Below are positions 1-64,000 of a stretch of 64,000 nucleotides of DNA, one piece after another. The notes below the pieces were generated by a model that searched no databases, was not told where the DNA came from, and was given only the letters and a program-made list of their open reading frames with translations. The first letter of the stretch is position 1. Each line of letters begins with the position of its first letter. This stretch comes from Pseudomonas allokribbensis (GTDB lineage Bacteria; Pseudomonadota; Gammaproteobacteria; Pseudomonadales; Pseudomonadaceae). The translations under genes and the position numbers were made by a program. The DNA is taken from positions 4,659,001 through 4,723,000 of the forward strand of contig NZ_CP062252.1 of NCBI RefSeq assembly GCF_014863605.1, given 5' to 3'.

Positions 1-621
1 CAGCACAACCTGGTGGTGTTCTCCGACGAAATCTACGACAAGATTCTTTACGACGACGCCGTGCACATCTGCACCGCTTCGCTGGCGCCGGACCTGCTGT
101 GCCTGACCTTCAACGGTCTGTCGAAGTCGTATCGCGTGGCGGGTTTCCGTTCCGGCTGGATCGCCATTTCCGGGCCGAAACACAACGCCCACAGCTACAT
201 CGAAGGCATCGACATGCTGGCCAACATGCGCCTGTGTGCCAACGTGCCGAGCCAGCACGCGATCCAGACCGCCCTCGGCGGCTATCAGAGCATCAACGAC
301 CTGGTGCTGCCGCAAGGTCGCCTGCTGGAACAGCGCAACCGCACCTGGGAGTTGCTCAACGACATTCCCGGCGTGAGCTGCGTGAAGCCGATGGGCGCCC
401 TGTATGCCTTCCCGAAGATCGACCCGAAGATCTGCCCGATCCACAACGACGAGAAATTCGTCCTCGACCTGCTGCTGTCCGAGAAGCTGCTGGTGGTTCA
501 GGGCACGGCCTTCAACTGGCCGTGGCCGGATCACTTCCGTGTCGTGACCCTGCCGCGTGTCGATGACCTGGACATGGCCATCGGGCGCATCGGCAACTTC
601 CTCAAGTCCTACCGCCAGTAA
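1..621 (+). CDS. alaA: Glutamate-pyruvate aminotransferase AlaA, C-terminal part
   Basis: The reading frame is open from base 1, so the N-terminal half lies outside the window; 206 residues are visible of about 400. It is a fold-type I PLP aminotransferase that makes alanine from pyruvate and glutamate in the cytoplasm. Seen: the SDEIYDKILYDD stretch (PLP-contacting Asp/Tyr), the Schiff-base lysine in LSKSYRVAGFR, and the AlaA-specific C-terminal block QGTAFNWPWPDH. The match to remembered E. coli AlaA is close along the whole visible part, so assignment to AlaA rather than another aminotransferase is firm. A perfect hairpin follows the stop codon. Confidence 0.9.
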   Translation, partial: QHNLVVFSDEIYDKILYDDAVHICTASLAPDLLCLTFNGLSKSYRVAGFRSGWIAISGPKHNAHSYIEGIDMLANMRLCANVPSQHAIQTALGGYQSINDLVLPQGRLLEQRNRTWELLNDIPGVSCVKPMGALYAFPKIDPKICPIHNDEKFVLDLLLSEKLLVVQGTAFNWPWPDHFRVVTLPRVDDLDMAIGRIGNFLKSYRQ

Positions 622-631
622 CCGGCGATCC

Positions 632-658
632 GTGCGCAACGAGCCTTTCGTTGCGCAC
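632..658 (+). terminator. Perfect hairpin downstream of alaA
   Basis: Stem GTGCGCAACGA / TCGTTGCGCAC (11 bp, no mismatch) with a GCCTT loop, 10 bases after the alaA stop. There is no T-run after it, so it is either a weak terminator or a 3'-end stabilising hairpin. The rest of the 622-925 gap holds no recognisable gene. Confidence 0.5.
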
Positions 659-851
659 TGTCTGATTCAGCAACACTTCTGCCCCGCCCCCTTCCGTACG
701 CCTTCTACACTGTCGATTCGTACCGATCACATGCGCCTGATGCAATGCCGGTGGGTGGCGCGCGACTGTCATCCTTGTCGTCTTCAGGGGTGGGAATTGT
801 CCCGCACACCGGAGAATCCGATGTAGGACACAGTTTGAAATAGTCACTCGG

Positions 852-880
852 TTGAATCGCCCGGTGCCGCACCTTATATA
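852..880 (+). promoter_or_regulatory. Candidate promoter of htpX
   Basis: TTGAAT (852-857), a 17-base spacer, then TATATA (875-880), about 45 bases before the htpX start. This fits a sigma-70 promoter. The TTGAA core also resembles the -35 of heat-shock (sigma-32) promoters, which would suit htpX, but the -10 does not show the CCCAT-type element, so I call it sigma-70-like. Confidence 0.5.
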
Positions 881-925
881 CCCCGCAGTACGCTACATCT
901 TTAGCTTGAGGAGATTTCTACAACC

Positions 926-1813
926 ATGATGCGCATCCTGCTGTTTTTGGCCACTAACCTGGCGGTCGTGCTGATAGCCAGCATCACCCTGAGCCTGTTC
1001 GGCTTCAACGGGTTCATGGCGGCCAACGGGGTTGACCTCAACCTCAGTCAGCTGCTGGTCTTCTGTGCCGTCTTTGGTTTCGCCGGTTCGCTGTTCTCGC
1101 TGTTCATCTCCAAGTGGATGGCGAAGATGAGCACGAGCACCCAAGTCATCACCCAGCCGCGCACCCGCCACGAGCAATGGCTGATGCAAACCGTCGAGCA
1201 ACTGTCCCGCGAAGCCGGGATCAAGATGCCCGAAGTCGGGATTTTCCCGGCCTACGAAGCGAACGCCTTCGCCACCGGCTGGAACAAGAACGACGCGCTG
1301 GTCGCGGTCAGCCAGGGCTTGCTGGAGCGTTTCTCTCCGGATGAAGTGAAAGCCGTTCTGGCCCACGAAATCGGCCACGTGGCCAACGGTGATATGGTCA
1401 CCCTGGCACTGGTCCAGGGCGTGGTGAACACCTTCGTGATGTTCTTCGCGCGGATCATCGGCAACTTCGTGGACAAGGTGATCTTCAAGAACGAGGAAGG
1501 CCAGGGCATCGCGTATTACATCGCGACCATCTTTGCCGAACTGGTTCTGGGCATCCTGGCCAGCGCGATCGTGATGTGGTTCTCGCGCAAACGGGAATTC
1601 CGTGCCGACGAAGCCGGCGCGCGCCTGGCCGGTACCAGCGCGATGATCGGCGCTCTGCAACGCCTGCGTGCCGAACAAGGTCTGCCGGTGCACATGCCCG
1701 ACACCCTGAACGCCTTTGGCATCAACGGTGGCATCAAACAAGGGTTCGCCCGCATGTTTATGAGCCACCCGCCGCTGGAAGAGCGTATCGACGCCCTGCG
1801 TCGTCGCGGCTGA
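926..1813 (+). CDS. htpX: Membrane zinc protease HtpX
   Basis: 295 residues, the normal length for HtpX, an inner-membrane metalloprotease that degrades misfolded membrane proteins alongside FtsH. Two hydrophobic segments at the N-terminus (about residues 4-25 and 38-62) are followed by the zinc site HEIGH (147-151) and a further membrane region around 155-215; FRADEAGA after it carries the third zinc ligand. The start is set by GAGGAG at 908-913. A TTGAAT/TATATA promoter lies just upstream and a strong two-way terminator downstream, so it appears to be a single-gene unit. Confidence 0.95.
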
Positions 1814-1824
1814 TCAGCCCGGCT

Positions 1825-1857
1825 AAAAAAAGGCCCGCAGTGATGCGGGCCTTTTTT
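1825..1857. terminator. Bidirectional terminator between htpX and tpm
   Basis: GGCCCGCA-GTGA-TGCGGGCC stem-loop flanked by A7 on the left and T7 on the right, so it can end transcription of htpX (+) and tpm (-), which converge here. Confidence 0.9.
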
Positions 1858-1864
1858 GTGCCTG

Positions 1865-2521
1865 TTACTGGCCAGTCAGCCGGTACACACGCTCTTCCAG
1901 GCGCGTCACTCCCGCCTGCAGGAACTTCCCGCTTTCGCTCAACACGTCCTGTTCTTCCAGCGCCTGCACCTGCCAGCCGCCACCGAACAGACGCTGCACC
2001 TCGGCATCTTCCACTGCAAACGGCGGTCCGGGCATTTGCGCCTGATCATAATCCAGCGTGATCAGCAAACCGCGTACGCCTGCCGGCAAGATATTCTGCA
2101 AGTGCGACGCGTAGCGCTCACGCATCGGCGCCGGCAAGGCGATCAGCGCCGCGCGGTCATACAGTGCCGTGCATTCGGCCACATCGCTCGCGGACAAGGC
2201 GAAGAAATCCCCGCACCACAACTCGATCGCCCCGGCCCGATAAACCTTGAAGCCGCCCTCTTCGCTGATCTGCGGCTGCAATTGCTGTTCACGGAAGAAG
2301 TCTTCGACAGCCCTCTGCGACAGCTCGACGCCGAGAACCCGATGCCCACGACCGGCCAGCCACAACAGATCCAGGCTTTTCCCGCACAACGGCACCAGCA
2401 CACGCGCCTGCGCCGGGATCGCCAGATCGGGCCAATGCCGTTGCAAATACGGGTTCACCTCGGGTTGGTGAAAGCCGATCTGGTTCGATTCCCACTTCTT
2501 GTGCCAAAACTCCGGCTGCAT
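1865..2521 (-). CDS. tpm: Thiopurine S-methyltransferase
   Basis: 218 residues. It is a SAM-dependent methyltransferase of the TPMT family; bacterial members methylate thiopurines and also selenium or tellurium oxyanion metabolites, giving volatile methylated products. Seen: N-terminal [15 protein letters not shown] (typical of the family), the SAM-binding stretch [20 protein letters not shown] and GVELS. The start at 2521 is preceded by GGAGGAACC, a perfect ribosome site; an in-frame codon 24 bases further upstream lacks one. It converges with htpX across a shared terminator. Confidence 0.92.
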
Positions 2522-2623
2522 GGTTCCTCCTAAGAATTCGATCAAAAAGCGTTAAAACTTATATTGGAATTAGATCAATGAACTGACTGAAGATGAACCA
2601 TCTTAACGCTCAGGAACCCTTCC

Positions 2624-3391
2624 ATGCTTCCCAGCCTGTTTATCTCTCACGGCTCGCCCATGCTCGCACTGGAACCCGGCGCCAGTGGCCCGGCCTTGGC
2701 GCGTCTGGCCGCCGAACTGCCGCGTCCGAAAGCCATCGTCATCGTTTCCGCCCACTGGGAAAGCCATGAGCTGCTGGTCAGCAGCCATCCGCAACCGGAA
2801 ACCTGGCACGATTTCGGCGGCTTCCCCCGTGCATTGTTTGAAGTGCAGTACCCCGCACCGGGCAATCCGCAATTGGCGCAAGAGGTCGCCGAACGGCTGA
2901 CCGCCAACAACCTGCCCGCGCGTCTCGACCCGCAACGACCGTTCGACCATGGCGTGTGGGTGCCGCTGTCGCTGATGTATCCGCAAGCCGACATCCCGGT
3001 GGTTCAGGTTTCCCTGCCCAGCCGTGGCGGCCCGGCGTTGCAGACCCGCGTCGGCCAGGCGCTGGCCAGCCTGCGCGGCCAGGGCATTCTGTTGATCGGA
3101 TCCGGCAGCATCACCCATAACCTGCGTGAACTGGACTGGCATGCCGGCCCGGAAAGCGTCGAGCCGTGGGCCCGGGACTTCCGTGACTGGATTATCGAGA
3201 AGCTGGCGGCCAATGATGAAGCCGCCCTGCACGATTACCGCCAGCAAGCGCCAAACGCCGTGCGCAGCCATCCGAGCGACGAGCATCTGTTGCCGCTGTA
3301 CTTCGCTCGCGGCGCCGGCGGTGAGTTCAGCATTGCGCACCAAGGGTTCACCATGGGCGCGCTGGGCATGGACATCTACCGCTTCGGCTGA
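2624..3391 (+). CDS. Class III extradiol dioxygenase, DOPA-dioxygenase-like (YgiD family)
   Basis: 255 residues of the LigB/YgiD superfamily, non-haem iron or zinc enzymes that open catechol rings; E. coli YgiD acts on DOPA. Seen: N-terminal SLFISHGSPM with metal ligand His9, the SAHWESHE block, and DHGVWVPLSLMYP with the conserved histidine. The physiological substrate in Pseudomonas is not known to me. It is divergent from tpm and is followed by its own terminator. Confidence 0.85.
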   Translation: MLPSLFISHGSPMLALEPGASGPALARLAAELPRPKAIVIVSAHWESHELLVSSHPQPETWHDFGGFPRALFEVQYPAPGNPQLAQEVAERLTANNLPARLDPQRPFDHGVWVPLSLMYPQADIPVVQVSLPSRGGPALQTRVGQALASLRGQGILLIGSGSITHNLRELDWHAGPESVEPWARDFRDWIIEKLAANDEAALHDYRQQAPNAVRSHPSDEHLLPLYFARGAGGEFSIAHQGFTMGALGMDIYRFG

Positions 3392-3422
3392 CGAGTTCGT
3401 TCCCACCTCAAATCGCAGGCAT

Positions 3423-3454
3423 AAAAAATCCCCGAACCAGTCGGGGATTTTTTA
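3423..3454. terminator. Bidirectional terminator
   Basis: A6-TCCCCGA-ACCAG-TCGGGGA-T6 between the convergent dioxygenase-like gene and deaD. Confidence 0.9.
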
Positions 3455-3481
3455 TGTTCGATCAATCAGCCCAAGGGCGGA

Positions 3482-5155
3482 TCAATCTTCGCGGTAGCGA
3501 CGCAGCTTCAACTGCTTACCGGCAACGCGAGTGTCCTTCAGCTTGGTCAGGAGTTTATCCAGACCATCTTCCGGCAGCTCGACGAGGCTGAAGCTGTCAC
3601 GCACCTGGATGCGACCGATGGCTTCACGTGCCAGACCACCTTCGTTGAGGATGGCGCCCAGCAGGTTTTTCGCCGCGATACCGTCACGCGCGCCCAGCGC
3701 GGTACGGCAACGGGCACGGCCTTCGCCCAGTGGCATCGGAGCACGACGCTCGCGATCACCACGGTCCGGACGATCACCGGAACGCTCAGGACGGTCGCCA
3801 CGTGGAGCGCTGTTCGGCACCAGTGGACGTTCCTTCTCGATCGCTGCCAGGTTCAGCGCCTGACCATTGGTGGCCTTGCGCAGCAGAGCGGCAGCCAGGG
3901 CACGCGGGGTGCAACCGATGTCGGCGGTCAGGCGATCCAGCAGATCACCGTGAGTCGATTCGGCGTCAGCCACCAGCGGCGACAGGCTGTTGGTCAGTTT
4001 CTTGATGCGGGCATCGAGAACGGCCTGGGCGTCCGGCAGACGCACTTCGGCAACTTTCTGACCGGTTACACGCTCGATCACTTGCAGCATGCGGCGCTCA
4101 CGTGGAGTCACCAGCAGCAGCGCGCGGCCTTCGCGACCGGCACGGCCGGTACGGCCGATACGGTGCACGTAGGATTCCGGATCGTACGGCATGTCCACGT
4201 TGAATACGTGGGTGATGCGCGGTACGTCCAGACCACGGGCGGCTACGTCGGTCGCCACAACGATGTCCAGACGGCCATCTTTCAGCGAGTCGATGACGCG
4301 CTCACGCTGGTTCTGGGCGATGTCGCCGTTCAACGCTGCGGCTTTGTAGCCTTTGGCGTCGAGGGCGCTGGCCAGATCCAGGGTCGCTTGCTTGGTGCGC
4401 ACGAACATGATCAGAGCGTCGAAATCTTCCACTTCCAGCAAGCTGAGAACGGCAGAGGTCTTCTGGTCAGCGTGAACCAACAGGTGAGCCTGTTCGATCG
4501 CGGTAACGGTCTGGGTCTTGCTCTGGATCTTCACGTGCTTTGGATCGCGCAGGTGACGCTCGGCGATGGCACGGATCGATTGCGGCAGGGTAGCCGAGAA
4601 CAATACGGTCTGACGGGTTTCCGGCATGGCCTTGAAGATGACTTCGAGGTCGTCCATGAAGCCCAGTTTGAGCATTTCGTCTGCTTCGTCGAGAACCAGG
4701 TGGTTCACGGTCTGCAGCACTTTTTCGTCGCGACGCAGGTGGTCGCACAGACGGCCCGGAGTGGCGACAACGATCTGTGCGCCATTACGGATTGCTTTCA
4801 ATTGTGGGCCCATCGGCGCGCCGCCGTAGACAGCCACAACAGTTACGCCCGGCATTTGCTTGGCGTAGGTTTCGAAAGCGGTTGCAACTTGTAGCGCCAA
4901 CTCACGAGTTGGGGCCAGGATCAGAGCTTGCGGCTCGCGCTTGGACGGATCAATGCGGTGCAGGATAGGCAGGGCAAAGGCAGCGGTTTTACCGGTACCG
5001 GTTTGCGCCTGACCAATCATATCGTGACCGGCGAGGATGATCGGGATCGACTGCTGCTGAATGGCCGAAGGCTCTTCATAGCCGGTAGCGACTACTGCAG
5101 CGACAATATTGGGATGAAGTTCAAGAGCGGCGAAGCCGCCGATTTCCTGGGTCAT
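3482..5155 (-). CDS. deaD: DEAD-box RNA helicase DeaD/CsdA
   Basis: 557 residues from the ATG at 5155; the longer frame to 5206 lacks a ribosome site and family similarity. It unwinds RNA in ribosome assembly and mRNA turnover, mainly in the cold. Seen: Walker A AQTGTGKT (50-57), DEAD (156-159), SAT (187-189), HRIGRTGRAGR in the helicase C domain, an Arg/Asp-rich linker (GDRPERSGDRPDRGDR) and a C-terminal DbpA-type RNA-binding domain. The 422 bases upstream carry no gene and probably form a long leader. Confidence 0.95.
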   Translation of the reverse strand: MTQEIGGFAALELHPNIVAAVVATGYEEPSAIQQQSIPIILAGHDMIGQAQTGTGKTAAFALPILHRIDPSKREPQALILAPTRELALQVATAFETYAKQMPGVTVVAVYGGAPMGPQLKAIRNGAQIVVATPGRLCDHLRRDEKVLQTVNHLVLDEADEMLKLGFMDDLEVIFKAMPETRQTVLFSATLPQSIRAIAERHLRDPKHVKIQSKTQTVTAIEQAHLLVHADQKTSAVLSLLEVEDFDALIMFVRTKQATLDLASALDAKGYKAAALNGDIAQNQRERVIDSLKDGRLDIVVATDVAARGLDVPRITHVFNVDMPYDPESYVHRIGRTGRAGREGRALLLVTPRERRMLQVIERVTGQKVAEVRLPDAQAVLDARIKKLTNSLSPLVADAESTHGDLLDRLTADIGCTPRALAAALLRKATNGQALNLAAIEKERPLVPNSAPRGDRPERSGDRPDRGDRERRAPMPLGEGRARCRTALGARDGIAAKNLLGAILNEGGLAREAIGRIQVRDSFSLVELPEDGLDKLLTKLKDTRVAGKQLKLRRYRED

Positions 5156-5577
5156 GGGTCTGCCTCTAAGTGCATCCGCAAAGACCCATGCTCCAAAGCT
5201 GCACATGCCGTGTTGAGACTCAAGAGTCGCCCTGGCAGCTTTGTCGGCGGGGATTTGCGAAAACGAATGAATGAAAAAGAATCGTCAAGGAAGAGCCCGC
5301 AGTGCGGACGTGCAGCCGAAGCTGACTTCGGGGAATTGCGCTACCTAAACGCGGCCCGGTTAAAGGCCGGCGCGCACTATACCGGAATTTGCCAAAAAAG
5401 GGAGCTTTTTTTATCGATGAAATACAGTTGTCACCGCTGTGTAACGGGGTTTTGCGGATAATCGGGCAAAGGTCTATTTTTCAAAGACCCCGGCCCTGCG
5501 GGCGATGGCGCTTAAACGATTCACCGACGTGCGGCATCTGGTCGCTGCACCCTTTCTTCCCGTCCGAGGAAACACCC
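5156..5577 (-). promoter_or_regulatory. Long gene-free leader upstream of deaD
   Basis: No credible gene in these 422 bases. On the minus strand a TATAGT -10-like hexamer (plus-strand ACTATA, 5376-5381) lies about 220 bases before the deaD start; its -35 is poor. If used, deaD mRNA has a leader of roughly 215 nucleotides, as known for cold-regulated helicase mRNAs. The right-hand end must also hold the promoter of the crotonase gene. Confidence 0.35.
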
Positions 5578-6369
5578 ATGAATCAGCCCTGCCCCGGCCG
5601 CGTCAGCCGTGCGCGCCACGGTCACGTCCATTTGATTGGCCTGGACCGTGCAGCCAAGCGCAATGCTTTCGATCTGGATCTGCTCAATGACCTGGCCCTG
5701 GCCTACGGTGAATTCGAGGCCGACAGCGACGCGCGGGTGGCCGTGGTGTTCGGGCATGGTGAGCATTTCACCGCCGGGCTCGACCTGGTCAACGTCAGTT
5801 CCGCCCTCGCCCAGGGCTGGCAGGTGCCGCCCGGCGGTTGCGATCCGTGGGGCGTATTTGTCGGGCCACGGGTCAGCAAACCGGTGATCGTCGCCGCGCA
5901 AGGCTATTGCCTGACCATCGGTATCGAGCTGATGCTCGCCGCCGACATCAACCTGTGCGCCAGCAACACCCGATTCGCGCAGATGGAAGTGCAGCGCGGG
6001 ATCTTTCCGTTCGGCGGTGCGACGTTGCGCTTTCATCAGATAGCCGGCTGGGGCAATGCCATGCGCTGGCTGCTGACTGGCGACGAGTTTGATGCCCATG
6101 ATGCGTTGCGCCTGGGCCTGGTGCAGGAAGTCATGGCCAGTGAAGATTTGCTGCCACGCGCCATCGAACTGGCCGAACGAATCGCCCGACAGGCGCCGCT
6201 GGGGGTGCAGGCGACGCTGATGTCGGCACGCCAGGCGCGCTATGAAGGCGAGACTGCAGCGGCGCAGAGCTTGCCGCCGCTGGTGAAGAAATTGCTGGCC
6301 AGTGAGGATGCCAAGGAAGGCGTGCGCTCGCTGGTGGAGCGCAGACCGGGGGTCTTCAAAGGCATTTGA
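5578..6369 (+). CDS. Enoyl-CoA hydratase/isomerase (crotonase) family protein
   Basis: 263 residues; start at 5578 supported by GAGGAAAC upstream. Crotonase fold: the oxyanion-hole segment HFTAGLDL and the second glycine-rich segment (QGYCLTIGIELMLAADI) are visible. The family hydrates, isomerises or hydrolyses acyl-CoA thioesters in the cytoplasm. The exact reaction cannot be told from sequence alone; the second acidic catalytic residue of classical hydratases is not obvious. It stands alone, converging with the spermidine-synthase-like gene. Confidence 0.85.
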   Translation: MNQPCPGRVSRARHGHVHLIGLDRAAKRNAFDLDLLNDLALAYGEFEADSDARVAVVFGHGEHFTAGLDLVNVSSALAQGWQVPPGGCDPWGVFVGPRVSKPVIVAAQGYCLTIGIELMLAADINLCASNTRFAQMEVQRGIFPFGGATLRFHQIAGWGNAMRWLLTGDEFDAHDALRLGLVQEVMASEDLLPRAIELAERIARQAPLGVQATLMSARQARYEGETAAAQSLPPLVKKLLASEDAKEGVRSLVERRPGVFKGI

Positions 6370-6372
6370 GGC

Positions 6373-7128
6373 TCAGGTCGCCGGGCGAATAGCCTTGATC
6401 AACGACTGCAACGAGTAACCCAGCTTCGGCGCCAGCGCTTCAGCCCGAGCGGTGAGCGCCTGCATGTCCAGCACCTGATCGAGATCCGCCGGCACAATCA
6501 GAATCACGTTGCCCTCCTTCACCGGCAGTTCCCAGTAATGCCGGTGATAGAGCCCGCGCAACAGCGCCGCCCCCAGAGGCTTGCCGTCATCGGTGGCCCA
6601 CTGGTTGATCACCAGCCAGCCGCCAGGATTCAGACGTTTCTGACAGTCGCCGAGGAAATTCCACGCAAGGTGCGCGGCACCCGGGCCAACGTCAGTGTAG
6701 AGGTCGACGAAGATCAGATCCGCCGGTTCGGCCGTCGGCAGCAGTTCGATTGCATCGCCAACGCGGATATACAGCCGCGGATCGTCATCGAGACCGAGGT
6801 ATTCGATGGCCAGACGCGGCACATCCGGGCGCAACTCGATGGCTTCGACATCTTCCAGCGGCAGGAACTTGAGGCAGGCCTGGGTCAGCGTGCCGGCGCC
6901 AAGACCGAGAAACAGTGCGCTCTCCGGTTGCTCATGGCACAACGCGCCAATCAGCATCGCCCGGGTGTAGTCGTACTCCAGCCAGCTCGGGTCGGCGGTA
7001 AACACGCAGCTTTGCTCGATGGCGTCGCCGAACTCCAGAAAGCGGTAGTCGGCCACTTCCAGCACACGAATCACGCCGAACTCATCCTGTACCTCGGCGA
7101 GCAACAGCTCGACGCGCTCCTCAGTCAT
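6373..7128 (-). CDS. Spermidine-synthase-like methyltransferase-fold protein
   Basis: 251 residues; start after CCAGGAGACGAA. It has the Rossmann core of the spermidine synthase/SAM methyltransferase superfamily: SALFLGLGAGTLTQACLKF, then EAIELRPDV, GDAIELL and LIFVDLY. It ends 4 bases from the convergent crotonase gene. True spermidine synthases are usually longer with a strict GGGDG loop; here the loop is GLGAG, so polyamine synthesis is only a family-level guess and a methyltransferase role is possible. Confidence 0.75.
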   Translation of the reverse strand: MTEERVELLLAEVQDEFGVIRVLEVADYRFLEFGDAIEQSCVFTADPSWLEYDYTRAMLIGALCHEQPESALFLGLGAGTLTQACLKFLPLEDVEAIELRPDVPRLAIEYLGLDDDPRLYIRVGDAIELLPTAEPADLIFVDLYTDVGPGAAHLAWNFLGDCQKRLNPGGWLVINQWATDDGKPLGAALLRGLYHRHYWELPVKEGNVILIVPADLDQVLDMQALTARAEALAPKLGYSLQSLIKAIRPAT

Positions 7129-7278
7129 TTCGTCTCCTGGTGGTCACCGGGCGCGGTGACGCGATGGCACCGCTGTGGCGCCGTGGCAAAGCGGCGATTG
7201 TCGGCGAAGCGGCGGGAGCAGGTCACGCACTAATTGCTGCTAACATGGCCGTCCGTGCGTAGAACCATAGAGACCGTG

Positions 7279-8625
7279 ATGAGCCAACCCTGGAGCCCTG
7301 ACAGCTGGCGCGCCTTGCCGATCCAGCAACAACCCCAATACCCCGACGCCGCGCACCTGCGCCAGGTCGAGCAGACGCTGGCCAGCTATCCGCCGCTGGT
7401 GTTTGCCGGTGAAGCGCGGGAGCTGCGTCGTCAGTTTGCCGAAGTCACCCAGGGCCGGGCGTTCCTGCTGCAGGGCGGCGACTGCGCGGAAAGCTTCGCC
7501 GAGTTCTCCGCCGCGAAGATTCGCGACACCTTCAAAGTGCTGCTGCAAATGGCGATCGTCATGACCTTCGCCGCCGGTTGCCCGGTGGTGAAAGTCGGGC
7601 GCATGGCCGGCCAGTTCGCCAAGCCGCGCTCGGCCAACGACGAGACCATCGACGGCGTGACCCTGCCGGCCTACCGTGGTGACATCGTCAACGGCATCGG
7701 CTTCGACTCGGCCAGCCGCGTGCCGGATCCGGAGCGTCTGCTGCAGTCCTATCACCAGTCCACCGCGACCCTCAACCTGTTGCGCGCCTTCGCCCAGGGC
7801 GGTTTTGCCGACCTGCATCAGGTGCACAAGTGGAACCTCGATTTCATCGCCAACTCGGCGCTGGCGGAGAAGTACAGCCACCTCGCCGACCGCATCGATG
7901 AGACCCTGGCCTTCATGCGTGCCTGCGGTATGGACAGCTCGCCGCAACTGCGCGAAACCAGTTTCTTCACGGCCCACGAAGCGCTGCTGCTGAACTACGA
8001 AGAAGCCTTCGTGCGCCGCGACAGCCTGACCAACGATTACTACGATTGCTCGGCGCACATGCTGTGGATCGGCGACCGCACCCGTCAGCTCGACGGCGCC
8101 CACGTCGAATTCCTGCGCGGCGTGAACAACCCGATCGGAGTGAAAGTCGGCCCGAGCATGAACCCCGACGACCTGATCCGCCTGATCGACGTGCTCAACC
8201 CGGACAACGATCCGGGCCGCCTCAACCTGATCGCACGGATGGGCGCGAACAAGGTTGGCGATCACCTGCCGGCGCTGATCCGCGCGGTGCAGCGTGAAGG
8301 CAAGCAGGTGCTGTGGAGTTCCGACCCGATGCACGGCAACACCATCAAGGCCAGCAGCGGCTACAAGACCCGCGACTTCGCGCAGATCCTTGGCGAGGTG
8401 AAGCAGTTCTTCCAGGTCCATGAAGCGGAAGGCAGCTACGCCGGCGGCATCCACATCGAGATGACCGGGCAGAACGTCACCGAGTGCATCGGTGGCGCGC
8501 GACCGATCACTGAAGATGGTTTGTCGGATCGCTATCACACCCATTGCGACCCACGGATGAACGCCGATCAGTCGCTGGAGCTGGCGTTTCTGATTGCCGA
8601 GACGCTGAAACAGGTCAAACGCTAA
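7279..8625 (+). CDS. 3-deoxy-7-phosphoheptulonate synthase, class II
   Basis: 448 residues from the ATG at 7279. It is a type II (plant-like) DAHP synthase, condensing PEP and erythrose-4-phosphate in the first step of the shikimate pathway. Seen: N-terminal [34 protein letters not shown] (metal-binding Cys), [10 protein letters not shown], and [12 protein letters not shown] with [12 protein letters not shown] near the C-terminus. A second, unrelated type I DAHP synthase lies at 22609-23685. The stop overlaps the convergent YcaQ-like gene by 4 bases. Confidence 0.95.
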
Positions 8626-9869
8626 ACCGCGATGACGTTGGCTCGGTCGTTTTCGACTTGAGCCAACGCCACCCGCAACCGCCCGGCACTTTCGCGCTGG
8701 CAATTGAGCAGCACCTGCTCCAGCCCCAACCAATCCGCCATCCGCCGCAAATTCCCCGCCAACGCCAGCATCCCCGCCTCATCCAGCCCCGGCTCTTCCT
8801 CGTGCACCGCATGCACCGCCAATCGCCCCACCGCCCGCTCGGCGCGCAGATCAACCCGCGCAGCAATCCGTTCGTTGTGCAGGAACGGCAGCACGTAATA
8901 GCCGTAGACCCGCTTGTCCTGCGGCGTATAAATCTCCAGCCGATAGCGGAAGTCGAATAACCGCTCGGTGCGACTGCGCTCCCAGATCAGCGAATCGAAC
9001 GGCGACAGCAATGCGCTGGCCTCGACTTTGCGCGGGACTTTCGGTTCGGGCAGGCAGTAAGCAATCTGACGCCAGCCAGCAACTTCGCAGGTCAGCAGTT
9101 GCCCGGCCTCGACCAGCTCCGCCAGGCGCGGACGGGCATCGGCAGGGTTCAGGCGGAAGTAATCGCGCAGGTCTTTTTCCGTGCCTACGCCCAACGCCTC
9201 AGCCGCGTGCAGCAGCAAACCGCGCTGCGCCTCGGACTCATCGGGCAATGGCTGTTGCAGCACGGACGCCGGGATCACTCGTTCCGGCAGGTCATACAGC
9301 CTTTCGAAGCCGCGCCGCCCGGCCACGGTGACTTCGCCGGCGGCAAACAACCATTCCAGCGCATGTTTTTCCGCGCTCCAGTCCCACCAGGGGCCGGCCT
9401 TTTCCTCGCGGGTCGACAGGCTGCCGGCGCCCAGCGCGCCCTGCTCTTCGACCGACGCCAGCACCCGGCGAATGGTGTCTTGTTGCTCACGGCCGAAACG
9501 CGCCAGTTGCTGATAGATATCTTCGCCCCGCTTGGCTCGCTGCATGCGCCAGCCCATCAGCGGGTACATCGACAGCGGCAGCAATGACGCTTCATGGCCC
9601 CAGTATTCGAACAGCGAACGACGTCGCCCCGAACTCCAGGCAGCCTGGTCGAGCAAGTCGGAAGGATAGGAACCGAGACGGGAAAACAGCGGCAGGTAGT
9701 GCGAGCGCACCACAGCGTTGACGGAGTCGATCTGCAACAGGCCGAGGCGTTCGATCAGCCGGTTGACGTGCATCGCCTTGACAGCCGGCGGCTGGCGCCC
9801 GTGAAACCCTTGGGCAGCCAGTGCCAGACGTCGAGCCTGTTTAAGGGAAAAGGACAATGTCGCGGGCAT
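8622..9869 (-). CDS. YcaQ/AlkX-type winged-helix DNA glycosylase
   Basis: 415 residues; the start at 9869 has GGAGGAACAC before it. It is of the HTH_42 family (E. coli YcaQ, Streptomyces AlkZ), monofunctional glycosylases that unhook interstrand crosslinks or remove bulky alkylated bases. Seen: the N-terminal winged-helix with [23 protein letters not shown], the central basic region, and [30 protein letters not shown] in the C-terminal third. Family membership is clear; whether it acts like YcaQ or AlkZ is inferred. An outward-facing DUF1127 gene follows. Confidence 0.85.
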
Positions 9870-9933
9870 GTGTTCCTCCATGTCTGCTCGCAACCTACCT
9901 CACCTGAAAGTGGTTTGTGTAGCGATGGCCTCA

Positions 9934-10149
9934 TCATTTATGCATCGGATCGTCCCAGAACGGCCGAATTGCTTCGTGCTCGACATCGGCACGGCTGACC
10001 CCGATGTCCTTCAACGCTTCGTCGCTCAGACTGGCGAGCAGCTCGCGTTCGCGGTGAAGTTCGTACCAGCGGCTAAACTTGTGCAGCAGATCGGAAATCA
10101 GATGGACCGGCATTTTTTCATCGCTCACATACAGTTTTTGACCTTTCAT
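9934..10149 (-). CDS. DUF1127 (YjiS-like) small protein
   Basis: 71 residues from the ATG at 10149, preceded by GGAGGG. The C-terminal LSDEALKDIGVSRADVEHEAIRPFW is the DUF1127 signature, a short arginine-rich domain. In Alphaproteobacteria such proteins can bind RNA and affect phosphate or carbon use; in Pseudomonas the role is unknown. It is divergent from the LysR gene at 10211, which may control it. Confidence 0.8.
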   Translation of the reverse strand: MKGQKLYVSDEKMPVHLISDLLHKFSRWYELHRERELLASLSDEALKDIGVSRADVEHEAIRPFWDDPMHK

Positions 10150-10210
10150 CGTGTTGCCCTCCTTTAGGGATGGCTCAAGTCTCGCGCCAGGGCTACGATC
10201 AATCCAACGA

Positions 10211-11101
10211 ATGTTTCTGATGGCAAGCATCACGGAGATTCATCAATTGTCGGCGTACCCCAGTATCGATACCGATGTCCTGCGTACCTTTGTCGCAATT
10301 GCCGATCAGGGCGGTTTTACCCGCGCCGGCGAAATGGTGAACCGCACTCAGTCGGCGGTGAGCATGCAGATGAAGCGTCTGGAAGAGGACGTGTTGCAGC
10401 GCCAGCTGTTCGAGCGCGACGGGCGTCAGGTGCGCCTCACCGCCGAAGGCCAAGTGTTGCTCGGCTACGCACGGCGCATCCTGAAATTGCACAGTGAAGT
10501 CTTCAACACCTTGCGCGAGCCGCACATGGTCGGCACGGTGCGGATCGGTACGCCGGACGATTACGTGATGCGGTTTCTGCCGGGGATCCTGTCGCGCTTC
10601 GCTCAGTTCTACCCGCTGATCCAGATCGAAGTGCATTGCGAGTCGACCAAACAGTTGCTGCAACGCACGGACCTGGATCTGTCGATCGTCACCCGCGAGC
10701 CGGGCAACGAGATTGGCCAGTTGCTGCGCAAGGAGCGCTTTGTCTGGGCCGAGGCGCAGAACTTCAGCGCCCACGAGCAGACGCCGTTGCCGCTGGCGAT
10801 GTTCAACAGTGATTGTTTCTGTCGACTGTGGGCCTGCAATGCGCTGGACGCCATGGGCCGTGAATACCGGATTGCCTACAACAGCACCAGCCTGTCGGCG
10901 TTGATGGCGGTGGTGAGCGCGGGTCTGGCGATCACCGCGCAACTGGAAAGCCTGATTACCCCGGACCTGCGGATTCTCGGTGCCGCCGAAGATCTGCCGC
11001 TGTTGCCCGAAGCCAGCATCATGCTGATCCGCAATCTGAACAATCCGTCGCCGATCACCGAATGCCTGGCCGAGCACATCGTCGAAGGCTTCAAACTTTA
11101 A
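10211..11101 (+). CDS. LysR-family transcriptional regulator
   Basis: About 296 residues. N-terminal HTH (FVAIADQGGFTRAGEMVNRTQSAVSMQMKRLE) followed by an effector domain starting at VGTVRIGTPDDYVMRFLP. No clear ribosome site separates the starts at 10211 and 10220. The 61-base gap to the divergent DUF1127 gene probably contains both promoters. It overlaps the convergent TauE gene by 11 bases. Target and ligand are unknown. Confidence 0.85.
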   Translation: MFLMASITEIHQLSAYPSIDTDVLRTFVAIADQGGFTRAGEMVNRTQSAVSMQMKRLEEDVLQRQLFERDGRQVRLTAEGQVLLGYARRILKLHSEVFNTLREPHMVGTVRIGTPDDYVMRFLPGILSRFAQFYPLIQIEVHCESTKQLLQRTDLDLSIVTREPGNEIGQLLRKERFVWAEAQNFSAHEQTPLPLAMFNSDCFCRLWACNALDAMGREYRIAYNSTSLSALMAVVSAGLAITAQLESLITPDLRILGAAEDLPLLPEASIMLIRNLNNPSPITECLAEHIVEGFKL

Positions 11102-11840
11102 AGGCGAGCATCACCGCACACAGCACCAGGAACCCGCAGAACAGCCCACGCAGGAGTTTTTCCGGCATCGCGTGGGCCACCTTCACGCCCCAACTGATAC
11201 TGGCCAGACCGCCGATGGCCAGCGGCAGGCCGATCATCCAGTCCACTTCGTGGTGCACCGCGTACGTCACCAGCGTGACACCGGTGCTCGGCAATGCCAG
11301 CGCCAGCGACAGGCCTTGAGCGACCACCTGAGTGGTGCCGAACAGGCTGGTCAGCACCGGCGTCGCCACCACTGCCCCACCGACACCGAACAGACCGCCC
11401 ATGGTGCCCGACGCCGCGCCGAGCACGCCCAGCCACGGCCATGAATAACGCATCTCGGAAGTCGCCGCCGGACGCGCGCCGAACATGCGCACGAGGTTGT
11501 ACGCTGACAACGCCACAAGGAACGCGACAAAACCGATGCGCATGGTTTGCGCGTCGATGCCCACGGCCCAGATCGAGCCGATCCACGCAAAACAGAACCC
11601 CATCACCGCCAGCGGCAACGCATGCCGGAGTTCGATGCGGTTGCGCTGGTGATAACGCCACAGCGCCAGCATCACGTTCGGCACCACCATTACCAGCGCC
11701 GTGCCTTGGGCGATCTGCTGATCGAGCCCGAACCACACGCCCAGCAGCGGAATGGCGATCAAGCCGCCGCCGATGCCGAATATCCCACCCAGGGTGCCGA
11801 GGGCGGCGCCAAACAACAGGTACAGCAAAAACTCGATCAC
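11091..11840 (-). CDS. TauE/SafE-family membrane transporter
   Basis: 249 residues from a GTG at 11840, which has GAGGAA at proper distance; an ATG 15 bases upstream (11855) lacks one. It is of the DUF81 family, exporters of sulfite, sulfonates or related anions. Two homologous halves carry LGTLGGIFGIGGGLIAIPLL and SGTMGGLFGVGGAVVATPVL, with about eight membrane helices. The substrate is unknown. The divergent LysR gene at 11953 is a likely regulator. Confidence 0.85.
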   Translation of the reverse strand: MIEFLLYLLFGAALGTLGGIFGIGGGLIAIPLLGVWFGLDQQIAQGTALVMVVPNVMLALWRYHQRNRIELRHALPLAVMGFCFAWIGSIWAVGIDAQTMRIGFVAFLVALSAYNLVRMFGARPAATSEMRYSWPWLGVLGAASGTMGGLFGVGGAVVATPVLTSLFGTTQVVAQGLSLALALPSTGVTLVTYAVHHEVDWMIGLPLAIGGLASISWGVKVAHAMPEKLLRGLFCGFLVLCAVMLAFKV

Positions 11841-11952
11841 AGCAGAATTCCTCATACGTCAGGGGATTAATCCTACGCAGTCGGCGCTGGCACGGAAACG
11901 CACAGCAACGCACAATGGCTGTGCCAAATCCGCATAGGCACTGAGCTGATTC

Positions 11953-12909
11953 ATGAATCCCAATCAATTGACCGAACAACTCGGGCTGTTTCTCGATGTG
12001 CTGGAGAGTGGCAGTTTTTCCGCCGCCTCACGCCGGCATCCGCTGACGCCATCGGCCGTCGCCCGGCGTATCGACAGCCTGGAAAGCGCTGTCGGCAGCC
12101 AGTTGTTCATCCGCAGCACTCATGCGGTGCGCGCCACACCGGCCGGTCTGGCGTTTGCCGAACGGGCGCGGCGGATTGTTGCCGAACTGCAACTGGCCCG
12201 CGCTGAAGCCGTTTCCCTGAGCAGCGCGCCGGAAGGCTTGATCCGGGTGGATGCGCCGGCAGCGTTCGGGCGTCGGCATCTGGCGCCGGTGATTGCCGAT
12301 TTTCTGGTGCTGTATCCGGGGCTGGACGTGCAGCTGCATCTGATCGACAGCTTCGTCGACATGGACGGCTCGAACCTGGGCAAGGTCGATCTGGTGTTGC
12401 GCGCCGGGCAAATGGCCGATACCCGACTGGTCGCCACACCGCTGGCGAGCATGGTGCGCATCGCTTGCGCCAGTCCCGACTATCTCAAGCGTCGGGGTGT
12501 GCCGAGCGAGCCGGCACAACTGGGTGAACATGACGGCCTCGATTGGGACGGCCTCGCCCCGCCCTTCGCCTGGCGATTCGAACAGGACGGGCAGATGCAG
12601 TTGCACCGCCCGGCGCGGATCCGCATGAGCGCCAACAACGCCGAGGCTCTGGTGTGCGGTGCACTTGCGGGCCTCGGGATCGCGCATCTTCCGACCTGGC
12701 TGGCGAGCGAATACCTGTTGCGTGGCGAACTGCTGCCGCTGTTCTGTGACAACGGCCTGCCAAAACCGGAGAGCACCGGCATCTACGCGCTGCGGCTGGA
12801 ACAACAGGCCAGCTCCCGCAGCCGCCTGCTGCTGGAATACCTCAAGACCCGCTTCAGCCCCGTGCCACCGTGGGATCTGGCACTGCAACGGGAGCTGGGC
12901 CGGCACTGA
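11953..12909 (+). CDS. LysR-family transcriptional regulator
   Basis: 318 residues: HTH at about 1-60 (FLDVLESGSFSAASRRHPLTPSAVARRIDSLE) and a periplasmic-binding-like effector domain from GLIRVDAPAAFGRRHLAPVI. It lies head-to-head with the TauE exporter gene across about 110 bases, the usual arrangement of a LysR regulator and its target. Effector unknown. Confidence 0.85.
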   Translation: MNPNQLTEQLGLFLDVLESGSFSAASRRHPLTPSAVARRIDSLESAVGSQLFIRSTHAVRATPAGLAFAERARRIVAELQLARAEAVSLSSAPEGLIRVDAPAAFGRRHLAPVIADFLVLYPGLDVQLHLIDSFVDMDGSNLGKVDLVLRAGQMADTRLVATPLASMVRIACASPDYLKRRGVPSEPAQLGEHDGLDWDGLAPPFAWRFEQDGQMQLHRPARIRMSANNAEALVCGALAGLGIAHLPTWLASEYLLRGELLPLFCDNGLPKPESTGIYALRLEQQASSRSRLLLEYLKTRFSPVPPWDLALQRELGRH

Positions 12910-12992
12910 CCGATTCGCCACCGGGCACAATTGTCTGGCGCATTAAAGATTCGAGCGCTAGATTCATCTGCATCACTGTTCAAGGCACCGAC

Positions 12993-13457
12993 ATGACCAC
13001 CACCCGCGACACCACTGACCACTGCGAAGAGCTGCTGCTCGACAATCAGGCCTGCTTCGCCCTGCATTCCACTTCGCTGATGATGACCAAGGTCTACAAA
13101 CCGCTGTTGCAAGCGCTTGGCCTGACCTATCCGCAGTATCTGGCGATGATGGTGCTGTGGGAGAAGGATGGTTTGACCGTCGGAGAAATCAGCACGCGCC
13201 TGCTGACCGATCCGGGTTCGCTGACCCCGCTGCTCAAGCGCCTGGAAGGTGAAGGTTTGCTGAGCCGAACTCGAAGCCGCGAGGATGAACGGGTGGTGAT
13301 CGTCGAATTGACCGCACAGGGCCGCGCCTTGAAAGACAAGGCCCGGACCGTTCCGCAATGCATTCTGGGGGCCAGTGGCTTCACGCTGGAGCGCCTGCAA
13401 AACCTGCAAGCCGAGTTGCAGGCCTTGCGCGGTCATTTGCAGGACAGCCTCACTTAA
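12993..13457 (+). CDS. ohrR: Organic-peroxide sensor OhrR (MarR family)
   Basis: 154 residues. It is a MarR-type repressor that leaves DNA when its reactive cysteine is oxidised by organic hydroperoxides. Seen: NQACFALHSTS with the peroxidatic Cys21, the winged-helix TRLLTDPGSLTPLLKRLEGEGLLSR, and Cys123 (VPQCILG) that fits the two-cysteine OhrR class. The target gene ohr follows in the same direction, separated by 282 bases with candidate operators and a REP-like hairpin. Confidence 0.92.
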   Translation: MTTTRDTTDHCEELLLDNQACFALHSTSLMMTKVYKPLLQALGLTYPQYLAMMVLWEKDGLTVGEISTRLLTDPGSLTPLLKRLEGEGLLSRTRSREDERVVIVELTAQGRALKDKARTVPQCILGASGFTLERLQNLQAELQALRGHLQDSLT

Positions 13458-13467
13458 GCCTCCCCCC

Positions 13468-13501
13468 TTCCCTGTAGGAGCGACCTCGCACCTACAGGGA
13501 A
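13468..13501. repeat. REP-like palindrome downstream of ohrR
   Basis: TTCCCTGTAGG (13468-13478) and CCTACAGGGAA (13491-13501) form an 11-bp perfect stem enclosing AGCGACCTCGCA. The GTAGGAGCGA core is that of the common extragenic palindromes of fluorescent pseudomonads. It may also act as the ohrR terminator. It is the only copy I noticed in the window. Confidence 0.6.
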
Positions 13502-13645
13502 ATCGCGCCTTTCTCTGCTTTCCCCCTCTCCCGCAAAATTTTTTCTCTCTCGTTTTCCCTTCGTAAAAACCTTTCATATCAAATAGTTGAGATCTCTTCT
13601 CAGCCTGATCCATGTCTCGGCTTCATCATTTTCCAAAAATTTATC

Positions 13646-13712
13646 TTGCGCGCTAAATATTCGCACAGTACATTTACTTCGCACCTAGTTAGCGCGCAAA
13701 TAATTAGCGCAA
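13646..13712. promoter_or_regulatory. Candidate OhrR operators in front of ohr
   Basis: TTGCGCGCTAA (13646-13656) and its exact inverse TTAGCGCGCAA (13689-13699) are spaced by 32 bases, and a third partial copy ATTAGCGCAAT lies at 13703-13712, ending 27 bases before ohr. Each site is itself nearly palindromic. Position and symmetry fit binding of the MarR-type dimer encoded just upstream; the binding itself is inferred. Confidence 0.5.
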
Positions 13713-13739
13713 TAAATCACACTCAATGAGGCTCACACC

Positions 13740-14159
13740 ATGCAAACTCTCTACACCGCAATCGCAACCTCCACTGGCGGCCGTGACGGTCGTGCGATCT
13801 CCAGCGACAACATTCTCGACGTCAAACTGGCCACTCCGAAAGAACTCGGCGGTGCCGGCGGCGCAGCCACCAACCCTGAGCAACTGTTCGCTGCCGGCTA
13901 CTCGGCCTGCTTCATCGGCGCGCTGAAATTCGTTGCCAGCCAGACCAAACGCAAAATCCCGGACGACGCCTCGATCACCGCTCACGTCGGCATCGGTCAG
14001 ATTCCTGGTGGTTTCGGTCTGGACATCGACCTGCACATCAACCTGCCGGGCCTGGAACAGGCTGACGCACAAAGCCTGGTCGACGCCGCCCACCAGGTCT
14101 GCCCGTACTCCAACGCCACCCGTGGCAATGTCGATGTGCGCCTGCACGTCACCGTGTAA
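13740..14159 (+). CDS. ohr: Organic hydroperoxide resistance protein Ohr
   Basis: 139 residues, OsmC/Ohr fold. It is a cytoplasmic dimeric thiol peroxidase that reduces fatty-acid and other organic hydroperoxides, using lipoylated partners. Seen: YTAIATSTGGRDG at the N-terminus, catalytic Cys57 in GYSACFIGAL and resolving Cys121 in VCPYSNATRGN, the two-motif signature that separates Ohr from OsmC. GAGG precedes the ATG. An esterase gene follows 33 bases later and is probably co-transcribed. Confidence 0.96.
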   Translation: MQTLYTAIATSTGGRDGRAISSDNILDVKLATPKELGGAGGAATNPEQLFAAGYSACFIGALKFVASQTKRKIPDDASITAHVGIGQIPGGFGLDIDLHINLPGLEQADAQSLVDAAHQVCPYSNATRGNVDVRLHVTV

Positions 14160-14192
14160 TCACTGACACCCAGGCCCGAACAGGAAATGAAC

Positions 14193-15206
14193 ATGAACAC
14201 TTTCAGCAAAGTCTTGACCGGTACCCTTCTCGCCCTGTCCGTTCACAGCGCATTCGCCGGTGACGTCGAGCACAACACTCAGGCGTTCCTCGATGTGCTG
14301 AACGCCGGCACCGGCAAACCGATGGAACAACTGACGCCCAAGGATGCCCGCGCCGTACTGACGGGCGCACAGTCCGGGGTCAAACTGACGCTGCCCAAGG
14401 CAGACGTCAGCGAGAAGACCATCCAGGTCGATGGCCAACCGTTGAGCCTGACCATCGTCCGGCCGGCCGGGGTCAAGGGTGAGCTACCGGTGTTCATGTT
14501 CTTCCACGGCGGCGGCTGGGTGCTGGGAGATTTCCCGACCCACGAACGTCTGGTGCGGGATCTGGTGGTCGGCTCGGGGGCGGCGGCGGTGTTCGTCAAC
14601 TACACCCCTTCGCCGGAAGCGCATTACCCGGTGGCGATCAACCAGGCTTACGCGGCAACCAAATGGGTGGCCGAACACGGCAAAGAGATCAACGTCGACG
14701 GCAAGCGTCTGGCGGTGGCGGGCAACAGTGTCGGCGGTAACATGGCGGCAGTCGTCGCCTTGATGGCCAAGGACAAAGGCACGCCAGCGATCAAGTTCCA
14801 GGTGCTGTTGTGGCCGGTGACTGATGCCGGTTTCGACACCGGTTCGTATAACCAGTATGCCGAGGGGCACTTCCTCACCCGAAACATGATGAAGTGGTTC
14901 TGGGACAACTACACCACCGACGCCAACCAGCGTAACGAGATCTACGCCTCGCCGCTGCGGGCCACGACCGCGCAATTGAAAGGTCTGCCGCCCGCACTGG
15001 TCCAGACTGCGGGGGCCGACGTGTTGCGTGACGAAGGTGAAGCCTACGCCCGCAAACTCGACGAAGCCGGCGTGCCGGTGACCTCGGTGCGCTACAACGG
15101 CATGATCCACGACTACGGTTTGCTCAACGTGGTCAGCCAGGTGCCGGCGGTGCGCTCGGCGATGTTGCAGGCCTCGGAAGAACTGAAACAACACCTGAAG
15201 CAGTAA
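14193..15206 (+). CDS. Exported alpha/beta-hydrolase (HGGG esterase/lipase type)
   Basis: 337 residues. AGGAA at 14182-14186 abuts the first ATG (14187) and is correctly spaced for the next one (14193), so I choose 14193. A signal peptide (about 1-22, ending SAFA) predicts export. Oxyanion motif HGGGW at about 105-109, nucleophile Ser179 in GNSVGG, and Asp/His near the C-terminus (VQTAGADVLRDEGE; NGMIHDYG) give the hormone-sensitive-lipase subfamily. Because it follows ohr, it may handle oxidised lipids or share peroxide control; that is inference. Confidence 0.85.
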   Translation: MNTFSKVLTGTLLALSVHSAFAGDVEHNTQAFLDVLNAGTGKPMEQLTPKDARAVLTGAQSGVKLTLPKADVSEKTIQVDGQPLSLTIVRPAGVKGELPVFMFFHGGGWVLGDFPTHERLVRDLVVGSGAAAVFVNYTPSPEAHYPVAINQAYAATKWVAEHGKEINVDGKRLAVAGNSVGGNMAAVVALMAKDKGTPAIKFQVLLWPVTDAGFDTGSYNQYAEGHFLTRNMMKWFWDNYTTDANQRNEIYASPLRATTAQLKGLPPALVQTAGADVLRDEGEAYARKLDEAGVPVTSVRYNGMIHDYGLLNVVSQVPAVRSAMLQASEELKQHLKQ

Positions 15207-15219
15207 TTTTCATCAGCAC

Positions 15220-15250
15220 AAAAAAGCCCGACTCAATGGTCGGGCTTTTT
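15220..15250. terminator. Bidirectional terminator
   Basis: AAAAAGCCCGAC-TCAATG-GTCGGGCTTTTT between the convergent esterase and efp genes. Confidence 0.9.
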
Positions 15251-15270
15251 CTTTCCGCAAAAACCAGTGC

Positions 15271-15840
15271 TTATTTGGCACGGCCTTTGTAGGAACCGCC
15301 TTCGCGGGTATCGATCTCGATCTTGTCACCGATTTCGATGAAGTCGGCAACCTGCAGCTCAGTACCGTTGCTCAGCTTGGCTGGCTTCATGACTTTGCCG
15401 GAAGTGTCGCCACGAGCCGAACCTTCGGTGTAGTCAACTACGCGCACGATGGTGGTCGGCAGTTCTACGGAAACCAGACGCTCTTCGAAGAACACGGCTT
15501 CGCAAACGTCGGTCATGCCTTCTTCAACGAAAGGCAGAACGCTTTCGATGTCTTCGGCGTTCAACTCGTACATGGTGTAGTCGCTGGTGTCCATGAACGT
15601 GTAGGTGTCACCGCTGATGAAGGACAGGGTCGCTTCTTTGCGGTCCAGGATCACGTCGTCCAGCTTGTCGTCCGCACCGTAAACGGTTTCGGTCTTGTAA
15701 CCGGTCAGCAGGTTCTTCAGCTTGGTCTTCATGATCGCGCTGTTACGGCCCGATTTGGTGAATTCAGCTTTCTGAACCAGCCAAGGATCGTTGTCGATAC
15801 GGATCACGGTACCGGGTTTGAGTTCTTTACCAGTTTTCAT
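15271..15840 (-). CDS. efp: Translation elongation factor P
   Basis: 189 residues, full length. EF-P rescues ribosomes stalled at polyproline. The modified loop reads KSGRNSAI with Arg32, the residue rhamnosylated in Pseudomonas, rather than the lysine modified by EpmA/EpmB in E. coli. KOW-like N domain (about 1-65), then two OB domains ending with [18 protein letters not shown]. The gene for the modifying enzyme EarP lies immediately upstream on the same strand. Confidence 0.98.
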
Positions 15841-15888
15841 TGCGAATATCCGAATTTGGATGGGATTTACAAAAATCTAGGCCGCGTA

Positions 15889-17031
15889 TCATATCCAATT
15901 TCGGTAAAACTGTACCAGCGCCGTCGCAAGATCGGCCTGCAAGGCCTGTTCCAGACACCATGCTTCGGCATTTTTCTGCAGTTCGGGCCAGTATTTACGG
16001 GCCTCAAGCCAGTGCTCGCCGATAGGCTGCCCGGCACTCCAGGCTCGCCAGAGACCGTTCATCGCCTCGGCAGCTTCCGTCGAAAGGCCTTTTCCATAGA
16101 GCGCGAGGAAGGCATCGAGCTTGTCCAGATGGATATCTTCGTCCTGCTGATAGATGTGCCACAACATCGGCCGCCCTGCCCACTGCGCCCGGATGAACGA
16201 GTCTTCGCCGCGCACCGCGTTGAAATCGCAGCACCACAGCAGTTGATCGTATTGATCCTGACGGACGAACGGCAGCACCTGCACAATCAGCGATCGATCG
16301 ACATGCACAGCGCCGACAGCCAGCGAGTCGACGCCGAGCCAGCGCGCGACATCACCGAGAATCCGCCCTTCCGGCACCAGCAGATGAGTGGGCGTCGAAT
16401 CGGCCGCGAGTACATCCAGCCAACTGGCGAGCCCGGCATTCTCGTAGGCGAACAGCGAAATCAGTTGCGTACCGGGTGCAGGATCGACCCCCAACGCCTG
16501 CAGGAATTGTCGCTGCGACTCGGGATCCTGCTGAAACCGCTGACGTCGCTCAAGCAATCCGCTTTCACGCAATAACCCGCCAGTGCCCGCCTGGAATCCC
16601 GGGAAGAAAAAGATCTTCTGCACGGACTTGTACTTCACCGAAGGCAGGCCGTGGCAGCCGGCCACCCAGTCTTCGGCGCTGAGATAGTCGAGGTTCATCC
16701 ACAATGGCGGCTTTTCCCGCTCGGCCATGGCATCCATGTAGGCACCCGGCAACTGGCAGGCGAACGCGGCGATCGCTACATCGGCGGCGTCCGTTTCCGG
16801 CCATTCTGCCGGCCAGTGCCGGACTTCAACGCCCTGTTGCCATTGCGCGTCGAGATTGATGTCGAGTTCCGGGCAAATCCGTTCGAACGCGCGCAGATCA
16901 TCGACCCACAGCCGCACTGCCAATGCATGCTCGGCCACCAGTTGCCGGGCCAGACGCCAGGTCACCCCGATGTCGCCGTAGTTGTCGACCACGGTGCAAA
17001 AGATGTCCCAGCGGGTTTTCAGTTGCGGCAT
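15889..17031 (-). CDS. earP: EF-P arginine rhamnosyltransferase EarP
   Basis: 380 residues, start after GGGAG. It transfers rhamnose from dTDP-rhamnose to Arg32 of EF-P. It is a GT-B type inverting enzyme (DUF2331); the N-terminal DNYGDIGVTWRLARQL carries the conserved aspartates (Asp16 and Asp20 here; Asp20 would correspond to the catalytic one described). The gene precedes efp by 48 bases on the same strand, the standard pair in Arg32-type bacteria. Confidence 0.95.
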   Translation of the reverse strand: MPQLKTRWDIFCTVVDNYGDIGVTWRLARQLVAEHALAVRLWVDDLRAFERICPELDINLDAQWQQGVEVRHWPAEWPETDAADVAIAAFACQLPGAYMDAMAEREKPPLWMNLDYLSAEDWVAGCHGLPSVKYKSVQKIFFFPGFQAGTGGLLRESGLLERRQRFQQDPESQRQFLQALGVDPAPGTQLISLFAYENAGLASWLDVLAADSTPTHLLVPEGRILGDVARWLGVDSLAVGAVHVDRSLIVQVLPFVRQDQYDQLLWCCDFNAVRGEDSFIRAQWAGRPMLWHIYQQDEDIHLDKLDAFLALYGKGLSTEAAEAMNGLWRAWSAGQPIGEHWLEARKYWPELQKNAEAWCLEQALQADLATALVQFYRNWI

Positions 17032-17155
17032 TCAAGACTCCCGTTGGCAAAAGCGACGATTGTCCGCATAAATGTGTGCGTGCAGAAGAGCCGACGACGA
17101 TTAATCTTCGTGCGACAATCGCCACTTGCCCGCAATCATCCGCCAGGAGGCAGCC

Positions 17156-17563
17156 ATGCCCTACCGCCCAAACCCGCGCCGCCCCTTGCCTGTTCAGCTT
17201 AGCGCGCTGCAATTGACCGGCAGCATTGCCCTGGGCCTGTGGCTGGGTTTCCTGGCCATTGCGCTGACTGGCTGGCTCGCCTCACGCTTTCTCTTCAATG
17301 AACAACTGGCGCCAGTTGCCCAGGCCGTACAACAACTGGCCAATCCACCGGCGGTACGAGCGGTGCCGGATATTCCTCCACAAAGCCCGTTGTTCGAGCA
17401 GTACGAAGAAAACCTGCGCAAGAACGAACAACAAAACCGTCTCGATCAGGCCCGCAGCAGCACGCGCAACCAGTCGAATCCTAAATGCCAGTTCTGGCTC
17501 CAGCAGGATCAGACGGCCCCAAGCGAAAAAAGCCGCGCCAACGTCCTGCAATTCTGCGATTGA
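17156..17563 (+). CDS. Conserved hypothetical single-pass membrane protein
   Basis: 135 residues; the start at 17156 follows CCAGGAGGCAGCC. One membrane helix (about residues 20-45, LTGSIALGLWLGFLAIALTGWLASRFLF), then a Pro/Gln-rich soluble part with two cysteines (CQFWLQQDQ and the C-terminal LQFCD) that could form a disulfide in the periplasm. I recognise no domain. It is followed 2 bases later by the GreA-like gene, so the two form an operon. Confidence 0.7.
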   Translation: MPYRPNPRRPLPVQLSALQLTGSIALGLWLGFLAIALTGWLASRFLFNEQLAPVAQAVQQLANPPAVRAVPDIPPQSPLFEQYEENLRKNEQQNRLDQARSSTRNQSNPKCQFWLQQDQTAPSEKSRANVLQFCD

Positions 17564-17565
17564 TC

Positions 17566-18048
17566 ATGAACAAGCACGCCGTCCATCAACTGATTCTCGA
17601 CAAACTGCGCGTCGACCTCGATATCGCCGAACGCGCCGCGCAAACCGCTTACGAAACCGCGACCCACGAAGAGAACATCGCCGAAAACAAGTACGACACC
17701 CTGGGACTTGAGGCGTCGTACCTGGCAGCCGGGCAAGCGAAACGGGTCGAGGAGATCCGCCAGTCACTGGCGGTCTGCCAGAACCTGACACTTCGGGCCT
17801 ATGACGATCAACGCGGAATTGAAATCGGCGCCCTGCTCGGTCTGGAAGACGAAAAGGGTCGCGAGCAATGGCTGTTTCTGGCGCCGGATGCGGCGGGACT
17901 GAAAGTCGACGTGGTCGGTCAGCCAATTACCGTCATCACCCCGCGCTCGCCGCTGGGCAAAAGCCTGCTGGGCAAGTTCGAAGGTGATGAGGTGGAGATT
18001 CTGGTGACGGGCACCCGGCAACAGTTTGCTGTCACCGAGGTGCTGTAG
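17566..18048 (+). CDS. GreA/GreB-family protein
   Basis: 160 residues starting 2 bases after the previous stop. An N-terminal predicted coiled coil (about 1-75, rich in Ala/Glu, with YETATHEENIAENKYDTLGLEASYLA) and a C-terminal FKBP-like part ending in ITPRSPLGKSLLGKFEGDEVEI, the Gre-factor signature. Gre factors enter the RNA polymerase secondary channel and stimulate transcript cleavage. It differs clearly from the real GreB at 33878, so a modified role at the polymerase is possible. Confidence 0.75.
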   Translation: MNKHAVHQLILDKLRVDLDIAERAAQTAYETATHEENIAENKYDTLGLEASYLAAGQAKRVEEIRQSLAVCQNLTLRAYDDQRGIEIGALLGLEDEKGREQWLFLAPDAAGLKVDVVGQPITVITPRSPLGKSLLGKFEGDEVEILVTGTRQQFAVTEVL

Positions 18049-18070
18049 ACAGGGGCTCAGCGACAGGGGC

Positions 18071-19054
<984 letters not shown>

Positions 19055-19158
19055 TCAAAGCAGGTAGACGCCACGGGCATCAGCGACGGTATATAACTAT
19101 ATTAATGGTTTGAAGAATAAATCTAGAACTTTTTTATCAAAACGCCATTATTCCCGCC

Positions 19159-19662
19159 TCAGCGATCCTCCCGACGCCGACGCTCCACCAGCGGCACCAT
19201 ATAAACCGGCACCTTGGACAATTGCAGCAAGCGAGTCGCCGTGCGCCCCAACGGTGTTTCCGCCCCAACCCCGTGGCTGTGACTTCCTACGATCAGCAAA
19301 TCGACGGAGAGTTTCTGTACCTGGTCGAGAATCACCTGCGACGGATCACCCTGCAGCACCCGCACCGCACGAATCCGCAGCAGATCCTGCTCGCCTTCGT
19401 CCCCCAGTTCTTCGCGAAAACTGTCCAGCACCCGCTGCTCGATATTGGCGATGACGGTTTTCAGACCCTGACTGTGAAATTCGTTCAACGCCTGCTCGTC
19501 GAGATAGCTCTGCAACACCGATTCGGCAAACAGCCCCATGGGTTCCACCGCGTGCACCACATACAAGTCGGCATTGAATATTCGAGCCATCGCCAAGGCA
19601 TGCTGCATCACTAACGGTGCGTACAGACCGAGGTCAGTGGCATACAGCATCGAACGAATCAT
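19159..19662 (-). CDS. Universal stress protein (UspA family)
   Basis: 167 residues; start preceded by GAGGAGG. One Usp domain with the ATP-binding signature at the C-terminus (VGSHSHGVGAETPLGRTATRLL, G-2x-G-9x-G), so it is probably an ATP-binding Usp. The family helps survival under starvation and oxidative stress; the precise partner is unknown. Confidence 0.88.
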   Translation of the reverse strand: MIRSMLYATDLGLYAPLVMQHALAMARIFNADLYVVHAVEPMGLFAESVLQSYLDEQALNEFHSQGLKTVIANIEQRVLDSFREELGDEGEQDLLRIRAVRVLQGDPSQVILDQVQKLSVDLLIVGSHSHGVGAETPLGRTATRLLQLSKVPVYMVPLVERRRREDR

Positions 19663-19760
19663 ATGACCTCCTCGCTAGCCAACATGGCGGAGATTTGATT
19701 CAGCTTAGCAGTGCCTTGGCGAGTACGACGTGCGACGCAACGTCTTGAACCACGTGGGCT

Positions 19761-20666
19761 TTAGACCGCCGGTTCGTTGCTGATGCCGTGCGGGACATGG
19801 CCGGTGGCAACCACCTCCCGGGCCAGCTCGCAGTGACCGGCCTGATCGTCGAAAAACACGTCGGCGGCAAAGGCTTCGAGGAACGCCGATTTGGTCAGGC
19901 CGCCGAGGAACAGCGACTCGTCCAGACGGATGTCCCACTCGCGCAAAGTGCGGATCACCCGCTCGTGAGCCGGTGCCGAACGCGCCGTGACCAGCGCGGT
20001 GCGGATCGGACAGGCGTCGTCCGGGAACTCGCGCTGCAACAGATTGAGCGCCGCGAGGAAGCCTTTGAACGGCCCGCCACGCAACGGCTCACGAGCGGAT
20101 TCACGCTCCTTGGCCTGGAAGGCTTCGAGCCCACCGGATTGATAGACCCGCTCCGATTCGTCGGAAAACAGCACCGCATCGCCGTCGAAGGCGATGCGCA
20201 ATTCATCGCTGGCCGCACGGCTGGCGCCGCCGGAAAGAATGGTCGCTGCCGCAAAGCCGTTATCCAGCGCCGAGCGCACGTCTTCGGCGTGGGTGGAAAG
20301 AAACAGGTCGCAACCGAACGCTTTGAGATAAGGATAAGGACTGCGCCCGCCGACAAACGCCGCGCGGGAAATCGCCAGACCATAATGATCGATCGAGTTG
20401 AACACCCGCAGGCCGGTGTCGGCACTGTTGCGCGACACCAGAATCACCTCGACCCGGGCGCGACCGAGGCGACTGTTGAGGTTGAGCAGTTTTTCCACCA
20501 GCGGAAAGGCATCGCCCGGCGCGAGGATTTCGTCTTCGTGCTCGATCTGATATTGCCGATAGGCTTCGACACCGCTCGACAGATACACCTTGTGACTCTC
20601 GCTCAGGTCGAACAGGGCACGGGACGAAATCGCCAGCACCAGTTTGTCATCGATGTTCTTGGCCAT
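19761..20666 (-). CDS. 5'-nucleotidase (cytosolic cN-I type)
   Basis: 301 residues; start after GGGGAAGGC. It matches the NT5C1 family: LVLAISSRALFDL at the N-terminus, then HEDEILAPGDAFPLVEKLLNLN and VEVILVSRNSADTGLRVFNSI, and DVFFDDQAGHCE near the end. HAD-fold hydrolases of this group dephosphorylate nucleoside monophosphates. The substrate is not determined by sequence. It stands 30 bases downstream of the reductase gene on the same strand. Confidence 0.8.
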   Translation of the reverse strand: MAKNIDDKLVLAISSRALFDLSESHKVYLSSGVEAYRQYQIEHEDEILAPGDAFPLVEKLLNLNSRLGRARVEVILVSRNSADTGLRVFNSIDHYGLAISRAAFVGGRSPYPYLKAFGCDLFLSTHAEDVRSALDNGFAAATILSGGASRAASDELRIAFDGDAVLFSDESERVYQSGGLEAFQAKERESAREPLRGGPFKGFLAALNLLQREFPDDACPIRTALVTARSAPAHERVIRTLREWDIRLDESLFLGGLTKSAFLEAFAADVFFDDQAGHCELAREVVATGHVPHGISNEPAV

Positions 20667-20696
20667 GCCTTCCCCCAGATCCTTTCAAAAACCGAC

Positions 20697-21650
20697 TCAG
20701 GTGTTACGCCGGTCGATAAAACGCAAATTGCGGTACAACGCTTCGATGCGCGGCAGCTCGCAACCTGCCGCTTTTGCCGCCGCCAAGGGTCGAGCGTAGA
20801 TGGCGTCCAGCTCCAGCGGTCGTTTGTGCAGAAAATCGTGGTACATGCTCGGCCAATAGTCGGGCATTTTCTCGGTCATCATGAACAGGTACTCGGCGTA
20901 ACCGGGCGGCATGTCATGACCACAGGCTTTGGCGCCCTGCACCACTTCGGCCATCAACGCCTGAATCAGTATGCGGCTGTCGGCATCGGCCATCAGCGGT
21001 GTGGTGCTCGCACCGAGCAGCACCGAAAGACCATTGTAGGGAATGTTCCAGACCAGTTTCTGCCAGCGCGCCTGATGCAGGTTCGGCATGGCCTGGGAGT
21101 CGATGCCCGCAGTGCGGAACAGTCCGACGCCCTCCTCGACGATCGCCATGCGCGCCGCATCATCGGCTGCCGGGCCGCTGTGATAACCCACGTTCACCGC
21201 CCCAAGCGCCTGATGGGTGATGTGGCCCGGGCCTTCCCGGTGAACGCAGATCAGGCACAAGCCGCCCAGCAAGTGCAGTGAATCGGGCAGCAACGCGCGA
21301 AGACTGTCCTCGACGTCCAGGCCGTTCTGCAGCACCAGCACTTTGGCATCGGGTTTGGCCGCCTGAATGATCGACGGCGCCAGCCTGGCATTGCTGGTGG
21401 TCTTGGCGCCGACCAGCAACCAGTCACAGGGCGGCATGTCTTCAGCCGAGGAATAGGCCTGCACCGGATTCAGCGTCAGCGTGCCGTGAACCGCACTGTC
21501 CACCTGCAAACCACGTTCGGCGACGGCGGAAAACTCGCTGCGCAGTAAAAAGTGCACATCGAACCCGGCCCGAGCCAGCATCAAGCCGTAAAACCCTCCA
21601 ATTGCGCCGGTACCGATAATCCCCACGACCGGTCTGTTCACTGCTCCCAT
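20697..21650 (-). CDS. 2-dehydropantoate 2-reductase family protein (PanE-like)
   Basis: 317 residues. N-terminal NADPH motif GIIGTGAIGGFYGLMLARAG, followed by a helical C-terminal domain with the KLVWNIPYNGLSVLLGA segment (catalytic Lys and Asn of ketopantoate reductases). It would reduce ketopantoate to pantoate for CoA synthesis, though such genomes usually encode several PanE-like proteins, so another 2-keto acid is possible. The ATG shares one base with the stop of the upstream thioredoxin-like gene (TGATG), so the two are translationally coupled. Confidence 0.8.
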   Translation of the reverse strand: MGAVNRPVVGIIGTGAIGGFYGLMLARAGFDVHFLLRSEFSAVAERGLQVDSAVHGTLTLNPVQAYSSAEDMPPCDWLLVGAKTTSNARLAPSIIQAAKPDAKVLVLQNGLDVEDSLRALLPDSLHLLGGLCLICVHREGPGHITHQALGAVNVGYHSGPAADDAARMAIVEEGVGLFRTAGIDSQAMPNLHQARWQKLVWNIPYNGLSVLLGASTTPLMADADSRILIQALMAEVVQGAKACGHDMPPGYAEYLFMMTEKMPDYWPSMYHDFLHKRPLELDAIYARPLAAAKAAGCELPRIEALYRNLRFIDRRNT

Positions 21651-22036
21651 CACGGCAACTCCTCTGCAATTCGACCCAGCGCCTGGGCCACGGCTGCGTT
21701 CAGCTCCGTGGCGTTCAAGCGCGTGTGTACTGCCCCAAAGAACTCGCCGTCGCGCACCACGAACAGCGCCGGCAAATGAAAGACCTGATAACGCTCGACC
21801 AGCCCGCCGTTGTTGCCGGCGTCGATCCAGCACACGCGATCGACCGCCAGATCGAACCCTGGCAACACCTCGCGGGCATAGCGGCAACTCGCGCAGCCGA
21901 CGCTGGTGAAAATCACCAGCGAAATGCCGTTCATCGCCAGCAGCCGTTGGTCGGCGTCGAAATCGGTCAGTTCCGATTCGAACACTATACTGGGGGAAAC
22001 AATGTCAAATGGCCGACACAGGGAGTCTGTGCTCAT
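21650..22036 (-). CDS. Thioredoxin-fold protein
   Basis: Up to 128 residues. Thioredoxin fold with a CASC active site (FTSVGCASCRYAREVLPGFD) and the cis-proline segment VFHLPALFVVRDG. The ATG at 22036 overlaps the start of the divergent gene at 22035 (CATG), which is odd; an internal ATG at 21934, just before the first strand, is an alternative start. Probably a cytoplasmic thiol oxidoreductase; partner unknown. Confidence 0.7.
   Translation of the reverse strand: MSTDSLCRPFDIVSPSIVFESELTDFDADQRLLAMNGISLVIFTSVGCASCRYAREVLPGFDLAVDRVCWIDAGNNGGLVERYQVFHLPALFVVRDGEFFGAVHTRLNATELNAAVAQALGRIAEELP
21986..21991 (+). promoter_or_regulatory. Candidate -10 element of the PilZ-like gene
   Basis: TATACT, which would start transcription near 21998, between the two possible start codons (22002 and 22035). 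This favours 22035 as the translated start. The -35 is not recognisable. Confidence 0.35.
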
Positions 22037-22463
22037 GGGACGGTTTATTCCTCATCCGGATGATGTGCCCGTCGAATTAACGTTGCTCAAACCTGAGTGC
22101 ATTTCGCGGCAACAGCTGCACACTATCAGCCTCGGCGGCATCGCTTGCAATTACCACCGCGCCTGGCGTCATGGCACCGCGCTGCAAGTGCGCATGCCCA
22201 CACTCAATGCCGACTTCGCCTATCCGGGCTATGTGGCCTGGTGCTTGCGCCGTAAAAAAGGTTATCTGGTGGGCATTGCGTTCACCGATGAGCAAACGCT
22301 GTTCAGTGCGCGAATGGGTGAGCAGGTGTGTCAGATCGAGCGTTATTGCCGAATCAACGATGCCCACGATGACCTGCAGGATATCCAGGCGCGAGCGCTG
22401 CAATGGGTCGAGCAGCACGCCGAAGAGTTCTCCCACGACAGCGTTCGCAAGGCTTTTGCGTAA
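22035..22463 (+). CDS. PilZ-like domain protein
   Basis: 142 residues from 22035 (GGGAG upstream); an ATG at 22002 with GGGGGA is the alternative. The body has a PilZ-like strand pattern with SLGGIACNYHRAW (cf. the S-x-G-G motif of PilZ domains), but the upstream RxxxR c-di-GMP motif is not obvious, so ligand binding is uncertain. It opens head-on against the thioredoxin-like gene. Confidence 0.55.
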   Translation: MGRFIPHPDDVPVELTLLKPECISRQQLHTISLGGIACNYHRAWRHGTALQVRMPTLNADFAYPGYVAWCLRRKKGYLVGIAFTDEQTLFSARMGEQVCQIERYCRINDAHDDLQDIQARALQWVEQHAEEFSHDSVRKAFA

Positions 22464-22608
22464 CCAGAGCTGGACTGAACAGTGACTTGCCCATTGTCTA
22501 GCAGGCGTCTAACGCGATAAGGTTCGGCTCCCCGACGCGCTTAAATCTGCTGTGCTCCGCCGCGCGGGGATCGCTGGCGGCCGGCACCCGTGACCTGACG
22601 AGTAAACG

Positions 22609-23685
22609 ATGGCTGATTTACCGATCAACGACCTAAACGTCGCCTCCAACGAGACACTGATCACTCCCGATCAGCTCAAGCGTGATATCCCTCTGAGCGA
22701 CGCTGCCCTGCGCACCGTCACCAAGGGTCGCGAAGTCATCCGCAACATTCTCGATGGCACCGACCACCGTCTGTTCGTGGTCATCGGGCCTTGCTCGATC
22801 CACGACATCAAGGCTGCCCACGAGTACGCCGAGCGCCTGAAGGTGCTGGCGGCGGAAGTGTCGGACACCTTGTATCTGGTCATGCGCGTGTACTTCGAAA
22901 AACCGCGTACCACCGTCGGCTGGAAAGGCCTGATCAACGACCCGTACCTGGACGACTCGTTCAAGATCCAGGACGGTCTGCACATCGGTCGCCAGTTGCT
23001 GCTGGACCTGGCCGAGAAAGGTCTGCCGACCGCCACCGAAGCCCTCGACCCGATCTCCCCGCAGTACCTGCAGGATCTGATCAGCTGGTCGGCCATCGGC
23101 GCCCGCACCACCGAATCCCAGACCCACCGCGAGATGGCTTCCGGCCTGTCCTCGGCGGTCGGTTTCAAGAACGGCACCGACGGCGGCCTGACCGTGGCGA
23201 TCAACGCCTTGCAGTCAGTCTCCAGCCCGCACCGTTTCCTGGGCATCAACCAGGAAGGTGGCGTGTCGATCGTCACCACCAAGGGCAACGCCTACGGTCA
23301 CGTGGTATTGCGCGGCGGCAACGGCAAGCCGAACTACGATTCGGTCAGCGTTGCCCTGTGCGAACAGGCGCTGAACAAGGCGAAGATCAAGCCGAACATC
23401 ATGGTCGATTGCAGCCACGCCAACTCCAACAAGGATCCGGCCCTGCAACCGCTGGTGATGGAGAACGTCGCCAACCAGATCCTCGAAGGCAACCAGTCGA
23501 TCATCGGCCTGATGGTCGAGAGTCACCTGAACTGGGGTTGCCAGGCGATTCCGAAAGACCTCGCCGACCTGCAATACGGCGTCTCGATCACCGATGCCTG
23601 CATCGACTGGTCGGCCACCGAAAACACCTTGCGCAGCATGCACGCCAAGCTCAAGGATGTGCTGCCGAAACGTCAGCGCAGCTGA
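22609..23685 (+). CDS. 3-deoxy-7-phosphoheptulonate synthase, class I
   Basis: 358 residues. AroF/AroG/AroH-type DAHP synthase for aromatic amino-acid synthesis. Seen: LFVVIGPCSIHD (metal Cys), YFEKPRTTVGWKGLINDP (PEP site), GARTTESQTHREMASGLS, and the C-terminal VDCSHANSNKDP (metal His). Which aromatic amino acid inhibits it cannot be read safely from sequence. It is followed by a strong terminator. A type II enzyme for the same step lies 15 kb upstream. Confidence 0.95.
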   Translation: MADLPINDLNVASNETLITPDQLKRDIPLSDAALRTVTKGREVIRNILDGTDHRLFVVIGPCSIHDIKAAHEYAERLKVLAAEVSDTLYLVMRVYFEKPRTTVGWKGLINDPYLDDSFKIQDGLHIGRQLLLDLAEKGLPTATEALDPISPQYLQDLISWSAIGARTTESQTHREMASGLSSAVGFKNGTDGGLTVAINALQSVSSPHRFLGINQEGGVSIVTTKGNAYGHVVLRGGNGKPNYDSVSVALCEQALNKAKIKPNIMVDCSHANSNKDPALQPLVMENVANQILEGNQSIIGLMVESHLNWGCQAIPKDLADLQYGVSITDACIDWSATENTLRSMHAKLKDVLPKRQRS

Positions 23686-23703
23686 TAGCCGTTTCGCAGG
23701 CAT

Positions 23704-23734
23704 AAAAAAACGCCGGGCATTGCCCGGCGTTTTT
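23704..23734. terminator. Bidirectional terminator
   Basis: A7, stem ACGCCGGGCA / TGCCCGGCGT with a one-base apex, then T5; shared by the convergent DAHP synthase and acetyltransferase genes. Confidence 0.9.
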
Positions 23735-23755
23735 GTGTGTGCGGTGTGAGGTCAG

Positions 23756-24037
23756 TCAGATCTTGGCGGTGCGCCGCTGATGACGCTCCATGTAGCGCTC
23801 CACGTAGGAGCACGACGGAATCACCGTGTAGCCCATTTCATCGGCGTACTGCAGCGCCCGTTCGGTCAGGGCTGCCGCGATGCCTCGGCCACGCAATGCG
23901 TTGGGCACGAAGGTGCGGTAGATATCCAGGGTCTGTTTCCCCAGATCCATATAGGTCAGGTAGGCACGATGACCGTCCACATTGGTCTCGAACTGATGAC
24001 CAGCCTGGTCATGGTGGATGGACAACGCCTCGCTCAT
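23756..24037 (-). CDS. Small GNAT-type N-acetyltransferase (YjdJ-like)
   Basis: 93 residues from 24037 (GAGGAGTAGTG before the ATG). The whole protein is a minimal acetyltransferase fold: YLTYMDLGKQTLDIYRTFVPNALRGRGIAAALTERAL includes the acetyl-CoA loop RGRGIA, and VIPSCSYVERYMERH ends it. Such proteins acetylate small amines or protein N-termini; target unknown. Confidence 0.8.
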   Translation of the reverse strand: MSEALSIHHDQAGHQFETNVDGHRAYLTYMDLGKQTLDIYRTFVPNALRGRGIAAALTERALQYADEMGYTVIPSCSYVERYMERHQRRTAKI

Positions 24038-24674
24038 CACTACTCCTCGCGGGTCTCGAATTCTGACCCCTACCTTACCGATGTTTTCCCGGCGAAGGAA
24101 CATCTACGCCACCCCGTGCCTGATGGACACCGAGAAGAACTGCACCGATCTCGCGCAACCCGAGCACGTATCAAATAGTAGGCACCAATGGCGAAAATGC
24201 TCAAGGCGCACTCGTCATCGTGCTGATTGACGGGGCAGCTCCGGTGGACTCAGGGCCGGTTCGGGAGAAGCTCGTCCCGAGCCGAAAGGCTGAACATCGC
24301 CGGATGTTGAGACTTAAGACGTGCCTGGTTTTTTAAAGTCACCTGAACATGGACAAAGATAGGTGAGACGCTGCACAAAAACGCAACAAAAGTGTGGACG
24401 AATCCATATAGACAGACTCTAGCCACTACCCGCAAAACAGCACCTGACCACGGGAACTTTTTCTCATTAACTCGCTCATCTCGGGCCTTGCAGCTGAATA
24501 TTTTTTATACAACCCAGTTAAAAGTTGCTCGAAAAAGAATCAACGCCTACAATTTTTTTTGCTTCTTGCCTTACGTCAGTTTACTTACTACAAGTAATGG
24601 GTAGTATGTACGCCGGCTATTTCCTCAATCGGAGGAGACAGCCACTTAATTGAAAGTCCTTGAAGGGGAACACG
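24038..24674. other. Gene-free region upstream of oprI
   Basis: 637 bases with no credible coding region. An imperfect inverted repeat, CGGTTCGGGA / TCCCGAGCCG, lies at 24258-24285. The last 200 bases turn AT-rich, as expected of the strong oprI promoter and leader, but I could not pick a convincing -35/-10 pair. Confidence 0.5.
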
Positions 24675-24926
24675 ATGAACAACGTTCTGAAATTCTCTGC
24701 TCTGGCTCTGGCCGCAGTTCTGGCTACCGGTTGCAGCAGCGCATCGAAAGAAACCGAAGCACGTCTGACCGCTACTGAAGACGCAGCTGCTCGCTCCCAG
24801 GCTCGTGCAGACGAAGCTTACCGTAAAGCTGATGAAGCTCTGGCTGCTGCTCAAAAAGCACAACAGACTGCTGACGAAGCTAACGAGCGTGCTCTGCGCA
24901 TGCTGGAAAAAGCTAGCCGCAAGTAA
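24675..24926 (+). CDS. oprI: Major outer membrane lipoprotein OprI
   Basis: 83 residues, exact length of Pseudomonas OprI (Lpp homologue). Signal peptide with lipobox LATGC (Cys20 lipidated), then an alanine-rich heptad coiled coil and the C-terminal ASRK whose last lysine is the peptidoglycan attachment site. GAAGGGGAACACG precedes the ATG. The tRNA-optimal, GCT-rich codon use differs from neighbours and fits very high expression. A strong terminator follows. The next gene encodes an L,D-transpeptidase, the enzyme class that links such lipoproteins to the wall. Confidence 0.97.
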
Positions 24927-24947
24927 TAGTCCTTCGGGATTGTTATC

Positions 24948-24980
24948 AAGCCGACCCGTTTTTCGGGTCGGCTTTTTTTT
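24948..24980 (+). terminator. oprI terminator
   Basis: AAGCCGACCCG - T5 - CGGGTCGGCTT followed by a run of T; a strong intrinsic terminator. Confidence 0.92.
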
Positions 24981-25003
24981 GCCTGAAATTTTCTTCATGC
25001 AAT

Positions 25004-25043
25004 AAAAAACCCGCCGACGCGCAAGCATCGGCGGGTTCTTTTT
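25004..25043 (-). terminator. Terminator of the L,D-transpeptidase gene
   Basis: Stem AACCCGCCGA (25008-25017) / TCGGCGGGTT (25028-25037) with the A-run at 25004-25009 giving a T-tail on the minus strand. Confidence 0.85.
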
Positions 25044-25049
25044 ATCGGC

Positions 25050-26021
25050 TTACTGCTGCAAGTCGATCGGTGCGCTGGAGACGATCGGCGCCGAGGTGTT
25101 CGGCGTGCCGATTTCGGTTGGCAGGCCATCTTCGGCCGCGACTACATCACGGACGACATCCCAGTTCATGCGCAGGTTGTTGGTGATGTCTTCGCGCTTG
25201 AGCATCGCGTTGATCACGGCGGTGTGCTTGTCGACCACTGACGGGTTGCCCTTGTCGTCGATCGGTGTGTGCGCTTCCAGGTAGACCTTGCCACCACTGC
25301 GACCGAACTTGTACGCATCGTTGAGGATTCGCACCGACGTGCCCACCGGCACCATGCCGGCCATTTCCAGCACGTTGTTGTTGAACATGCGGAAGCAGCC
25401 GTGGCTGGTGCGCATGCCGATGCCGAACTTCTTGTTCGAACCGTGGATCAGGTAGCCCGGTGTGCCCAGGGTGAACTTGAACGGGCCCAGCGGGTTGTCC
25501 GGACCAGCCGGCACCACGTTCGGCAGCGGATCGCCATCGGCGGCGTGTTCAGCCTTGATCGAGGCTGGCGGTGTCCAGGTCGGATTCGGCGTCTTGGCGG
25601 TGATCGTGGTGTGGGCGATTGGCGAGCCCCAGCCTTCGCGACCGATACCCAGCGGGAAGGTGTACACCACGTTCCGGCCTTTCGGGTAGTAGTAGAGGCG
25701 GTACTCGGCCAGGTTGATCACGATGCCTTCACGTGGACCCGGCGGCAGGATGAAACGGGTCGGCAGGACCACTTCGGTGCCCGCACCCGGCAACCAGGCA
25801 TCGACGCCCGGATTGGCCGCGACCATTTCCGAATAGCCCAGATCGTAGGTGGTGCCCAAATCGGCAAAGGTGTCTTCGTACTTGGCCTTGATCACCTGCA
25901 CCTGGCCGATGATGTCTTCACCAGGTGGTGGCAGGGGAAACTCCAATGCGGCAACGGGGCCGGCCACACACAGGGCGGCAAGAGACAGGCAGCGGGTGAC
26001 GGCAGGGAAACGCGGCAACAT
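25050..26021 (-). CDS. L,D-transpeptidase (LysM + YkuD)
   Basis: 323 residues from 26021 (AAGGA upstream). Signal peptide (about 1-26), a LysM-like domain (about 38-88) that binds peptidoglycan, and a YkuD catalytic domain (about 97-225) with HGSNKKFGIGMRTSHGCFRM carrying catalytic Cys209. It acts in the periplasm, forming 3-3 crosslinks or attaching lipoprotein to the wall. Its location beside oprI suggests the OprI-anchoring role of the ErfK/YbiS group. Confidence 0.92.
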   Translation of the reverse strand: MLPRFPAVTRCLSLAALCVAGPVAALEFPLPPPGEDIIGQVQVIKAKYEDTFADLGTTYDLGYSEMVAANPGVDAWLPGAGTEVVLPTRFILPPGPREGIVINLAEYRLYYYPKGRNVVYTFPLGIGREGWGSPIAHTTITAKTPNPTWTPPASIKAEHAADGDPLPNVVPAGPDNPLGPFKFTLGTPGYLIHGSNKKFGIGMRTSHGCFRMFNNNVLEMAGMVPVGTSVRILNDAYKFGRSGGKVYLEAHTPIDDKGNPSVVDKHTAVINAMLKREDITNNLRMNWDVVRDVVAAEDGLPTEIGTPNTSAPIVSSAPIDLQQ

Positions 26022-26171
26022 CCGGAGAATCCTTCGCAAGATCGACAAGGGTATAAGAACGCGATTGTACACCGCGCCCAGGGAATTCGGGGAGATGCGC
26101 CGATGGGCAGGCAGAACTCTTCATAATTGAAGCCACCGCCAGGTCGGGCTGCGTTCGGAAGATGCTTGCGC

Positions 26172-26465
26172 TTAAAGCTCGAAACGCAGCTCAGGCCAGA
26201 TCGGCGAGGTTCCACGCTTCTGCGATTCGAGAATCGCCCGGCACAGCGAGCACAGGCGCTGATCCTGAAACACCCGGCGATCCACGCTCGACCAGCGCGG
26301 TTGCGCCGGCAGCAGACTGCCGCACAGGGTTCGGTCAGCCGAGCCACCGAGCTCCAATTGACGGGTCACCAGATGCACCCGCACTTCCTGGCAGGCGAAC
26401 AGATCCAGCTGCTCGTCAGGCTCGATCAGTTGGTAGGCAAACAGGGACCAGGCAGAACGCGGCAT
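26172..26465 (-). CDS. Conserved hypothetical protein
   Basis: 97 residues from 26465 (GGAG upstream); an ATG at 26477 has no ribosome site. Cytoplasmic, with the cysteine pair DQRLCSLCRAIL near the C-terminus and several aromatic/acidic patches; no domain recognised. By gene order (L,D-transpeptidase, this gene, tesA) it appears to be the usual Pseudomonas neighbour of tesA; the Hxs cassette lies between it and tesA. Confidence 0.65.
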   Translation of the reverse strand: MPRSAWSLFAYQLIEPDEQLDLFACQEVRVHLVTRQLELGGSADRTLCGSLLPAQPRWSSVDRRVFQDQRLCSLCRAILESQKRGTSPIWPELRFEL

Positions 26466-26522
26466 CGGGGGCTCCATTTAGGGGGGCGCCACATTAGCCG
26501 AAAGCCTGCCGCTAGAAAAGCC

Positions 26523-26668
26523 TCATAACAGCGGTTTTAGCGTAGGCCAGACATTTTCCAGCAACTTGCCCTGGGCCCCGACCGCCGGGTGCAGACCATC
26601 GGCCTGCATCAAGTCGGGATGACCGCCGATTCCGTCGAGGAAAAACGGCACCAGCGGGATTTTTTTCT
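26523..26668 (-). pseudogene. Orphan 3' end of tesA
   Basis: Encodes the last 47 residues of TesA plus a TGA stop, in frame and with the same protein sequence as the end of the intact tesA, but with no start, domain I or promoter in front. DNA differs from the intact copy at three positions (26583, 26640, 26661), all synonymous. It is best read as the original tesA terminus, cut off from its gene by the cassette that follows. Confidence 0.9.
26525..26668 (-). repeat. Left copy of 144-bp direct repeat (tesA 3' end)
   Basis: 141 of 144 bases equal to 30042-30185, same orientation. Outside these limits the sequences diverge at once. It marks the left edge of the Hxs cassette. Confidence 0.95.
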
Positions 26669-26819
26669 GAGGAGATCCTGCCCAAAATTCTACCCCCCTT
26701 ACTACGCCTGTCGGATTTTGACCATGGAACACATAGCAACGTTAATTTCATATTGACATCACGATTGTCCGACGGAGAGACTCAGAGAGTAACCACACCC
26801 CTGATAAGGAAATCCAATA

Positions 26820-27104
26820 ATGAAAAATCGCTCCTTTTTGGTACCTATGGCGACTTTGGCAGCAGCAGTTGTTGCAGAGCATGCTTCAGCATCAGTACCT
26901 CACCAGATCATCGACCCCGCCACCGACCAAACAATCCCAACTCAATCGCCTCCTCAGAGCGAAAACCTTTCTGTTCGCGGCGGCAACGATTTGTTTACGT
27001 TTGTATTGAAGCGCGGGGACCAAGGTCAATTCATGGCCTACCACAGCTCTCACAGCTCCCACTCATCGCACAGTTCGCACAGCTCTCACCATTCGGGCTC
27101 CTGA
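26820..27104 (+). CDS. Precursor peptide with His-Ser-Ser repeats (HxsA-like)
   Basis: 94 residues; AAGGAAA stands before the ATG. A hydrophobic N-terminus (about 5-24, FLVPMATLAAAVVAEHASA) looks like a signal or anchor. The middle has a conserved-looking stretch NLSVRGGNDLFTFVLKRGDQG, and the tail from His75 is five HSS triplets followed by HHSGS. The serine codons vary from repeat to repeat, so the repeat is kept at protein level. In known His-Xaa-Ser systems such a protein is the proposed substrate of the paired radical SAM enzymes; the modification is unknown. Confidence 0.85.
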   Translation: MKNRSFLVPMATLAAAVVAEHASASVPHQIIDPATDQTIPTQSPPQSENLSVRGGNDLFTFVLKRGDQGQFMAYHSSHSSHSSHSSHSSHHSGS

Positions 27105-27105
27105 T

Positions 27106-27408
27106 ATGAAGTACGAGGTGGCACTTGTATTTGATGAGCAGCTCTACGACGCACAAGCGCTGCAAAAAGCTGCTTATCGCGCGATGAACTCGCTGACGGC
27201 TGATATTGCGCGTGCTGATGGGAAATTCAGCTGCGTTCTGTCCTCAAATATCGGCATCGACGAACCCACATTTCTGCTCGCTACTCAAGAATTCAAGAAG
27301 GACGTAGTCGACTACCAGCTTCGCCTCCGGCTGAATGCTGAAACTCTGCAGATCAAAAATCTGATCCTTGGACTGGCCTTCTCAAAAACCGGGCTGATCA
27401 GTGAGTAA
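27106..27408 (+). CDS. hxsD: HxsD-like protein
   Basis: 100 residues, starting one base after the precursor stop. VVDYQLRLRLNAET in the second half resembles the LLNDYxLRE motif by which the HxsD family was defined. Family members occur only beside HxsB/HxsC and have no known activity; a role in presenting the precursor is a guess. It overlaps the next gene by 8 bases, so translation is coupled. Confidence 0.75.
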   Translation: MKYEVALVFDEQLYDAQALQKAAYRAMNSLTADIARADGKFSCVLSSNIGIDEPTFLLATQEFKKDVVDYQLRLRLNAETLQIKNLILGLAFSKTGLISE

Positions 27409-28858
27409 ATTTCAGGCGCTTGACTTCTATCTACAGCATCGTCCTTACGAGCTGTTGCCATTCAAATTTGACCGTCTGAATGACTGTGAGTACGTCATTA
27501 TCAATATGGCAGGCGAGTATCACGTTTTACCGATACCGCTGCTCGAGCCACTGATCAACAGGACGCTACCGCTTACATCGGAGCTGATACCAACGCTCCG
27601 CTCAAAGCAATTCATACGATTTCCAGATGAGCAGACACCTCTACAGCTACTAGCTCTCAAGATTCGCACTCGCTTGTCCAGACTGGCTCAATTCACCAAT
27701 TTGCATATCTTTGTCGTCACCCTTCGCTGCGACCATAGCTGTCCCTATTGCCAAGTCTCCAGGCAGTCGGAAAGCAAAGGTGAATTCGACATGACTACAG
27801 AGATGGCTGACCGGTCATTGGATTTCGTTTTCATGTCCCCCAATCCAGCCATCAAAATTGAGTTTCAGGGCGGAGAGCCGTTGCTGAATTTTGAAATGGT
27901 GAGATACGTTGTCCTTAACGCCAAAAAACGCAACCTGAAAGAAGGTCGTGACCTTCAGTTCGTGATCGCAACCACGCTGTCGCTATTGACTGATGAGATG
28001 CTGGATTTCTGTAAGCAGCACAGCATAGTGCTTTCATCTTCCCTCGACGGACCAATGAGCATCCATAATGCCAATCGCCCGCGTCCTGGTCGGGATAGCC
28101 ACCAGCGCTTCGAAGAAGGGTTAGCGAAAGCACGAGCAGTACTCGGTTACGATCAAGTGTCTGCGCTGATGACGACCACCGACAAGAGCCTACCGCATGT
28201 ACGAGCCATCATTGATGAGTACTTACGTCTAGGCTTTGATGGGATTTTTCTCCGCACTCTCTCGCCATATGGCTTTGCGATCAAGACCAAGAAATTCCTG
28301 TCATATGACACTGAACGTTGGCTGGAATTTTACAAGGAAGGTCTTGAATACATCATCCAGCTGAACAAGTCCGGCGTACGATTTGTAGAGCAGTACTCTT
28401 CGCTTGTACTGGCAAAAATGCTCACATCAACAGACCCAGGATTCGTTGATCTGATGAATCCAGCAGGGGTTGGAATTGCTGCCATCGTGTTCAATTATGA
28501 TGGCTCGGTCTATGCCTCAGATGAAAGTCGTATGCTTGCAGAAATGGGCGACCATACCTTCAGATTAGGCAACATACTGGAACAATCCTATGAAGAGATC
28601 ATCCTTTCCGATCAATTGCTTGATGCACTGGAAAACTCCTTTACGCTGAGTGCTCCCATGTGTTCTGACTGTGCATTTGAACCCTATTGCGGCTCGGAGC
28701 CCGTCTACCATCACGCCATGCACAAGGATCTGGTAGGCAGGAAACCAGAATCCTCGTTTTGTAAGCGAAACATGGCGATCTTTAAGCACCTCCTAGAGTT
28801 GATGGAAAACGACGAAGAAACGAAACGGATTTTTATGGGGTGGGCCAATCGATGCTGA
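27401..28858 (+). CDS. hxsB: Radical SAM maturase, HxsB-like
   Basis: 485 residues from a GTG. Radical SAM cluster motif CDHSCPYC (Cys110, 114, 117) after a 100-residue N-terminal extension that may bind the peptide; FQGGEPLLN is the SAM-binding GGEP motif. The C-terminus has CSDCAFEPYC (421, 424, 430) and Cys454, a SPASM-like set for extra iron-sulfur clusters, as in peptide-modifying enzymes. Overlaps hxsD by 8 bases. Family call is by motif and neighbourhood. Confidence 0.85.
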   Translation: MSKFQALDFYLQHRPYELLPFKFDRLNDCEYVIINMAGEYHVLPIPLLEPLINRTLPLTSELIPTLRSKQFIRFPDEQTPLQLLALKIRTRLSRLAQFTNLHIFVVTLRCDHSCPYCQVSRQSESKGEFDMTTEMADRSLDFVFMSPNPAIKIEFQGGEPLLNFEMVRYVVLNAKKRNLKEGRDLQFVIATTLSLLTDEMLDFCKQHSIVLSSSLDGPMSIHNANRPRPGRDSHQRFEEGLAKARAVLGYDQVSALMTTTDKSLPHVRAIIDEYLRLGFDGIFLRTLSPYGFAIKTKKFLSYDTERWLEFYKEGLEYIIQLNKSGVRFVEQYSSLVLAKMLTSTDPGFVDLMNPAGVGIAAIVFNYDGSVYASDESRMLAEMGDHTFRLGNILEQSYEEIILSDQLLDALENSFTLSAPMCSDCAFEPYCGSEPVYHHAMHKDLVGRKPESSFCKRNMAIFKHLLELMENDEETKRIFMGWANRC

Positions 28859-30015
28859 AGCTCAGTGGAAAAATTATCCGTATCCACGCGGTTGATGTTT
28901 ACAAGGATCTCACGCTAATCAAGGTCTCCACGAACCGGAACCTTCCCGAAATCCTCCGGAGAGAAATGGCCTATCTGGCTTCTGAACTCCCTGTCCCCAT
29001 CGGATTCGCGCACTACCTTCTAACTGAGAAGCATCAGAATTTGGCTCAAGATCTACCACCAGATTCCGATTACTCGATTCTTCCGAACGATTACGACTAC
29101 ATTAGCAACAATGACATTGTCCGTCTTTCCGCTGACCGTCAAAGCATACGAGTTCTGTTTCGAGCCTCGTCGCCTAACAACAGCATCCTGCTGACCGAGC
29201 AATGCAACAACTACTGCCTCATGTGCTCTCAGCCTCCTAAAACGGCAGATGACTCATGGCTACTCGATGAGATCGAGAGCTTGATTCCGCTGATTCCTCG
29301 AGAGACCCGCGAATTAGGCTTCACGGGGGGGGAGCCGACGACCAACAAGGAGCGGTTTCTTAAAATTATTCGCCTGACAAAAAGCTATTTGCCAAGAACC
29401 GCTATCCATATCCTTTCGAACGGAAGAAGCTTCAAAGACCCATCGTTTGCCGAAGATTATGCAGCGATTGGATTACCAGATGCGATGGTCGGTATTCCTG
29501 TCTACTCAGACGATCCATCTCTGCATGATTACATCGTGCAGGCTCAAGGCGCATTCGAAGAAACCATACGAGGCATTCTGAATCTGAAGCGCTTGGGCCA
29601 GAGAGTGGAAATTCGAATCGTCATTCATAAGCTGTCAGTATCGCGACTTACTCAGCTATGTGAGTTCATTGCCCGCAACCTTCTGTTCGTCGATCAGGTC
29701 GCTTTGATGGGTCTTGAAATGATGGGGTTTACCCGCGCAAATCTTGACGAACTATGGATTGACCCCATCGAGTACAAAGACACGCTCAGCAAATCGGTGC
29801 AAATTCTTACCAAATATGGAATGAACGTATCGGTGTACAACCATCAGCTCTGTCTGGTTAACCCAGATATTCTTCCGTATTACCGAAAGTCGATCAGCGA
29901 CTGGAAAAACGAGTTCGCGCCGGAGTGCGAAGGGTGCCGAAAACAAGGCGAATGCGGAGGCTTTTTCGCGTCTGGGATCAAATTTGGATACAGCAAGCAA
30001 CTATCTCCCTTCTGA
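28852..30015 (+). CDS. hxsC: Radical SAM maturase, HxsC-like
   Basis: 387 residues from the ATG at 28852, which overlaps the hxsB stop by 7 bases; a GTG at 28840 is possible. Cluster motif CNNYCLMC (Cys118, 122, 125), GGEP motif in FTGGEPTTN, and a C-terminal CEGCRKQGEC (359, 362, 368) that could hold a further cluster. The paired HxsB/HxsC arrangement defines the His-Xaa-Ser system. It ends 27 bases before the right-hand tesA repeat. Confidence 0.85.
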   Translation: MLKLSGKIIRIHAVDVYKDLTLIKVSTNRNLPEILRREMAYLASELPVPIGFAHYLLTEKHQNLAQDLPPDSDYSILPNDYDYISNNDIVRLSADRQSIRVLFRASSPNNSILLTEQCNNYCLMCSQPPKTADDSWLLDEIESLIPLIPRETRELGFTGGEPTTNKERFLKIIRLTKSYLPRTAIHILSNGRSFKDPSFAEDYAAIGLPDAMVGIPVYSDDPSLHDYIVQAQGAFEETIRGILNLKRLGQRVEIRIVIHKLSVSRLTQLCEFIARNLLFVDQVALMGLEMMGFTRANLDELWIDPIEYKDTLSKSVQILTKYGMNVSVYNHQLCLVNPDILPYYRKSISDWKNEFAPECEGCRKQGECGGFFASGIKFGYSKQLSPF

Positions 30016-30039
30016 TCTACAACCTACCGCAAGGCCGAT

Positions 30040-30645
30040 TTATAACAGCGGTTTTAGCGTAGGCCAGACATTTTCCAGCAACTTGCCCTGGGCCCCGACT
30101 GCCGGGTGCAGACCATCGGCCTGCATCAAGTCGGGATGACCGCCGATTCCGTCGAGAAAAAACGGCACCAGCGGGATCTTTTTCTCCTCGGCCAGTTGGC
30201 CGTACACCTGCGCGAACGCATCGGTGTAGCGCTTGCCGTAATTGGGCGGCAATTGCATGCCGAGCAACAGCACCCGGGCACCGCTTTGACGGGAGCTGTC
30301 GATCATCGCCGCAAGGTTTTGTTGCAATTGCGTCGGCGGCATTCCGCGCAGGCCATCGTTGCCGCCCAACTCGAGGATCACCAGCTCCGGCTTATGCTCT
30401 GCAAGCAGCGCCGGCAGGCGCGCCTGGCCTCCGGCACTGGTGTCGCCGCTGATGGAGGCATTGACCACTTTATCGTCAAAACCTTCGGCCTTGAGCCGCT
30501 GCTCGAGCAGCGACACCCACCCCAACCGGGTATCCAGTCCGAAACCGGCGCTGATACTATCGCCAACGATCAGGACTGTACCCGCCGCTGCGTTCTGGGC
30601 CATGCACATCAAGGCCAGGCCAGCACTCAAAAACCACACACGCAT
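30040..30645 (-). CDS. tesA: Lysophospholipase/thioesterase I/arylesterase TesA (SGNH hydrolase)
   Basis: 201 residues from 30645 (GGAG upstream). Signal peptide 1-21, then nucleophile Ser30 in VGDSIS, the oxyanion Asn in GGNDGL, and Asp177/His180 in ADGLHP. It hydrolyses acyl-CoA, lysophospholipids and aryl esters in the periplasm. Residues 155-201, including the Asp-His pair, lie in the duplicated 144 bp, so the cassette insertion has replaced the gene's own end by an equivalent one (stop now TAA instead of TGA). Only 10 bases separate its start from that of the divergent ABC gene. Confidence 0.95.
   Translation of the reverse strand: MRVWFLSAGLALMCMAQNAAAGTVLIVGDSISAGFGLDTRLGWVSLLEQRLKAEGFDDKVVNASISGDTSAGGQARLPALLAEHKPELVILELGGNDGLRGMPPTQLQQNLAAMIDSSRQSGARVLLLGMQLPPNYGKRYTDAFAQVYGQLAEEKKIPLVPFFLDGIGGHPDLMQADGLHPAVGAQGKLLENVWPTLKPLL
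30042..30185 (-). repeat. Right copy of 144-bp direct repeat (tesA 3' end)
   Basis: Partner of 26525-26668. This copy is continuous with the intact tesA and encodes its last 47 residues, including the catalytic Asp and His. Confidence 0.95.
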
Positions 30646-30655
30646 CGGATTCTCC

Positions 30656-31339
30656 ATGGGCGCAAGCATTCTCACCGCGAAGAACCTTAGCAAAGTGGTT
30701 CCCAGCGCGGAAGGTGAACTGACCATCCTGCACGAACTCAGCCTGGAACTGAACAAGGGCGACAGCCTGGCCATCGTCGGCGCGTCCGGCTCCGGCAAAT
30801 CCACCCTGCTCGGCCTGCTCGCCGGCCTCGATCTGCCAAGCAGCGGCGAAGTCATTCTCGCCGGCCAGTCCCTGAGCAATCTTGACGAAGACCAGCGCGC
30901 ACGCATTCGTGCCGAACACGTGGGTTTCGTCTTTCAATCCTTCCAGTTGCTCGACAGTCTCAACGCCCTGGAAAACGTCATGCTGCCGCTGGAACTCGAC
31001 GGCCGCAAAGACGCCCGCGGTCGCGCCACCGAATTGCTGCAACGGGTTGGCCTCGGCCAGCGCCTGACGCACTCGCCGCGCCAGCTCTCCGGTGGCGAAC
31101 AGCAGCGTGTAGCGATTGCCCGAGCCTTCGCTGCCGAACCGGATGTGCTGTTCGCCGACGAACCCACCGGCAACCTCGACAGCCACACCGGCGAGCGCAT
31201 CAGCGACTTGCTGTTCGAACTGAACAAGGAGCGCGGCACCACCCTGGTGCTGGTGACCCACGATGAACGCCTGGCCCATCGCTGCCGGCGCCTGATCCGA
31301 CTTGAAGCCGGCCTGCTGGTCGCCCCCCTGGAGCCTTGA
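30656..31339 (+). CDS. ABC transporter ATPase (YbbA-like)
   Basis: 227 residues. Walker A GASGSGKST, Q-loop VFQSFQLL, signature LSGGEQQRV, Walker B VLFADEPTGNLD. It is of the LolD/MacB-like group and pairs with the large permease that begins on its stop (TGATG). The tesA-ybbA-ybbP arrangement, with the enzyme divergent from the transporter, is the same as in E. coli. Proposed role: extraction or movement of lipid-like products across the inner membrane; not proven. Confidence 0.92.
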   Translation: MGASILTAKNLSKVVPSAEGELTILHELSLELNKGDSLAIVGASGSGKSTLLGLLAGLDLPSSGEVILAGQSLSNLDEDQRARIRAEHVGFVFQSFQLLDSLNALENVMLPLELDGRKDARGRATELLQRVGLGQRLTHSPRQLSGGEQQRVAIARAFAAEPDVLFADEPTGNLDSHTGERISDLLFELNKERGTTLVLVTHDERLAHRCRRLIRLEAGLLVAPLEP

Positions 31340-33843
31340 TGGCACGTCTGCCGCTGTTGCGTCTGTTCAGTCTTGCCCTGCGCCAACTCGCGCGCGATGC
31401 CCGCGCCGGGGAGTTGCGGGTGCTGTTCTTTGCCTTGCTGGTGGCGGTTGCCGCCAGTACCGCCATCGGCTACTTCGGCGCTCGTCTGAATGGTGCCATG
31501 ACCTTGCGCGCCACCGAGTTTCTTGGCGCGGACCTGGTGCTCGAAGGCAGCTCTCCCGCCCGAACGGAACAGATCAAGAGCGGCACCGAGCTGCGCCTCG
31601 ACCATGCGCAGATCGTTGAATTCTCCAGCGTCATCGCCACCGATAACGCCATTCAGTTGTCGAGCATCAAGGCCGTCGACCGCGCCTATCCGCTGCGTGG
31701 CGAATTGAAAAGTGCCCCGGCACCGTTTGCCGCCGAAACGTCGGGCGGCGAACCACAACCGGGAGAAGCCTGGGTCGAATCGCGCCTGCTCACGGCGCTG
31801 GACCTTAAGATCGGCGACAGCATCGACGTCGGCATGAAGACGCTGAAGCTCACAAGGGTGCTGACCTACGAGCCGGATCGTGCCGGCAACTTCTACAGCC
31901 TGACGCCACGGGTGCTGATCAACCTCGACGACCTCGCCGCGACCGGTGTGGTCCAGCCTGGCAGCCGGGTGAGCTACCGCGAATTGTGGCGCGGTGAACC
32001 CAACGCGCTGGAAACCTATCGCCAACTGATCAAACCGGGCCTTGCCGCCAACCAGCGGATTGAGGATGCCCGCGACGGCAACCGGCAGATCGGCGGCGCA
32101 CTGGGCAAGGCCGAGCGTTATCTGAACATGGCCAGCCTGGTCGCCGTGCTGTTGGCCGGTGTGGCAGTGGCATTGTCGGCGAATCGCTTCGCCAGCCGTC
32201 GCTTCGATGCCAGTGCCCTGCTGCGTTGCCTGGGTCTGTCTCGCCGGGAAACCATGGTCCTGTTCAGCCTGCAACTGGCGGTGCTCGGATTGTTCGCCAG
32301 CCTCAGCGGCGCCCTGCTCGGCTGGCTTGCCCAGTTGGGATTGTTTGCGCTGCTGCATGATCTGCTGCCGACCGACGTACCGCCGGGTGGCTTGCTGCCG
32401 GCGCTGGCGGGGATCGGCACCGGGCTCGTTGCGCTGGCCGGTTTTGCCTTGCCGCCACTGGCCGCATTGGGCCGCGTTCCACCGCTGCGAGTTTTGCGCC
32501 GGGACATGCTGCCGATTCCGTCGAGCACCTGGATGGTCTACGGCGCAGCACTCGGTGCGCTCGGATTGATCATGTGGCGCCTGAGCCTGGATCTGTTGCT
32601 GACCTTTGCCTTGCTAGGCGGTGGCGTGGTCGCCGCGCTGGTGCTGGGTGGTTTGCTGTTGCTGCTGCTCAATAGCCTGCGTCGTCTGCTGGCTCGTGCA
32701 TCGCTACCGTGGCGTCTCGGCTTGGGCCAGTTACTGCGTCATCCGCTCGCGGCAGCAGGACAGTCCCTGGCATTTGGTCTGATCCTGCTGTCCATGGCGC
32801 TGATCGCTTTGCTGCGCGGTGAATTACTCGACACCTGGCAAAACCAGCTGCCGAAAAACGCCCCCAACTATTTCGCCCTGAACATCCTGCCGGCGGACAA
32901 GCAGGCCTTCACCGATCACCTGATCAATGTCTCGGCCCAGGCTGCGCCGTTGTATCCGGTGGTGCCGGGACGACTGATCAGCATCAACGGCGAAGCGGTG
33001 CAGCAGATCGTCAGCAAGGACTCGGCCGGTGACCGGGCGATCCAGCGCGACCTGAGCCTGACCTGGGCCGCTGACCTGCCGGAAGGCAACAAGCTCACTG
33101 CCGGTGAGTGGTGGAAAGATCAGCCACAGGACGATGTGCCTGGCGTGTCGGTGGAAGGCAAAGTCGCCGAAAGCCTCAAACTCAAACTCGGCGATCACCT
33201 GGTGTTCACCGTTGGCGGAGTGAATCGTGAAGCGAAGGTCACCAGCCTGCGGGAGATCAACTGGGACAACTTCCAGCCGAACTTCTTCATGATCTTCCAG
33301 CCCGGCACCCTGAAGGATTTGCCAGCAACCTACCTGACCAGCTTCTATCTGGCGCCCGGTCACGACCAGCAGATTGTCGAGTTGTCACGAGCATTCCCGG
33401 CGGTGACCATCCTGCAAGTCGAAGCCTTGCTCGAACAGTTGCGCAGCATCCTCGCCCAAGTCACCCTGGCGGTGGAGTACGTGTTGTTGTTTGTGTTGGC
33501 AGCCGGGATGGCGGTGCTGTTTTCCGGGTTGCAGGCAACCCTTGATGAACGCATTCGCCAGGGCGCGCTGTTGCGTGCGCTGGGGGCAGAACGGCAGTTA
33601 CTGGTCAAGGCGCGGCGGATCGAGTTCGGCCTGCTCGGTGCGGTCAGCGGCTTGCTGGCGGCCATCGGTTCGGAAGTGGTGAGTCTGGTGTTGTATCGCT
33701 TCGCGTTCGACCTGCCCTGGCACCCGCATCCATGGTTGCTGGTGCTGCCGTTGATCGGTGCGGCCCTGATCGGTGGCGCCGGTGTGTTCGGCACCCGTCG
33801 GGCCCTGAATGCGAGCCCGCTGACAGTGCTGCGCGAGGGTTGA
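31339..33843 (+). CDS. ABC transporter permease (YbbP/FtsX type)
   Basis: 834 residues; the ATG overlaps the ATPase stop. It has an N-terminal helix, a periplasmic domain (about 45-250), a set of helices around 255-480, a second periplasmic domain (about 500-700) and three helices at the end, i.e. two FtsX-like units. The final [16 protein letters not shown] is typical. The type VII ABC architecture fits mechanotransmission rather than simple transport. Confidence 0.9.
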
Positions 33844-33877
33844 TAGACTCCAGCCCTCAATACCACAAGAAGTTGCC

Positions 33878-34375
33878 ATGAGCCGTTATCGCCCTCCCCG
33901 CACCGCTGGCACCGCGCTGATCACCCCCGAAGGTGAAGCGCGGATGCGCGCCGAATTCCATGAGTTGTGGCACGTACGCCGGCCACAGGTGACGCAGTCG
34001 GTCAGCGAGGCGGCGGCTCAGGGCGATCGTTCGGAGAATGCCGAGTACACCTACGGCAAGAAAATGCTGCGCGAGATCGACAGTCGCGTGCGCTTTCTCA
34101 CCAAGCGCCTCGAGGCGCTGAAGGTGGTCAGCGAAAAACCGAGCGATCCGAACAAGGTCTACTTCGGCGCCTGGGTGACCATCGAAGATGAGGACGGCAA
34201 ACAGTCGCGCTACCGCATCGTCGGCCCGGACGAGCTGGATCTGAAACTGGGCCTGATCAGCATCGACTCGCCGCTGGCCCGCGCCCTGATCGGCAAGGCG
34301 CTGGACGCCGAAGTTCGGGTACAGACGCCAACCGGCGAGCAATTCGTCTACATCGTGGCGATCGACTATCCCTGA
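33878..34375 (+). CDS. greB: Transcription elongation factor GreB
   Basis: 165 residues, full length. N-terminal coiled coil with the acidic tip [15 protein letters not shown] (Asp/Glu that position the catalytic magnesium) and a C-terminal FKBP-like domain ending [20 protein letters not shown]. It rescues backtracked RNA polymerase. Placed 34 bases after the permease, perhaps co-transcribed. Confidence 0.96.
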
Positions 34376-34378
34376 CAC

Positions 34379-34687
34379 TCAGCGCCGGGCAATCAGACCC
34401 TGGCGGGCAACGCGGGTCAGCTGACGGATCATTTCCGGGGCGTCTTCAGCGTTGGGCGACTGGATCACCGCCAGGTCGAAACTGTCATCGGCAAAACGCG
34501 CGAGCGACTCGCCGTCTTCGACAAACTGGATCAGGAAGGCGGCAGGACCGCCGCTGCGACGTGGCCAGCCATCGAGATAACGCAACAGCGTCGGCTGGTG
34601 TTTGCCGCCAAGCAGGATTTTTGGATTGCGCTGGGTGATATGTGCCGTGATCGGCGCGGGACGTGCTGGAGGGCGAAGTGCATTCAT
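34379..34687 (-). CDS. Conserved hypothetical protein next to greB
   Basis: 102 residues from the ATG at 34687. No named domain recognised. The segment DSFDLAVIQSPNAEDAPEMIRQLTRVARQGLIARR resembles the last strand and helix region of a Rossmann methyltransferase (D-hhhh then helix), but the SAM-binding half is absent, so it is not an active enzyme as such. It converges with greB. Confidence 0.6.
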   Translation of the reverse strand: MNALRPPARPAPITAHITQRNPKILLGGKHQPTLLRYLDGWPRRSGGPAAFLIQFVEDGESLARFADDSFDLAVIQSPNAEDAPEMIRQLTRVARQGLIARR

Positions 34688-34892
34688 CGTGTCGTGTCTC
34701 TGCCTCAAAAGTCTGCATGGCAGGTGAGAGGCAACACCGAACCAGCGCTTTAGCGGTATTTCGAAGCCCTGTCCCGGCTTCTGACGGCAACTGAAGAATA
34801 GTCACCTGGCGCCCCGCAAGTAGCTGTTTAAATCGGCGCATGAGCGGCATCCTAGAGAACGTGACCAGCCAGTGTCAAGAATCAGCCGCAAC

Positions 34893-34921
34893 AAAAAAGG
34901 CCCGCACAATGCGGGCCTTTT
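34893..34921 (-). terminator. Terminator of the DoxX gene
   Basis: A6, stem GGCCCGCA/TGCGGGCC, then T4; serves the minus-strand DoxX gene that ends 17 bases to the right. The 34709-34937 gap contains nothing else recognisable. Confidence 0.85.
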
Positions 34922-34937
34922 GCTTGAACCAGAGCGG

Positions 34938-35372
34938 TCAACCGGCGATGGCGCGATCCACCGAGAGTTTGCCGGCGCCTTCGATCAGCACCGCGAGGCT
35001 GCCACCGAGCAGGGCCAGGGCGAACTCGTAACCGTTGTTGGCCATGAACAGACCGTTGTGGATGTGCACCGAGAAGATCGCGACCAGCGACAGGAAGGTC
35101 AGCCCCAGTGCCGCCGGGCGAACCAGCAGACCGATGATCAATGCCAGACCGGCGAAGAACTCAGTACCGCCCGCCAGAGTCGCCATCAGGTAACCCGGGG
35201 TCAGACCGATGCTTTCCATGTATTGCGCAGTGCCGGCCAGGCCGTAGCCACCAAACAGGCCGAAGAGTTTCTGCGAACCGTGGGCGGCGAAGATCACGCC
35301 GACGGCAATGCGCAGAATGGTCAGACCGTAGCCAGCGCGGGTGAACAGGACCTTGTTGATCAGAGAGCTCAT
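34938..35372 (-). CDS. DoxX-family membrane protein
   Basis: 144 residues from 35372 (AAGGAAT upstream). Four membrane helices with the family segments ILRIAVGVIFAAHGSQKLFGLFGG and GGTEFFAGLALIIGLLVRPAAL. DoxX-like proteins take part in redox chemistry at the membrane (thiosulfate:quinone oxidoreductase subunit, thiol stress complexes), but most, like this one, are uncharacterised. Confidence 0.88.
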   Translation of the reverse strand: MSSLINKVLFTRAGYGLTILRIAVGVIFAAHGSQKLFGLFGGYGLAGTAQYMESIGLTPGYLMATLAGGTEFFAGLALIIGLLVRPAALGLTFLSLVAIFSVHIHNGLFMANNGYEFALALLGGSLAVLIEGAGKLSVDRAIAG

Positions 35373-35479
35373 GTTTCGATTCCTTGTTGTGAGAAGTGCT
35401 TGTTGGTTGGCCGCCATATTAATCAGTTAAATTTATGTTAAAAGCGCAAATATTCCGCCATAACAATCAATTTATTAGA

Positions 35480-36901
35480 TCATTTGCGTGAGACAACTTT
35501 CTGTCCCCGGGGCTCCAACGACTCCCGCTCCCGGTCGAACGCCAAGTAATACTTGTTCACGCTATTAACATAGCTGACGGCGCCCATGCCCACCTGCTCC
35601 ATCGCGATGCGCTCGACCTGAAAGAACCACTGGTTCGGGTTCAGCCCACGGCGTCGGGCCTCGGCGCGCATGCCCTGCACACGCTCCGGGCCGATGTTGT
35701 AGGCGGCCAGGGTGAACGCCATGCGCTCGCGCTCGTTGAGCTTGGGGCTGTTGAAGAACTTGCGACGGATCATCGCCAGGTACTTGGCTCCGGCCTGCAC
35801 ATTCGCATCGAGATTCTGGATGTTGTTGACGCCGACCCGCTGTGCGGCGGATGGGGTGATCTGCATCAGCCCGGTCGGGCCTCCGCCGCCGCGTGCACTG
35901 GGTTGCAGTGCCGACTCCTTGAACGCCAGCGCTGCCAGGTTCAGCCAGTCCATGTTCTGCGCTTCGGCATGTTTTTGCAGGGTCGGACGCAGTTTTTCCA
36001 GGCGCTGGCGGTCAGCCTTGGCCAATGGATAGTGCACTTGATAGAGACGGCGGTAGATCCGCAGAAACGCTGCATCTTCGTTCGACGGCGTCTTGTAGCC
36101 GGTCAGGAAGCGGTCGATGCTCGCTCGCAGCATCGCGGCATCGCGCCGCACGAACCAGTACTCCTCGCCCGGCTCGCTGATCATCAACTGCCGGTCGAAG
36201 CGCAGTTTGGGCAGAATTTTCCCCCAGCGCTCGGCAATCGGTTGCTCGACGATGGTCAGGTGGAAGATCCCGCCCTGGACCATTTCCAGCACGTCCTCGA
36301 CGGCCAACGTAGGATCGACCCATTCGATCTTGATCGGCGCCAGTTTGTGCAGCGCCAGTTTCTGGTTGAGCTGGCTGACCGCCTCCCCCGCCGCACTGCC
36401 AGTGGGCAGCGCCAGGGTTTTGCCGGCGAGTTGCTCGACCTTGGTGTAGCGCTTCTCACCCTTGATGCCGACCAGCACCAGCGGCACGTTGCTGGCGATC
36501 GGCTCGCTGCTGGCGACCGCGTGACCCGGTTGCAGATCGAGCAGCTCGCCCGGCGCTACCAGATCGCCTTCGCCACGCTGCAATGCGCCGAGTAATTGAT
36601 CCTTGGCTTTGGGGATGATCTTGAGGGTGATTTCCTGGCCGTCGCGTGCGTGGCCATTGAGGTACTGCTCGAAGGCGCGCAAACGGTGATATTCGACGCC
36701 GATGGTCTGGCCCTGAACTTCGCCGGAGCTGTTGCGGCTCTGGTTGACCAGCACCCGCAGCACGCGGCTGTTGCGGATTTCGGTCAGGTCGCGGACCTTG
36801 GTGGCCGGCACGGCTTGCAGCGGCCCGGGCAGGCGCGCGACCGCCGTCATCGGCAGCAGCAACGAACCACACAGCAGTAGCAAAACCGAGGGACGAACCA
36901 T
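35480..36901 (-). CDS. MltF-type membrane-bound lytic transglycosylase
   Basis: 473 residues from 36901 (GGAGAG). Signal peptide (about 1-23), a family-3 solute-binding domain (about 45-270) and an SLT catalytic domain (about 300-430) with LAALAFKESALQPSA (catalytic Glu) and PTGLMQITPSAAQRVG. It cleaves the MurNAc-GlcNAc bond with formation of 1,6-anhydro sugars; the binding domain regulates activity allosterically in MltF. Its position beside tatD suggests it is the second MltF paralogue of Pseudomonas (MltF2) rather than MltF itself. Confidence 0.9.
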   Translation of the reverse strand: MVRPSVLLLLCGSLLLPMTAVARLPGPLQAVPATKVRDLTEIRNSRVLRVLVNQSRNSSGEVQGQTIGVEYHRLRAFEQYLNGHARDGQEITLKIIPKAKDQLLGALQRGEGDLVAPGELLDLQPGHAVASSEPIASNVPLVLVGIKGEKRYTKVEQLAGKTLALPTGSAAGEAVSQLNQKLALHKLAPIKIEWVDPTLAVEDVLEMVQGGIFHLTIVEQPIAERWGKILPKLRFDRQLMISEPGEEYWFVRRDAAMLRASIDRFLTGYKTPSNEDAAFLRIYRRLYQVHYPLAKADRQRLEKLRPTLQKHAEAQNMDWLNLAALAFKESALQPSARGGGGPTGLMQITPSAAQRVGVNNIQNLDANVQAGAKYLAMIRRKFFNSPKLNERERMAFTLAAYNIGPERVQGMRAEARRRGLNPNQWFFQVERIAMEQVGMGAVSYVNSVNKYYLAFDRERESLEPRGQKVVSRK

Positions 36902-37137
36902 CCACTCTCCGGAAAGAATACGGGGTGTTTTCACCGCTGAGCGGTCGCAAAACACCGACGAAAACAGAGCGCCTGAAGCGCTGACAAAGTGCGAGAGACT
37001 GGCACAGTGATGGCAACTCTGTCACCCCATCCTGTCTCGCGGCCTCAACAGACAGCCATAAGCCGTTGTAGTTCTTGGCTTTTCTTTTAAATCTACCGCT
37101 CTGATATGCTTTCCGGCCTTCGGCCCGAGGTAGCACC

Positions 37138-37944
37138 ATGCAACTCATCGATATCGGCGTCAACCTGACCAACCCCAGTTTCGCCGACAAACACCAGGCC
37201 GTGCTCGACCGCGCCTACGCTGCCGGGGTCTGCCAACTGGTGCTCACCGGCACCAGCGTCGAGGGCAGCGAACAGGCGCTGGAACTGTGCCAGCAACTGG
37301 ATCCGGACGGGCAGCGACTGTTCGCCACCGCCGGTATTCACCCGCATTCGGCCAGTGACTGGAACGCCGACAGCGCACGGCGTCTGCGCAGTCTGCTGAA
37401 GGAATCGAACGTGGTGGCGGTGGGTGAATGCGGGCTGGATTTCAACCGTGATTTCTCGCCGCGCCCGCAGCAGGAAAAAGTCCTCGAAGAACATCTGGCC
37501 CTGGCCGTGGAACTGCAATTGCCGGTGTTCCTCCATGAGCGCGATGCGAGCCAGCGCCTGCTGGAAATCCTCCGTGATTTTCGTGATCAGTTGCCTGCCG
37601 CTGTGGTGCATTGCTTCACCGGCGAGCAGAAAGCGCTGTTCAGTTACCTCGACCTCGACCTGCACATCGGTATCACCGGCTGGATCTGTGACGAGCGTCG
37701 CGGCACCCATTTGCACCCGTTGGTGAAAGAGATCAAGCAGGGTCGACTGATGCTGGAAAGCGATGCGCCTTACCTGTTGCCGCGCACACTACGGCCAAAA
37801 CCGAAGAACGGACGAAACGAGCCGGCGTATCTGACCGAAGTGTTGCGTGAAGTGGCGCTGCATCGAGGTGAAAGCGAGAAAGACCTCGCGGCCCACACCA
37901 CCGCCTGCGCCCGGGCGTTCTACGGTTTACCTGCCCTGCCCTGA
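37138..37944 (+). CDS. TatD-family metal-dependent hydrolase
   Basis: 268 residues; GAGGT before the ATG. Amidohydrolase-like TIM barrel: [10 protein letters not shown] at the N-terminus, [34 protein letters not shown] and [13 protein letters not shown] give the metal ligands in the TatD order. Homologues are 3'-5' DNases linked to DNA repair. The segment [21 protein letters not shown] places it close to E. coli TatD itself. Confidence 0.93.
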
Positions 37945-38066
37945 AACACTTCTACAAGCCCAGACGAACGCATCACTTGTTGATGCACATCAAGATCCGG
38001 ACACCTGCGTAGCGGCACAATGCTGGCACCTTGCCAAAACTGTTTCCGCTATCAGAGAAGACCTCC

Positions 38067-39545
38067 ATGGGTGCCTGGCTTAGCAATATCTCGCTTAAAT
38101 ACAAATTCTGGGCGGTCAATGCGGTCGCCTTCGTCACCACCCTGTTGTTGGTCTTGTACGCAGTGCAGCTCGAACAACAGGCCCGCAGCCATGCCGCGCA
38201 GGCCTCGGCGCAGGCACAAGCGCAATTGCTCAAGGCCTGGCCCGCAGGTCAGGCACTGCCCAAGAGCGATCAGGTGCTGACCTTCAAACGCGGTGAAGCG
38301 CCGCGCCTCAACGATCAACCGCTTTTGGAAATCACCGACAGCAACGGCTGGGTCGACATCAGCCACTTGCCTCTGTTCGGCGAAAACCCGTTGCTCGGCG
38401 CCGAGGTGTTTAGCCGCGCCGATGGCCAGGTCGCCGTCATTGCTTTCGCACCAAGCCTGAGCCAGGTATTCAGTGAGCGCTTCGCCAACTATGCGGTGGC
38501 AGTGTTCATTTTGATGTTGGCGATGCTCGGCGCTTCACAGTTGCTGATCCGCTTCCTGCTCAGCCAGCTCAACACGCTCAAGGACGTGATGCTGCACGTG
38601 GAAAAAACCGGCGATCTTTCAGCCCGGGTGCCGTTGGCCTGCAAGGACGAAGTCGGCCAGATGGCCAATGCCTTCAATGCGATGCAGGCCGGCTATCAGC
38701 GGGTGGTCACCACCGTGGCCAACACCGCGCGGCAACTGGACGTCGGCGCCGCACGGCTGGCATCGAGCATGAACGAGGTGCGCCACGGCATGCTTGGCCA
38801 GCAGAGCGAAACCGATCAGGCCGCCACGGCCATCAACGAAATGACCGCCACCGTCTACCACATCGCCCAGCACGCCGGCGCCACTCGCGACCTGTCGCAG
38901 ACCGCCGACGGGCTGGCTGGCAGCGGCCAGCAAGTGGTGACCCGCGTCCAGCATTCGATTGCCGGGCTGTCCAGCGGCGTGCAGCAGACCGCCGAAATGA
39001 TCCAGCGTCTGGCCGAGGACAGCCAGAAGATCAACGGCGTGGTCAGCGTGATCCACAGCATCGCCGAACAGACCAATCTGCTGGCGCTCAACGCCGCCAT
39101 CGAAGCGGCCCGTGCCGGGGAAATGGGTCGCGGGTTTGCGGTGGTGGCCGATGAGGTGCGCAACCTCGCCAAACGCGTGCAGACCTCCACCGATGAAATC
39201 ACCACCATGGTGTCGGCGTTGCAGGCCGGCACTCGCGATGCGGTGGACTTCATGCAGGAGAGTTCGTACAAAGCCGACGATTGCGTACAACAGGCGCAAG
39301 AGGCCGGTGAAGCGCTGGCGGAAATCACCGGGGCGGTAGCGCAAATGCGCGAGAGCAACACGCAGATTGCGGTAGCGGCAGAACAGCAGAGTCAGGTAGC
39401 CGAAGAGATGAACCGCGCCGTAGTGAGCATTCGTGATGTGACCGAGAACACGGTGCAGCAGACCGTGGATTCGGCGACCACCAGTAACGAGCTGGCGACG
39501 CTGGCCGGGGAATTGAACAAGGCGATCGGTCAGTTGAAGCTCTAG
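38067..39545 (+). CDS. Methyl-accepting chemotaxis protein
   Basis: 492 residues from 38067. A membrane helix (about 10-35), a small periplasmic sensor region (about 36-145) of no recognised class, a second helix (about 146-170), a HAMP domain, and a long signalling coiled coil with the hairpin tip [39 protein letters not shown]. It controls CheA activity. The C-terminus lacks the CheR-binding pentapeptide. The ligand is not known; the sensor domain is too small for dCache and may fall in a helical or minimal class. Confidence 0.92.
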
Positions 39546-39664
39546 GGACAACATCAAGAATGGCCATTGTCCCTATCACTGCAATAGCCAACCTTGATTC
39601 GCCGCCCTGCCCGCCCGGGCCTATTCTTCAACCATGAATCGAACATGGATTGAGGAGCAACAAC

Positions 39665-40030
39665 ATGGGCAAACGTCACCCCAACCTTCCCGCGTGGCAA
39701 TGGCGCGCGTACCCGGCCAATCATCAGCACCCGACCAATCTGGTGTTGCACCTGATCGCCGTGCCGCTGTTCATCGTTGCGTTTCTGTTGATCGTCTCGG
39801 GCGTGTTCAGCCTGAGTCTGGCGAGCGTGGCGATTGGCGTGATCGGGATCGTCGCGGCGCTGGGTCTGCAGCGCCACGGCCACAGCCTGGAGGCGCAAGC
39901 CTCCGAGCCGTTCAGTGATCGCAAGGACGCGGTATCGCGCCTGTTGGTCGAACAGTTCCTGACCTTCCCGCGGTTCTTTCTCAGTGGCGGCTGGTATCGC
40001 GCCTGGCGTGAACGCCATCGCCGTCATTGA
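39665..40030 (+). CDS. Small Mpo1-like (DUF962) membrane protein
   Basis: 121 residues from 39665 (GAGGAG). WRAYPANHQHPTNLVLHLIAVPLF is the DUF962/Mpo1-like N-terminus with conserved histidines (a possible metal site), followed by two membrane helices and a short C-terminal LVEQFLTFPRFFLSGGW segment. Yeast Mpo1 is a fatty-acid alpha-dioxygenase; the bacterial function is untested, so this is a family-level note. Confidence 0.7.
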   Translation: MGKRHPNLPAWQWRAYPANHQHPTNLVLHLIAVPLFIVAFLLIVSGVFSLSLASVAIGVIGIVAALGLQRHGHSLEAQASEPFSDRKDAVSRLLVEQFLTFPRFFLSGGWYRAWRERHRRH

Positions 40031-40031
40031 G

Positions 40032-40826
40032 TCAGGCGAAGATTGTCACCGTTTGCCGGCTCATGGCGATCAGCTCACCCTGGGCGCTCCACAGCTTGGC
40101 AGCAACGTGGCCGTAGCCGTCGGCGGCATACTCGATGTCCGCCAGATATTGGCACCAGTCCAGCGTGCTCAAGTCGTGTAATGGCTGAACGAATTCGATG
40201 GTCCAGGTCAGCGTGCTGCCCGGTGCCGGTTTCTTCAGGTACGGCAACAGCGCGGGCGGCCAGGCATCGACCAGCGCCAGCAGATGCGCCTCGTTGACCG
40301 GTTCTTCCTTCACATCCCCACGCAAGCGCACCCAACCGCCCATCAGCCGCGACTGATTACCAGTGAACGGCATACCGCCGACACTCCAGCGCATCGCCAG
40401 ATGGCGCATGAACTCCGGGGTCACACCTTTGATGTACGGTAGCTCCTGGCAGTCGTCCCAATGCTTCATCTCGGGCGCCGGATAGGCTTCAACCGCCACT
40501 TCCGACGGGCGCGAAGCACCGAAGCTGCCTTGCACCATCGTCACCACCTGGCCGTTCTGCACGGCGCGTCCCAGCACTTGAATGACCGCTTTGCCTTCGC
40601 GCAGTACCTCGACCTCGAAGCTCACCGGCACCTCGGGCTCGACCGGGCCGACAAAACTGATGGCCAGCGATCGAACAGGCCGATCGGTGGGTACCTTGGT
40701 GCGCATCACTTCAAATTGCAGCGCGGCAACCAATCCGCCAAAACTGGCCCGGCCCTGGCCCCACTCGGCCGGAATGGTGACCTCCGGTTGACGGCGGACA
40801 GCATCGATCAGATCGCAGAAGCGCAT
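40032..40826 (-). CDS. Acyl-CoA thioesterase (hot-dog fold, TesB-like)
   Basis: 264 residues from 40826 (CGAGG upstream). Two hot-dog units: N-terminal GQGRASFGGLVAALQFEVMRTKV with SLAISFVGPVEPEVPVSFEVEVLREGKA, and C-terminal WTIEFVQPLHDLSTLDWCQYLADIEYAADGYGHVAAKLWSAQGELIAMSRQ. It would release CoA from acyl-CoA. Converges with the DUF962 gene. Substrate length unknown. Confidence 0.8.
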   Translation of the reverse strand: MRFCDLIDAVRRQPEVTIPAEWGQGRASFGGLVAALQFEVMRTKVPTDRPVRSLAISFVGPVEPEVPVSFEVEVLREGKAVIQVLGRAVQNGQVVTMVQGSFGASRPSEVAVEAYPAPEMKHWDDCQELPYIKGVTPEFMRHLAMRWSVGGMPFTGNQSRLMGGWVRLRGDVKEEPVNEAHLLALVDAWPPALLPYLKKPAPGSTLTWTIEFVQPLHDLSTLDWCQYLADIEYAADGYGHVAAKLWSAQGELIAMSRQTVTIFA

Positions 40827-40946
40827 GGGAACCTCGGACACGAAAAAGGGAATGACCGGATCTTAACCAGCGCGGCAGAGCGGCGCAGCGTCCATTCCGG
40901 TCAAAGAGACTGACAGATAAGACAGCGCGCCGAGCTGAAGAGGGTT

Positions 40947-41714
40947 TCAGGACTTGAAGCAGGCGGCGCTGAGTTTCTCCAGCACCCGGTCCGCCTTGCT
41001 TTCGGCCTTGATCATGGTTGCCTGCCAGGTGGCGACGCAGGGTTGCAGATCCGCCTCCTGTTCGGCCTTCGCCAGCCATTGCCAGCAATCGTGCCAGTCA
41101 CCCAGCGCGCCCTGTGCGGACTTCAGACGCTCCAACGCGGGTTTCGGCAGGCGATCGAGCTCGGGGTAGGCCTCGATGCCGTAACGCACACGCTTGATCA
41201 GCAGGCGCAGGCGATGACGGTCGTGGGCCGGATCGTGCAGCGCCACGTCGAGGTTCTTCCATTGTTTGCCCAGGCGTTTTTCGATGCGTTTGTCCAGGTC
41301 ATTGAGCAATCCCTGACGCTGGGACGCCCGCAGGAAACGCGGAAACGCGTCGAGGATCATCAGCAGCGAAGCCACTTCCGCACTCGCCGCCAATGCCGGA
41401 TAAGCCTCGGCCATCTGCGCCATGCGCCGCTGCGCGGCCTCAGGTTGCCCATGTTCGAGCAGATACGCCGCCAGCACCTCGCGATCGCGCCATGGCGTGG
41501 TCAGTTGACCGACGCCAGCCGCCGCGACTTCCAGTTGCTCGACACCGGGCAAACCGCGCAACGGCCGCAACAGGCTGCGCAAGCGGCGCACGGTGGTTCG
41601 CAGATCATGCAGCGCCTCAGGGTCGGTTTGAGCGGTCAAACGTGCCTGACAGGCCAGCAGCCTGACTTCCAGGCTCAGGACATGAGCCACCAACCGATCA
41701 ACCAACGCAGACAT
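40947..41714 (-). CDS. CHAD-domain protein
   Basis: 255 residues; CAGGAG before the ATG. The whole protein is a CHAD domain, with EALHDLRTTVRRLRSLLRPL and RHRLRLLIKRVRYGIEAYPEL forming the two basic helical repeats that bind polyphosphate. There is no attached CYTH (triphosphatase) domain, so it is a binder only. A role at polyphosphate granules is inferred from family data. Confidence 0.85.
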   Translation of the reverse strand: MSALVDRLVAHVLSLEVRLLACQARLTAQTDPEALHDLRTTVRRLRSLLRPLRGLPGVEQLEVAAAGVGQLTTPWRDREVLAAYLLEHGQPEAAQRRMAQMAEAYPALAASAEVASLLMILDAFPRFLRASQRQGLLNDLDKRIEKRLGKQWKNLDVALHDPAHDRHRLRLLIKRVRYGIEAYPELDRLPKPALERLKSAQGALGDWHDCWQWLAKAEQEADLQPCVATWQATMIKAESKADRVLEKLSAACFKS

Positions 41715-41791
41715 TACTTGCTCCTGAATTCAATGGCGCTGCACAAGTGTGCACCTGCGCAAGGCACCTGCACTTGCGCTACGTCAGCAGC

Positions 41792-42070
41792 TTAGCGCCC
41801 GGCGCGGGATTCGCGAATGTAGAAACGCGCCTTCTCGGCTTTTCTGCTGCAACCCTCGAATCCCTCGAATTGCTGCTGAGTCTTGGCCGCTGTCAGCAAC
41901 GACAGGGCCTTGGAGTAACTGACCGTGCCGGCGAAACCCTCGGCCTTGGCCAGATCCAGTTCATGCCACGCCGCGTCGAGCTGGCTGCCGCAGCTGTCGC
42001 GGTAGGCGGTCTTGCCGGCGCAACCGGCCAATGCCAGGGCAATCAAGGGCACACAGATCCAGGCTTTCAT
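41792..42070 (-). CDS. Small lipoprotein of unknown function
   Basis: 92 residues from 42070. Signal peptide with lipobox LAGC (lipidated Cys17), then a short helical domain with two more cysteines (SCGSQLDAAWHELDLAKAEGF; FEGCSRKAEKARFYI) that could make a disulfide. The repeated helix-rich pattern is reminiscent of TPR-like or Lpp-like short lipoproteins. Not recognised further. Confidence 0.75.
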   Translation of the reverse strand: MKAWICVPLIALALAGCAGKTAYRDSCGSQLDAAWHELDLAKAEGFAGTVSYSKALSLLTAAKTQQQFEGFEGCSRKAEKARFYIRESRAGR

Positions 42071-42287
42071 CACTTACACCTCAAAGATAGGTCAACAGTC
42101 GTGCAGTTAAGACGGTTCGGCGGCGAAAAAGTGCCTTGTGCCCCGTGATTCCACCGCACTGCGAAAGATAACGCCAGCGGGTCATGAAGTATCGAAATAA
42201 CGACGCCACTGCCACCCCGAGCGACCGTGACGATTGTAGCCCGGCCCTCGATGGGTGCATTGTGGAAACCTGTCGGGAGGAAGTCTG

Positions 42288-43325
42288 ATGAAAAAGCGTG
42301 TCGCACTGGTGCTGGGCTCCGGTGGCGCCCGGGGCTATGCCCATATCGGGGTCATCGAAGAGATTGAACGGCGTGGTTACGACATCGCCTGTATTGCCGG
42401 TTGTTCGATGGGTGCCGTGGTCGGCGGGATCTATGCCGCCGGCAAACTCGACGAATACCGCAACTGGATCGAAAGCCTGGATTATCTCGACGTGCTGCGT
42501 CTGGTGGACGTGAGTTTCCGACTCGGCGCGATCCGTGGCGAAAAGGTCTTCGGCCAGATCCGCAAGATCGTCGGCGAGATCAACATCGAAGACCTGCGCA
42601 TCCCCTACACGGCGGTGGCCGCCGACCTCACCAATCAACAGGAAATCTGGTTTCAGGAAGGTTGCCTGCATCAGGCGATGCGTGCCTCGGCTGCGATTCC
42701 CAGCCTGTTCACCCCGGTGATGCAAGGCAACCGGATGCTGGTGGATGGCGGGATTCTCAACCCGTTGCCGATCGTGCCGGTGGTGTCGAGCCACTGCGAT
42801 CTGATCATCGCGGTCAACCTCAACTCGACCAACCAGCGTCATTACAAATTGCCGGTGATACAGCGTCCCGCGGCGTTTCGCACACGCTTCGACAGCCTGA
42901 TCAGTTCGCTGGGATCGAAGATGCCGTTCCGCCGCAAACAGGCCGAGCAATTGCTGTTGCTGGAACAGGAAGCACTGCGCGCCGAAGCGGCGGAAATCAA
43001 TCCGTGGGTCGAAGGCGCCGAGCCTGAAACCCAGCAACCGGCCGCCGCCCCCGAACGCGACGGCGCCCCGAAATCCGCCACCGGTTCGTTCATCATCGAT
43101 AACGTCGGGCCGGCGTCATTGCTGGACTTGATCAACCAGAGTTTCGAGGTGATGCAGACCTCGCTGGCGCAGTACAAGATCGCCGGGTATCCGCCGGACA
43201 TCCTGATCAACGTGCCGAAGCGGGTCTGCCGGTTCTTCGAGTTCTACAAGGCGCCGGAGCTGATCGCATTGGGCCGCGAGATCGCCCGGGACACCCTCGA
43301 CCGCTACGAGAGTGAACAGAACTAA
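42288..43325 (+). CDS. Patatin-like phospholipase
   Basis: 345 residues from 42288 (GGGAGG). Oxyanion GSGGARGYAHIGV (10-22), nucleophile Ser40 in GCSMG, and the dyad Asp in MLVDGGILNPLP. Unlike RssA it has a long C-terminal extension with a Pro/Ala-rich linker (about 250-265) and a helical tail. Cytoplasmic lipid acyl hydrolase by family; no signal peptide. It overlaps the convergent kdpE end by 4 bases. Confidence 0.9.
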   Translation: MKKRVALVLGSGGARGYAHIGVIEEIERRGYDIACIAGCSMGAVVGGIYAAGKLDEYRNWIESLDYLDVLRLVDVSFRLGAIRGEKVFGQIRKIVGEINIEDLRIPYTAVAADLTNQQEIWFQEGCLHQAMRASAAIPSLFTPVMQGNRMLVDGGILNPLPIVPVVSSHCDLIIAVNLNSTNQRHYKLPVIQRPAAFRTRFDSLISSLGSKMPFRRKQAEQLLLLEQEALRAEAAEINPWVEGAEPETQQPAAAPERDGAPKSATGSFIIDNVGPASLLDLINQSFEVMQTSLAQYKIAGYPPDILINVPKRVCRFFEFYKAPELIALGREIARDTLDRYESEQN

Positions 43326-44020
43326 AGGCTGTTCTCGTTCAACAACCGATAACCAACACCGGCCTCGGTCACGATGAATCGTGGCCGGGTCGGATCGTCC
43401 GCCAGTTTCTGCCGCAGGTGTCCGACCACGATCCGCAGATAGTGACTGTCCTCGGTGTGGGTCGGCCCCCAGATGTCCTTGAGCAATTGCTGCTGGGTGA
43501 TCACCCGTCCCGGGTGCCGCGCCAGTTGCGCCAGCACGGCGTATTCCTTGCGGGTCAGGGCGACTTCGACGCCGTCGAGCAGCACCCGGCGATAGGCCAG
43601 GTCCACCGTCAGCGGGCCAAACACCAACGCTGCTTGCTGCGCTTCTCCGGCCGGCGCCTGGCGCAACAACGCGCGGACCCGAGCGAGAAACTCCTGAATA
43701 CCGAACGGTTTGGTCACGTAGTCATTGGCGCCGCCATCCAGCGCCTGGACCTTCTGCCCTTCGCTGGCGCGCACCGACAGCACCAGCACCGGCGCCGTAG
43801 CCCACTCGCGAAACTCGCGCAAAACTTGTTGGCCGTCCATGTCCGGCAGGCCGAGGTCGAGCACCAACAGGTCAGGTTTGTTCAGCGCAGCCTGAGCCAG
43901 GCCTTCGGCACCGGTGCCGGCCTCCAGCACTTTGTAGCCTTGGGAAACGAGGCTGATGCGCAGGAACTTGCGGATCTGCGGTTCGTCATCGATGACCAAA
44001 ATGGTCGCGGTCTGAGTCAT
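43322..44020 (-). CDS. kdpE: Response regulator KdpE
   Basis: 232 residues: receiver (about 1-120; LLVLDLGLPDMDG with phospho-acceptor Asp) and an OmpR-type winged helix (about 130-228). It is the partner of KdpD and activates kdpFABC at low potassium. Located 48 bases downstream of kdpD in the order kdpF-A-B-C-D-E. Confidence 0.96.
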   Translation of the reverse strand: MTQTATILVIDDEPQIRKFLRISLVSQGYKVLEAGTGAEGLAQAALNKPDLLVLDLGLPDMDGQQVLREFREWATAPVLVLSVRASEGQKVQALDGGANDYVTKPFGIQEFLARVRALLRQAPAGEAQQAALVFGPLTVDLAYRRVLLDGVEVALTRKEYAVLAQLARHPGRVITQQQLLKDIWGPTHTEDSHYLRIVVGHLRQKLADDPTRPRFIVTEAGVGYRLLNENSL

Positions 44021-44068
44021 GAGTTCACATCAACACAAAAGAGTGGCAAGAGAGTAGCGCAGCGCGGA

Positions 44069-46720
44069 TCAGGCTTCACCGTCCATCCCCGGTTGCGCCT
44101 GCAAAGGCAGGTGCAGGGTGATGCAGGTGCCGTGTCCGTCGATACCGTCGCCGACACTGATCCGCCCGCCATGGGCGCCGACCATGCCCTGACAGATCGC
44201 CAGCCCCAGGCCGGTTCCCTGCCCGCCACGATCACCCCGGGCGGCGGTGTAGAACATGTCGAAAATCTTCGCCCGCTCATCGACCGGAATCCCCGGCCCT
44301 TCATCGCTGACCGAGAAAAACACTTCGCTGTCATCCGCCCCGGCACGCAATTGCAGACGGCCGTGGGGCGGCGAAAACCGCGCGGCGTTTTCCAGCACGT
44401 TGACCAGCGCCTGTTCGATCAACGCGGCATGGACGAACAGCAGCGGCAACTCGGCCGGCACATCCGTGCTCACTTGCAACGATGACAGCACCGCCCGCAG
44501 ACGATTGAGCGCACTGCCGACGATGTCCGCTGGCGACACCCAGTCCCGCGCCAGTTTCAGGGCACCGTGACCGAGGCGAGTCATGTCCAGCAGGTTCTGA
44601 ATGTAACGGTCGAGACGCTCGGCTTCATCACGGGTGCCCTCAAGCAATTCGCGACGATCCTCCAGCGGGATCGCTTCGCCGAGGGCCAGCAGGCTGTCGA
44701 TACTGCCGCGCATCGACGTCAGCGGCGTGCGCAGATCGTGTGACACCGAGGCCAGCAAGGCACTGCGCAATTGTTCGGTTTCGCCGTGCAGACGCGCGGC
44801 TTCCAGGTCATCGGCCAGTTGCGCCCGGGCCAATGCCTGGGCCAACGGCTGGCTCAGCGCGGTCAACAAGCGGCGGCGTTGCCCACTCAAGGTCTGGCCT
44901 TCTTTGGCACACACACCGAGCAGCGCCAGCGGCCCGTCCTCCACCGACAGCGGCCACCACCACCAACGCCCGAATGGCAGCGTGCCGGTGCCCATGCCCG
45001 CCGGTTGATCGTGTTGCCAGGCCCAGTCGGCGGCGGCGCGTTCCGCTTCGGTGAATTGCAACGGCCCGCCGGTCTCGACTTTCCAGCCGCCCTGACCATC
45101 ACGATTGAGCAGGCACAATTGCAGATCGCTCCAGCCATTGAGGTGCTGGGCGGCGGCGCTGACCACGGCCTGACGGTCGGTGGCGGCAGTGAGTTTACGC
45201 GACAGGTCGAGCAGCTCGGTGGTCTCTTCCTGGGTATCGCGCAACGCCTGCAATTGCCGACGCTGACGCGCCGCCAGGTTACCGGTGAGCGCCGCCATCA
45301 GCAGGAAGAACAGCAAGGTCAGTACGTCTTCTTCGCGCTGGATAGCGAAGGAAAAATTCGGCGGGATGAACAGAAAGTCATAGGTCAGAAACGACAGTGC
45401 CGCACAGGCCAGCGACGGCCCAAGGCTGCTGCGCACCGCCACCAGCAATACTGCGGCGAGGAACACCAGCGAGATGTTCGGCAACGGCAATACGCTGGAC
45501 ACCGCCCACGCCAGCGCACTGGCCAGAATGGTCGCCACCAGCGCCAGCGCATAGTCGAACCACACCAGAGCCGGCGCCGTCCGCAGGCGTGCCGAATGTT
45601 GTTTGTGATCGCTGTCCAGCACGTTGATTTCCAGACCGTGGGACTGACGCAACAAACGCGCGGCCAGACCACCGCCGAACAAACGCCGGCGCAGGCTCGG
45701 CCGCGACTGGCCGACCAGCACCAGACTTGCCCGGCGCTCGGTGGCGTGCTGGATCAAGGTCTTCGCCACTTCGCCGGCCCGCAACAACACCACTTCGCCG
45801 CCAAGCCGCTCGGCCAGTTGCTGGGCGCTTTGCAGGCGCAGGCGTGTTTGTTCATCGCGCACGCTGCCGTTATCGACGTGCACCAGACTCCACGGCAAAT
45901 GCCGACGCTGGGCGACCCGACTGGCATGACGCACCAGCCGTTCGGCATCGGCATTGCCGTCGACCCCGACCAGCAAACGCCCGCGCACCGCCGGCGCAGC
46001 CTGACCGAGCTGGCGATAGCCTTGGGCGAGATCGTTATCGACCTGCGCCGCAGCCGTCTGCATCGCCAGTTCACGCAGCGCGGTGAGGTTGGTCTGGGTG
46101 AAAAACGCATCGATGGCGGCGCGTGCCTGCTCCGGCACATAGACCTTGCCCTCGCGCAAGCGCTCGAGCAGCTCCCGAGGCGGCAGGTCGATCAGCAGCA
46201 GTTCGTAGGCTTCCTGCAGCACCCAGTCCGGCAGGGTTTCGCGCACCTGCACACCGGTGATGCCGCGCACCTGATCGTTGAGGCTTTCCAGGTGCTGGAC
46301 GTTGACCGTGGTGTAGACGTCGATGCCGGCGGCGAGCAATTCCTGAATGTCCTGCCAGCGTTTGGCGTGACGGCTGCCGGGGGCGTTGCTGTGGGCCAGT
46401 TCATCGACCAGCACCAGTTTCGGTTTTGCTGCGAGCAGGCCGTCGAGGTCCATTTCCTCCAGCGTCACGCCACGGTATTCCGAACGCACAAGCGGCAGTT
46501 GCGGCAAGCCGCCGAGCAGCGCTTCGGTTTCGGCGCGGCCGTGGGTTTCGACCACGCCGGCGATGACTTTCACGCCCTGACGCAACTGGCTGTGAGCCGC
46601 CTGCAACATCGCGTAGGTCTTGCCCACGCCCGGCGCGGCGCCGAGAAAAACCTTGAGCCGGCCACGGCCGTCGCGGGGCAGGTCTGCTAACAGCGCATCG
46701 GCGCGGCCGGAGTCACTCAT
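44069..46720 (-). CDS. kdpD: Osmosensitive potassium sensor kinase KdpD
   Basis: 883 residues. N-terminal KdpD domain with Walker A GAAPGVGKT (27-35), a Usp-like domain (about 250-370), four membrane helices (about 395-495), a GAF-like region, then HisKA (ASVSHDLRTPLTSMRG, about residue 660) and HATPase. It phosphorylates KdpE when potassium is low and dephosphorylates it when high. Preceded by kdpC with a 28-base gap, so it is in the same operon. Confidence 0.96.
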   Translation of the reverse strand: MSDSGRADALLADLPRDGRGRLKVFLGAAPGVGKTYAMLQAAHSQLRQGVKVIAGVVETHGRAETEALLGGLPQLPLVRSEYRGVTLEEMDLDGLLAAKPKLVLVDELAHSNAPGSRHAKRWQDIQELLAAGIDVYTTVNVQHLESLNDQVRGITGVQVRETLPDWVLQEAYELLLIDLPPRELLERLREGKVYVPEQARAAIDAFFTQTNLTALRELAMQTAAAQVDNDLAQGYRQLGQAAPAVRGRLLVGVDGNADAERLVRHASRVAQRRHLPWSLVHVDNGSVRDEQTRLRLQSAQQLAERLGGEVVLLRAGEVAKTLIQHATERRASLVLVGQSRPSLRRRLFGGGLAARLLRQSHGLEINVLDSDHKQHSARLRTAPALVWFDYALALVATILASALAWAVSSVLPLPNISLVFLAAVLLVAVRSSLGPSLACAALSFLTYDFLFIPPNFSFAIQREEDVLTLLFFLLMAALTGNLAARQRRQLQALRDTQEETTELLDLSRKLTAATDRQAVVSAAAQHLNGWSDLQLCLLNRDGQGGWKVETGGPLQFTEAERAAADWAWQHDQPAGMGTGTLPFGRWWWWPLSVEDGPLALLGVCAKEGQTLSGQRRRLLTALSQPLAQALARAQLADDLEAARLHGETEQLRSALLASVSHDLRTPLTSMRGSIDSLLALGEAIPLEDRRELLEGTRDEAERLDRYIQNLLDMTRLGHGALKLARDWVSPADIVGSALNRLRAVLSSLQVSTDVPAELPLLFVHAALIEQALVNVLENAARFSPPHGRLQLRAGADDSEVFFSVSDEGPGIPVDERAKIFDMFYTAARGDRGGQGTGLGLAICQGMVGAHGGRISVGDGIDGHGTCITLHLPLQAQPGMDGEA

Positions 46721-46748
46721 GCTTGAAGGTCTCTTCCTGATTGATTCA

Positions 46749-47294
46749 TTACAGCTTTTCCAGCGCCATGTTCAGCGCCAGCACATTCACCACCGGCGGG
46801 CCCACCAGCGGCTGTTCGATGTGTGCGTCCAGCAACTGCTGCAGGGTCGCCACCGGCACATTGCGCGCTGCCGCAACACGCGCCAGTTGATAGGCAATCG
46901 CGGCCGGTGGCAAGTGCGGATCGAGACCGCTGCCGGACGTGGTCAACAGCGCCAATGGCACCGGGCCCTGACCGGGCACCTGCAACTTGTTGGCGTCATC
47001 GATTACCCGGGTGGCCAACGCCGGATTGCTCGGCGCCAGGTTACTCGCGCTGCTCGAAACGGTGGCAAAGGCACCGGCCGAAGGACGTGGATGGAACCAG
47101 GCATCGCCGACAAAGTCCTGGGCGATCAGGGACGAGCCGCGCACCTTGCCTTCTGCGTCGTGCACCAGACTGCCGTTGGCCTGCTCGGGGAATGCGACTT
47201 GCGCGACTCCGGTAACCACCAGCGGATAGGCAACGCCGGTGACCAGGGTCATCAGCACCAGCAGGCTCAGGGCCGGACGGATCATTGTGGACAT
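46749..47294 (-). CDS. kdpC: Potassium-transporting ATPase subunit C
   Basis: 181 residues from 47294 (GAGGAG). One N-terminal membrane helix (about 8-30) and a periplasmic domain with [21 protein letters not shown] and the conserved WFHPRPSA. It stabilises the KdpAB complex and raises potassium affinity. Confidence 0.96.
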
Positions 47295-47351
47295 TTCAGA
47301 CTCCTCGAATTCGTGCTTGAAGCGGTGTGCCCGGCACACCGCTGTTCAGGT

Positions 47352-49418
47352 TCAAACCAGATGCAACGCCGTCAACAGCATGTCGATCGCCTTGATCCCC
47401 ACGAACGGCACCAGAATCCCGCCCAGGCCATAGATCAGCAGGTTGCGGCGCAGCAGCGCCGCCGCACTCGCGGCCTGCACCCGCACGCCGCGCAGGGCCA
47501 ACGGAATCAGCACGACGATGATCAGAGCGTTAAAGACGATGGCCGACAGGATCGCGCTCTGCGGACTGCTCAGGTGCATGATGTTCAGCACGCCCAGTTG
47601 CGGGTAGATCGCAGCGAACAGCGCCGGCAGGATCGCGAAGTACTTGGCCACGTCGTTGGCGATGGAAAAAGTCGTCAGCGCACCACGGGTCACCAGCAAT
47701 TCCTTACCGATCTGCACCACGTCCAGCAGCTTGGTCGGATCGCTGTCGAGGTCGACCATGTTGGCCGCTTCGCGTGCCGCCTGGGTGCCGTCGTTCATCG
47801 CCATGCCAACGTCAGCCTGGGCCAGCGCCGGGGCATCGTTGGCGCCGTCGCCGCACATCGCGACCAGGCGACCGTCGTTCTGCTCGTGACGGATACGCGC
47901 CAGTTTTTTCTCCGGTGTCGCTTCGGCCAGCACGTCGTCGACGCCTGCTTCAGCGGCAATCGCGGCAGCGGTCAGCGGGTTGTCGCCGGTGACCATCACC
48001 GTGCGAATCCCCAGTTTGCGCAGCTCGGCGAAACGCTCGCGGATACCCGGCTTGACCACGTCTTTCAGATGAATCGCACCGAGCAGTTTGCCATCGGCGC
48101 AGACCAGCAACGGCGTGCCACCGCTCTGGGCGATCTTGTCGATTTCACGGGACAGGCTCGGGGCCAGATCAGAACGTTGTTGACCGATGAACCCCAGCAA
48201 CGAATCCACTGCACCTTTGCGGAATACGCGGCCCTGATAGTCGACACCGGACAAGCGGGTTTCTGCGCTGAACGGCACGGCGGTCAATACCTCCAGCGCA
48301 GGTTCCGCTTGCGGATGCAGGCCACGCAGGTACTCGACGATGGACTTGCCTTCGGCGGTTTCATCGGCAAGCGATGCGAACAGCGCGCCTTCGGCCAACT
48401 CGCGGCCGCTTACGCCGGGAGCCGCATACACCGCGCTGCAACGACGGTTGCCGAAGGTGATGGTGCCGGTCTTGTCCAGCAGCAACACGTGCACGTCGCC
48501 CGCCGCTTCCACTGCACGACCAGACTTGGCAATCACGTTCAGGCGCACCAGACGATCCATCCCGGCGATACCGATCGCCGACAGCAGACCGCCGATGGTG
48601 GTCGGGATCAGCGTGACCAACAGCGCCACCAGGAACACCAGCGGCAGGCTGCCGTTGGCGAAGTGGGCGAACGGTTGCAGGGTCACGACCACCAGCAGGA
48701 AGATCAGGGTCAGGCCGATCAGCAGGATGTCCAGCGCCACTTCGTTCGGGGTCTTCTGGCGTTTGGCGCCTTCGACCAGCGCGATCATGCGATCCAGAGT
48801 CGACTCACCAGGGTTGGCGGTGATTTTCACCATCAGCCAGTCAGACACCAGACGCGTGTTGCCGGTGACGGCGGAACGGTCGCCACCGGACTCGCGGATC
48901 ACTGGCGCCGATTCACCGGTAATCGCGGCTTCGTTGACCGCCGCGATGCCTTCGATGACCTCGCCGTCACCGGGGATCATTTCCCCGGCCTCGACGCGCA
49001 CCACATCGCCCTTGCGCAGGCTGGCGGCCGGCACTACCTGGAAGCTGCCGTTGGCCAGTTTGCGACGGGCGCTCAGGCCTTCGCTGCCAGCCTTGAGGCT
49101 GTCGGCGCGGGCCTTGCCACGACCTTCGGCCAGCGCTTCGGCGAAGTTGGCGAACAGCACGGTGAACCACAGCCACAGGGCAATTTGCGCCGCAACGAAG
49201 GTCGGCACGACGTTGTCCGGAATGAAGCACAACACGGTAGTGAAGATCGCCGTCAGTTCGACCACCAGCATCACTGGCGAGCGCACCAGTTGGCGCGGGT
49301 CGAGCTTGACGAACGCTTGCACCAGCGCCGGACGCCACAGGGCGCTGATCGCGGTTTTGGGCGCTTCTGCCGACTTGGCAGCTACCGCAGGTTTTGAAGC
49401 TGGAACATGCATATTCAT
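47352..49418 (-). CDS. kdpB: Potassium-transporting P-type ATPase subunit B
   Basis: 688 residues. P-type ATPase with TGES (167-170), phosphorylated Asp315 in DKTGTI and [19 protein letters not shown]. It is the ATP-driven catalytic subunit of the high-affinity potassium pump. The start at 49418 has AAGGAATCC before it and lies 10 bases after the kdpA stop. Confidence 0.97.
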
Positions 49419-49428
49419 GATGGATTCC

Positions 49429-51123
49429 TTAGAAGCCCATGCTCAGGTGTTCGGCAATCGGGCCGAGCGCCAGGGTCGGCAAGAAGGTCAGGCCGCCCAC
49501 CAGCAAAATGGTCACGGTCAACAGGGTCACGAACAGCGGGCCGTGGGTCGGGAAGCTGTTCTGGCCGATCGGTGCGGTTTTCTTCATCGCCAGGCTGCCG
49601 GCCAGGGCCAGTACCGGGAGGATGTAACCGAAGCGACCGATCAACATGCCCAGACCCAGCATCAGGTTATGGAACGGTGTGTTGGCACTCAGGCCACCGA
49701 ACGCCGAACCGTTGTTGGCGCTGGCCGAGGTGTAGGCGTAAAGCAACTGGCTGAAACCATGGGGGCCAGGGTTGCTGATGGTCGCCGCCGGGCCAGGCAG
49801 TGCAGCGGCAATCGCGCCCAGCACCAGCACGCCGACCGGCATCACCAGCAAGGTCACGACCAGCAATTGCACTTCGCGGGCCTGGAGTTTCTTGCCGAGG
49901 TATTCCGGGGTGCGGCCGATCATCAGGCCGGCGAGGAACACCGCGATCAGCACGTTCAGCAACATGCCGTAGAGCCCGGCGCCGACGCCGCCGAAGATCA
50001 CCTCGCCGACCATCATGTTGACCAGCGCCACCATGCCGCTGAGCGGGTTGAGGCTGTCATGCATGCCGTTGACCGAACCATTCGAGGCCGCGGTGGTGGT
50101 CACCGACCACAGCACGGTGGCGGTGGTGCCGAAGCGCGATTCCTTGCCTTCCAGCGGCGCGGTCTGTTCGACGGCCACGTTGTTCAGCGCAGGGTTCGGC
50201 TGATACTCGGCCCACAGCGAAGTGGCGCCGCCGATCAGGAACAGCGCGAGCATGCAACCGATGATGGCGCGGCTCTGACGCAGGTCCTTGACGTAGTGGC
50301 CGAAAGTGAACACCAGCGCGACCGGGATCAGGATGATCGAGGTGACTTCAAACAGGTTGCTCCACGCGGTCGGGTTCTCGAACGGATGCGCCGAGTTGAC
50401 CCCGAAGAAACCACCGCCGTTGGTGCCCAGTTGCTTGATTGCAATCTGGCTGGCTGCGGGGCCCAGCGGGATCACTTGATCGACGCCTTGCATCGTCACC
50501 GCATTCACATATTGCGCGAAGGTCTGTGGCACGCCCTGCCACACCAGGTACAGCGCCAGCAGCAGGCACAGCGGCAGCAGGCCGTAGAGGGTGGCGCGGG
50601 TCATGTCGGCCCAGAAGTTGCCCAAGGTCTTGGTCGATTTGCGACCGATGCCACGGCACAGCGCAACCAATACCGCGAGGCCAGTGGCGGCGCTTACGAA
50701 GTTCTGCACGGTGAGACCGACCATCTGGCTCAGGTAGCTGAGGGTCGCTTCGCCGCTGTAGGACTGCCAGTTGGTGTTGGTCATGAAACTGACGGCGGTG
50801 TTGAACGCTTGCGTCCACTCCTGGCCCGGCAGGTTTTGCGGGTTCAGCGGCAGGTGATCCTGGAACAACAGGATCGCGAACAGCAGCAGGAAACCCGCGA
50901 GGTTGAACGCCAGCAGCGCCAGCGTGTACTTCTGCCAGCTCTGTTCGTCCTGCGGATTGACCCCGGCCACGCGATAACAGCCGCGCTCGACCGGGCCGAG
51001 AATCGGCGTCAGCCAGGTGCGCTGACCTTCCATTACCTTGTAGTAGAAGCGCCCGAGGAACGGCGCCGGCAGCAACACCAACGCGAAAAACGCGAGGATC
51101 TGCCAATAGTCATAACTGTGCAT
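49429..51123 (-). CDS. kdpA: Potassium-transporting ATPase subunit A
   Basis: 564 residues from 51123 (AGGAGCGGCT). Ten membrane segments and four degenerate selectivity-filter segments, with [16 protein letters not shown] and NNGSAFGGL typical of KdpA. It forms the potassium channel-like path of the pump. The start overlaps no other gene; kdpF ends 8 bases upstream. Confidence 0.97.
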
Positions 51124-51131
51124 AGCCGCTC

Positions 51132-51221
51132 CTAGTTCCGGTCCGCGCGCAACAGCGCAACCAACAGATAAATGAACAGCCCCACTGCCAGCAGCAGGGA
51201 CACCCCGTCCAGAACGCTCAT
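51132..51221 (-). CDS. kdpF: KdpF stabilising peptide
   Basis: 29 residues, MSVLDGVSLLLAVGLFIYLL then VALLRADRN: a single membrane helix, same length as E. coli KdpF. It sits first in the operon, 8 bases before kdpA, and acts like a lipid-like stabiliser of the complex. Confidence 0.93.
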   Translation of the reverse strand: MSVLDGVSLLLAVGLFIYLLVALLRADRN

Positions 51222-51312
51222 GGAAGATCTCCGTGTTACGGCGTATTGCCGCGTGTGGAGGCATTGTCGGAAAGGAGGCTGTAAAGGAACGAGACCGAGG
51301 GTGCGTGCGGGA

Positions 51313-51353
51313 CATAAAGAAAGCGTAAAGAGTGGGTTTATGCCTTCTTTACG
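51313..51353. promoter_or_regulatory. Candidate KdpE operator pair
   Basis: On the minus strand TTTACGCTTTCTTTATG (51313-51329), and on the plus strand TTTATGCCTTCTTTACG (51337-51353). Each has two TTTAYG-type half sites spaced 11 bases, like the known E. coli KdpE site, as I recall it (TTTATA-N5-TTTACA). They face apart around a 7-base centre, about 92-132 bases upstream of the kdpF start. Also called in the gap to the ethanolamine permease, which holds nothing else I recognise. Confidence 0.55.
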
Positions 51354-51524
51354 ACGGTATCCGGTGGGCGGTGCACCTGACTGGCGCACAGAAATGTGCG
51401 CTATCGAGTGGCGAACATCCCCGATACGACAGCTTTCAACGCATTACGACCCGCCAATACAAAATGGCACGCCCACTGCACACGCCCTCCCCCGAGCTTT
51501 CCAAACCGTTCAGGGAGCAAAGGC

Positions 51525-52889
51525 ATGAACACACAACTCAAACCCACGCTGGGCACGTTGCATCTGTGGGGTATCGCGGTGGGGCTGGTGATTTCCGGGG
51601 AGTACTTCGGCTGGAGTTACGGCTGGGGCGTCGCGGGGACACTGGGTTTTCTGGTGACGTCATTCATGGTCGCGACCATGTACACCTGCTTCATTTTCAG
51701 CTTCACCGAACTGACCACGGCGATTCCTCACGCGGGCGGGCCGTTCGCCTACAGTCGCCGGGCGTTCGGTGAAAAAGGTGGATTGATCGCAGGCCTGGCG
51801 ACGTTGATCGAATTCGTCTTCGCCCCGCCCGCGATTGCGTTGGCAATCGGTGCCTATCTGAACGTGCAGTTTCCGGCCCTCGATCCGAAACACGCGGCGG
51901 TCGGCGCGTACATCGTCTTCATGGGGCTGAACATCCTTGGTGTGAAACTGGCAGCGACCTTCGAGTTGATCGTCTGCGTGCTGGCCGTCGCCGAGTTGCT
52001 GGTGTTCATGGGCGTGGTTGCACCGGCCTTCAGCTTCAGCAACTTCGCGCTCAATGGCTGGGCCGGCTCGGACGTTTTCGGCGCACCGGCGATTGCCGGG
52101 ATGTTCGCAGCGATTCCGTTTGCGATCTGGTTCTTCCTTGCCATCGAAGGCGCGGCCATGGCCGCCGAAGAAGCCAAGGATCCGAAACGCACGATTCCCA
52201 AGGCCTACATCAGCGGCATCCTGACATTGGTGCTGCTGGCGATGGGCGTGATGTTCTTTGCCGGCGGCGTCGGCGACTGGCGCACCCTGTCGAACATCAA
52301 CGACCCGTTGCCGCAGGCGATGAAAGCAGTGGTCGGCGACAATTCCGGCTGGTTGCACATGCTGGTGTGGATCGGCCTGTTCGGTCTGGTGGCGAGTTTC
52401 CACGGGATCATTCTTGGTTACTCGCGGCAGTTTTTCGCCCTCGCCCGCGCCGGTTACCTGCCTGCCTCGCTGGCGAAGCTGTCGCGTTTCCAGACGCCGC
52501 ACCGGGCGATCATCGCCGGCGGAATCATCGGCATTGCCGCCATTTACAGCGACGGTCTGATCAACCTCGGCGGCATGACCCTCACCGCCGCAATGATCAC
52601 CATGGCCGTGTTCGGCGCCATCGTGATGTACATCATGAGCATGCTCAGTCTGTTCAAGCTGCGCAAAACCGAACCGAATCTGGAGCGGACTTTCCGTGCG
52701 CCGTGCTACCCGCTGATCCCGTTCATCGCGCTGGTGCTGGCGGTGGTGTGCCTGGTGGCGATGGCCTGGTTCAACGCACTGATCGGACTGATCTTCCTCG
52801 GTTTCATGGCGGTCGGATTCGGCTATTTCCTGCTCACTGGCCAGTTGCGCGCGAACGCGCCGGCCGATGCGATGCTGACCGGTCAATAG
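51525..52889 (+). CDS. eat: Ethanolamine permease (APC family)
   Basis: 454 residues from 51525 (GGGAGCAAAGG). About twelve membrane helices; LHLWGIAVGLVISGEYFGWSYGWG near the N-terminus and the middle segment WFFLAIEGAAMAAEEAKDPKRTIPKAYI are those of the Eat family. It imports ethanolamine as a carbon and nitrogen source. Divergent from kdpF; followed by DUF2897 and the DUF1989 gene. Confidence 0.85.
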   Translation: MNTQLKPTLGTLHLWGIAVGLVISGEYFGWSYGWGVAGTLGFLVTSFMVATMYTCFIFSFTELTTAIPHAGGPFAYSRRAFGEKGGLIAGLATLIEFVFAPPAIALAIGAYLNVQFPALDPKHAAVGAYIVFMGLNILGVKLAATFELIVCVLAVAELLVFMGVVAPAFSFSNFALNGWAGSDVFGAPAIAGMFAAIPFAIWFFLAIEGAAMAAEEAKDPKRTIPKAYISGILTLVLLAMGVMFFAGGVGDWRTLSNINDPLPQAMKAVVGDNSGWLHMLVWIGLFGLVASFHGIILGYSRQFFALARAGYLPASLAKLSRFQTPHRAIIAGGIIGIAAIYSDGLINLGGMTLTAAMITMAVFGAIVMYIMSMLSLFKLRKTEPNLERTFRAPCYPLIPFIALVLAVVCLVAMAWFNALIGLIFLGFMAVGFGYFLLTGQLRANAPADAMLTGQ

Positions 52890-53019
52890 AAGCTGTGCGG
52901 GTGTACCGGGCATAACCGGCCTAGAATGGAACCACTGCGATTTTCCATCGCTCAAACGTGGTAAGCAGCATCGCCCGGCGAAATCCTCGCCCGGCGACCT
53001 GCCATTAAGGAGAGCCGCT

Positions 53020-53187
53020 ATGCCCTGGTATGCCTGGTTGATTCTGGTCGTTGCAATCGGCTCGATCGTGGGGGGTCTGATGATGCTGCGCGACACCGCC
53101 AATAAGGTCGAACTGACCGAAGAACAACGTCAACGCGTTGCTGAGCGCAATGCCGAAGCGGACGTCAAGGACGCGCAGGATCGCTGA
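53020..53187 (+). CDS. Small membrane protein, DUF2897-like
   Basis: 55 residues, too short for many gene callers; TAAGGAGAG stands before the ATG. One N-terminal membrane helix (MPWYAWLILVVAIGSIVGGL) and an acidic/basic cytoplasmic tail. It resembles the DUF2897 family of Pseudomonas. Function unknown. A terminator follows. Confidence 0.75.
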   Translation: MPWYAWLILVVAIGSIVGGLMMLRDTANKVELTEEQRQRVAERNAEADVKDAQDR

Positions 53188-53190
53188 ACG

Positions 53191-53225
53191 AAAAACCCCG
53201 CCTGAATCGGCGGGGTTTGTTTTTC
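53191..53225. terminator. Bidirectional terminator
   Basis: A5, stem CCCCGCC-TGAATC-GGCGGGG, then TTTGTTTTT. Confidence 0.85.
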
Positions 53226-53233
53226 TATCGCGG

Positions 53234-54085
53234 TTACTTTTCCCAGTCGGCCTTGGCGATGTGCAGGCCATGCAGCCCCTTGTACGCCGCGCGTTCCGGC
53301 GAACTCCAGCCTTCGAGCAGCGAATCCTCCAGCCGATAGATTTCCACACCCAGCGGACGGCACACACTCAGCGGATCCTGCGCATCCGGCCCCCACATCG
53401 CCAGCGACAGATCACCGCCAGGACAGGTCGATAACGCACACAGCAAGTCGATTTCCGCAAAGAACTCCAGATAGTCACCCTTCTGCGCCGGACAGGCTTT
53501 CATGAAGTACAGGTCATCGTGGTTAAGGCCCGTGCACTGGAAGATATTGAGCACGTCATGCACGTCGAACTCGGTCAGACCGTGCGGTAGCACGGCGCGG
53601 GTCAGGTTGGAGTGGCAGTGATGATGAAAGTCTTCGCCGGTGAGCATTTTGTTCACATAGGGATCGCAGCGCGTACCGAGCAAATCGTGCAGGCGCCCGC
53701 CGTGCTCGTCGATGCCATAACCGGCCAGGCTGTCATCGGTGATGGTGACCATTGGCCGCAGAAAAGGCAGGTTCGACCAGAGGCGATCGTGGGTGCTGAC
53801 ATGGGCGCCCTGCAGTTGCCGGGTCCGGGCCGCCCACATCCGTTCGCGCGGATCGTGGGCATTCCACACATTGAAGTCGCCCACCTGCGGCCCCACCGGT
53901 GTGGTGACACGAAACACATGCCCCGCCGGAACATGCCAGGCGCGACCGGTGCGGATCGGCACTTCGAATTGCTCGATCAGGGTCCGCGCAGCCTTCTGGT
54001 CGCGAATCCGCTCATAAAACGGCGCATTGACCTGCAAGGCCGAGCCTTTACTGACTTGATAGGCGGCCGGATAGTCTTTGTACAT
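53234..54085 (-). CDS. DUF1989 (urea carboxylase-associated family) protein
   Basis: 283 residues; AAGGAGCAGGAGAACC before the ATG. Beta-rich DUF1989 protein: WHVPAGHVFRVTTPVGPQVGDFNVWN and PEDFHHHCHSNL-type histidine/cysteine cluster (VNKMLTGEDFHHHCHSN) likely bind a metal. Relatives accompany urea carboxylase or amidolyase genes; here the neighbour is an ethanolamine permease, suggesting handling of a small nitrogen compound. Reaction unknown. Confidence 0.75.
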   Translation of the reverse strand: MYKDYPAAYQVSKGSALQVNAPFYERIRDQKAARTLIEQFEVPIRTGRAWHVPAGHVFRVTTPVGPQVGDFNVWNAHDPRERMWAARTRQLQGAHVSTHDRLWSNLPFLRPMVTITDDSLAGYGIDEHGGRLHDLLGTRCDPYVNKMLTGEDFHHHCHSNLTRAVLPHGLTEFDVHDVLNIFQCTGLNHDDLYFMKACPAQKGDYLEFFAEIDLLCALSTCPGGDLSLAMWGPDAQDPLSVCRPLGVEIYRLEDSLLEGWSSPERAAYKGLHGLHIAKADWEK

Positions 54086-54260
54086 GGTTCTCCTGCTCCT
54101 TCGGTGATGGCAACTTTGTGAGCTGCAACCACTATCCGTGCCAACCGTTGATGGCTGTTACGAACATGTTGGATTCATCGGCAGGCTTTTTAGAAGTAGA
54201 AGTACAGTCACCATTCAATTCTCATTGGTTAAGATGGTGCTCTTGTTGCGGAGAGTTTAA

Positions 54261-54818
54261 ATGCGTTACTCGCAAGATCATAAAGCCCAGACCCATCAGC
54301 GCATCATCAAGGAAGCGTCCGAACGGTTTCGCAAGGACGGCATCGGCGCGACCGGACTGCAACCGTTGATGAAAGCGCTGGGCCTGACCCACGGCGGCTT
54401 TTATTCGCATTTCAAATCCAAGGACGACCTGGTCGAAAAAGCCCTGCAAGCCGCCGGCGATCAGGTCGCAGGCTTGTGCGAGGAACTGTTCGCCCAGGAA
54501 AAACCGCTGGAAGCCTTCATCGATACGTACCTGTCCGAGTGGCATCAGACCTCGCCTCATGAAGGCTGCCCGCTGCTGACCATTTCTTCGGAACTGGGAT
54601 TGCGCGGCCAACCGAGCCCGACCAGCGACGCCGTGCTGAAAGCGCGTCTGGATCAGATCCAGAACACCCTCGAAGGCGAGGACGCGGCCGCACGCAGCAT
54701 CGTCATCATGGCCACACTGGCGGGCGCGCTCCTGCTCTCACGCAGCGTCGCGGATGCCGGATTGGCGCAACAGATCCTCGACGTCACCCGCGAACACCTC
54801 AAACGCTCCGAAGATTAA
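54261..54818 (+). CDS. TetR-family transcriptional repressor
   Basis: 185 residues; GGAGAG before the ATG. HTH in IIKEASERFRKDGIGATGLQPLMKALGLTHGGFYSHFKSKDDLVEKAL, then a ligand domain. The stop overlaps by 4 bases the end of the convergent KAS II gene. It is likely to control the SDR-KAS II pair through the palindromes found upstream of it. Confidence 0.88.
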   Translation: MRYSQDHKAQTHQRIIKEASERFRKDGIGATGLQPLMKALGLTHGGFYSHFKSKDDLVEKALQAAGDQVAGLCEELFAQEKPLEAFIDTYLSEWHQTSPHEGCPLLTISSELGLRGQPSPTSDAVLKARLDQIQNTLEGEDAAARSIVIMATLAGALLLSRSVADAGLAQQILDVTREHLKRSED

Positions 54819-56089
54819 TCCCGCCAACGCTTGAACAACACGCTCGCATTGACCCCACCGAATCCGAACCCGTTGGACAGCGCGTACTCGATTGGCATCG
54901 ACCGCGCCTGACCGTGGACAATGTCCACGCCTTCGCTGGCCGGATCGGGATTGTCCAGGTTGAGGGTCGGCGGAACGACCTGGTCGCGGATCGCCAGCAG
55001 CGTGAAGATCGCCTCAAGGCCGCCGGCAGCACCCAGCAAATGCCCGGTGGCGGACTTGGTCGAGGTCACGGCGATTTTGTTCTGCGTTCCAAACACCGAC
55101 TTGATTGCAGCCAGTTCACCCAGGTCGCCAACCGGCGTCGAGGTCGCATGTGCATTAAGATGCTGCACCTGGTCCGGCGCGATACCGGCCTGAGCCAGCG
55201 CCAACGTCATGGCTCGTCGAGCCCCGCTGCCGTCTTCCGGTCCAGCAGTCAGGTGATAGGCGTCGGCGCTGGTGCCGTAGCCGACCAGTTCGGCCAGTGG
55301 CCTGGCACCGCGTGCCAATGCGTGATCCAGCGATTCGATCACCAGCAGCCCTGCGCCTTCACCCATCACAAAACCGTCCCGGCCACTGTCGAACGGCCGC
55401 GAGGCTCGTTCGGGCGTTTCGTTGTAGCCGCTGGACAACGCCCGCGCCGCTGCGAAACCGGCAAGACTGACTCGATCGATAGACGCTTCTGCACCACCGC
55501 ACACCGCAATATCGGCCTCACCGGCGCGAATCAGCCGAGCGGCGTCACCGATCGCCTGGACACCCGCGGCACACGCGGTGACCGGTGCGCCAATCGGACC
55601 TTTGAGCCCGTGCTGAATCGAGACATGGCCTGCCGCGAGGTTGACCAGAAACGATGGAATGGTGAACGGTGACAAACGCCGTGGCCCACGACTGTCGGTG
55701 GTACGCACGGCATCGGCAATCGCACCGAAGCCACCGACACCCGAACCGATGATGGTGGCCGTGCGTTCCTGAGCATTGGCGTCCGAAGGTTGCCATCCAG
55801 CTTGCTCCAGCGCCTGACGGGCAGCCTCCATGGCGAACAGAATGAAACGGTCCATCTTCTTCTGTTCTTTGGGCGGCGTCGCCCGATCCGGATCGAAACC
55901 GGCTTCGGCGTCCTCTTCCATCGTCGGCACCACACCACCGACCCGGGCCGGCAGATCGGCAATCACCGCTTCCGGCAACTGGCGCAAGCCCGAGCGCCCG
56001 GCAAGCAGACGCTGCCAGACGACTTCGACACCACTGCCCAAGGGCGATACCAGGCCCATACCCGTGACAACTATTCGACGCTGATCCAT
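54815..56089 (-). CDS. 3-oxoacyl-ACP synthase II (FabF-like)
   Basis: 424 residues from 56089. Condensing enzyme with Cys in VTACAAGVQAIG, His in NAHATSTPVGD and His in STKSATGHLLGAAGGLE. It elongates acyl-ACP by a malonyl unit. It is not in the fabD-fabG-acpP-fabF context, so this is an accessory paralogue. It is 32 bases downstream of the SDR gene on the same strand, so the pair probably forms one transcript under TetR control. Confidence 0.88.
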   Translation of the reverse strand: MDQRRIVVTGMGLVSPLGSGVEVVWQRLLAGRSGLRQLPEAVIADLPARVGGVVPTMEEDAEAGFDPDRATPPKEQKKMDRFILFAMEAARQALEQAGWQPSDANAQERTATIIGSGVGGFGAIADAVRTTDSRGPRRLSPFTIPSFLVNLAAGHVSIQHGLKGPIGAPVTACAAGVQAIGDAARLIRAGEADIAVCGGAEASIDRVSLAGFAAARALSSGYNETPERASRPFDSGRDGFVMGEGAGLLVIESLDHALARGARPLAELVGYGTSADAYHLTAGPEDGSGARRAMTLALAQAGIAPDQVQHLNAHATSTPVGDLGELAAIKSVFGTQNKIAVTSTKSATGHLLGAAGGLEAIFTLLAIRDQVVPPTLNLDNPDPASEGVDIVHGQARSMPIEYALSNGFGFGGVNASVLFKRWRD

Positions 56090-56121
56090 ATCGGGTTGAC
56101 CTCTCACGACTCTTAAGTTTT

Positions 56122-56916
56122 TTACTTGTAACGGCTGGCCGCCGAACTGTGGGACAGGTTGGGTGCCATCACATGACGTGCGGCAACGAAGGCTTGCCAC
56201 TCTGCGGCATCGGGCAGCGAAGGAATGGTGACGAGCTCACCCTGATCCAGCCCCGACAGCGCAGCATCCACCATCTCGCCCGCCTCCATGACCATCTCCG
56301 CCGGAATACCGCTGGCATCAAAACCGGAACGCTCCCAGATTTCAGTGCGGGTCACACCCGGCAATACCGCTTGCACCTTGACCCCGGTGCCTTCGAGCTC
56401 CGTATTGAGCGACTGAGTGAGGCTCAACACGTAGGCCTTGCTGGCACTGTAGGTGGCATTGAAACGTTCGGGGAACAAGGCGACCACTGACGCGATATTG
56501 ATGATCGTGCCGCGCCCGGCCTTGGTAAACGCAGCGGCTGCGGCGGCTGCCAATCGGGTCAGTGTGGTGACGTTCAATTGAATCAGTTGTTCCAGCACCT
56601 CGGGATCGGCATTGGCCAGCAATCCATTGACCGCCACCCCTGCATTGTTCACCAGCAGGCTGATGCTGGAATCGCTGCGCAGGCGCTGCTCAAGCTTGAG
56701 CACTTCCTCCTTTTGCGTCAGATCGGCCTTCAACACTTCGACCTGGACACCGTAGTCCCCCCGCAGCTTGCCAGCCGCAGACTCCAGGCGTTCCTGATCG
56801 CGAGCCACCAGCAACAGATCAAAACCACGTGCCGCCAACCGCTCGGCATACACCGCACCAATGCCGGAAGAAGCGCCAGTGACAAGCGCCGTACCTTGGG
56901 ATTTCGGGGAATTCAT
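56122..56916 (-). CDS. Short-chain dehydrogenase/reductase (SDR)
   Basis: 264 residues; CCAGGAGTATCGTC before the ATG. Classical SDR: TGASSGIGAVYAERLAARG (cofactor), NNAGVAVNG, and YSASKAYV with catalytic Tyr and Lys; Ser in NIASVVAL. It reduces or oxidises carbonyls with NAD(P)H. Paired with the KAS II gene downstream, it may act as a ketoacyl reductase, though the family cannot be assigned to a substrate. Confidence 0.85.
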   Translation of the reverse strand: MNSPKSQGTALVTGASSGIGAVYAERLAARGFDLLLVARDQERLESAAGKLRGDYGVQVEVLKADLTQKEEVLKLEQRLRSDSSISLLVNNAGVAVNGLLANADPEVLEQLIQLNVTTLTRLAAAAAAAFTKAGRGTIINIASVVALFPERFNATYSASKAYVLSLTQSLNTELEGTGVKVQAVLPGVTRTEIWERSGFDASGIPAEMVMEAGEMVDAALSGLDQGELVTIPSLPDAAEWQAFVAARHVMAPNLSHSSAASRYK

Positions 56917-56988
56917 GACGATACTCCTGGAATGCGTGAGGAATGAGCAGCCTCTGAAAGCAGGAAAGCTTCCGTGGCAAGCGAAATT

Positions 56989-57027
56989 ATTATAGGCATA
57001 ATCTCAGCGCAATATGATAGCCATAAT
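56989..57027. promoter_or_regulatory. Candidate repressor operators upstream of the SDR-KAS II pair
   Basis: ATTATAGGCATAAT (56989-57002) is a perfect 5-bp half-site palindrome (ATTAT-N4-ATAAT), and ATGATAGCCATAAT (57014-57027) is a second, slightly weaker one, 25 bases further. They sit 73-111 bases before the SDR start, where a TetR-type repressor would act. Confidence 0.45.
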
Positions 57028-57086
57028 TTTATATATTCCGACGGAAAGGCACCCTGCTCCCTCGCAGACCTTCAGGACCGGGATGC

Positions 57087-57112
57087 AAAAAGGGCCGGTC
57101 AATGACCGGCCC
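57087..57112 (-). terminator. Terminator of the ComEA-like gene
   Basis: Stem GGGCCGGTC-AAT-GACCGGCCC with the A5 run on its left, which is a T-tail on the minus strand. Confidence 0.8.
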
Positions 57113-57132
57113 CTTGGCGTTGAACAATCAGC

Positions 57133-57468
57133 TTAGTTGACTTCCAGCTTGTCGCGATTGCGATCCAGGATCGCTTTGCCGATGCCTTTCACTTCGAGCA
57201 ACTCATCGACGGATGCAAATGGCCCGTTTGTTTCACGATATGCAACAATTGCCTTGGCCTTGGCCTCTCCAACACCCGCCAGCTCCTTTTGAAGGGTGGC
57301 TGCATCGGCCCCGTTGAGATCAACTTTCCGGACGTCGGAAGTGGCTGACGAATCCATCACCAGTGGGACCTTGTTCGCATCGGACGGCGCCACAGGCGCA
57401 GCGATGGCAGCAATCGAGGCGCTGGTCAGCAGGGCAAAAATCAGGGAGTAGAAATAACCGGTACGCAT
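57133..57468 (-). CDS. ComEA-like helix-hairpin-helix protein
   Basis: 111 residues from 57468 (GGAGCG before). Signal peptide (about 1-25), short linker, then two HhH motifs: VDLNGADAATLQKELAGVGEAKAKAIVAYRE and FASVDELLEVKGIGKAILDRNR. Such proteins bind incoming DNA in the periplasm during transformation, though small ComEA-like proteins are common in non-competent bacteria too. It lies just before the O-antigen gene wbpM, as in P. aeruginosa. Confidence 0.85.
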   Translation of the reverse strand: MRTGYFYSLIFALLTSASIAAIAAPVAPSDANKVPLVMDSSATSDVRKVDLNGADAATLQKELAGVGEAKAKAIVAYRETNGPFASVDELLEVKGIGKAILDRNRDKLEVN

Positions 57469-57578
57469 ATGTGACGCTCCATCATCAATTGAGAAAGCAG
57501 CTTTTCCGAAGCTGCTCCTCAAAGTTAGGCGATGATCAGGACAAGTCAAAAATGCGTCCGTTACAGGATGTGAAACAA

Positions 57579-59573
57579 TCAGGGCTCGAGGCGGCGCTGC
57601 TGGTGGATCCAGTCGACTATCTCGCCGTCCGGCGTGTAGCCGCTGACCGTTTCGCGCAGAAGCTGGCGGACGCGGGAGTAGTCATCCGCTTCGACAGCCG
57701 CGAGCAGTTCTCTCAGCCGGGACTTCAGAACGTCCCAGGGCAAGTGATCCTCATTGGCCGTCATGATCATAGGATGCGGCGTGGCGGCAACATTGTCGCC
57801 GATCAGCAGTTCTTCGTAGAGCTTTTCACCCGGGCGCAAACCTGTGAACTCGATGGAAATGTCGCCCTGAGGATTGCGCTCGGAACGAATACTCAAACCC
57901 GACAGATGAATCATTTTCTCGGCGAGTTCGACAATCCTGACCGGCTCGCCCATATCCAGCACGAACACATCACCGCCCTGCCCCATGGAACCTGCCTGGA
58001 TCACCAGTTGTGCCGCCTCCGGGATCGTCATGAAGTAGCGGGTGATCTTCGGATGAGTCACGGTCAGCGGCCCGCCGGACTTGATCTGGCTGTGAAACAG
58101 CGGAATCACGGAACCGGACGAACCCAGCACGTTGCCAAAACGCACCATGGTGAAGCGGGTCTTGTTGACACGGGAAACATTGGCCTTGTCGCCGAACAGC
58201 ACCGGAGCCACTTCCCGACTCAGAGCCTGGAGGGTCAACTCTGCCAGACGCTTGGTACTGCCCATGACATTGGTCGGGCGAACAGCCTTGTCGGTCGAGA
58301 TCAGTACAAAGTTCGAAACACCGGACTGCAACGCCGCTTGCGCCGTGTTGAGCGTACCGATCACGTTGTTCAACACACCCTCGGCAATGTTGTGTTCAAC
58401 CATCGGTACATGCTTGTAGGCCGCCGCGTGGTAAACGGTGTCGACCTTCCAGGTTTTCATCACATCGAGCAACTTTTCCGGCTGACGGATCGATCCGAGG
58501 ATCGGCAGCAACCGCACCCGCACCGCCTCCCTGCATCCCCGTTGCTCAAGTTCGGACAGAATGCTGTAAAGATTGAATTCGCTGTGTTCGAACAGCAACA
58601 GGGTCGTCGGCCCCAACACAAAGATCTGCCGGCACAACTCCGAACCGATCGATCCACCCGCCCCGGTGACCATCACGGTCTTGCCCCGGATGCAGCGCTC
58701 GAGCAGGTCCGGCTGAGCCGGCACCGAATCACGCCCCAGCAGGTCGGCGATATCGACCTCCTGGATATCCTCGACCTTGACCCGGCCACTGGCCAGATCC
58801 GTGAAGTTAGGCACGCTGCGCACATGAAGCGGAAAGCCTTCCAGCAGATTGAGGATTTCCCTGCGACGCGCCCGAGTCGATGAAGGCAGCGCCAGGAGAA
58901 TTTCCTGCGCCCCGGTGACATCGATCATCTGTTGAATGTGTTTTGGCTTGTAGACCTGCAGACCCGAGATGGACCGGTCGGCAATACTGGAATCATCGTC
59001 GATGAACGCGACAGGACGCATGACCCGCCCCATGCGCAATGCCGCGACAAGCTGGTTGCCTGCGACACCCGCCCCGTAGATCGCCACCTTGGTCAGACCA
59101 TCATCCCGGCTGGCGAACGGTACATGCTGCGCCGCGGTGAACCAGTCACCCATGAAGTACTGGCGCATGCACAGGCGCAGCCCACCGATGATCACAAGGC
59201 TCAGCCACCAGTAGTTGAAAATGATCGAGCGCGGGACGACAGCTTCATGATTGCTGTACCAGAAAACCACAAGCGCCAGGATCAGGGCAGAAAGGCTGAC
59301 AGCCTTGATGATCGCAATCAGCGCGTCGTTGCCGAAATAGCGCATCACGGCACGGTACATACCGAAACGTATGAAAAGAGGAACGGCGATGACGGGAGCG
59401 CAAGCGAAAAGCCAGAAATGAATGCGCAGCGGGTTGTACATGTCGTCAATCCCGAGACGAACGATGAACGCCAGCCACAGAGCCATCCAGACCAGAAAAA
59501 TGTCCGTAGCGACCTGGATGAGGCGCTTCTGCCGCCTCGGTAGCCCCAACAAAAACGCTCGTATCTTATCCAT
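57579..59573 (-). CDS. wbpM: UDP-GlcNAc 4,6-dehydratase, WbpM-like
   Basis: 664 residues from 59573 (GAGG upstream; the frame further up uses a poor TTG). Four or five membrane helices (about 15-150), a CoA-binding-like Rossmann unit (about 165-290: VAIYGAGVAGNQLV), then the SDR-type catalytic domain with TVMVTGAGGSIGSELCRQ (NAD site). It dehydrates UDP-GlcNAc in making deoxy amino sugars for O-antigen. Normal length for the family. In the P. aeruginosa catalytic domain the usual Tyr is replaced by Met; I could not resolve this residue here. Confidence 0.92.
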   Translation of the reverse strand: MDKIRAFLLGLPRRQKRLIQVATDIFLVWMALWLAFIVRLGIDDMYNPLRIHFWLFACAPVIAVPLFIRFGMYRAVMRYFGNDALIAIIKAVSLSALILALVVFWYSNHEAVVPRSIIFNYWWLSLVIIGGLRLCMRQYFMGDWFTAAQHVPFASRDDGLTKVAIYGAGVAGNQLVAALRMGRVMRPVAFIDDDSSIADRSISGLQVYKPKHIQQMIDVTGAQEILLALPSSTRARRREILNLLEGFPLHVRSVPNFTDLASGRVKVEDIQEVDIADLLGRDSVPAQPDLLERCIRGKTVMVTGAGGSIGSELCRQIFVLGPTTLLLFEHSEFNLYSILSELEQRGCREAVRVRLLPILGSIRQPEKLLDVMKTWKVDTVYHAAAYKHVPMVEHNIAEGVLNNVIGTLNTAQAALQSGVSNFVLISTDKAVRPTNVMGSTKRLAELTLQALSREVAPVLFGDKANVSRVNKTRFTMVRFGNVLGSSGSVIPLFHSQIKSGGPLTVTHPKITRYFMTIPEAAQLVIQAGSMGQGGDVFVLDMGEPVRIVELAEKMIHLSGLSIRSERNPQGDISIEFTGLRPGEKLYEELLIGDNVAATPHPMIMTANEDHLPWDVLKSRLRELLAAVEADDYSRVRQLLRETVSGYTPDGEIVDWIHQQRRLEP

Positions 59574-59661
59574 AAACCTCAACCGGATGGCCCTTTCCCT
59601 GACGACGATATATTGGCATTTTACGGGAATTCATGACGGCCGGACCCAAATGTATTATGCG

Positions 59662-60690
59662 CTACGTTGTAGGGGCGGGACGCTCCAGCTCACCCGCACG
59701 ATACTTGATGGCAATCAACAACAGGGGCATATACGCAATTGTCAGAGCCGCTGCGCCATCGACATCAAAATACACGACCGAAAAAGCCACGGGCAGCAAC
59801 CAGAATACATTGATCAACAAGACCCCAAGCGTCACCGGGAGATGCTTGCCGTAGAGGCGAGAGGCGTACTGGTAAGCATGACTTCGATGAGCCTCATAAA
59901 CTTTGTCCCCCCGCACCAACCGGCGCAACAGCGTAAATGTCGCATCAACGATGAAAACACCCAGCAGAATGTTCCAGACCCAGAACCACCTGGAATCAAC
60001 ACTAGCAGCCGCCAGCGAAATACCACCTAAAATGATGCCCAGGAAACCGCTGCCTGCATCGCCCATGAAAATTCTGGCGGGCGGAAAGTTCCAGATCAGA
60101 AATCCCGCCACCGCCAGGGACAACAATAGCGGAACCCAGATCAACACCGACTGACCATCAAGCGCGTAAAGCAGACACGCCCCTGCGCAGGCACTGATCG
60201 CCTCGACACTGGCGATGCCATCGATACCGTCCATGAAGTTGTAGAGGTTGAGCATCCACACCAGATAGATCGCCGCAATGACGGCACCGCTCCAGCCCAG
60301 ATGAACGGTCAGCCCGAACAGCTTGATCGTCTCGAAACCGTTGAGCCAGAAAACCATCCAGGCTGCCGCACAGAAATGCCCGGCAAGCCGCCAGCGAGCG
60401 GCAATGTGGCCGTGATCATCCATAAACCCGATAACCGCTATGACGACTCCCGCCGCCGCCATCCCGAGAAAGGTGGCAAGACTTGTCAGCGATTGCCCAT
60501 AGAGAACGCAAAGCCCCAGAAGAAACACGATCACAATCGAAACGCCGCCGCCCCTCGGCGTCGCAACCGAGTGCGAACTGCGGGCATTGGGAATATCCAT
60601 CAGACTGCGTGCGAGTGCGTATTGACGCAAAAGGGCCGTCAGCACGAACGATGCGACACCCGCGCCAATAAAAAACCACCAGAAACTCAT
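59662..60690 (-). CDS. wbpL: Initiating glycosyltransferase WbpL (MraY/WecA family)
   Basis: 342 residues, about ten membrane helices. Conserved segments GFMDDHGHI, MLNLYNFMDGIDGIAS (substrate and Mg site Asp residues) and FMGDAGSGFLG of the polyprenyl-phosphate sugar-1-phosphate transferases. It puts the first sugar on undecaprenyl phosphate to start O-antigen assembly. It is followed 88 bases later by wbpM, same strand. Confidence 0.92.
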   Translation of the reverse strand: MSFWWFFIGAGVASFVLTALLRQYALARSLMDIPNARSSHSVATPRGGGVSIVIVFLLGLCVLYGQSLTSLATFLGMAAAGVVIAVIGFMDDHGHIAARWRLAGHFCAAAWMVFWLNGFETIKLFGLTVHLGWSGAVIAAIYLVWMLNLYNFMDGIDGIASVEAISACAGACLLYALDGQSVLIWVPLLLSLAVAGFLIWNFPPARIFMGDAGSGFLGIILGGISLAAASVDSRWFWVWNILLGVFIVDATFTLLRRLVRGDKVYEAHRSHAYQYASRLYGKHLPVTLGVLLINVFWLLPVAFSVVYFDVDGAAALTIAYMPLLLIAIKYRAGELERPAPTT

Positions 60691-61186
60691 ACTCGACCGG
60701 GCTCCGAAAAAGTCGGCTAATTTGATACAACACTGCGCTCAGACAGCCCCGGGAGAATACTCTGTCAGGCTTCAACCTGATCTCGCCGAAGCCCTCTCTT
60801 CCTTTGGCATGTGCCCGCAACAGCGCAGGTGATATTGATCAGTGCCAACGGCACCTGATTGCCCTTCGTGAACGGTCAGCCGCTCCTTCAACGACAGCCA
60901 AGGATAATGCCCCCTCGAGAGAACCTCCACACCTTCACATATCAAGCACATCGAGCCTGGCTGCTGCGCAGGACAAGTGCACAGATCACCGGCCCGAATA
61001 CACACAGCCAGCCCAATGACGGTACACAAGCCAAACCTGGCCAATCACTGGCACAGCGTGGCTTTCACCGCTCGTCGCTCCCCGCGCAAATGGGTGGCTG
61101 GCTTCATTCGATCGATACATGCTGGTATGCTGTCGCGCGGTCCAGGCAGGCTGATTCGGAATTCCGAAAGAAATGGAGGTGCTAGC
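60691..61186. other. Gene-poor region between wbpL and the export operon
   Basis: No credible coding region of useful length. An extended -10 element TGGTATGCT (TATGCT 61126-61131) lies 55 bases before the small frame at 61187; its -35 (TTCATT, 61103-61108) is weak. This gap separates two divergent units. Confidence 0.4.
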
Positions 61187-61303
61187 ATGTGTAAAGCCGA
61201 AAAAGCGATTATCAGCGAGCGGCTGAAACAATCAAACTCAACTGCATCATGCGCCACGCTTTCGGGACATGATTCTTTTGCGGACATGGATATGTTTTCT
61301 TGA
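61187..61303 (+). CDS. Possible small protein or leader peptide
   Basis: 38 residues, MCKAEKAIISERLKQSNSTA then SCATLSGHDSFADMDMFS. A near-perfect ribosome site (GGAGGT, 6 bases before the ATG) and a possible extended -10 promoter support it; nothing in sequence is recognised. It stands at the head of the wzm-wzt export genes and could be a leader or an independent small protein. Expression is unproven. Confidence 0.4.
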   Translation: MCKAEKAIISERLKQSNSTASCATLSGHDSFADMDMFS

Positions 61304-61422
61304 TACCCGGGCAACATTCAACACAACGGTATCAACAAAGCACTTGGCAGGCCGTCCATATGCAAGGGCGACCTCTTTTTGAGAAACATGCAATCTGGCC
61401 TTTCGCCTCGGAATAAAACATT

Positions 61423-62202
61423 GTGTTCAGCATTTTTTTTAAAGAACTATTCCAATACAAATTAGTGCTCAAGCAGTTGATTTGGCAACAATTGACAATG
61501 CGTTACAGAAGGACCGCCCTCGGCTTTTTCTGGACATTGTTAAACCCGCTACTGACCATGGTCGTGACCTCTGTCGTATTTTCGATGATCATGAAATGGC
61601 CACTTAAGACATTTGCAATTTTCCTGTTCTCGGGGCTCGTACCTTTCACGTTATTCTCGAACTGCCTGGCCCAAGGTATGCAGGCATTGCTGGCCAACGA
61701 GTCATTAATCAAGAAAATCCACATACCGAAACAGATATTCGTCATTTCCACTTCGATAAGCCTGCTGGTCGACGCTATCTTCAGCACGATCTGCCTGTTC
61801 ATCATCGCCCTTGCGATCGGCGCTCCTTTTACCGCTTCGCTCTTTATCCTGCCAATCAACTTCCTGTTGCTATTTGCCTTTGCAGTAGGCCTGGGACTGG
61901 CATTGAGCATCGCGACCGTTTCGTTCCGTGACCTGCCCAACATCGTGGGTGTGATACTCCAAGCCCTTTACTACCTGACGCCGATCATCTACCCGCTCTC
62001 TTTCGTCCCGGATACCTACAGATGGATCTTTGCGTTGAACCCGCTGACGCTGTTCATCGAAATCTTCCGACTGCCTATCTATGAAGGCTCCCTCGCCGGG
62101 CCCGATGTTTATGCAAAGGTTGTGACACTGGCAATTCTCAGCTTGCTTTTGGGTATATACATATTCAAAAAGCATGATCGATACATAGTATTCAAGTTGT
62201 GA
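61423..62202 (+). CDS. wzm: O-antigen ABC exporter permease Wzm
   Basis: 259 residues from a GTG. Six membrane helices of the ABC-2 family, with the conserved FWTLLNPLLTMVV and LYYLTPIIYPLSFVPDTYRWIFALNPLT. It moves undecaprenyl-linked polysaccharide across the inner membrane. Overlaps wzt (GTGA). AT-richer than neighbours, as usual for O-antigen clusters. Confidence 0.9.
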   Translation: MFSIFFKELFQYKLVLKQLIWQQLTMRYRRTALGFFWTLLNPLLTMVVTSVVFSMIMKWPLKTFAIFLFSGLVPFTLFSNCLAQGMQALLANESLIKKIHIPKQIFVISTSISLLVDAIFSTICLFIIALAIGAPFTASLFILPINFLLLFAFAVGLGLALSIATVSFRDLPNIVGVILQALYYLTPIIYPLSFVPDTYRWIFALNPLTLFIEIFRLPIYEGSLAGPDVYAKVVTLAILSLLLGIYIFKKHDRYIVFKL

Positions 62203-62951
62203 TCGATATGAACTCAAGTATCTCGATAAAAGATCTAAATCTAAACTTCCGTCTGTACCATGACAAAGGACAGTCGCTGAAGGAATTCTTTGCTGGGCTG
62301 CTGAAGCGCCACAACAAAAGCAAATACACGGAATTCCGCGCACTGAAAAACCTCAATCTCGAGGTCGTTCATGGCGACCGGATCGGGATTGTGGGCCACA
62401 ACGGAGCAGGGAAAAGTACGCTGCTGAAAGCCATTTGCGGCATTTACTGCGCAACAGAGGGATCTGTAACGGTCAATGGCCGAATTGCCCCTCTACTGGA
62501 AATTGGAGCAGGCTTCAACGTTGAGCTGAGCGGCCGTGAGAACATCTACCTCAACGGCGCGATCCTCGGCTACAGCAAGTCCATGCTCAAAAAGATCGAA
62601 CCCGAGATCATTGAGTTCACGGGTTTGGCCGAGTTCATTGACACCCCTGTGAAGTACTACTCCACAGGGATGTACATGCGCCTGGCTTTTGCTATCGCCA
62701 CCGCCGTTCATCCAGACATTCTTATTCTCGATGAACTTTTTGCCGGTGGTGATGCAGAATTCATCGATAAGGCTCTGGCACGCATGCATGATTTCATTGA
62801 TAGCTCTAGCATCATGGTATTCGTATCCCATCAGCCCGACTTGCTGCGCAAGCTGTGCAATAGAGTTATCTGGATCGATCACGGCAGCATCGTCGAAGAT
62901 GGTGAGCCAGATGTCGTTATTAAAAAATATTTGAATAATCACGCGGGGTGA
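62199..62951 (+). CDS. wzt: O-antigen ABC exporter ATPase Wzt, short form
   Basis: 250 residues from GTG 62199 (or ATG 62208). Walker A GHNGAGKST, signature YSTGMYMRL, Walker B ILILDELFAGGD. It ends after the ATPase domain, so it lacks the C-terminal carbohydrate-binding domain of E. coli O8/O9a Wzt; this is the KpsT/RfbE-like form in which chain export does not depend on recognition of a terminal cap. Confidence 0.9.
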   Translation: MIDMNSSISIKDLNLNFRLYHDKGQSLKEFFAGLLKRHNKSKYTEFRALKNLNLEVVHGDRIGIVGHNGAGKSTLLKAICGIYCATEGSVTVNGRIAPLLEIGAGFNVELSGRENIYLNGAILGYSKSMLKKIEPEIIEFTGLAEFIDTPVKYYSTGMYMRLAFAIATAVHPDILILDELFAGGDAEFIDKALARMHDFIDSSSIMVFVSHQPDLLRKLCNRVIWIDHGSIVEDGEPDVVIKKYLNNHAG

Positions 62952-62955
62952 TACT

Positions 62956-64000
62956 GTGGCAACGCAACTTTTTGTTCCAAACTTCCGAGTCGACGAATGC
63001 CTTGAAGGCATCCGCGAATGCCTGGAAAAAGGCTGGACCGGTCTGGGCTTCAAGACAGTCGAAATGGAAGAGGCCTGGAAAACCTACACAGGCCTGCCGC
63101 ATGCGCATTTCCTGAGCTCCAACACGGTTGGTCTGCACCTGGCATTCCACATGATGAAGACGAAGTATGGCTGGGACGACGATGCCGAAGTCATCACTAC
63201 GGCGCTGACCTTCGTATCGACCAACCACGCGATCATCCAAGCCGAACTCACCCCGGTTTTCGCTGATGTCGACCAATACCTCTGCCTCGACCCGGTCGAT
63301 GTAGAGCGCAAGATCACCGACAAGACCAAGGCGATCATCTTCGTCGGCCTGGGCGGTAACGTCGGCCAGTACGAAAAAGTGCTCAAGCTGTGCAAGGATC
63401 GCGACATCAAGGTCGTTCTGGACGCCGCTCACATGGCGGGTACCCGCGTTGACGGCAAGCACGTTGGCCATGACGCAGACGTCACCGTATTCAGCTTCCA
63501 GGCCGTAAAAAACCTGGCGACTGCCGACTCCGGGATGATCTGCTTCCGCGACAAGGAAGACGACGAACGTGCGCGCAAGCTGGCATGGCTCGGGATCAAC
63601 AAGGACACATTTGCACGCACCGCCAGCCAGGGTGCCTACAAATGGAAGTACGACGTGGAAGAGCTGGGCTTCAAATATCACGGCAACTCCATCATGGCCG
63701 CCATCGGCCTGGTCTCGCTGAAGTACCTTGACCGCGACAACGCCTATCGCCGCCAACTGGCCGACTGGTACCTGGAAGCCCTGGAAGGCGAAACACTGAT
63801 CGAGCCTGTTCTGGTTTCGCCAGGCTGCGAATCGTCCCGCCACCTGTTCCAGGTTCGTGTTGCAAAACGCGATGAAGTACTGATGGCCATGAATGAGCAC
63901 GAGATCTACCCAGGCGTGCACTATCGCGACAACACCGAATACCGCCTGTACAGCTCGGGTGCCGGCAAATGCCCTGCCGCACACAAGGCCAGCAATGAGC
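62956..64000 (+). CDS. DegT/DnrJ/EryC1/StrS sugar aminotransferase, N-terminal part
   Basis: Starts at a GTG 4 bases after wzt and stays open to the window edge; 348 residues visible. PLP-dependent sugar aminotransferase: HFLSSNTVGLHLAF (PLP-phosphate site), VLDAAHMAGT with Asp156, and the Schiff-base Lys185 in FQAVKN. The family puts an amino group on 4-keto or 3-keto nucleotide sugars for O-antigen. It is the third gene of the export operon; the C-terminus is outside the window. Confidence 0.88.
   Translation, partial: MATQLFVPNFRVDECLEGIRECLEKGWTGLGFKTVEMEEAWKTYTGLPHAHFLSSNTVGLHLAFHMMKTKYGWDDDAEVITTALTFVSTNHAIIQAELTPVFADVDQYLCLDPVDVERKITDKTKAIIFVGLGGNVGQYEKVLKLCKDRDIKVVLDAAHMAGTRVDGKHVGHDADVTVFSFQAVKNLATADSGMICFRDKEDDERARKLAWLGINKDTFARTASQGAYKWKYDVEELGFKYHGNSIMAAIGLVSLKYLDRDNAYRRQLADWYLEALEGETLIEPVLVSPGCESSRHLFQVRVAKRDEVLMAMNEHEIYPGVHYRDNTEYRLYSSGAGKCPAAHKASNE

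Follow-up and report, generated by a model that had tools for sequence, protein, structure and literature searches.

We propose, with a probability of roughly two in three, that the hxs cassette beside tesA in Pseudomonas allokribbensis (contig NZ_CP062252.1) is a minimal form, now lacking an integrase, that descends from a family of small tyrosine-integrase elements which bear the hxs operon and enter protein-coding genes, with its repeat arms homogenised and its movement left to host recombination. The whole stretch of 64,000 nucleotides that was analysed is referred to as the window, and positions are counted from its first letter.

An hxs cassette enclosed by a duplicated tesA end

A repeat search of the window returned a direct repeat of 144 nucleotides (26525-26668 and 30042-30185, 141/144 or 98% identical, 3517 bp from start to start) that encloses hxsA2, hxsD, hxsB and hxsC and leaves tesA unbroken, just as the original prediction had described. 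The tesA gene (30040..30645, minus strand) has its start codon at 30645 and a stop codon that ends at 30040; it encodes 201 amino acids and was identified from its length, its residues and its matches to PF13472 (2.7e-30) and NF007819 (205 bits, under the cut-off of 270). Asp177 and His180 (precursor numbering) are both present and, presumably, have the catalytic role that they have in the TesA family. The right copy of the repeat (30040..30185, minus strand) is host-like in sequence, completes the intact gene and ends in TAA, while the left copy (26523..26668, minus strand) is an orphan gene end made up of precursor codons 155-201 and a TGA stop. When extended to their stop codons the copies differ at four of 146 sites (142 identical), three of them third positions and the fourth in the stop (left-right dN of the tail = 0), in agreement with the synonymous changes and unlike stop codons of the original description.

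When the window's flanks were joined across the element and compared with a cassette-free relative, G029, all 984 bases aligned gap-free at 96.85% identity, and the 40 bp past the left-copy stop were identical to the empty site. The element thus combines a duplicated gene end and an intact target gene with a clean empty site in a relative. Because comparable tesA-site repeats of relatives gave BLAST E values of 6e-67 to 7e-73 and the joined flanks match G029, the repeat is not a chance match.

Between the repeats, only 26745..30015 (plus strand) matched by blastn the integrase-bearing Hxs elements at tesA and one Hxs element at another site, with identical limits in all (L065, L084, and L082). 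This block is the hxs operon. It contains, all on the plus strand, hxsA2 for a His-Xaa-Ser repeat peptide (26820..27104; NF038296, 106.6 bits, E 1e-30), hxsD (27106..27408; TIGR03976, 45.7 bits), and the radical SAM maturase genes hxsB (27401..28858; TIGR03978, 619.6 bits) and hxsC (28840..30015; TIGR03977, 392.1 bits). An HxsA-type repeat peptide, HxsB, HxsC, and HxsD therefore occur jointly, three above the curated cut-offs and HxsD just below its cut-off of 50. Purifying selection acts on both hxsB and hxsC (dN/dS 0.03-0.12). To the left of the operon is an inner junction (26669..26744, plus strand; delimited by the alignment of eight cassettes, the blastn limits and motif positions) with a conserved TGTCGGATTT at 26709. 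It is shared, in eroded form, with other minimal cassettes and had no blastn match in integrase-bearing elements. To the right, a 24-bp spacer (30016..30039) separates the hxsC stop from the tesA stop.

Hxs peptide maturation has reportedly been described computationally by Haft and Basu, and we know of no established function for the product of the operon. Their Hxs work is cited in PMC9062424. The genes themselves bring nothing new to that system; what differs is that they are carried by elements which exploit the 3' ends of genes.

A transposon with a target-site duplication was rejected. There is no transposase, as every listed ORF of at least 60 aa between the repeats overlaps an hxs gene or the left repeat, and no inverted repeat bracketing the element was found at a minimum length of 20. 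A repeat that is 144 bp long and a gene end also opposes this reading.

Complete elements replace the end of tesA

Three complete elements were found at tesA, in G207 (locus L065), in P. laurylsulfativorans AP3_22 (L084) and in G030, and all carry a tyrosine integrase. In L065 and L084 the integrase ORF (PF00589, 1.1e-16) has the orphan copy on one side and hxsA on the other; in G030 the integrase adjoins the orphan copy, and hxs is absent. These tesA-type integrases of the genus are at least 87% identical. One 17-bp core (TTGCAACAAAAYCTTGC) is the breakpoint within tesA in all three elements and is present at both of their ends. The intact gene has its tail from the element, the last 90-95 TesA residues having been exchanged, and the native end is found in the orphan copy. 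The element tails are 94.7-97.2% identical among the three hosts and 62-71% identical to seven native tails compared, while the N parts of the same tesA genes show 86-88% mutual identity and the orphan copies are 82-90% identical to other native tails. Judged by these alignments, complete elements restore tesA with their own tail, which leaves TesA chimeric, and presumably do so by recombination at the core within the gene.

A domain search of five cargo proteins of the tesA elements found none for conjugation or mobilisation. For the integrase, the best phage match was 38.9% identical (5 records) and the best plasmid match 32.5% over part of the length (one record); two stretches of viral contigs fit a pattern and neither was confirmed. 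Carriage of close relatives by phages or plasmids was rejected on HxsB as well, the best plasmid HxsB being 65% identical (411 records matching at all) and the two matching phage records falling below 60%.

Related elements at a LysR gene

Close Hxs elements also occupy the 3' end of a LysR gene, with repeats of 53-138 bp. The layout is that seen at tesA and the integrase is a different one, as checked with the whole L088 integrase. In 10 of the 15 genomes with a close HxsB, no tesA was present within the 12-19 kb fetched around HxsB, which in part bears out what the original prediction had named as evidence against itself, related cassettes at other sites. At four of these ten loci (G372, G004, G059, and G397), part of the LysR gene forms the repeat or an orphan piece.

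For phylogeny we used an hxsBC tree of 25 rows, which comprised the window, L062, L065, L069, L070 and 20 of the 27 loci L080-L106 (without L091, L097, L100, L102, L103, L105, and L106). Those 27 were examined out of 38, L107-L117 (11 loci) being left out. The remaining G loci were omitted because their positions and percentages showed them to come from genomes already represented by a named locus, and L083, which has the layout and percentages of G216, was counted once. A recognised orphan gene end lies upstream of hxsA in 14 of the 25 elements: the eight minimal cassettes, two with an integrase at tesA, and L070, L081, L086, and L088 at LysR.

Origin of the minimal cassettes

Minimal cassettes at tesA occur in eight genomes, the window's included, and their inner junctions are homologous in an alignment of the eight. 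The repeats of the eight run to 124-161 bp by local alignment, the 124 bp of CROZ being cut short at either end, and those of G207 and L084 to 289 bp, so the predicted constant boundary of 144 bp had to be rejected. A near-identical duplication of the tesA end was present in at least 4 of 398 genomes; this count is a lower bound, as two candidates were scored per genome, 353 of the 398 genomes matched, and repeats of about 67% identity (G207, G030) were missed.

Integrase type 2 had no match in the eight minimal loci, and type 1 had none in L080, L083, L087, L089, or L104; L062 and L069 were covered for type 1 at the genome level, with no match at E 1e-60. None of the loci searched for both types is an intermediate at tesA that retains a decayed integrase. 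Decayed integrases do occur in L070, L092, and L093, all of which are Hxs elements away from tesA. On the left, the inner junction of minimal cassettes gave no alignment with complete elements, and the right junction showed a weak similarity that is partly due to the hxsC stop. Derivation of the minimal junctions from complete-element ends was therefore rejected as far as direct alignment goes, the similarity being weak only; the scores of these alignments were matched by 0-16 of 500 shuffles for seven minimal cassettes and by 98 of 500 for that of the window.

In the hxsBC tree the minimal cassettes form one group (63/100), a bootstrap value of only 63% for their monophyly. The two tesA elements with an integrase have hxsBC genes that are not sister to this group, and a single clade of all tesA-site cassettes was rejected (p-AU 5e-47); the minimal group therefore need not descend from the integrase lineage found at tesA. 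Sister hxs operons in the two integrase-bearing tesA elements were likewise rejected (p-AU 1.5e-67).

One possibility for these observations is that the minimal cassette never had a tesA integrase. The hxs operon would then have joined tesA by one-sided, homology-facilitated illegitimate recombination, which can duplicate a gene end without loss, and the shared site would be a coincidence or a neutral landing place. This would agree with an inner repeat boundary that varies among minimal cassettes around precursor codon 143-155 and differs from the integrase core at codon 107, with a shared block that is just the operon, and with the hxsBC tree. It would, however, need two unrelated routes to bring the same operon to the same gene in the same orientation, and the 14 of 25 tree elements with an orphan gene end upstream of hxsA have the layout of integrase elements. 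We consider this origin unlikely. If the minimal cassettes instead descend from integrase elements, as we propose, deletion in the minimal lineage would have removed the integrase, other cargo and, along with the core, the inner part of the orphan copy, all absent today, leaving the hxs operon beside the tesA stop.

The window element has host-like ends and no integrase

No integrase was found among the ORFs of the window element; type 2 had no match in the window between 25 and 31 kb, and type 1 had no relative in the window's genome (its query matched 57 of 398 genomes, G000, the genome of the window, not being among them). The 17-bp core at which integrase-bearing relatives cross over (TTGCAACAAAACCTTGC; 30311..30327, minus strand) occurs once in the window, outside the repeat, and so is not present at both ends. 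The tesA tail is 96.1% identical to that of the empty relative G029, and the N-terminal part 96.8%. The two copies do not differ in their closeness to G029 (139/146 each), and TAA is a stop private to the window, TGA being used at all 27 scored empty sites (from 27 of the 29 loci L033-L061; the other two, L036 in G162 and L054 in G030, bear elements). No foreign tesA end is therefore detectable in the window, and such an end was rejected for this host-like tail. An element-borne origin of TAA was also rejected, as TGA ends all three element tails and, in the other seven minimal cassettes, the right copy.

The original prediction was that an element had brought a tesA end from another strain and reset the gene. 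This describes G207, L084, and G030 well and is not supported for the window, where the tail is host-like and the left copy lacks the core. A recent insertion of this kind in the window, with the foreign end now completing the gene, would fit the behaviour of the complete relatives and the precise empty site. It is nevertheless improbable given that both copies are equally near G029, the stop is private, the core lies outside the repeat, and an integrase is missing from the element and from the genome as searched.

Across the minimal cassettes, the nearest tail copy was the copy's own partner for 16 of 16 copies (with a tie for CROZ_L and CROZ_R), and left-right dS within a genome was 0-0.094 vs 0.20-0.79 between right copies of different genomes. 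This contrast suggests that gene conversion keeps both tesA ends alike in each host, and the same process may have erased any foreign tail.

Movement between hosts

If the repeats serve as homology arms, host recombination could carry the cassette between tesA loci, a step suggested by a supported conflict between trees and by what look like two donor scars. The TH15 cassette groups with those of G162, CROZ, and the window (99/100), while its flanks group with dw_612 and ANT_J12 (100/100). AU tests gave p-AU of 4e-13 for the flanks and, for the cassette, of 0.002 and 5e-42. The distances had already been seen when the TH15 groups were named, and the unrooted 8-row cassette tree alone fails to separate TH15 from the other clade (93/97). 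The TH15 tail copies are only slightly nearer their flank sisters (12-15 differences in 138) than their cassette sisters (15-18), by a full list of distances for the right copy and the nearest match for the left.

The right copies of G162 and CROZ end in TTTGA, and the left copies of these two genomes in TATGA. We typed empty sites by their downstream sequence, including 14 of 15 fetched stretches (L171 being a neighbouring stretch), and found TATGA in 31/31 sites of the G162 type and TTTGA in 10/10 of the other type. The right-copy ends of G162 and CROZ are apparently two donor scars.

It could also be argued that the cassettes descend purely vertically from a single old insertion, in which case losses would have been very frequent, gene conversion would have kept the repeats alike and no transfer would have taken place between hosts. 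Several pairs within the two cassette clades do show similar divergence in cassette and flanks (0.318 vs 0.311 for the window and G162; 0.275 vs 0.272 for G049 and dw612). Between the A and B clades, third-position differences are 0.40-0.47 for cassettes and 0.22-0.35 for flanks, a larger divergence of the cassettes that counts against the reading we propose. The AU tests on TH15, the donor-type ends, and the finding of near-identical duplications in at least 4 of 398 genomes all weigh against unbroken vertical descent, which we regard as having little chance of being correct. Its strict form is refuted if TH15 stands; a mixed form is possible. Movement by tesA-type integrases that co-resident elements would supply in trans is highly improbable, although such integrases do exist in the genus (G207, L084, and G030), as the lone core leaves no attL/attR pair and nothing was found of a trans-acting integrase elsewhere in the window's genome. 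In the host recombination that we favour, the same arms could also delete the cassette cleanly and restore the empty site, and tesA would be intact at every stage.

Relation to known elements

Protein-coding targets are not confined to tesA, and phage 21, like e14, reportedly integrates at icd. In E. coli, e14 integrates in the 3' part of icd, supplies the gene end and leaves a 163 bp duplicate at the far side (PMC6379469). Integration into a protein gene in the manner known for tRNA genes, as originally suggested, is thus seen at tesA and is no novelty, e14 in icd being long known. The tesA elements resemble e14 in all three respects, and differ in that the complete elements restore a tail of 95 of 201 codons and carry an Hxs operon, while the window element has no integrase and a repeat homogenised to the host type. 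Target-gene restoration is therefore of a known kind, and the tesA case is a new variant of it.

Other protein-coding attachment genes are trmE, yicC, and dusA for SGI1-type and other integrative mobilizable elements and prfC for SXT; at dusA and prfC the reading frame is restored with an altered terminus, and recombination modules are thought to be exchanged between elements (PMC8409611). Entry into dusA and prfC, unlike that into tesA, is at the 5' end, and the cargo and integrase are unlike those of the tesA elements. TIGER/Islander surveys indicate that islands often reconstitute the genes that they enter and that many lie in protein-coding genes; tesA is not named as a target in the survey material available from PMC12884075. 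A full-text literature search for tesA as an integration site, with genomic island, Pseudomonas and integrase, returned nothing on the topic as judged by titles.

These data place hxs operons on a concrete mobile vehicle whose attachment genes, tesA and a LysR regulator, are defined. They also describe mobile elements that recombine an enzyme gene at a fixed codon and swap the C-terminal 90-95 of its 201 residues, the active-site Asp-His pair included. Host-matched repeats in an element that has no integrase are relevant to the persistence and movement of genomic islands of this kind. We tentatively link two statements, as a pair somewhat short of an even chance: that the minimal Hxs cassette may persist and spread without a recombinase through inherited gene-end homology arms, matched by conversion, with tesA undamaged, and that its integrase-bearing relatives may give diverse Pseudomonas TesA proteins the same foreign C-terminal half with the Asp-His pair. 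Among 23 fetched TesA clusters, drawn from 120 listed among 6692 matches, 17 had the element-type tail (92-100% identical at the protein level), with N halves 75-99% like that of the window.

The hxs cassette and its empty site

The 144-bp direct repeat that the original prediction placed around the cassette was confirmed: 141 of 144 positions are identical, all three mismatches fall in third codon positions, and the following mismatch changes the stop codon from TGA to TAA. The genes hxsA2, hxsD, hxsB and hxsC all lie on the plus strand between the two copies (26523..26668 and 30040..30185, both minus strand), and the operon ends 24 bp from the tesA stop. As had also been predicted, tesA is intact beside the cassette (201 aa, with Asp177 and His180 in precursor numbering).

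When the element and one repeat copy were removed, the joined flanks gave a gapless alignment with the empty tesA site of the cassette-free relative G029 over all 984 positions (96.85% identity), and the 40 bp past the stop of the left copy were identical in the window and G029. The insertion was therefore clean.

Complete elements supply the end of tesA

Elements bearing an integrase lie at tesA in three genomes. Those of G207 (L065) and P. laurylsulfativorans AP3_22 (L084) share one order: an orphan tesA end, a tyrosine integrase (PF00589, 1.1e-16; 91% identical between the two), hxsA-D-B-C, a further stretch of about 2.5 kb and an intact tesA. In G207 this stretch holds a KilA-N-like match below the gathering score. 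The same integrase (87%) was found at tesA in G030, with HNH and Rha-type genes as other cargo and no hxs; as this element (L148:7564-13594) shows, the cargo that goes with the tesA integrase is varied and phage-like. Each of the three orphan copies begins at one shared 17-bp core, TTGCAACAAAAYCTTGC, which encodes LQQNL from precursor codon 107 and lies 288 nt from the gene end, stop included.

Past the core, the tails of the three intact genes were 94.7-97.2% identical to one another and 62-71% identical to the seven native tails compared, while the N-terminal portions of these host genes were only 86-88% alike and the orphan copies were native-like (82-90%). This contrast indicates that a foreign tesA end is carried by the element. 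Judged from sequence, the complete elements sit at one fixed core within tesA and bring the tail that completes it, giving chimeras that switch at LQQNL from a native N half to an element tail (L065:14641-15252; L084:15250-15861; L148:13918-14529). The foreign end spans the last 95 codons of tesA, the first five of which read identically in native and element versions.

The original prediction had held that the window's element brought a foreign tesA end from another strain and reset the gene on insertion. That idea fits the three complete elements but was not borne out for the window, where the tesA tail is host-like (96.1% identical to G029, against 96.8% for the N part) and each repeat copy has 7 mismatches to G029 in 146 sites. 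The stop was TGA at 27 of 27 scored empty tesA sites, so the window's TAA is private. No integrase was found among the ORFs of the window's element, and no relative of the tesA-type integrase was found in its genome. The core occurs once in the window, at 30311, outside the repeat, and homology of the inter-repeat DNA to complete elements is limited to 26745-30015, the operon and about 75 bp upstream. The window's element thus lacks integrase, core pair and foreign tail.

A protein search with the tail alone listed 120 of 6692 matches, from which 23 TesA clusters were fetched. Among the matches listed, 17 of the 23 (P0001-P0017) had an element-type tail (92-100% identity) on N halves 75-99% like the window's. 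For most of these 17, it is the difference between the two halves that marks the protein as a probable chimera. The native source of the tail may be of the P. guineae type (P0018, 91%, among the matches listed).

That an element can restore a protein-coding target gene is established. The element e14 restores icd and leaves a duplicated gene end of 163 bp (PMC6379469), elements at dusA and prfC restore the reading frame and others occupy trmE and yicC at their 3' ends (PMC8409611), and surveys place many islands in protein-coding genes, with entered genes often reconstituted by the islands (PMC12884075). A P. aeruginosa genome comparison names hxs genes (PMC8446631). In a narrow literature search, which does not imply absence from print, we did not find tesA named as an attachment gene, comparable Hxs elements, chimeric proteins arising from integration, or repeats together with lost integrases.

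A probable shared origin of the minimal cassettes

An HxsB-like protein is encoded in 53 of the 398 Pseudomonas genomes surveyed, and a close one (72% identity or more) in 15 of those 53. The 144-bp query gave a double match in four of the 398 (the window's genome G000, G049, G162 and G216), and in each of them the two copies flank a close hxs cassette. Together with G207, five of the 15 close cassettes are at tesA; for the remaining 10, no tesA was found within the stretch fetched around each. A scan of named genomes yielded 38 loci, and hxs lay at tesA in six of the 27 examined (L080, L083, L084, L087, L089 and L104). L083 matches G216 in layout and percentages, and the two were counted as one.

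The minimal form, an integrase-less cassette at tesA, was present in eight genomes: the window, G162, CROZ-RG-20F-R04-15 (CROZ), TH15, G049, dw_612, ANT_J12 and P. fluorescens PS858. Their inner left junctions are mutually alignable, and the hxsBC tree places them in one group with weak bootstrap (63/100). The repeats are far more alike within than between genomes: the own-genome partner was the nearest copy for all 16 tail copies, although both CROZ copies tie with G162, and dS was 0-0.094 between left and right copies, whereas right copies compared across genomes gave 0.20-0.79. Low within-genome dS and homologous junctions argue that the cassettes had one origin followed by gene conversion, and against eight independent insertions. 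In four orphan copies (G049, dw_612, ANT_J12 and PS858) eroded tesA-like DNA extends past the near-identical part, which suggests that the repeat is being shortened at its inner end. The dN/dS of hxsB and hxsC (0.03-0.12) indicates that the operon is maintained by selection.

We propose that the minimal form arose from an integrase element by deletion, that gene conversion would have erased the foreign tail, and that the repeats could serve as homology arms for host recombination. Descent from an integrase element is the weakest link of this explanation, because no intermediate at tesA between complete and minimal forms was found among the loci examined and the junction similarity between the two forms is weak.

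Possible movement without an integrase

One minimal cassette, that of TH15, conflicts with its host flanks. It clusters with the window, G162 and CROZ cassettes (99/100), whereas the flanking genes cluster with dw_612 and ANT_J12 (100/100). When either set was constrained to the topology of the other, AU tests rejected it (flanks, p-AU 4e-13; cassette, p-AU 0.002 and 5e-42), the test groups having been named after the distances had been seen; the unrooted eight-row cassette tree by itself does not settle the conflict. The TH15 tail copies differ from each other at 1 of 138 sites and are slightly nearer the flank sisters (12-15 differences) than the cassette sisters (15-18).

In G162 and CROZ, the left copy ends TATGA and the right copy TTTGA. 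Sorted by the sequence downstream of tesA, empty sites of the G162/CROZ host type end TATGA (31/31) and those of the other type TTTGA (10/10). Given this mismatch with the host type, the right ends look like donor scars beside the cassette, of the kind expected when host recombination crosses over within the tesA ends. It is also possible that they derive from the element tail, which likewise ends TTTGA.

Other attachment genes and possible module exchange

Five close Hxs elements (L081, L085, L086, L096 and L070) share another site, the 3' end of a LysR regulator gene (identified by PF03466 and PF00126), with repeats of 53-138 bp. At L088, an intact integrase of a second type (PF00589; 44% identical to the tesA type) adjoins an orphan LysR piece starting at codon 271, and L070 and L086 have the same break and a similar inner arm. 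Attachment with a break near codon 271 maps to L088:5981-7596, L070:6813-8183, L086:9079-9215 and L081:9064-9199. The relative of the L088 integrase at L070 (73%) is split into three pieces in two frames and is therefore decayed. The L086 repeat (9079-9215 and 12993-13130) shows full identity over roughly the first 80 bp from the stop and a sharp fall beyond, a pattern resembling the border of a gene-conversion tract.

At yet another site, L082 carries a 300-bp repeat (8136-8435 and 12671-12970; 99%) whose sequence we interpret as the end of a gene for a Fis-type regulator together with palindromic repeats.

The hxsBC tree grouped G207 (tesA) with L088 (LysR; 97/92) and L084 (tesA) with L070 (LysR; 86/71), and a sister relationship of the two tesA operons, G207 and L084, was rejected. 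Since these groupings cut across the attachment sites, the elements have apparently swapped operon and integrase modules.

A distant second hxsB-hxsC type, about 39-40% identical to the window's, was seen at L077, L078 and L079 (genomes G059, G352 and G119); G059 holds both the distant and the close type.
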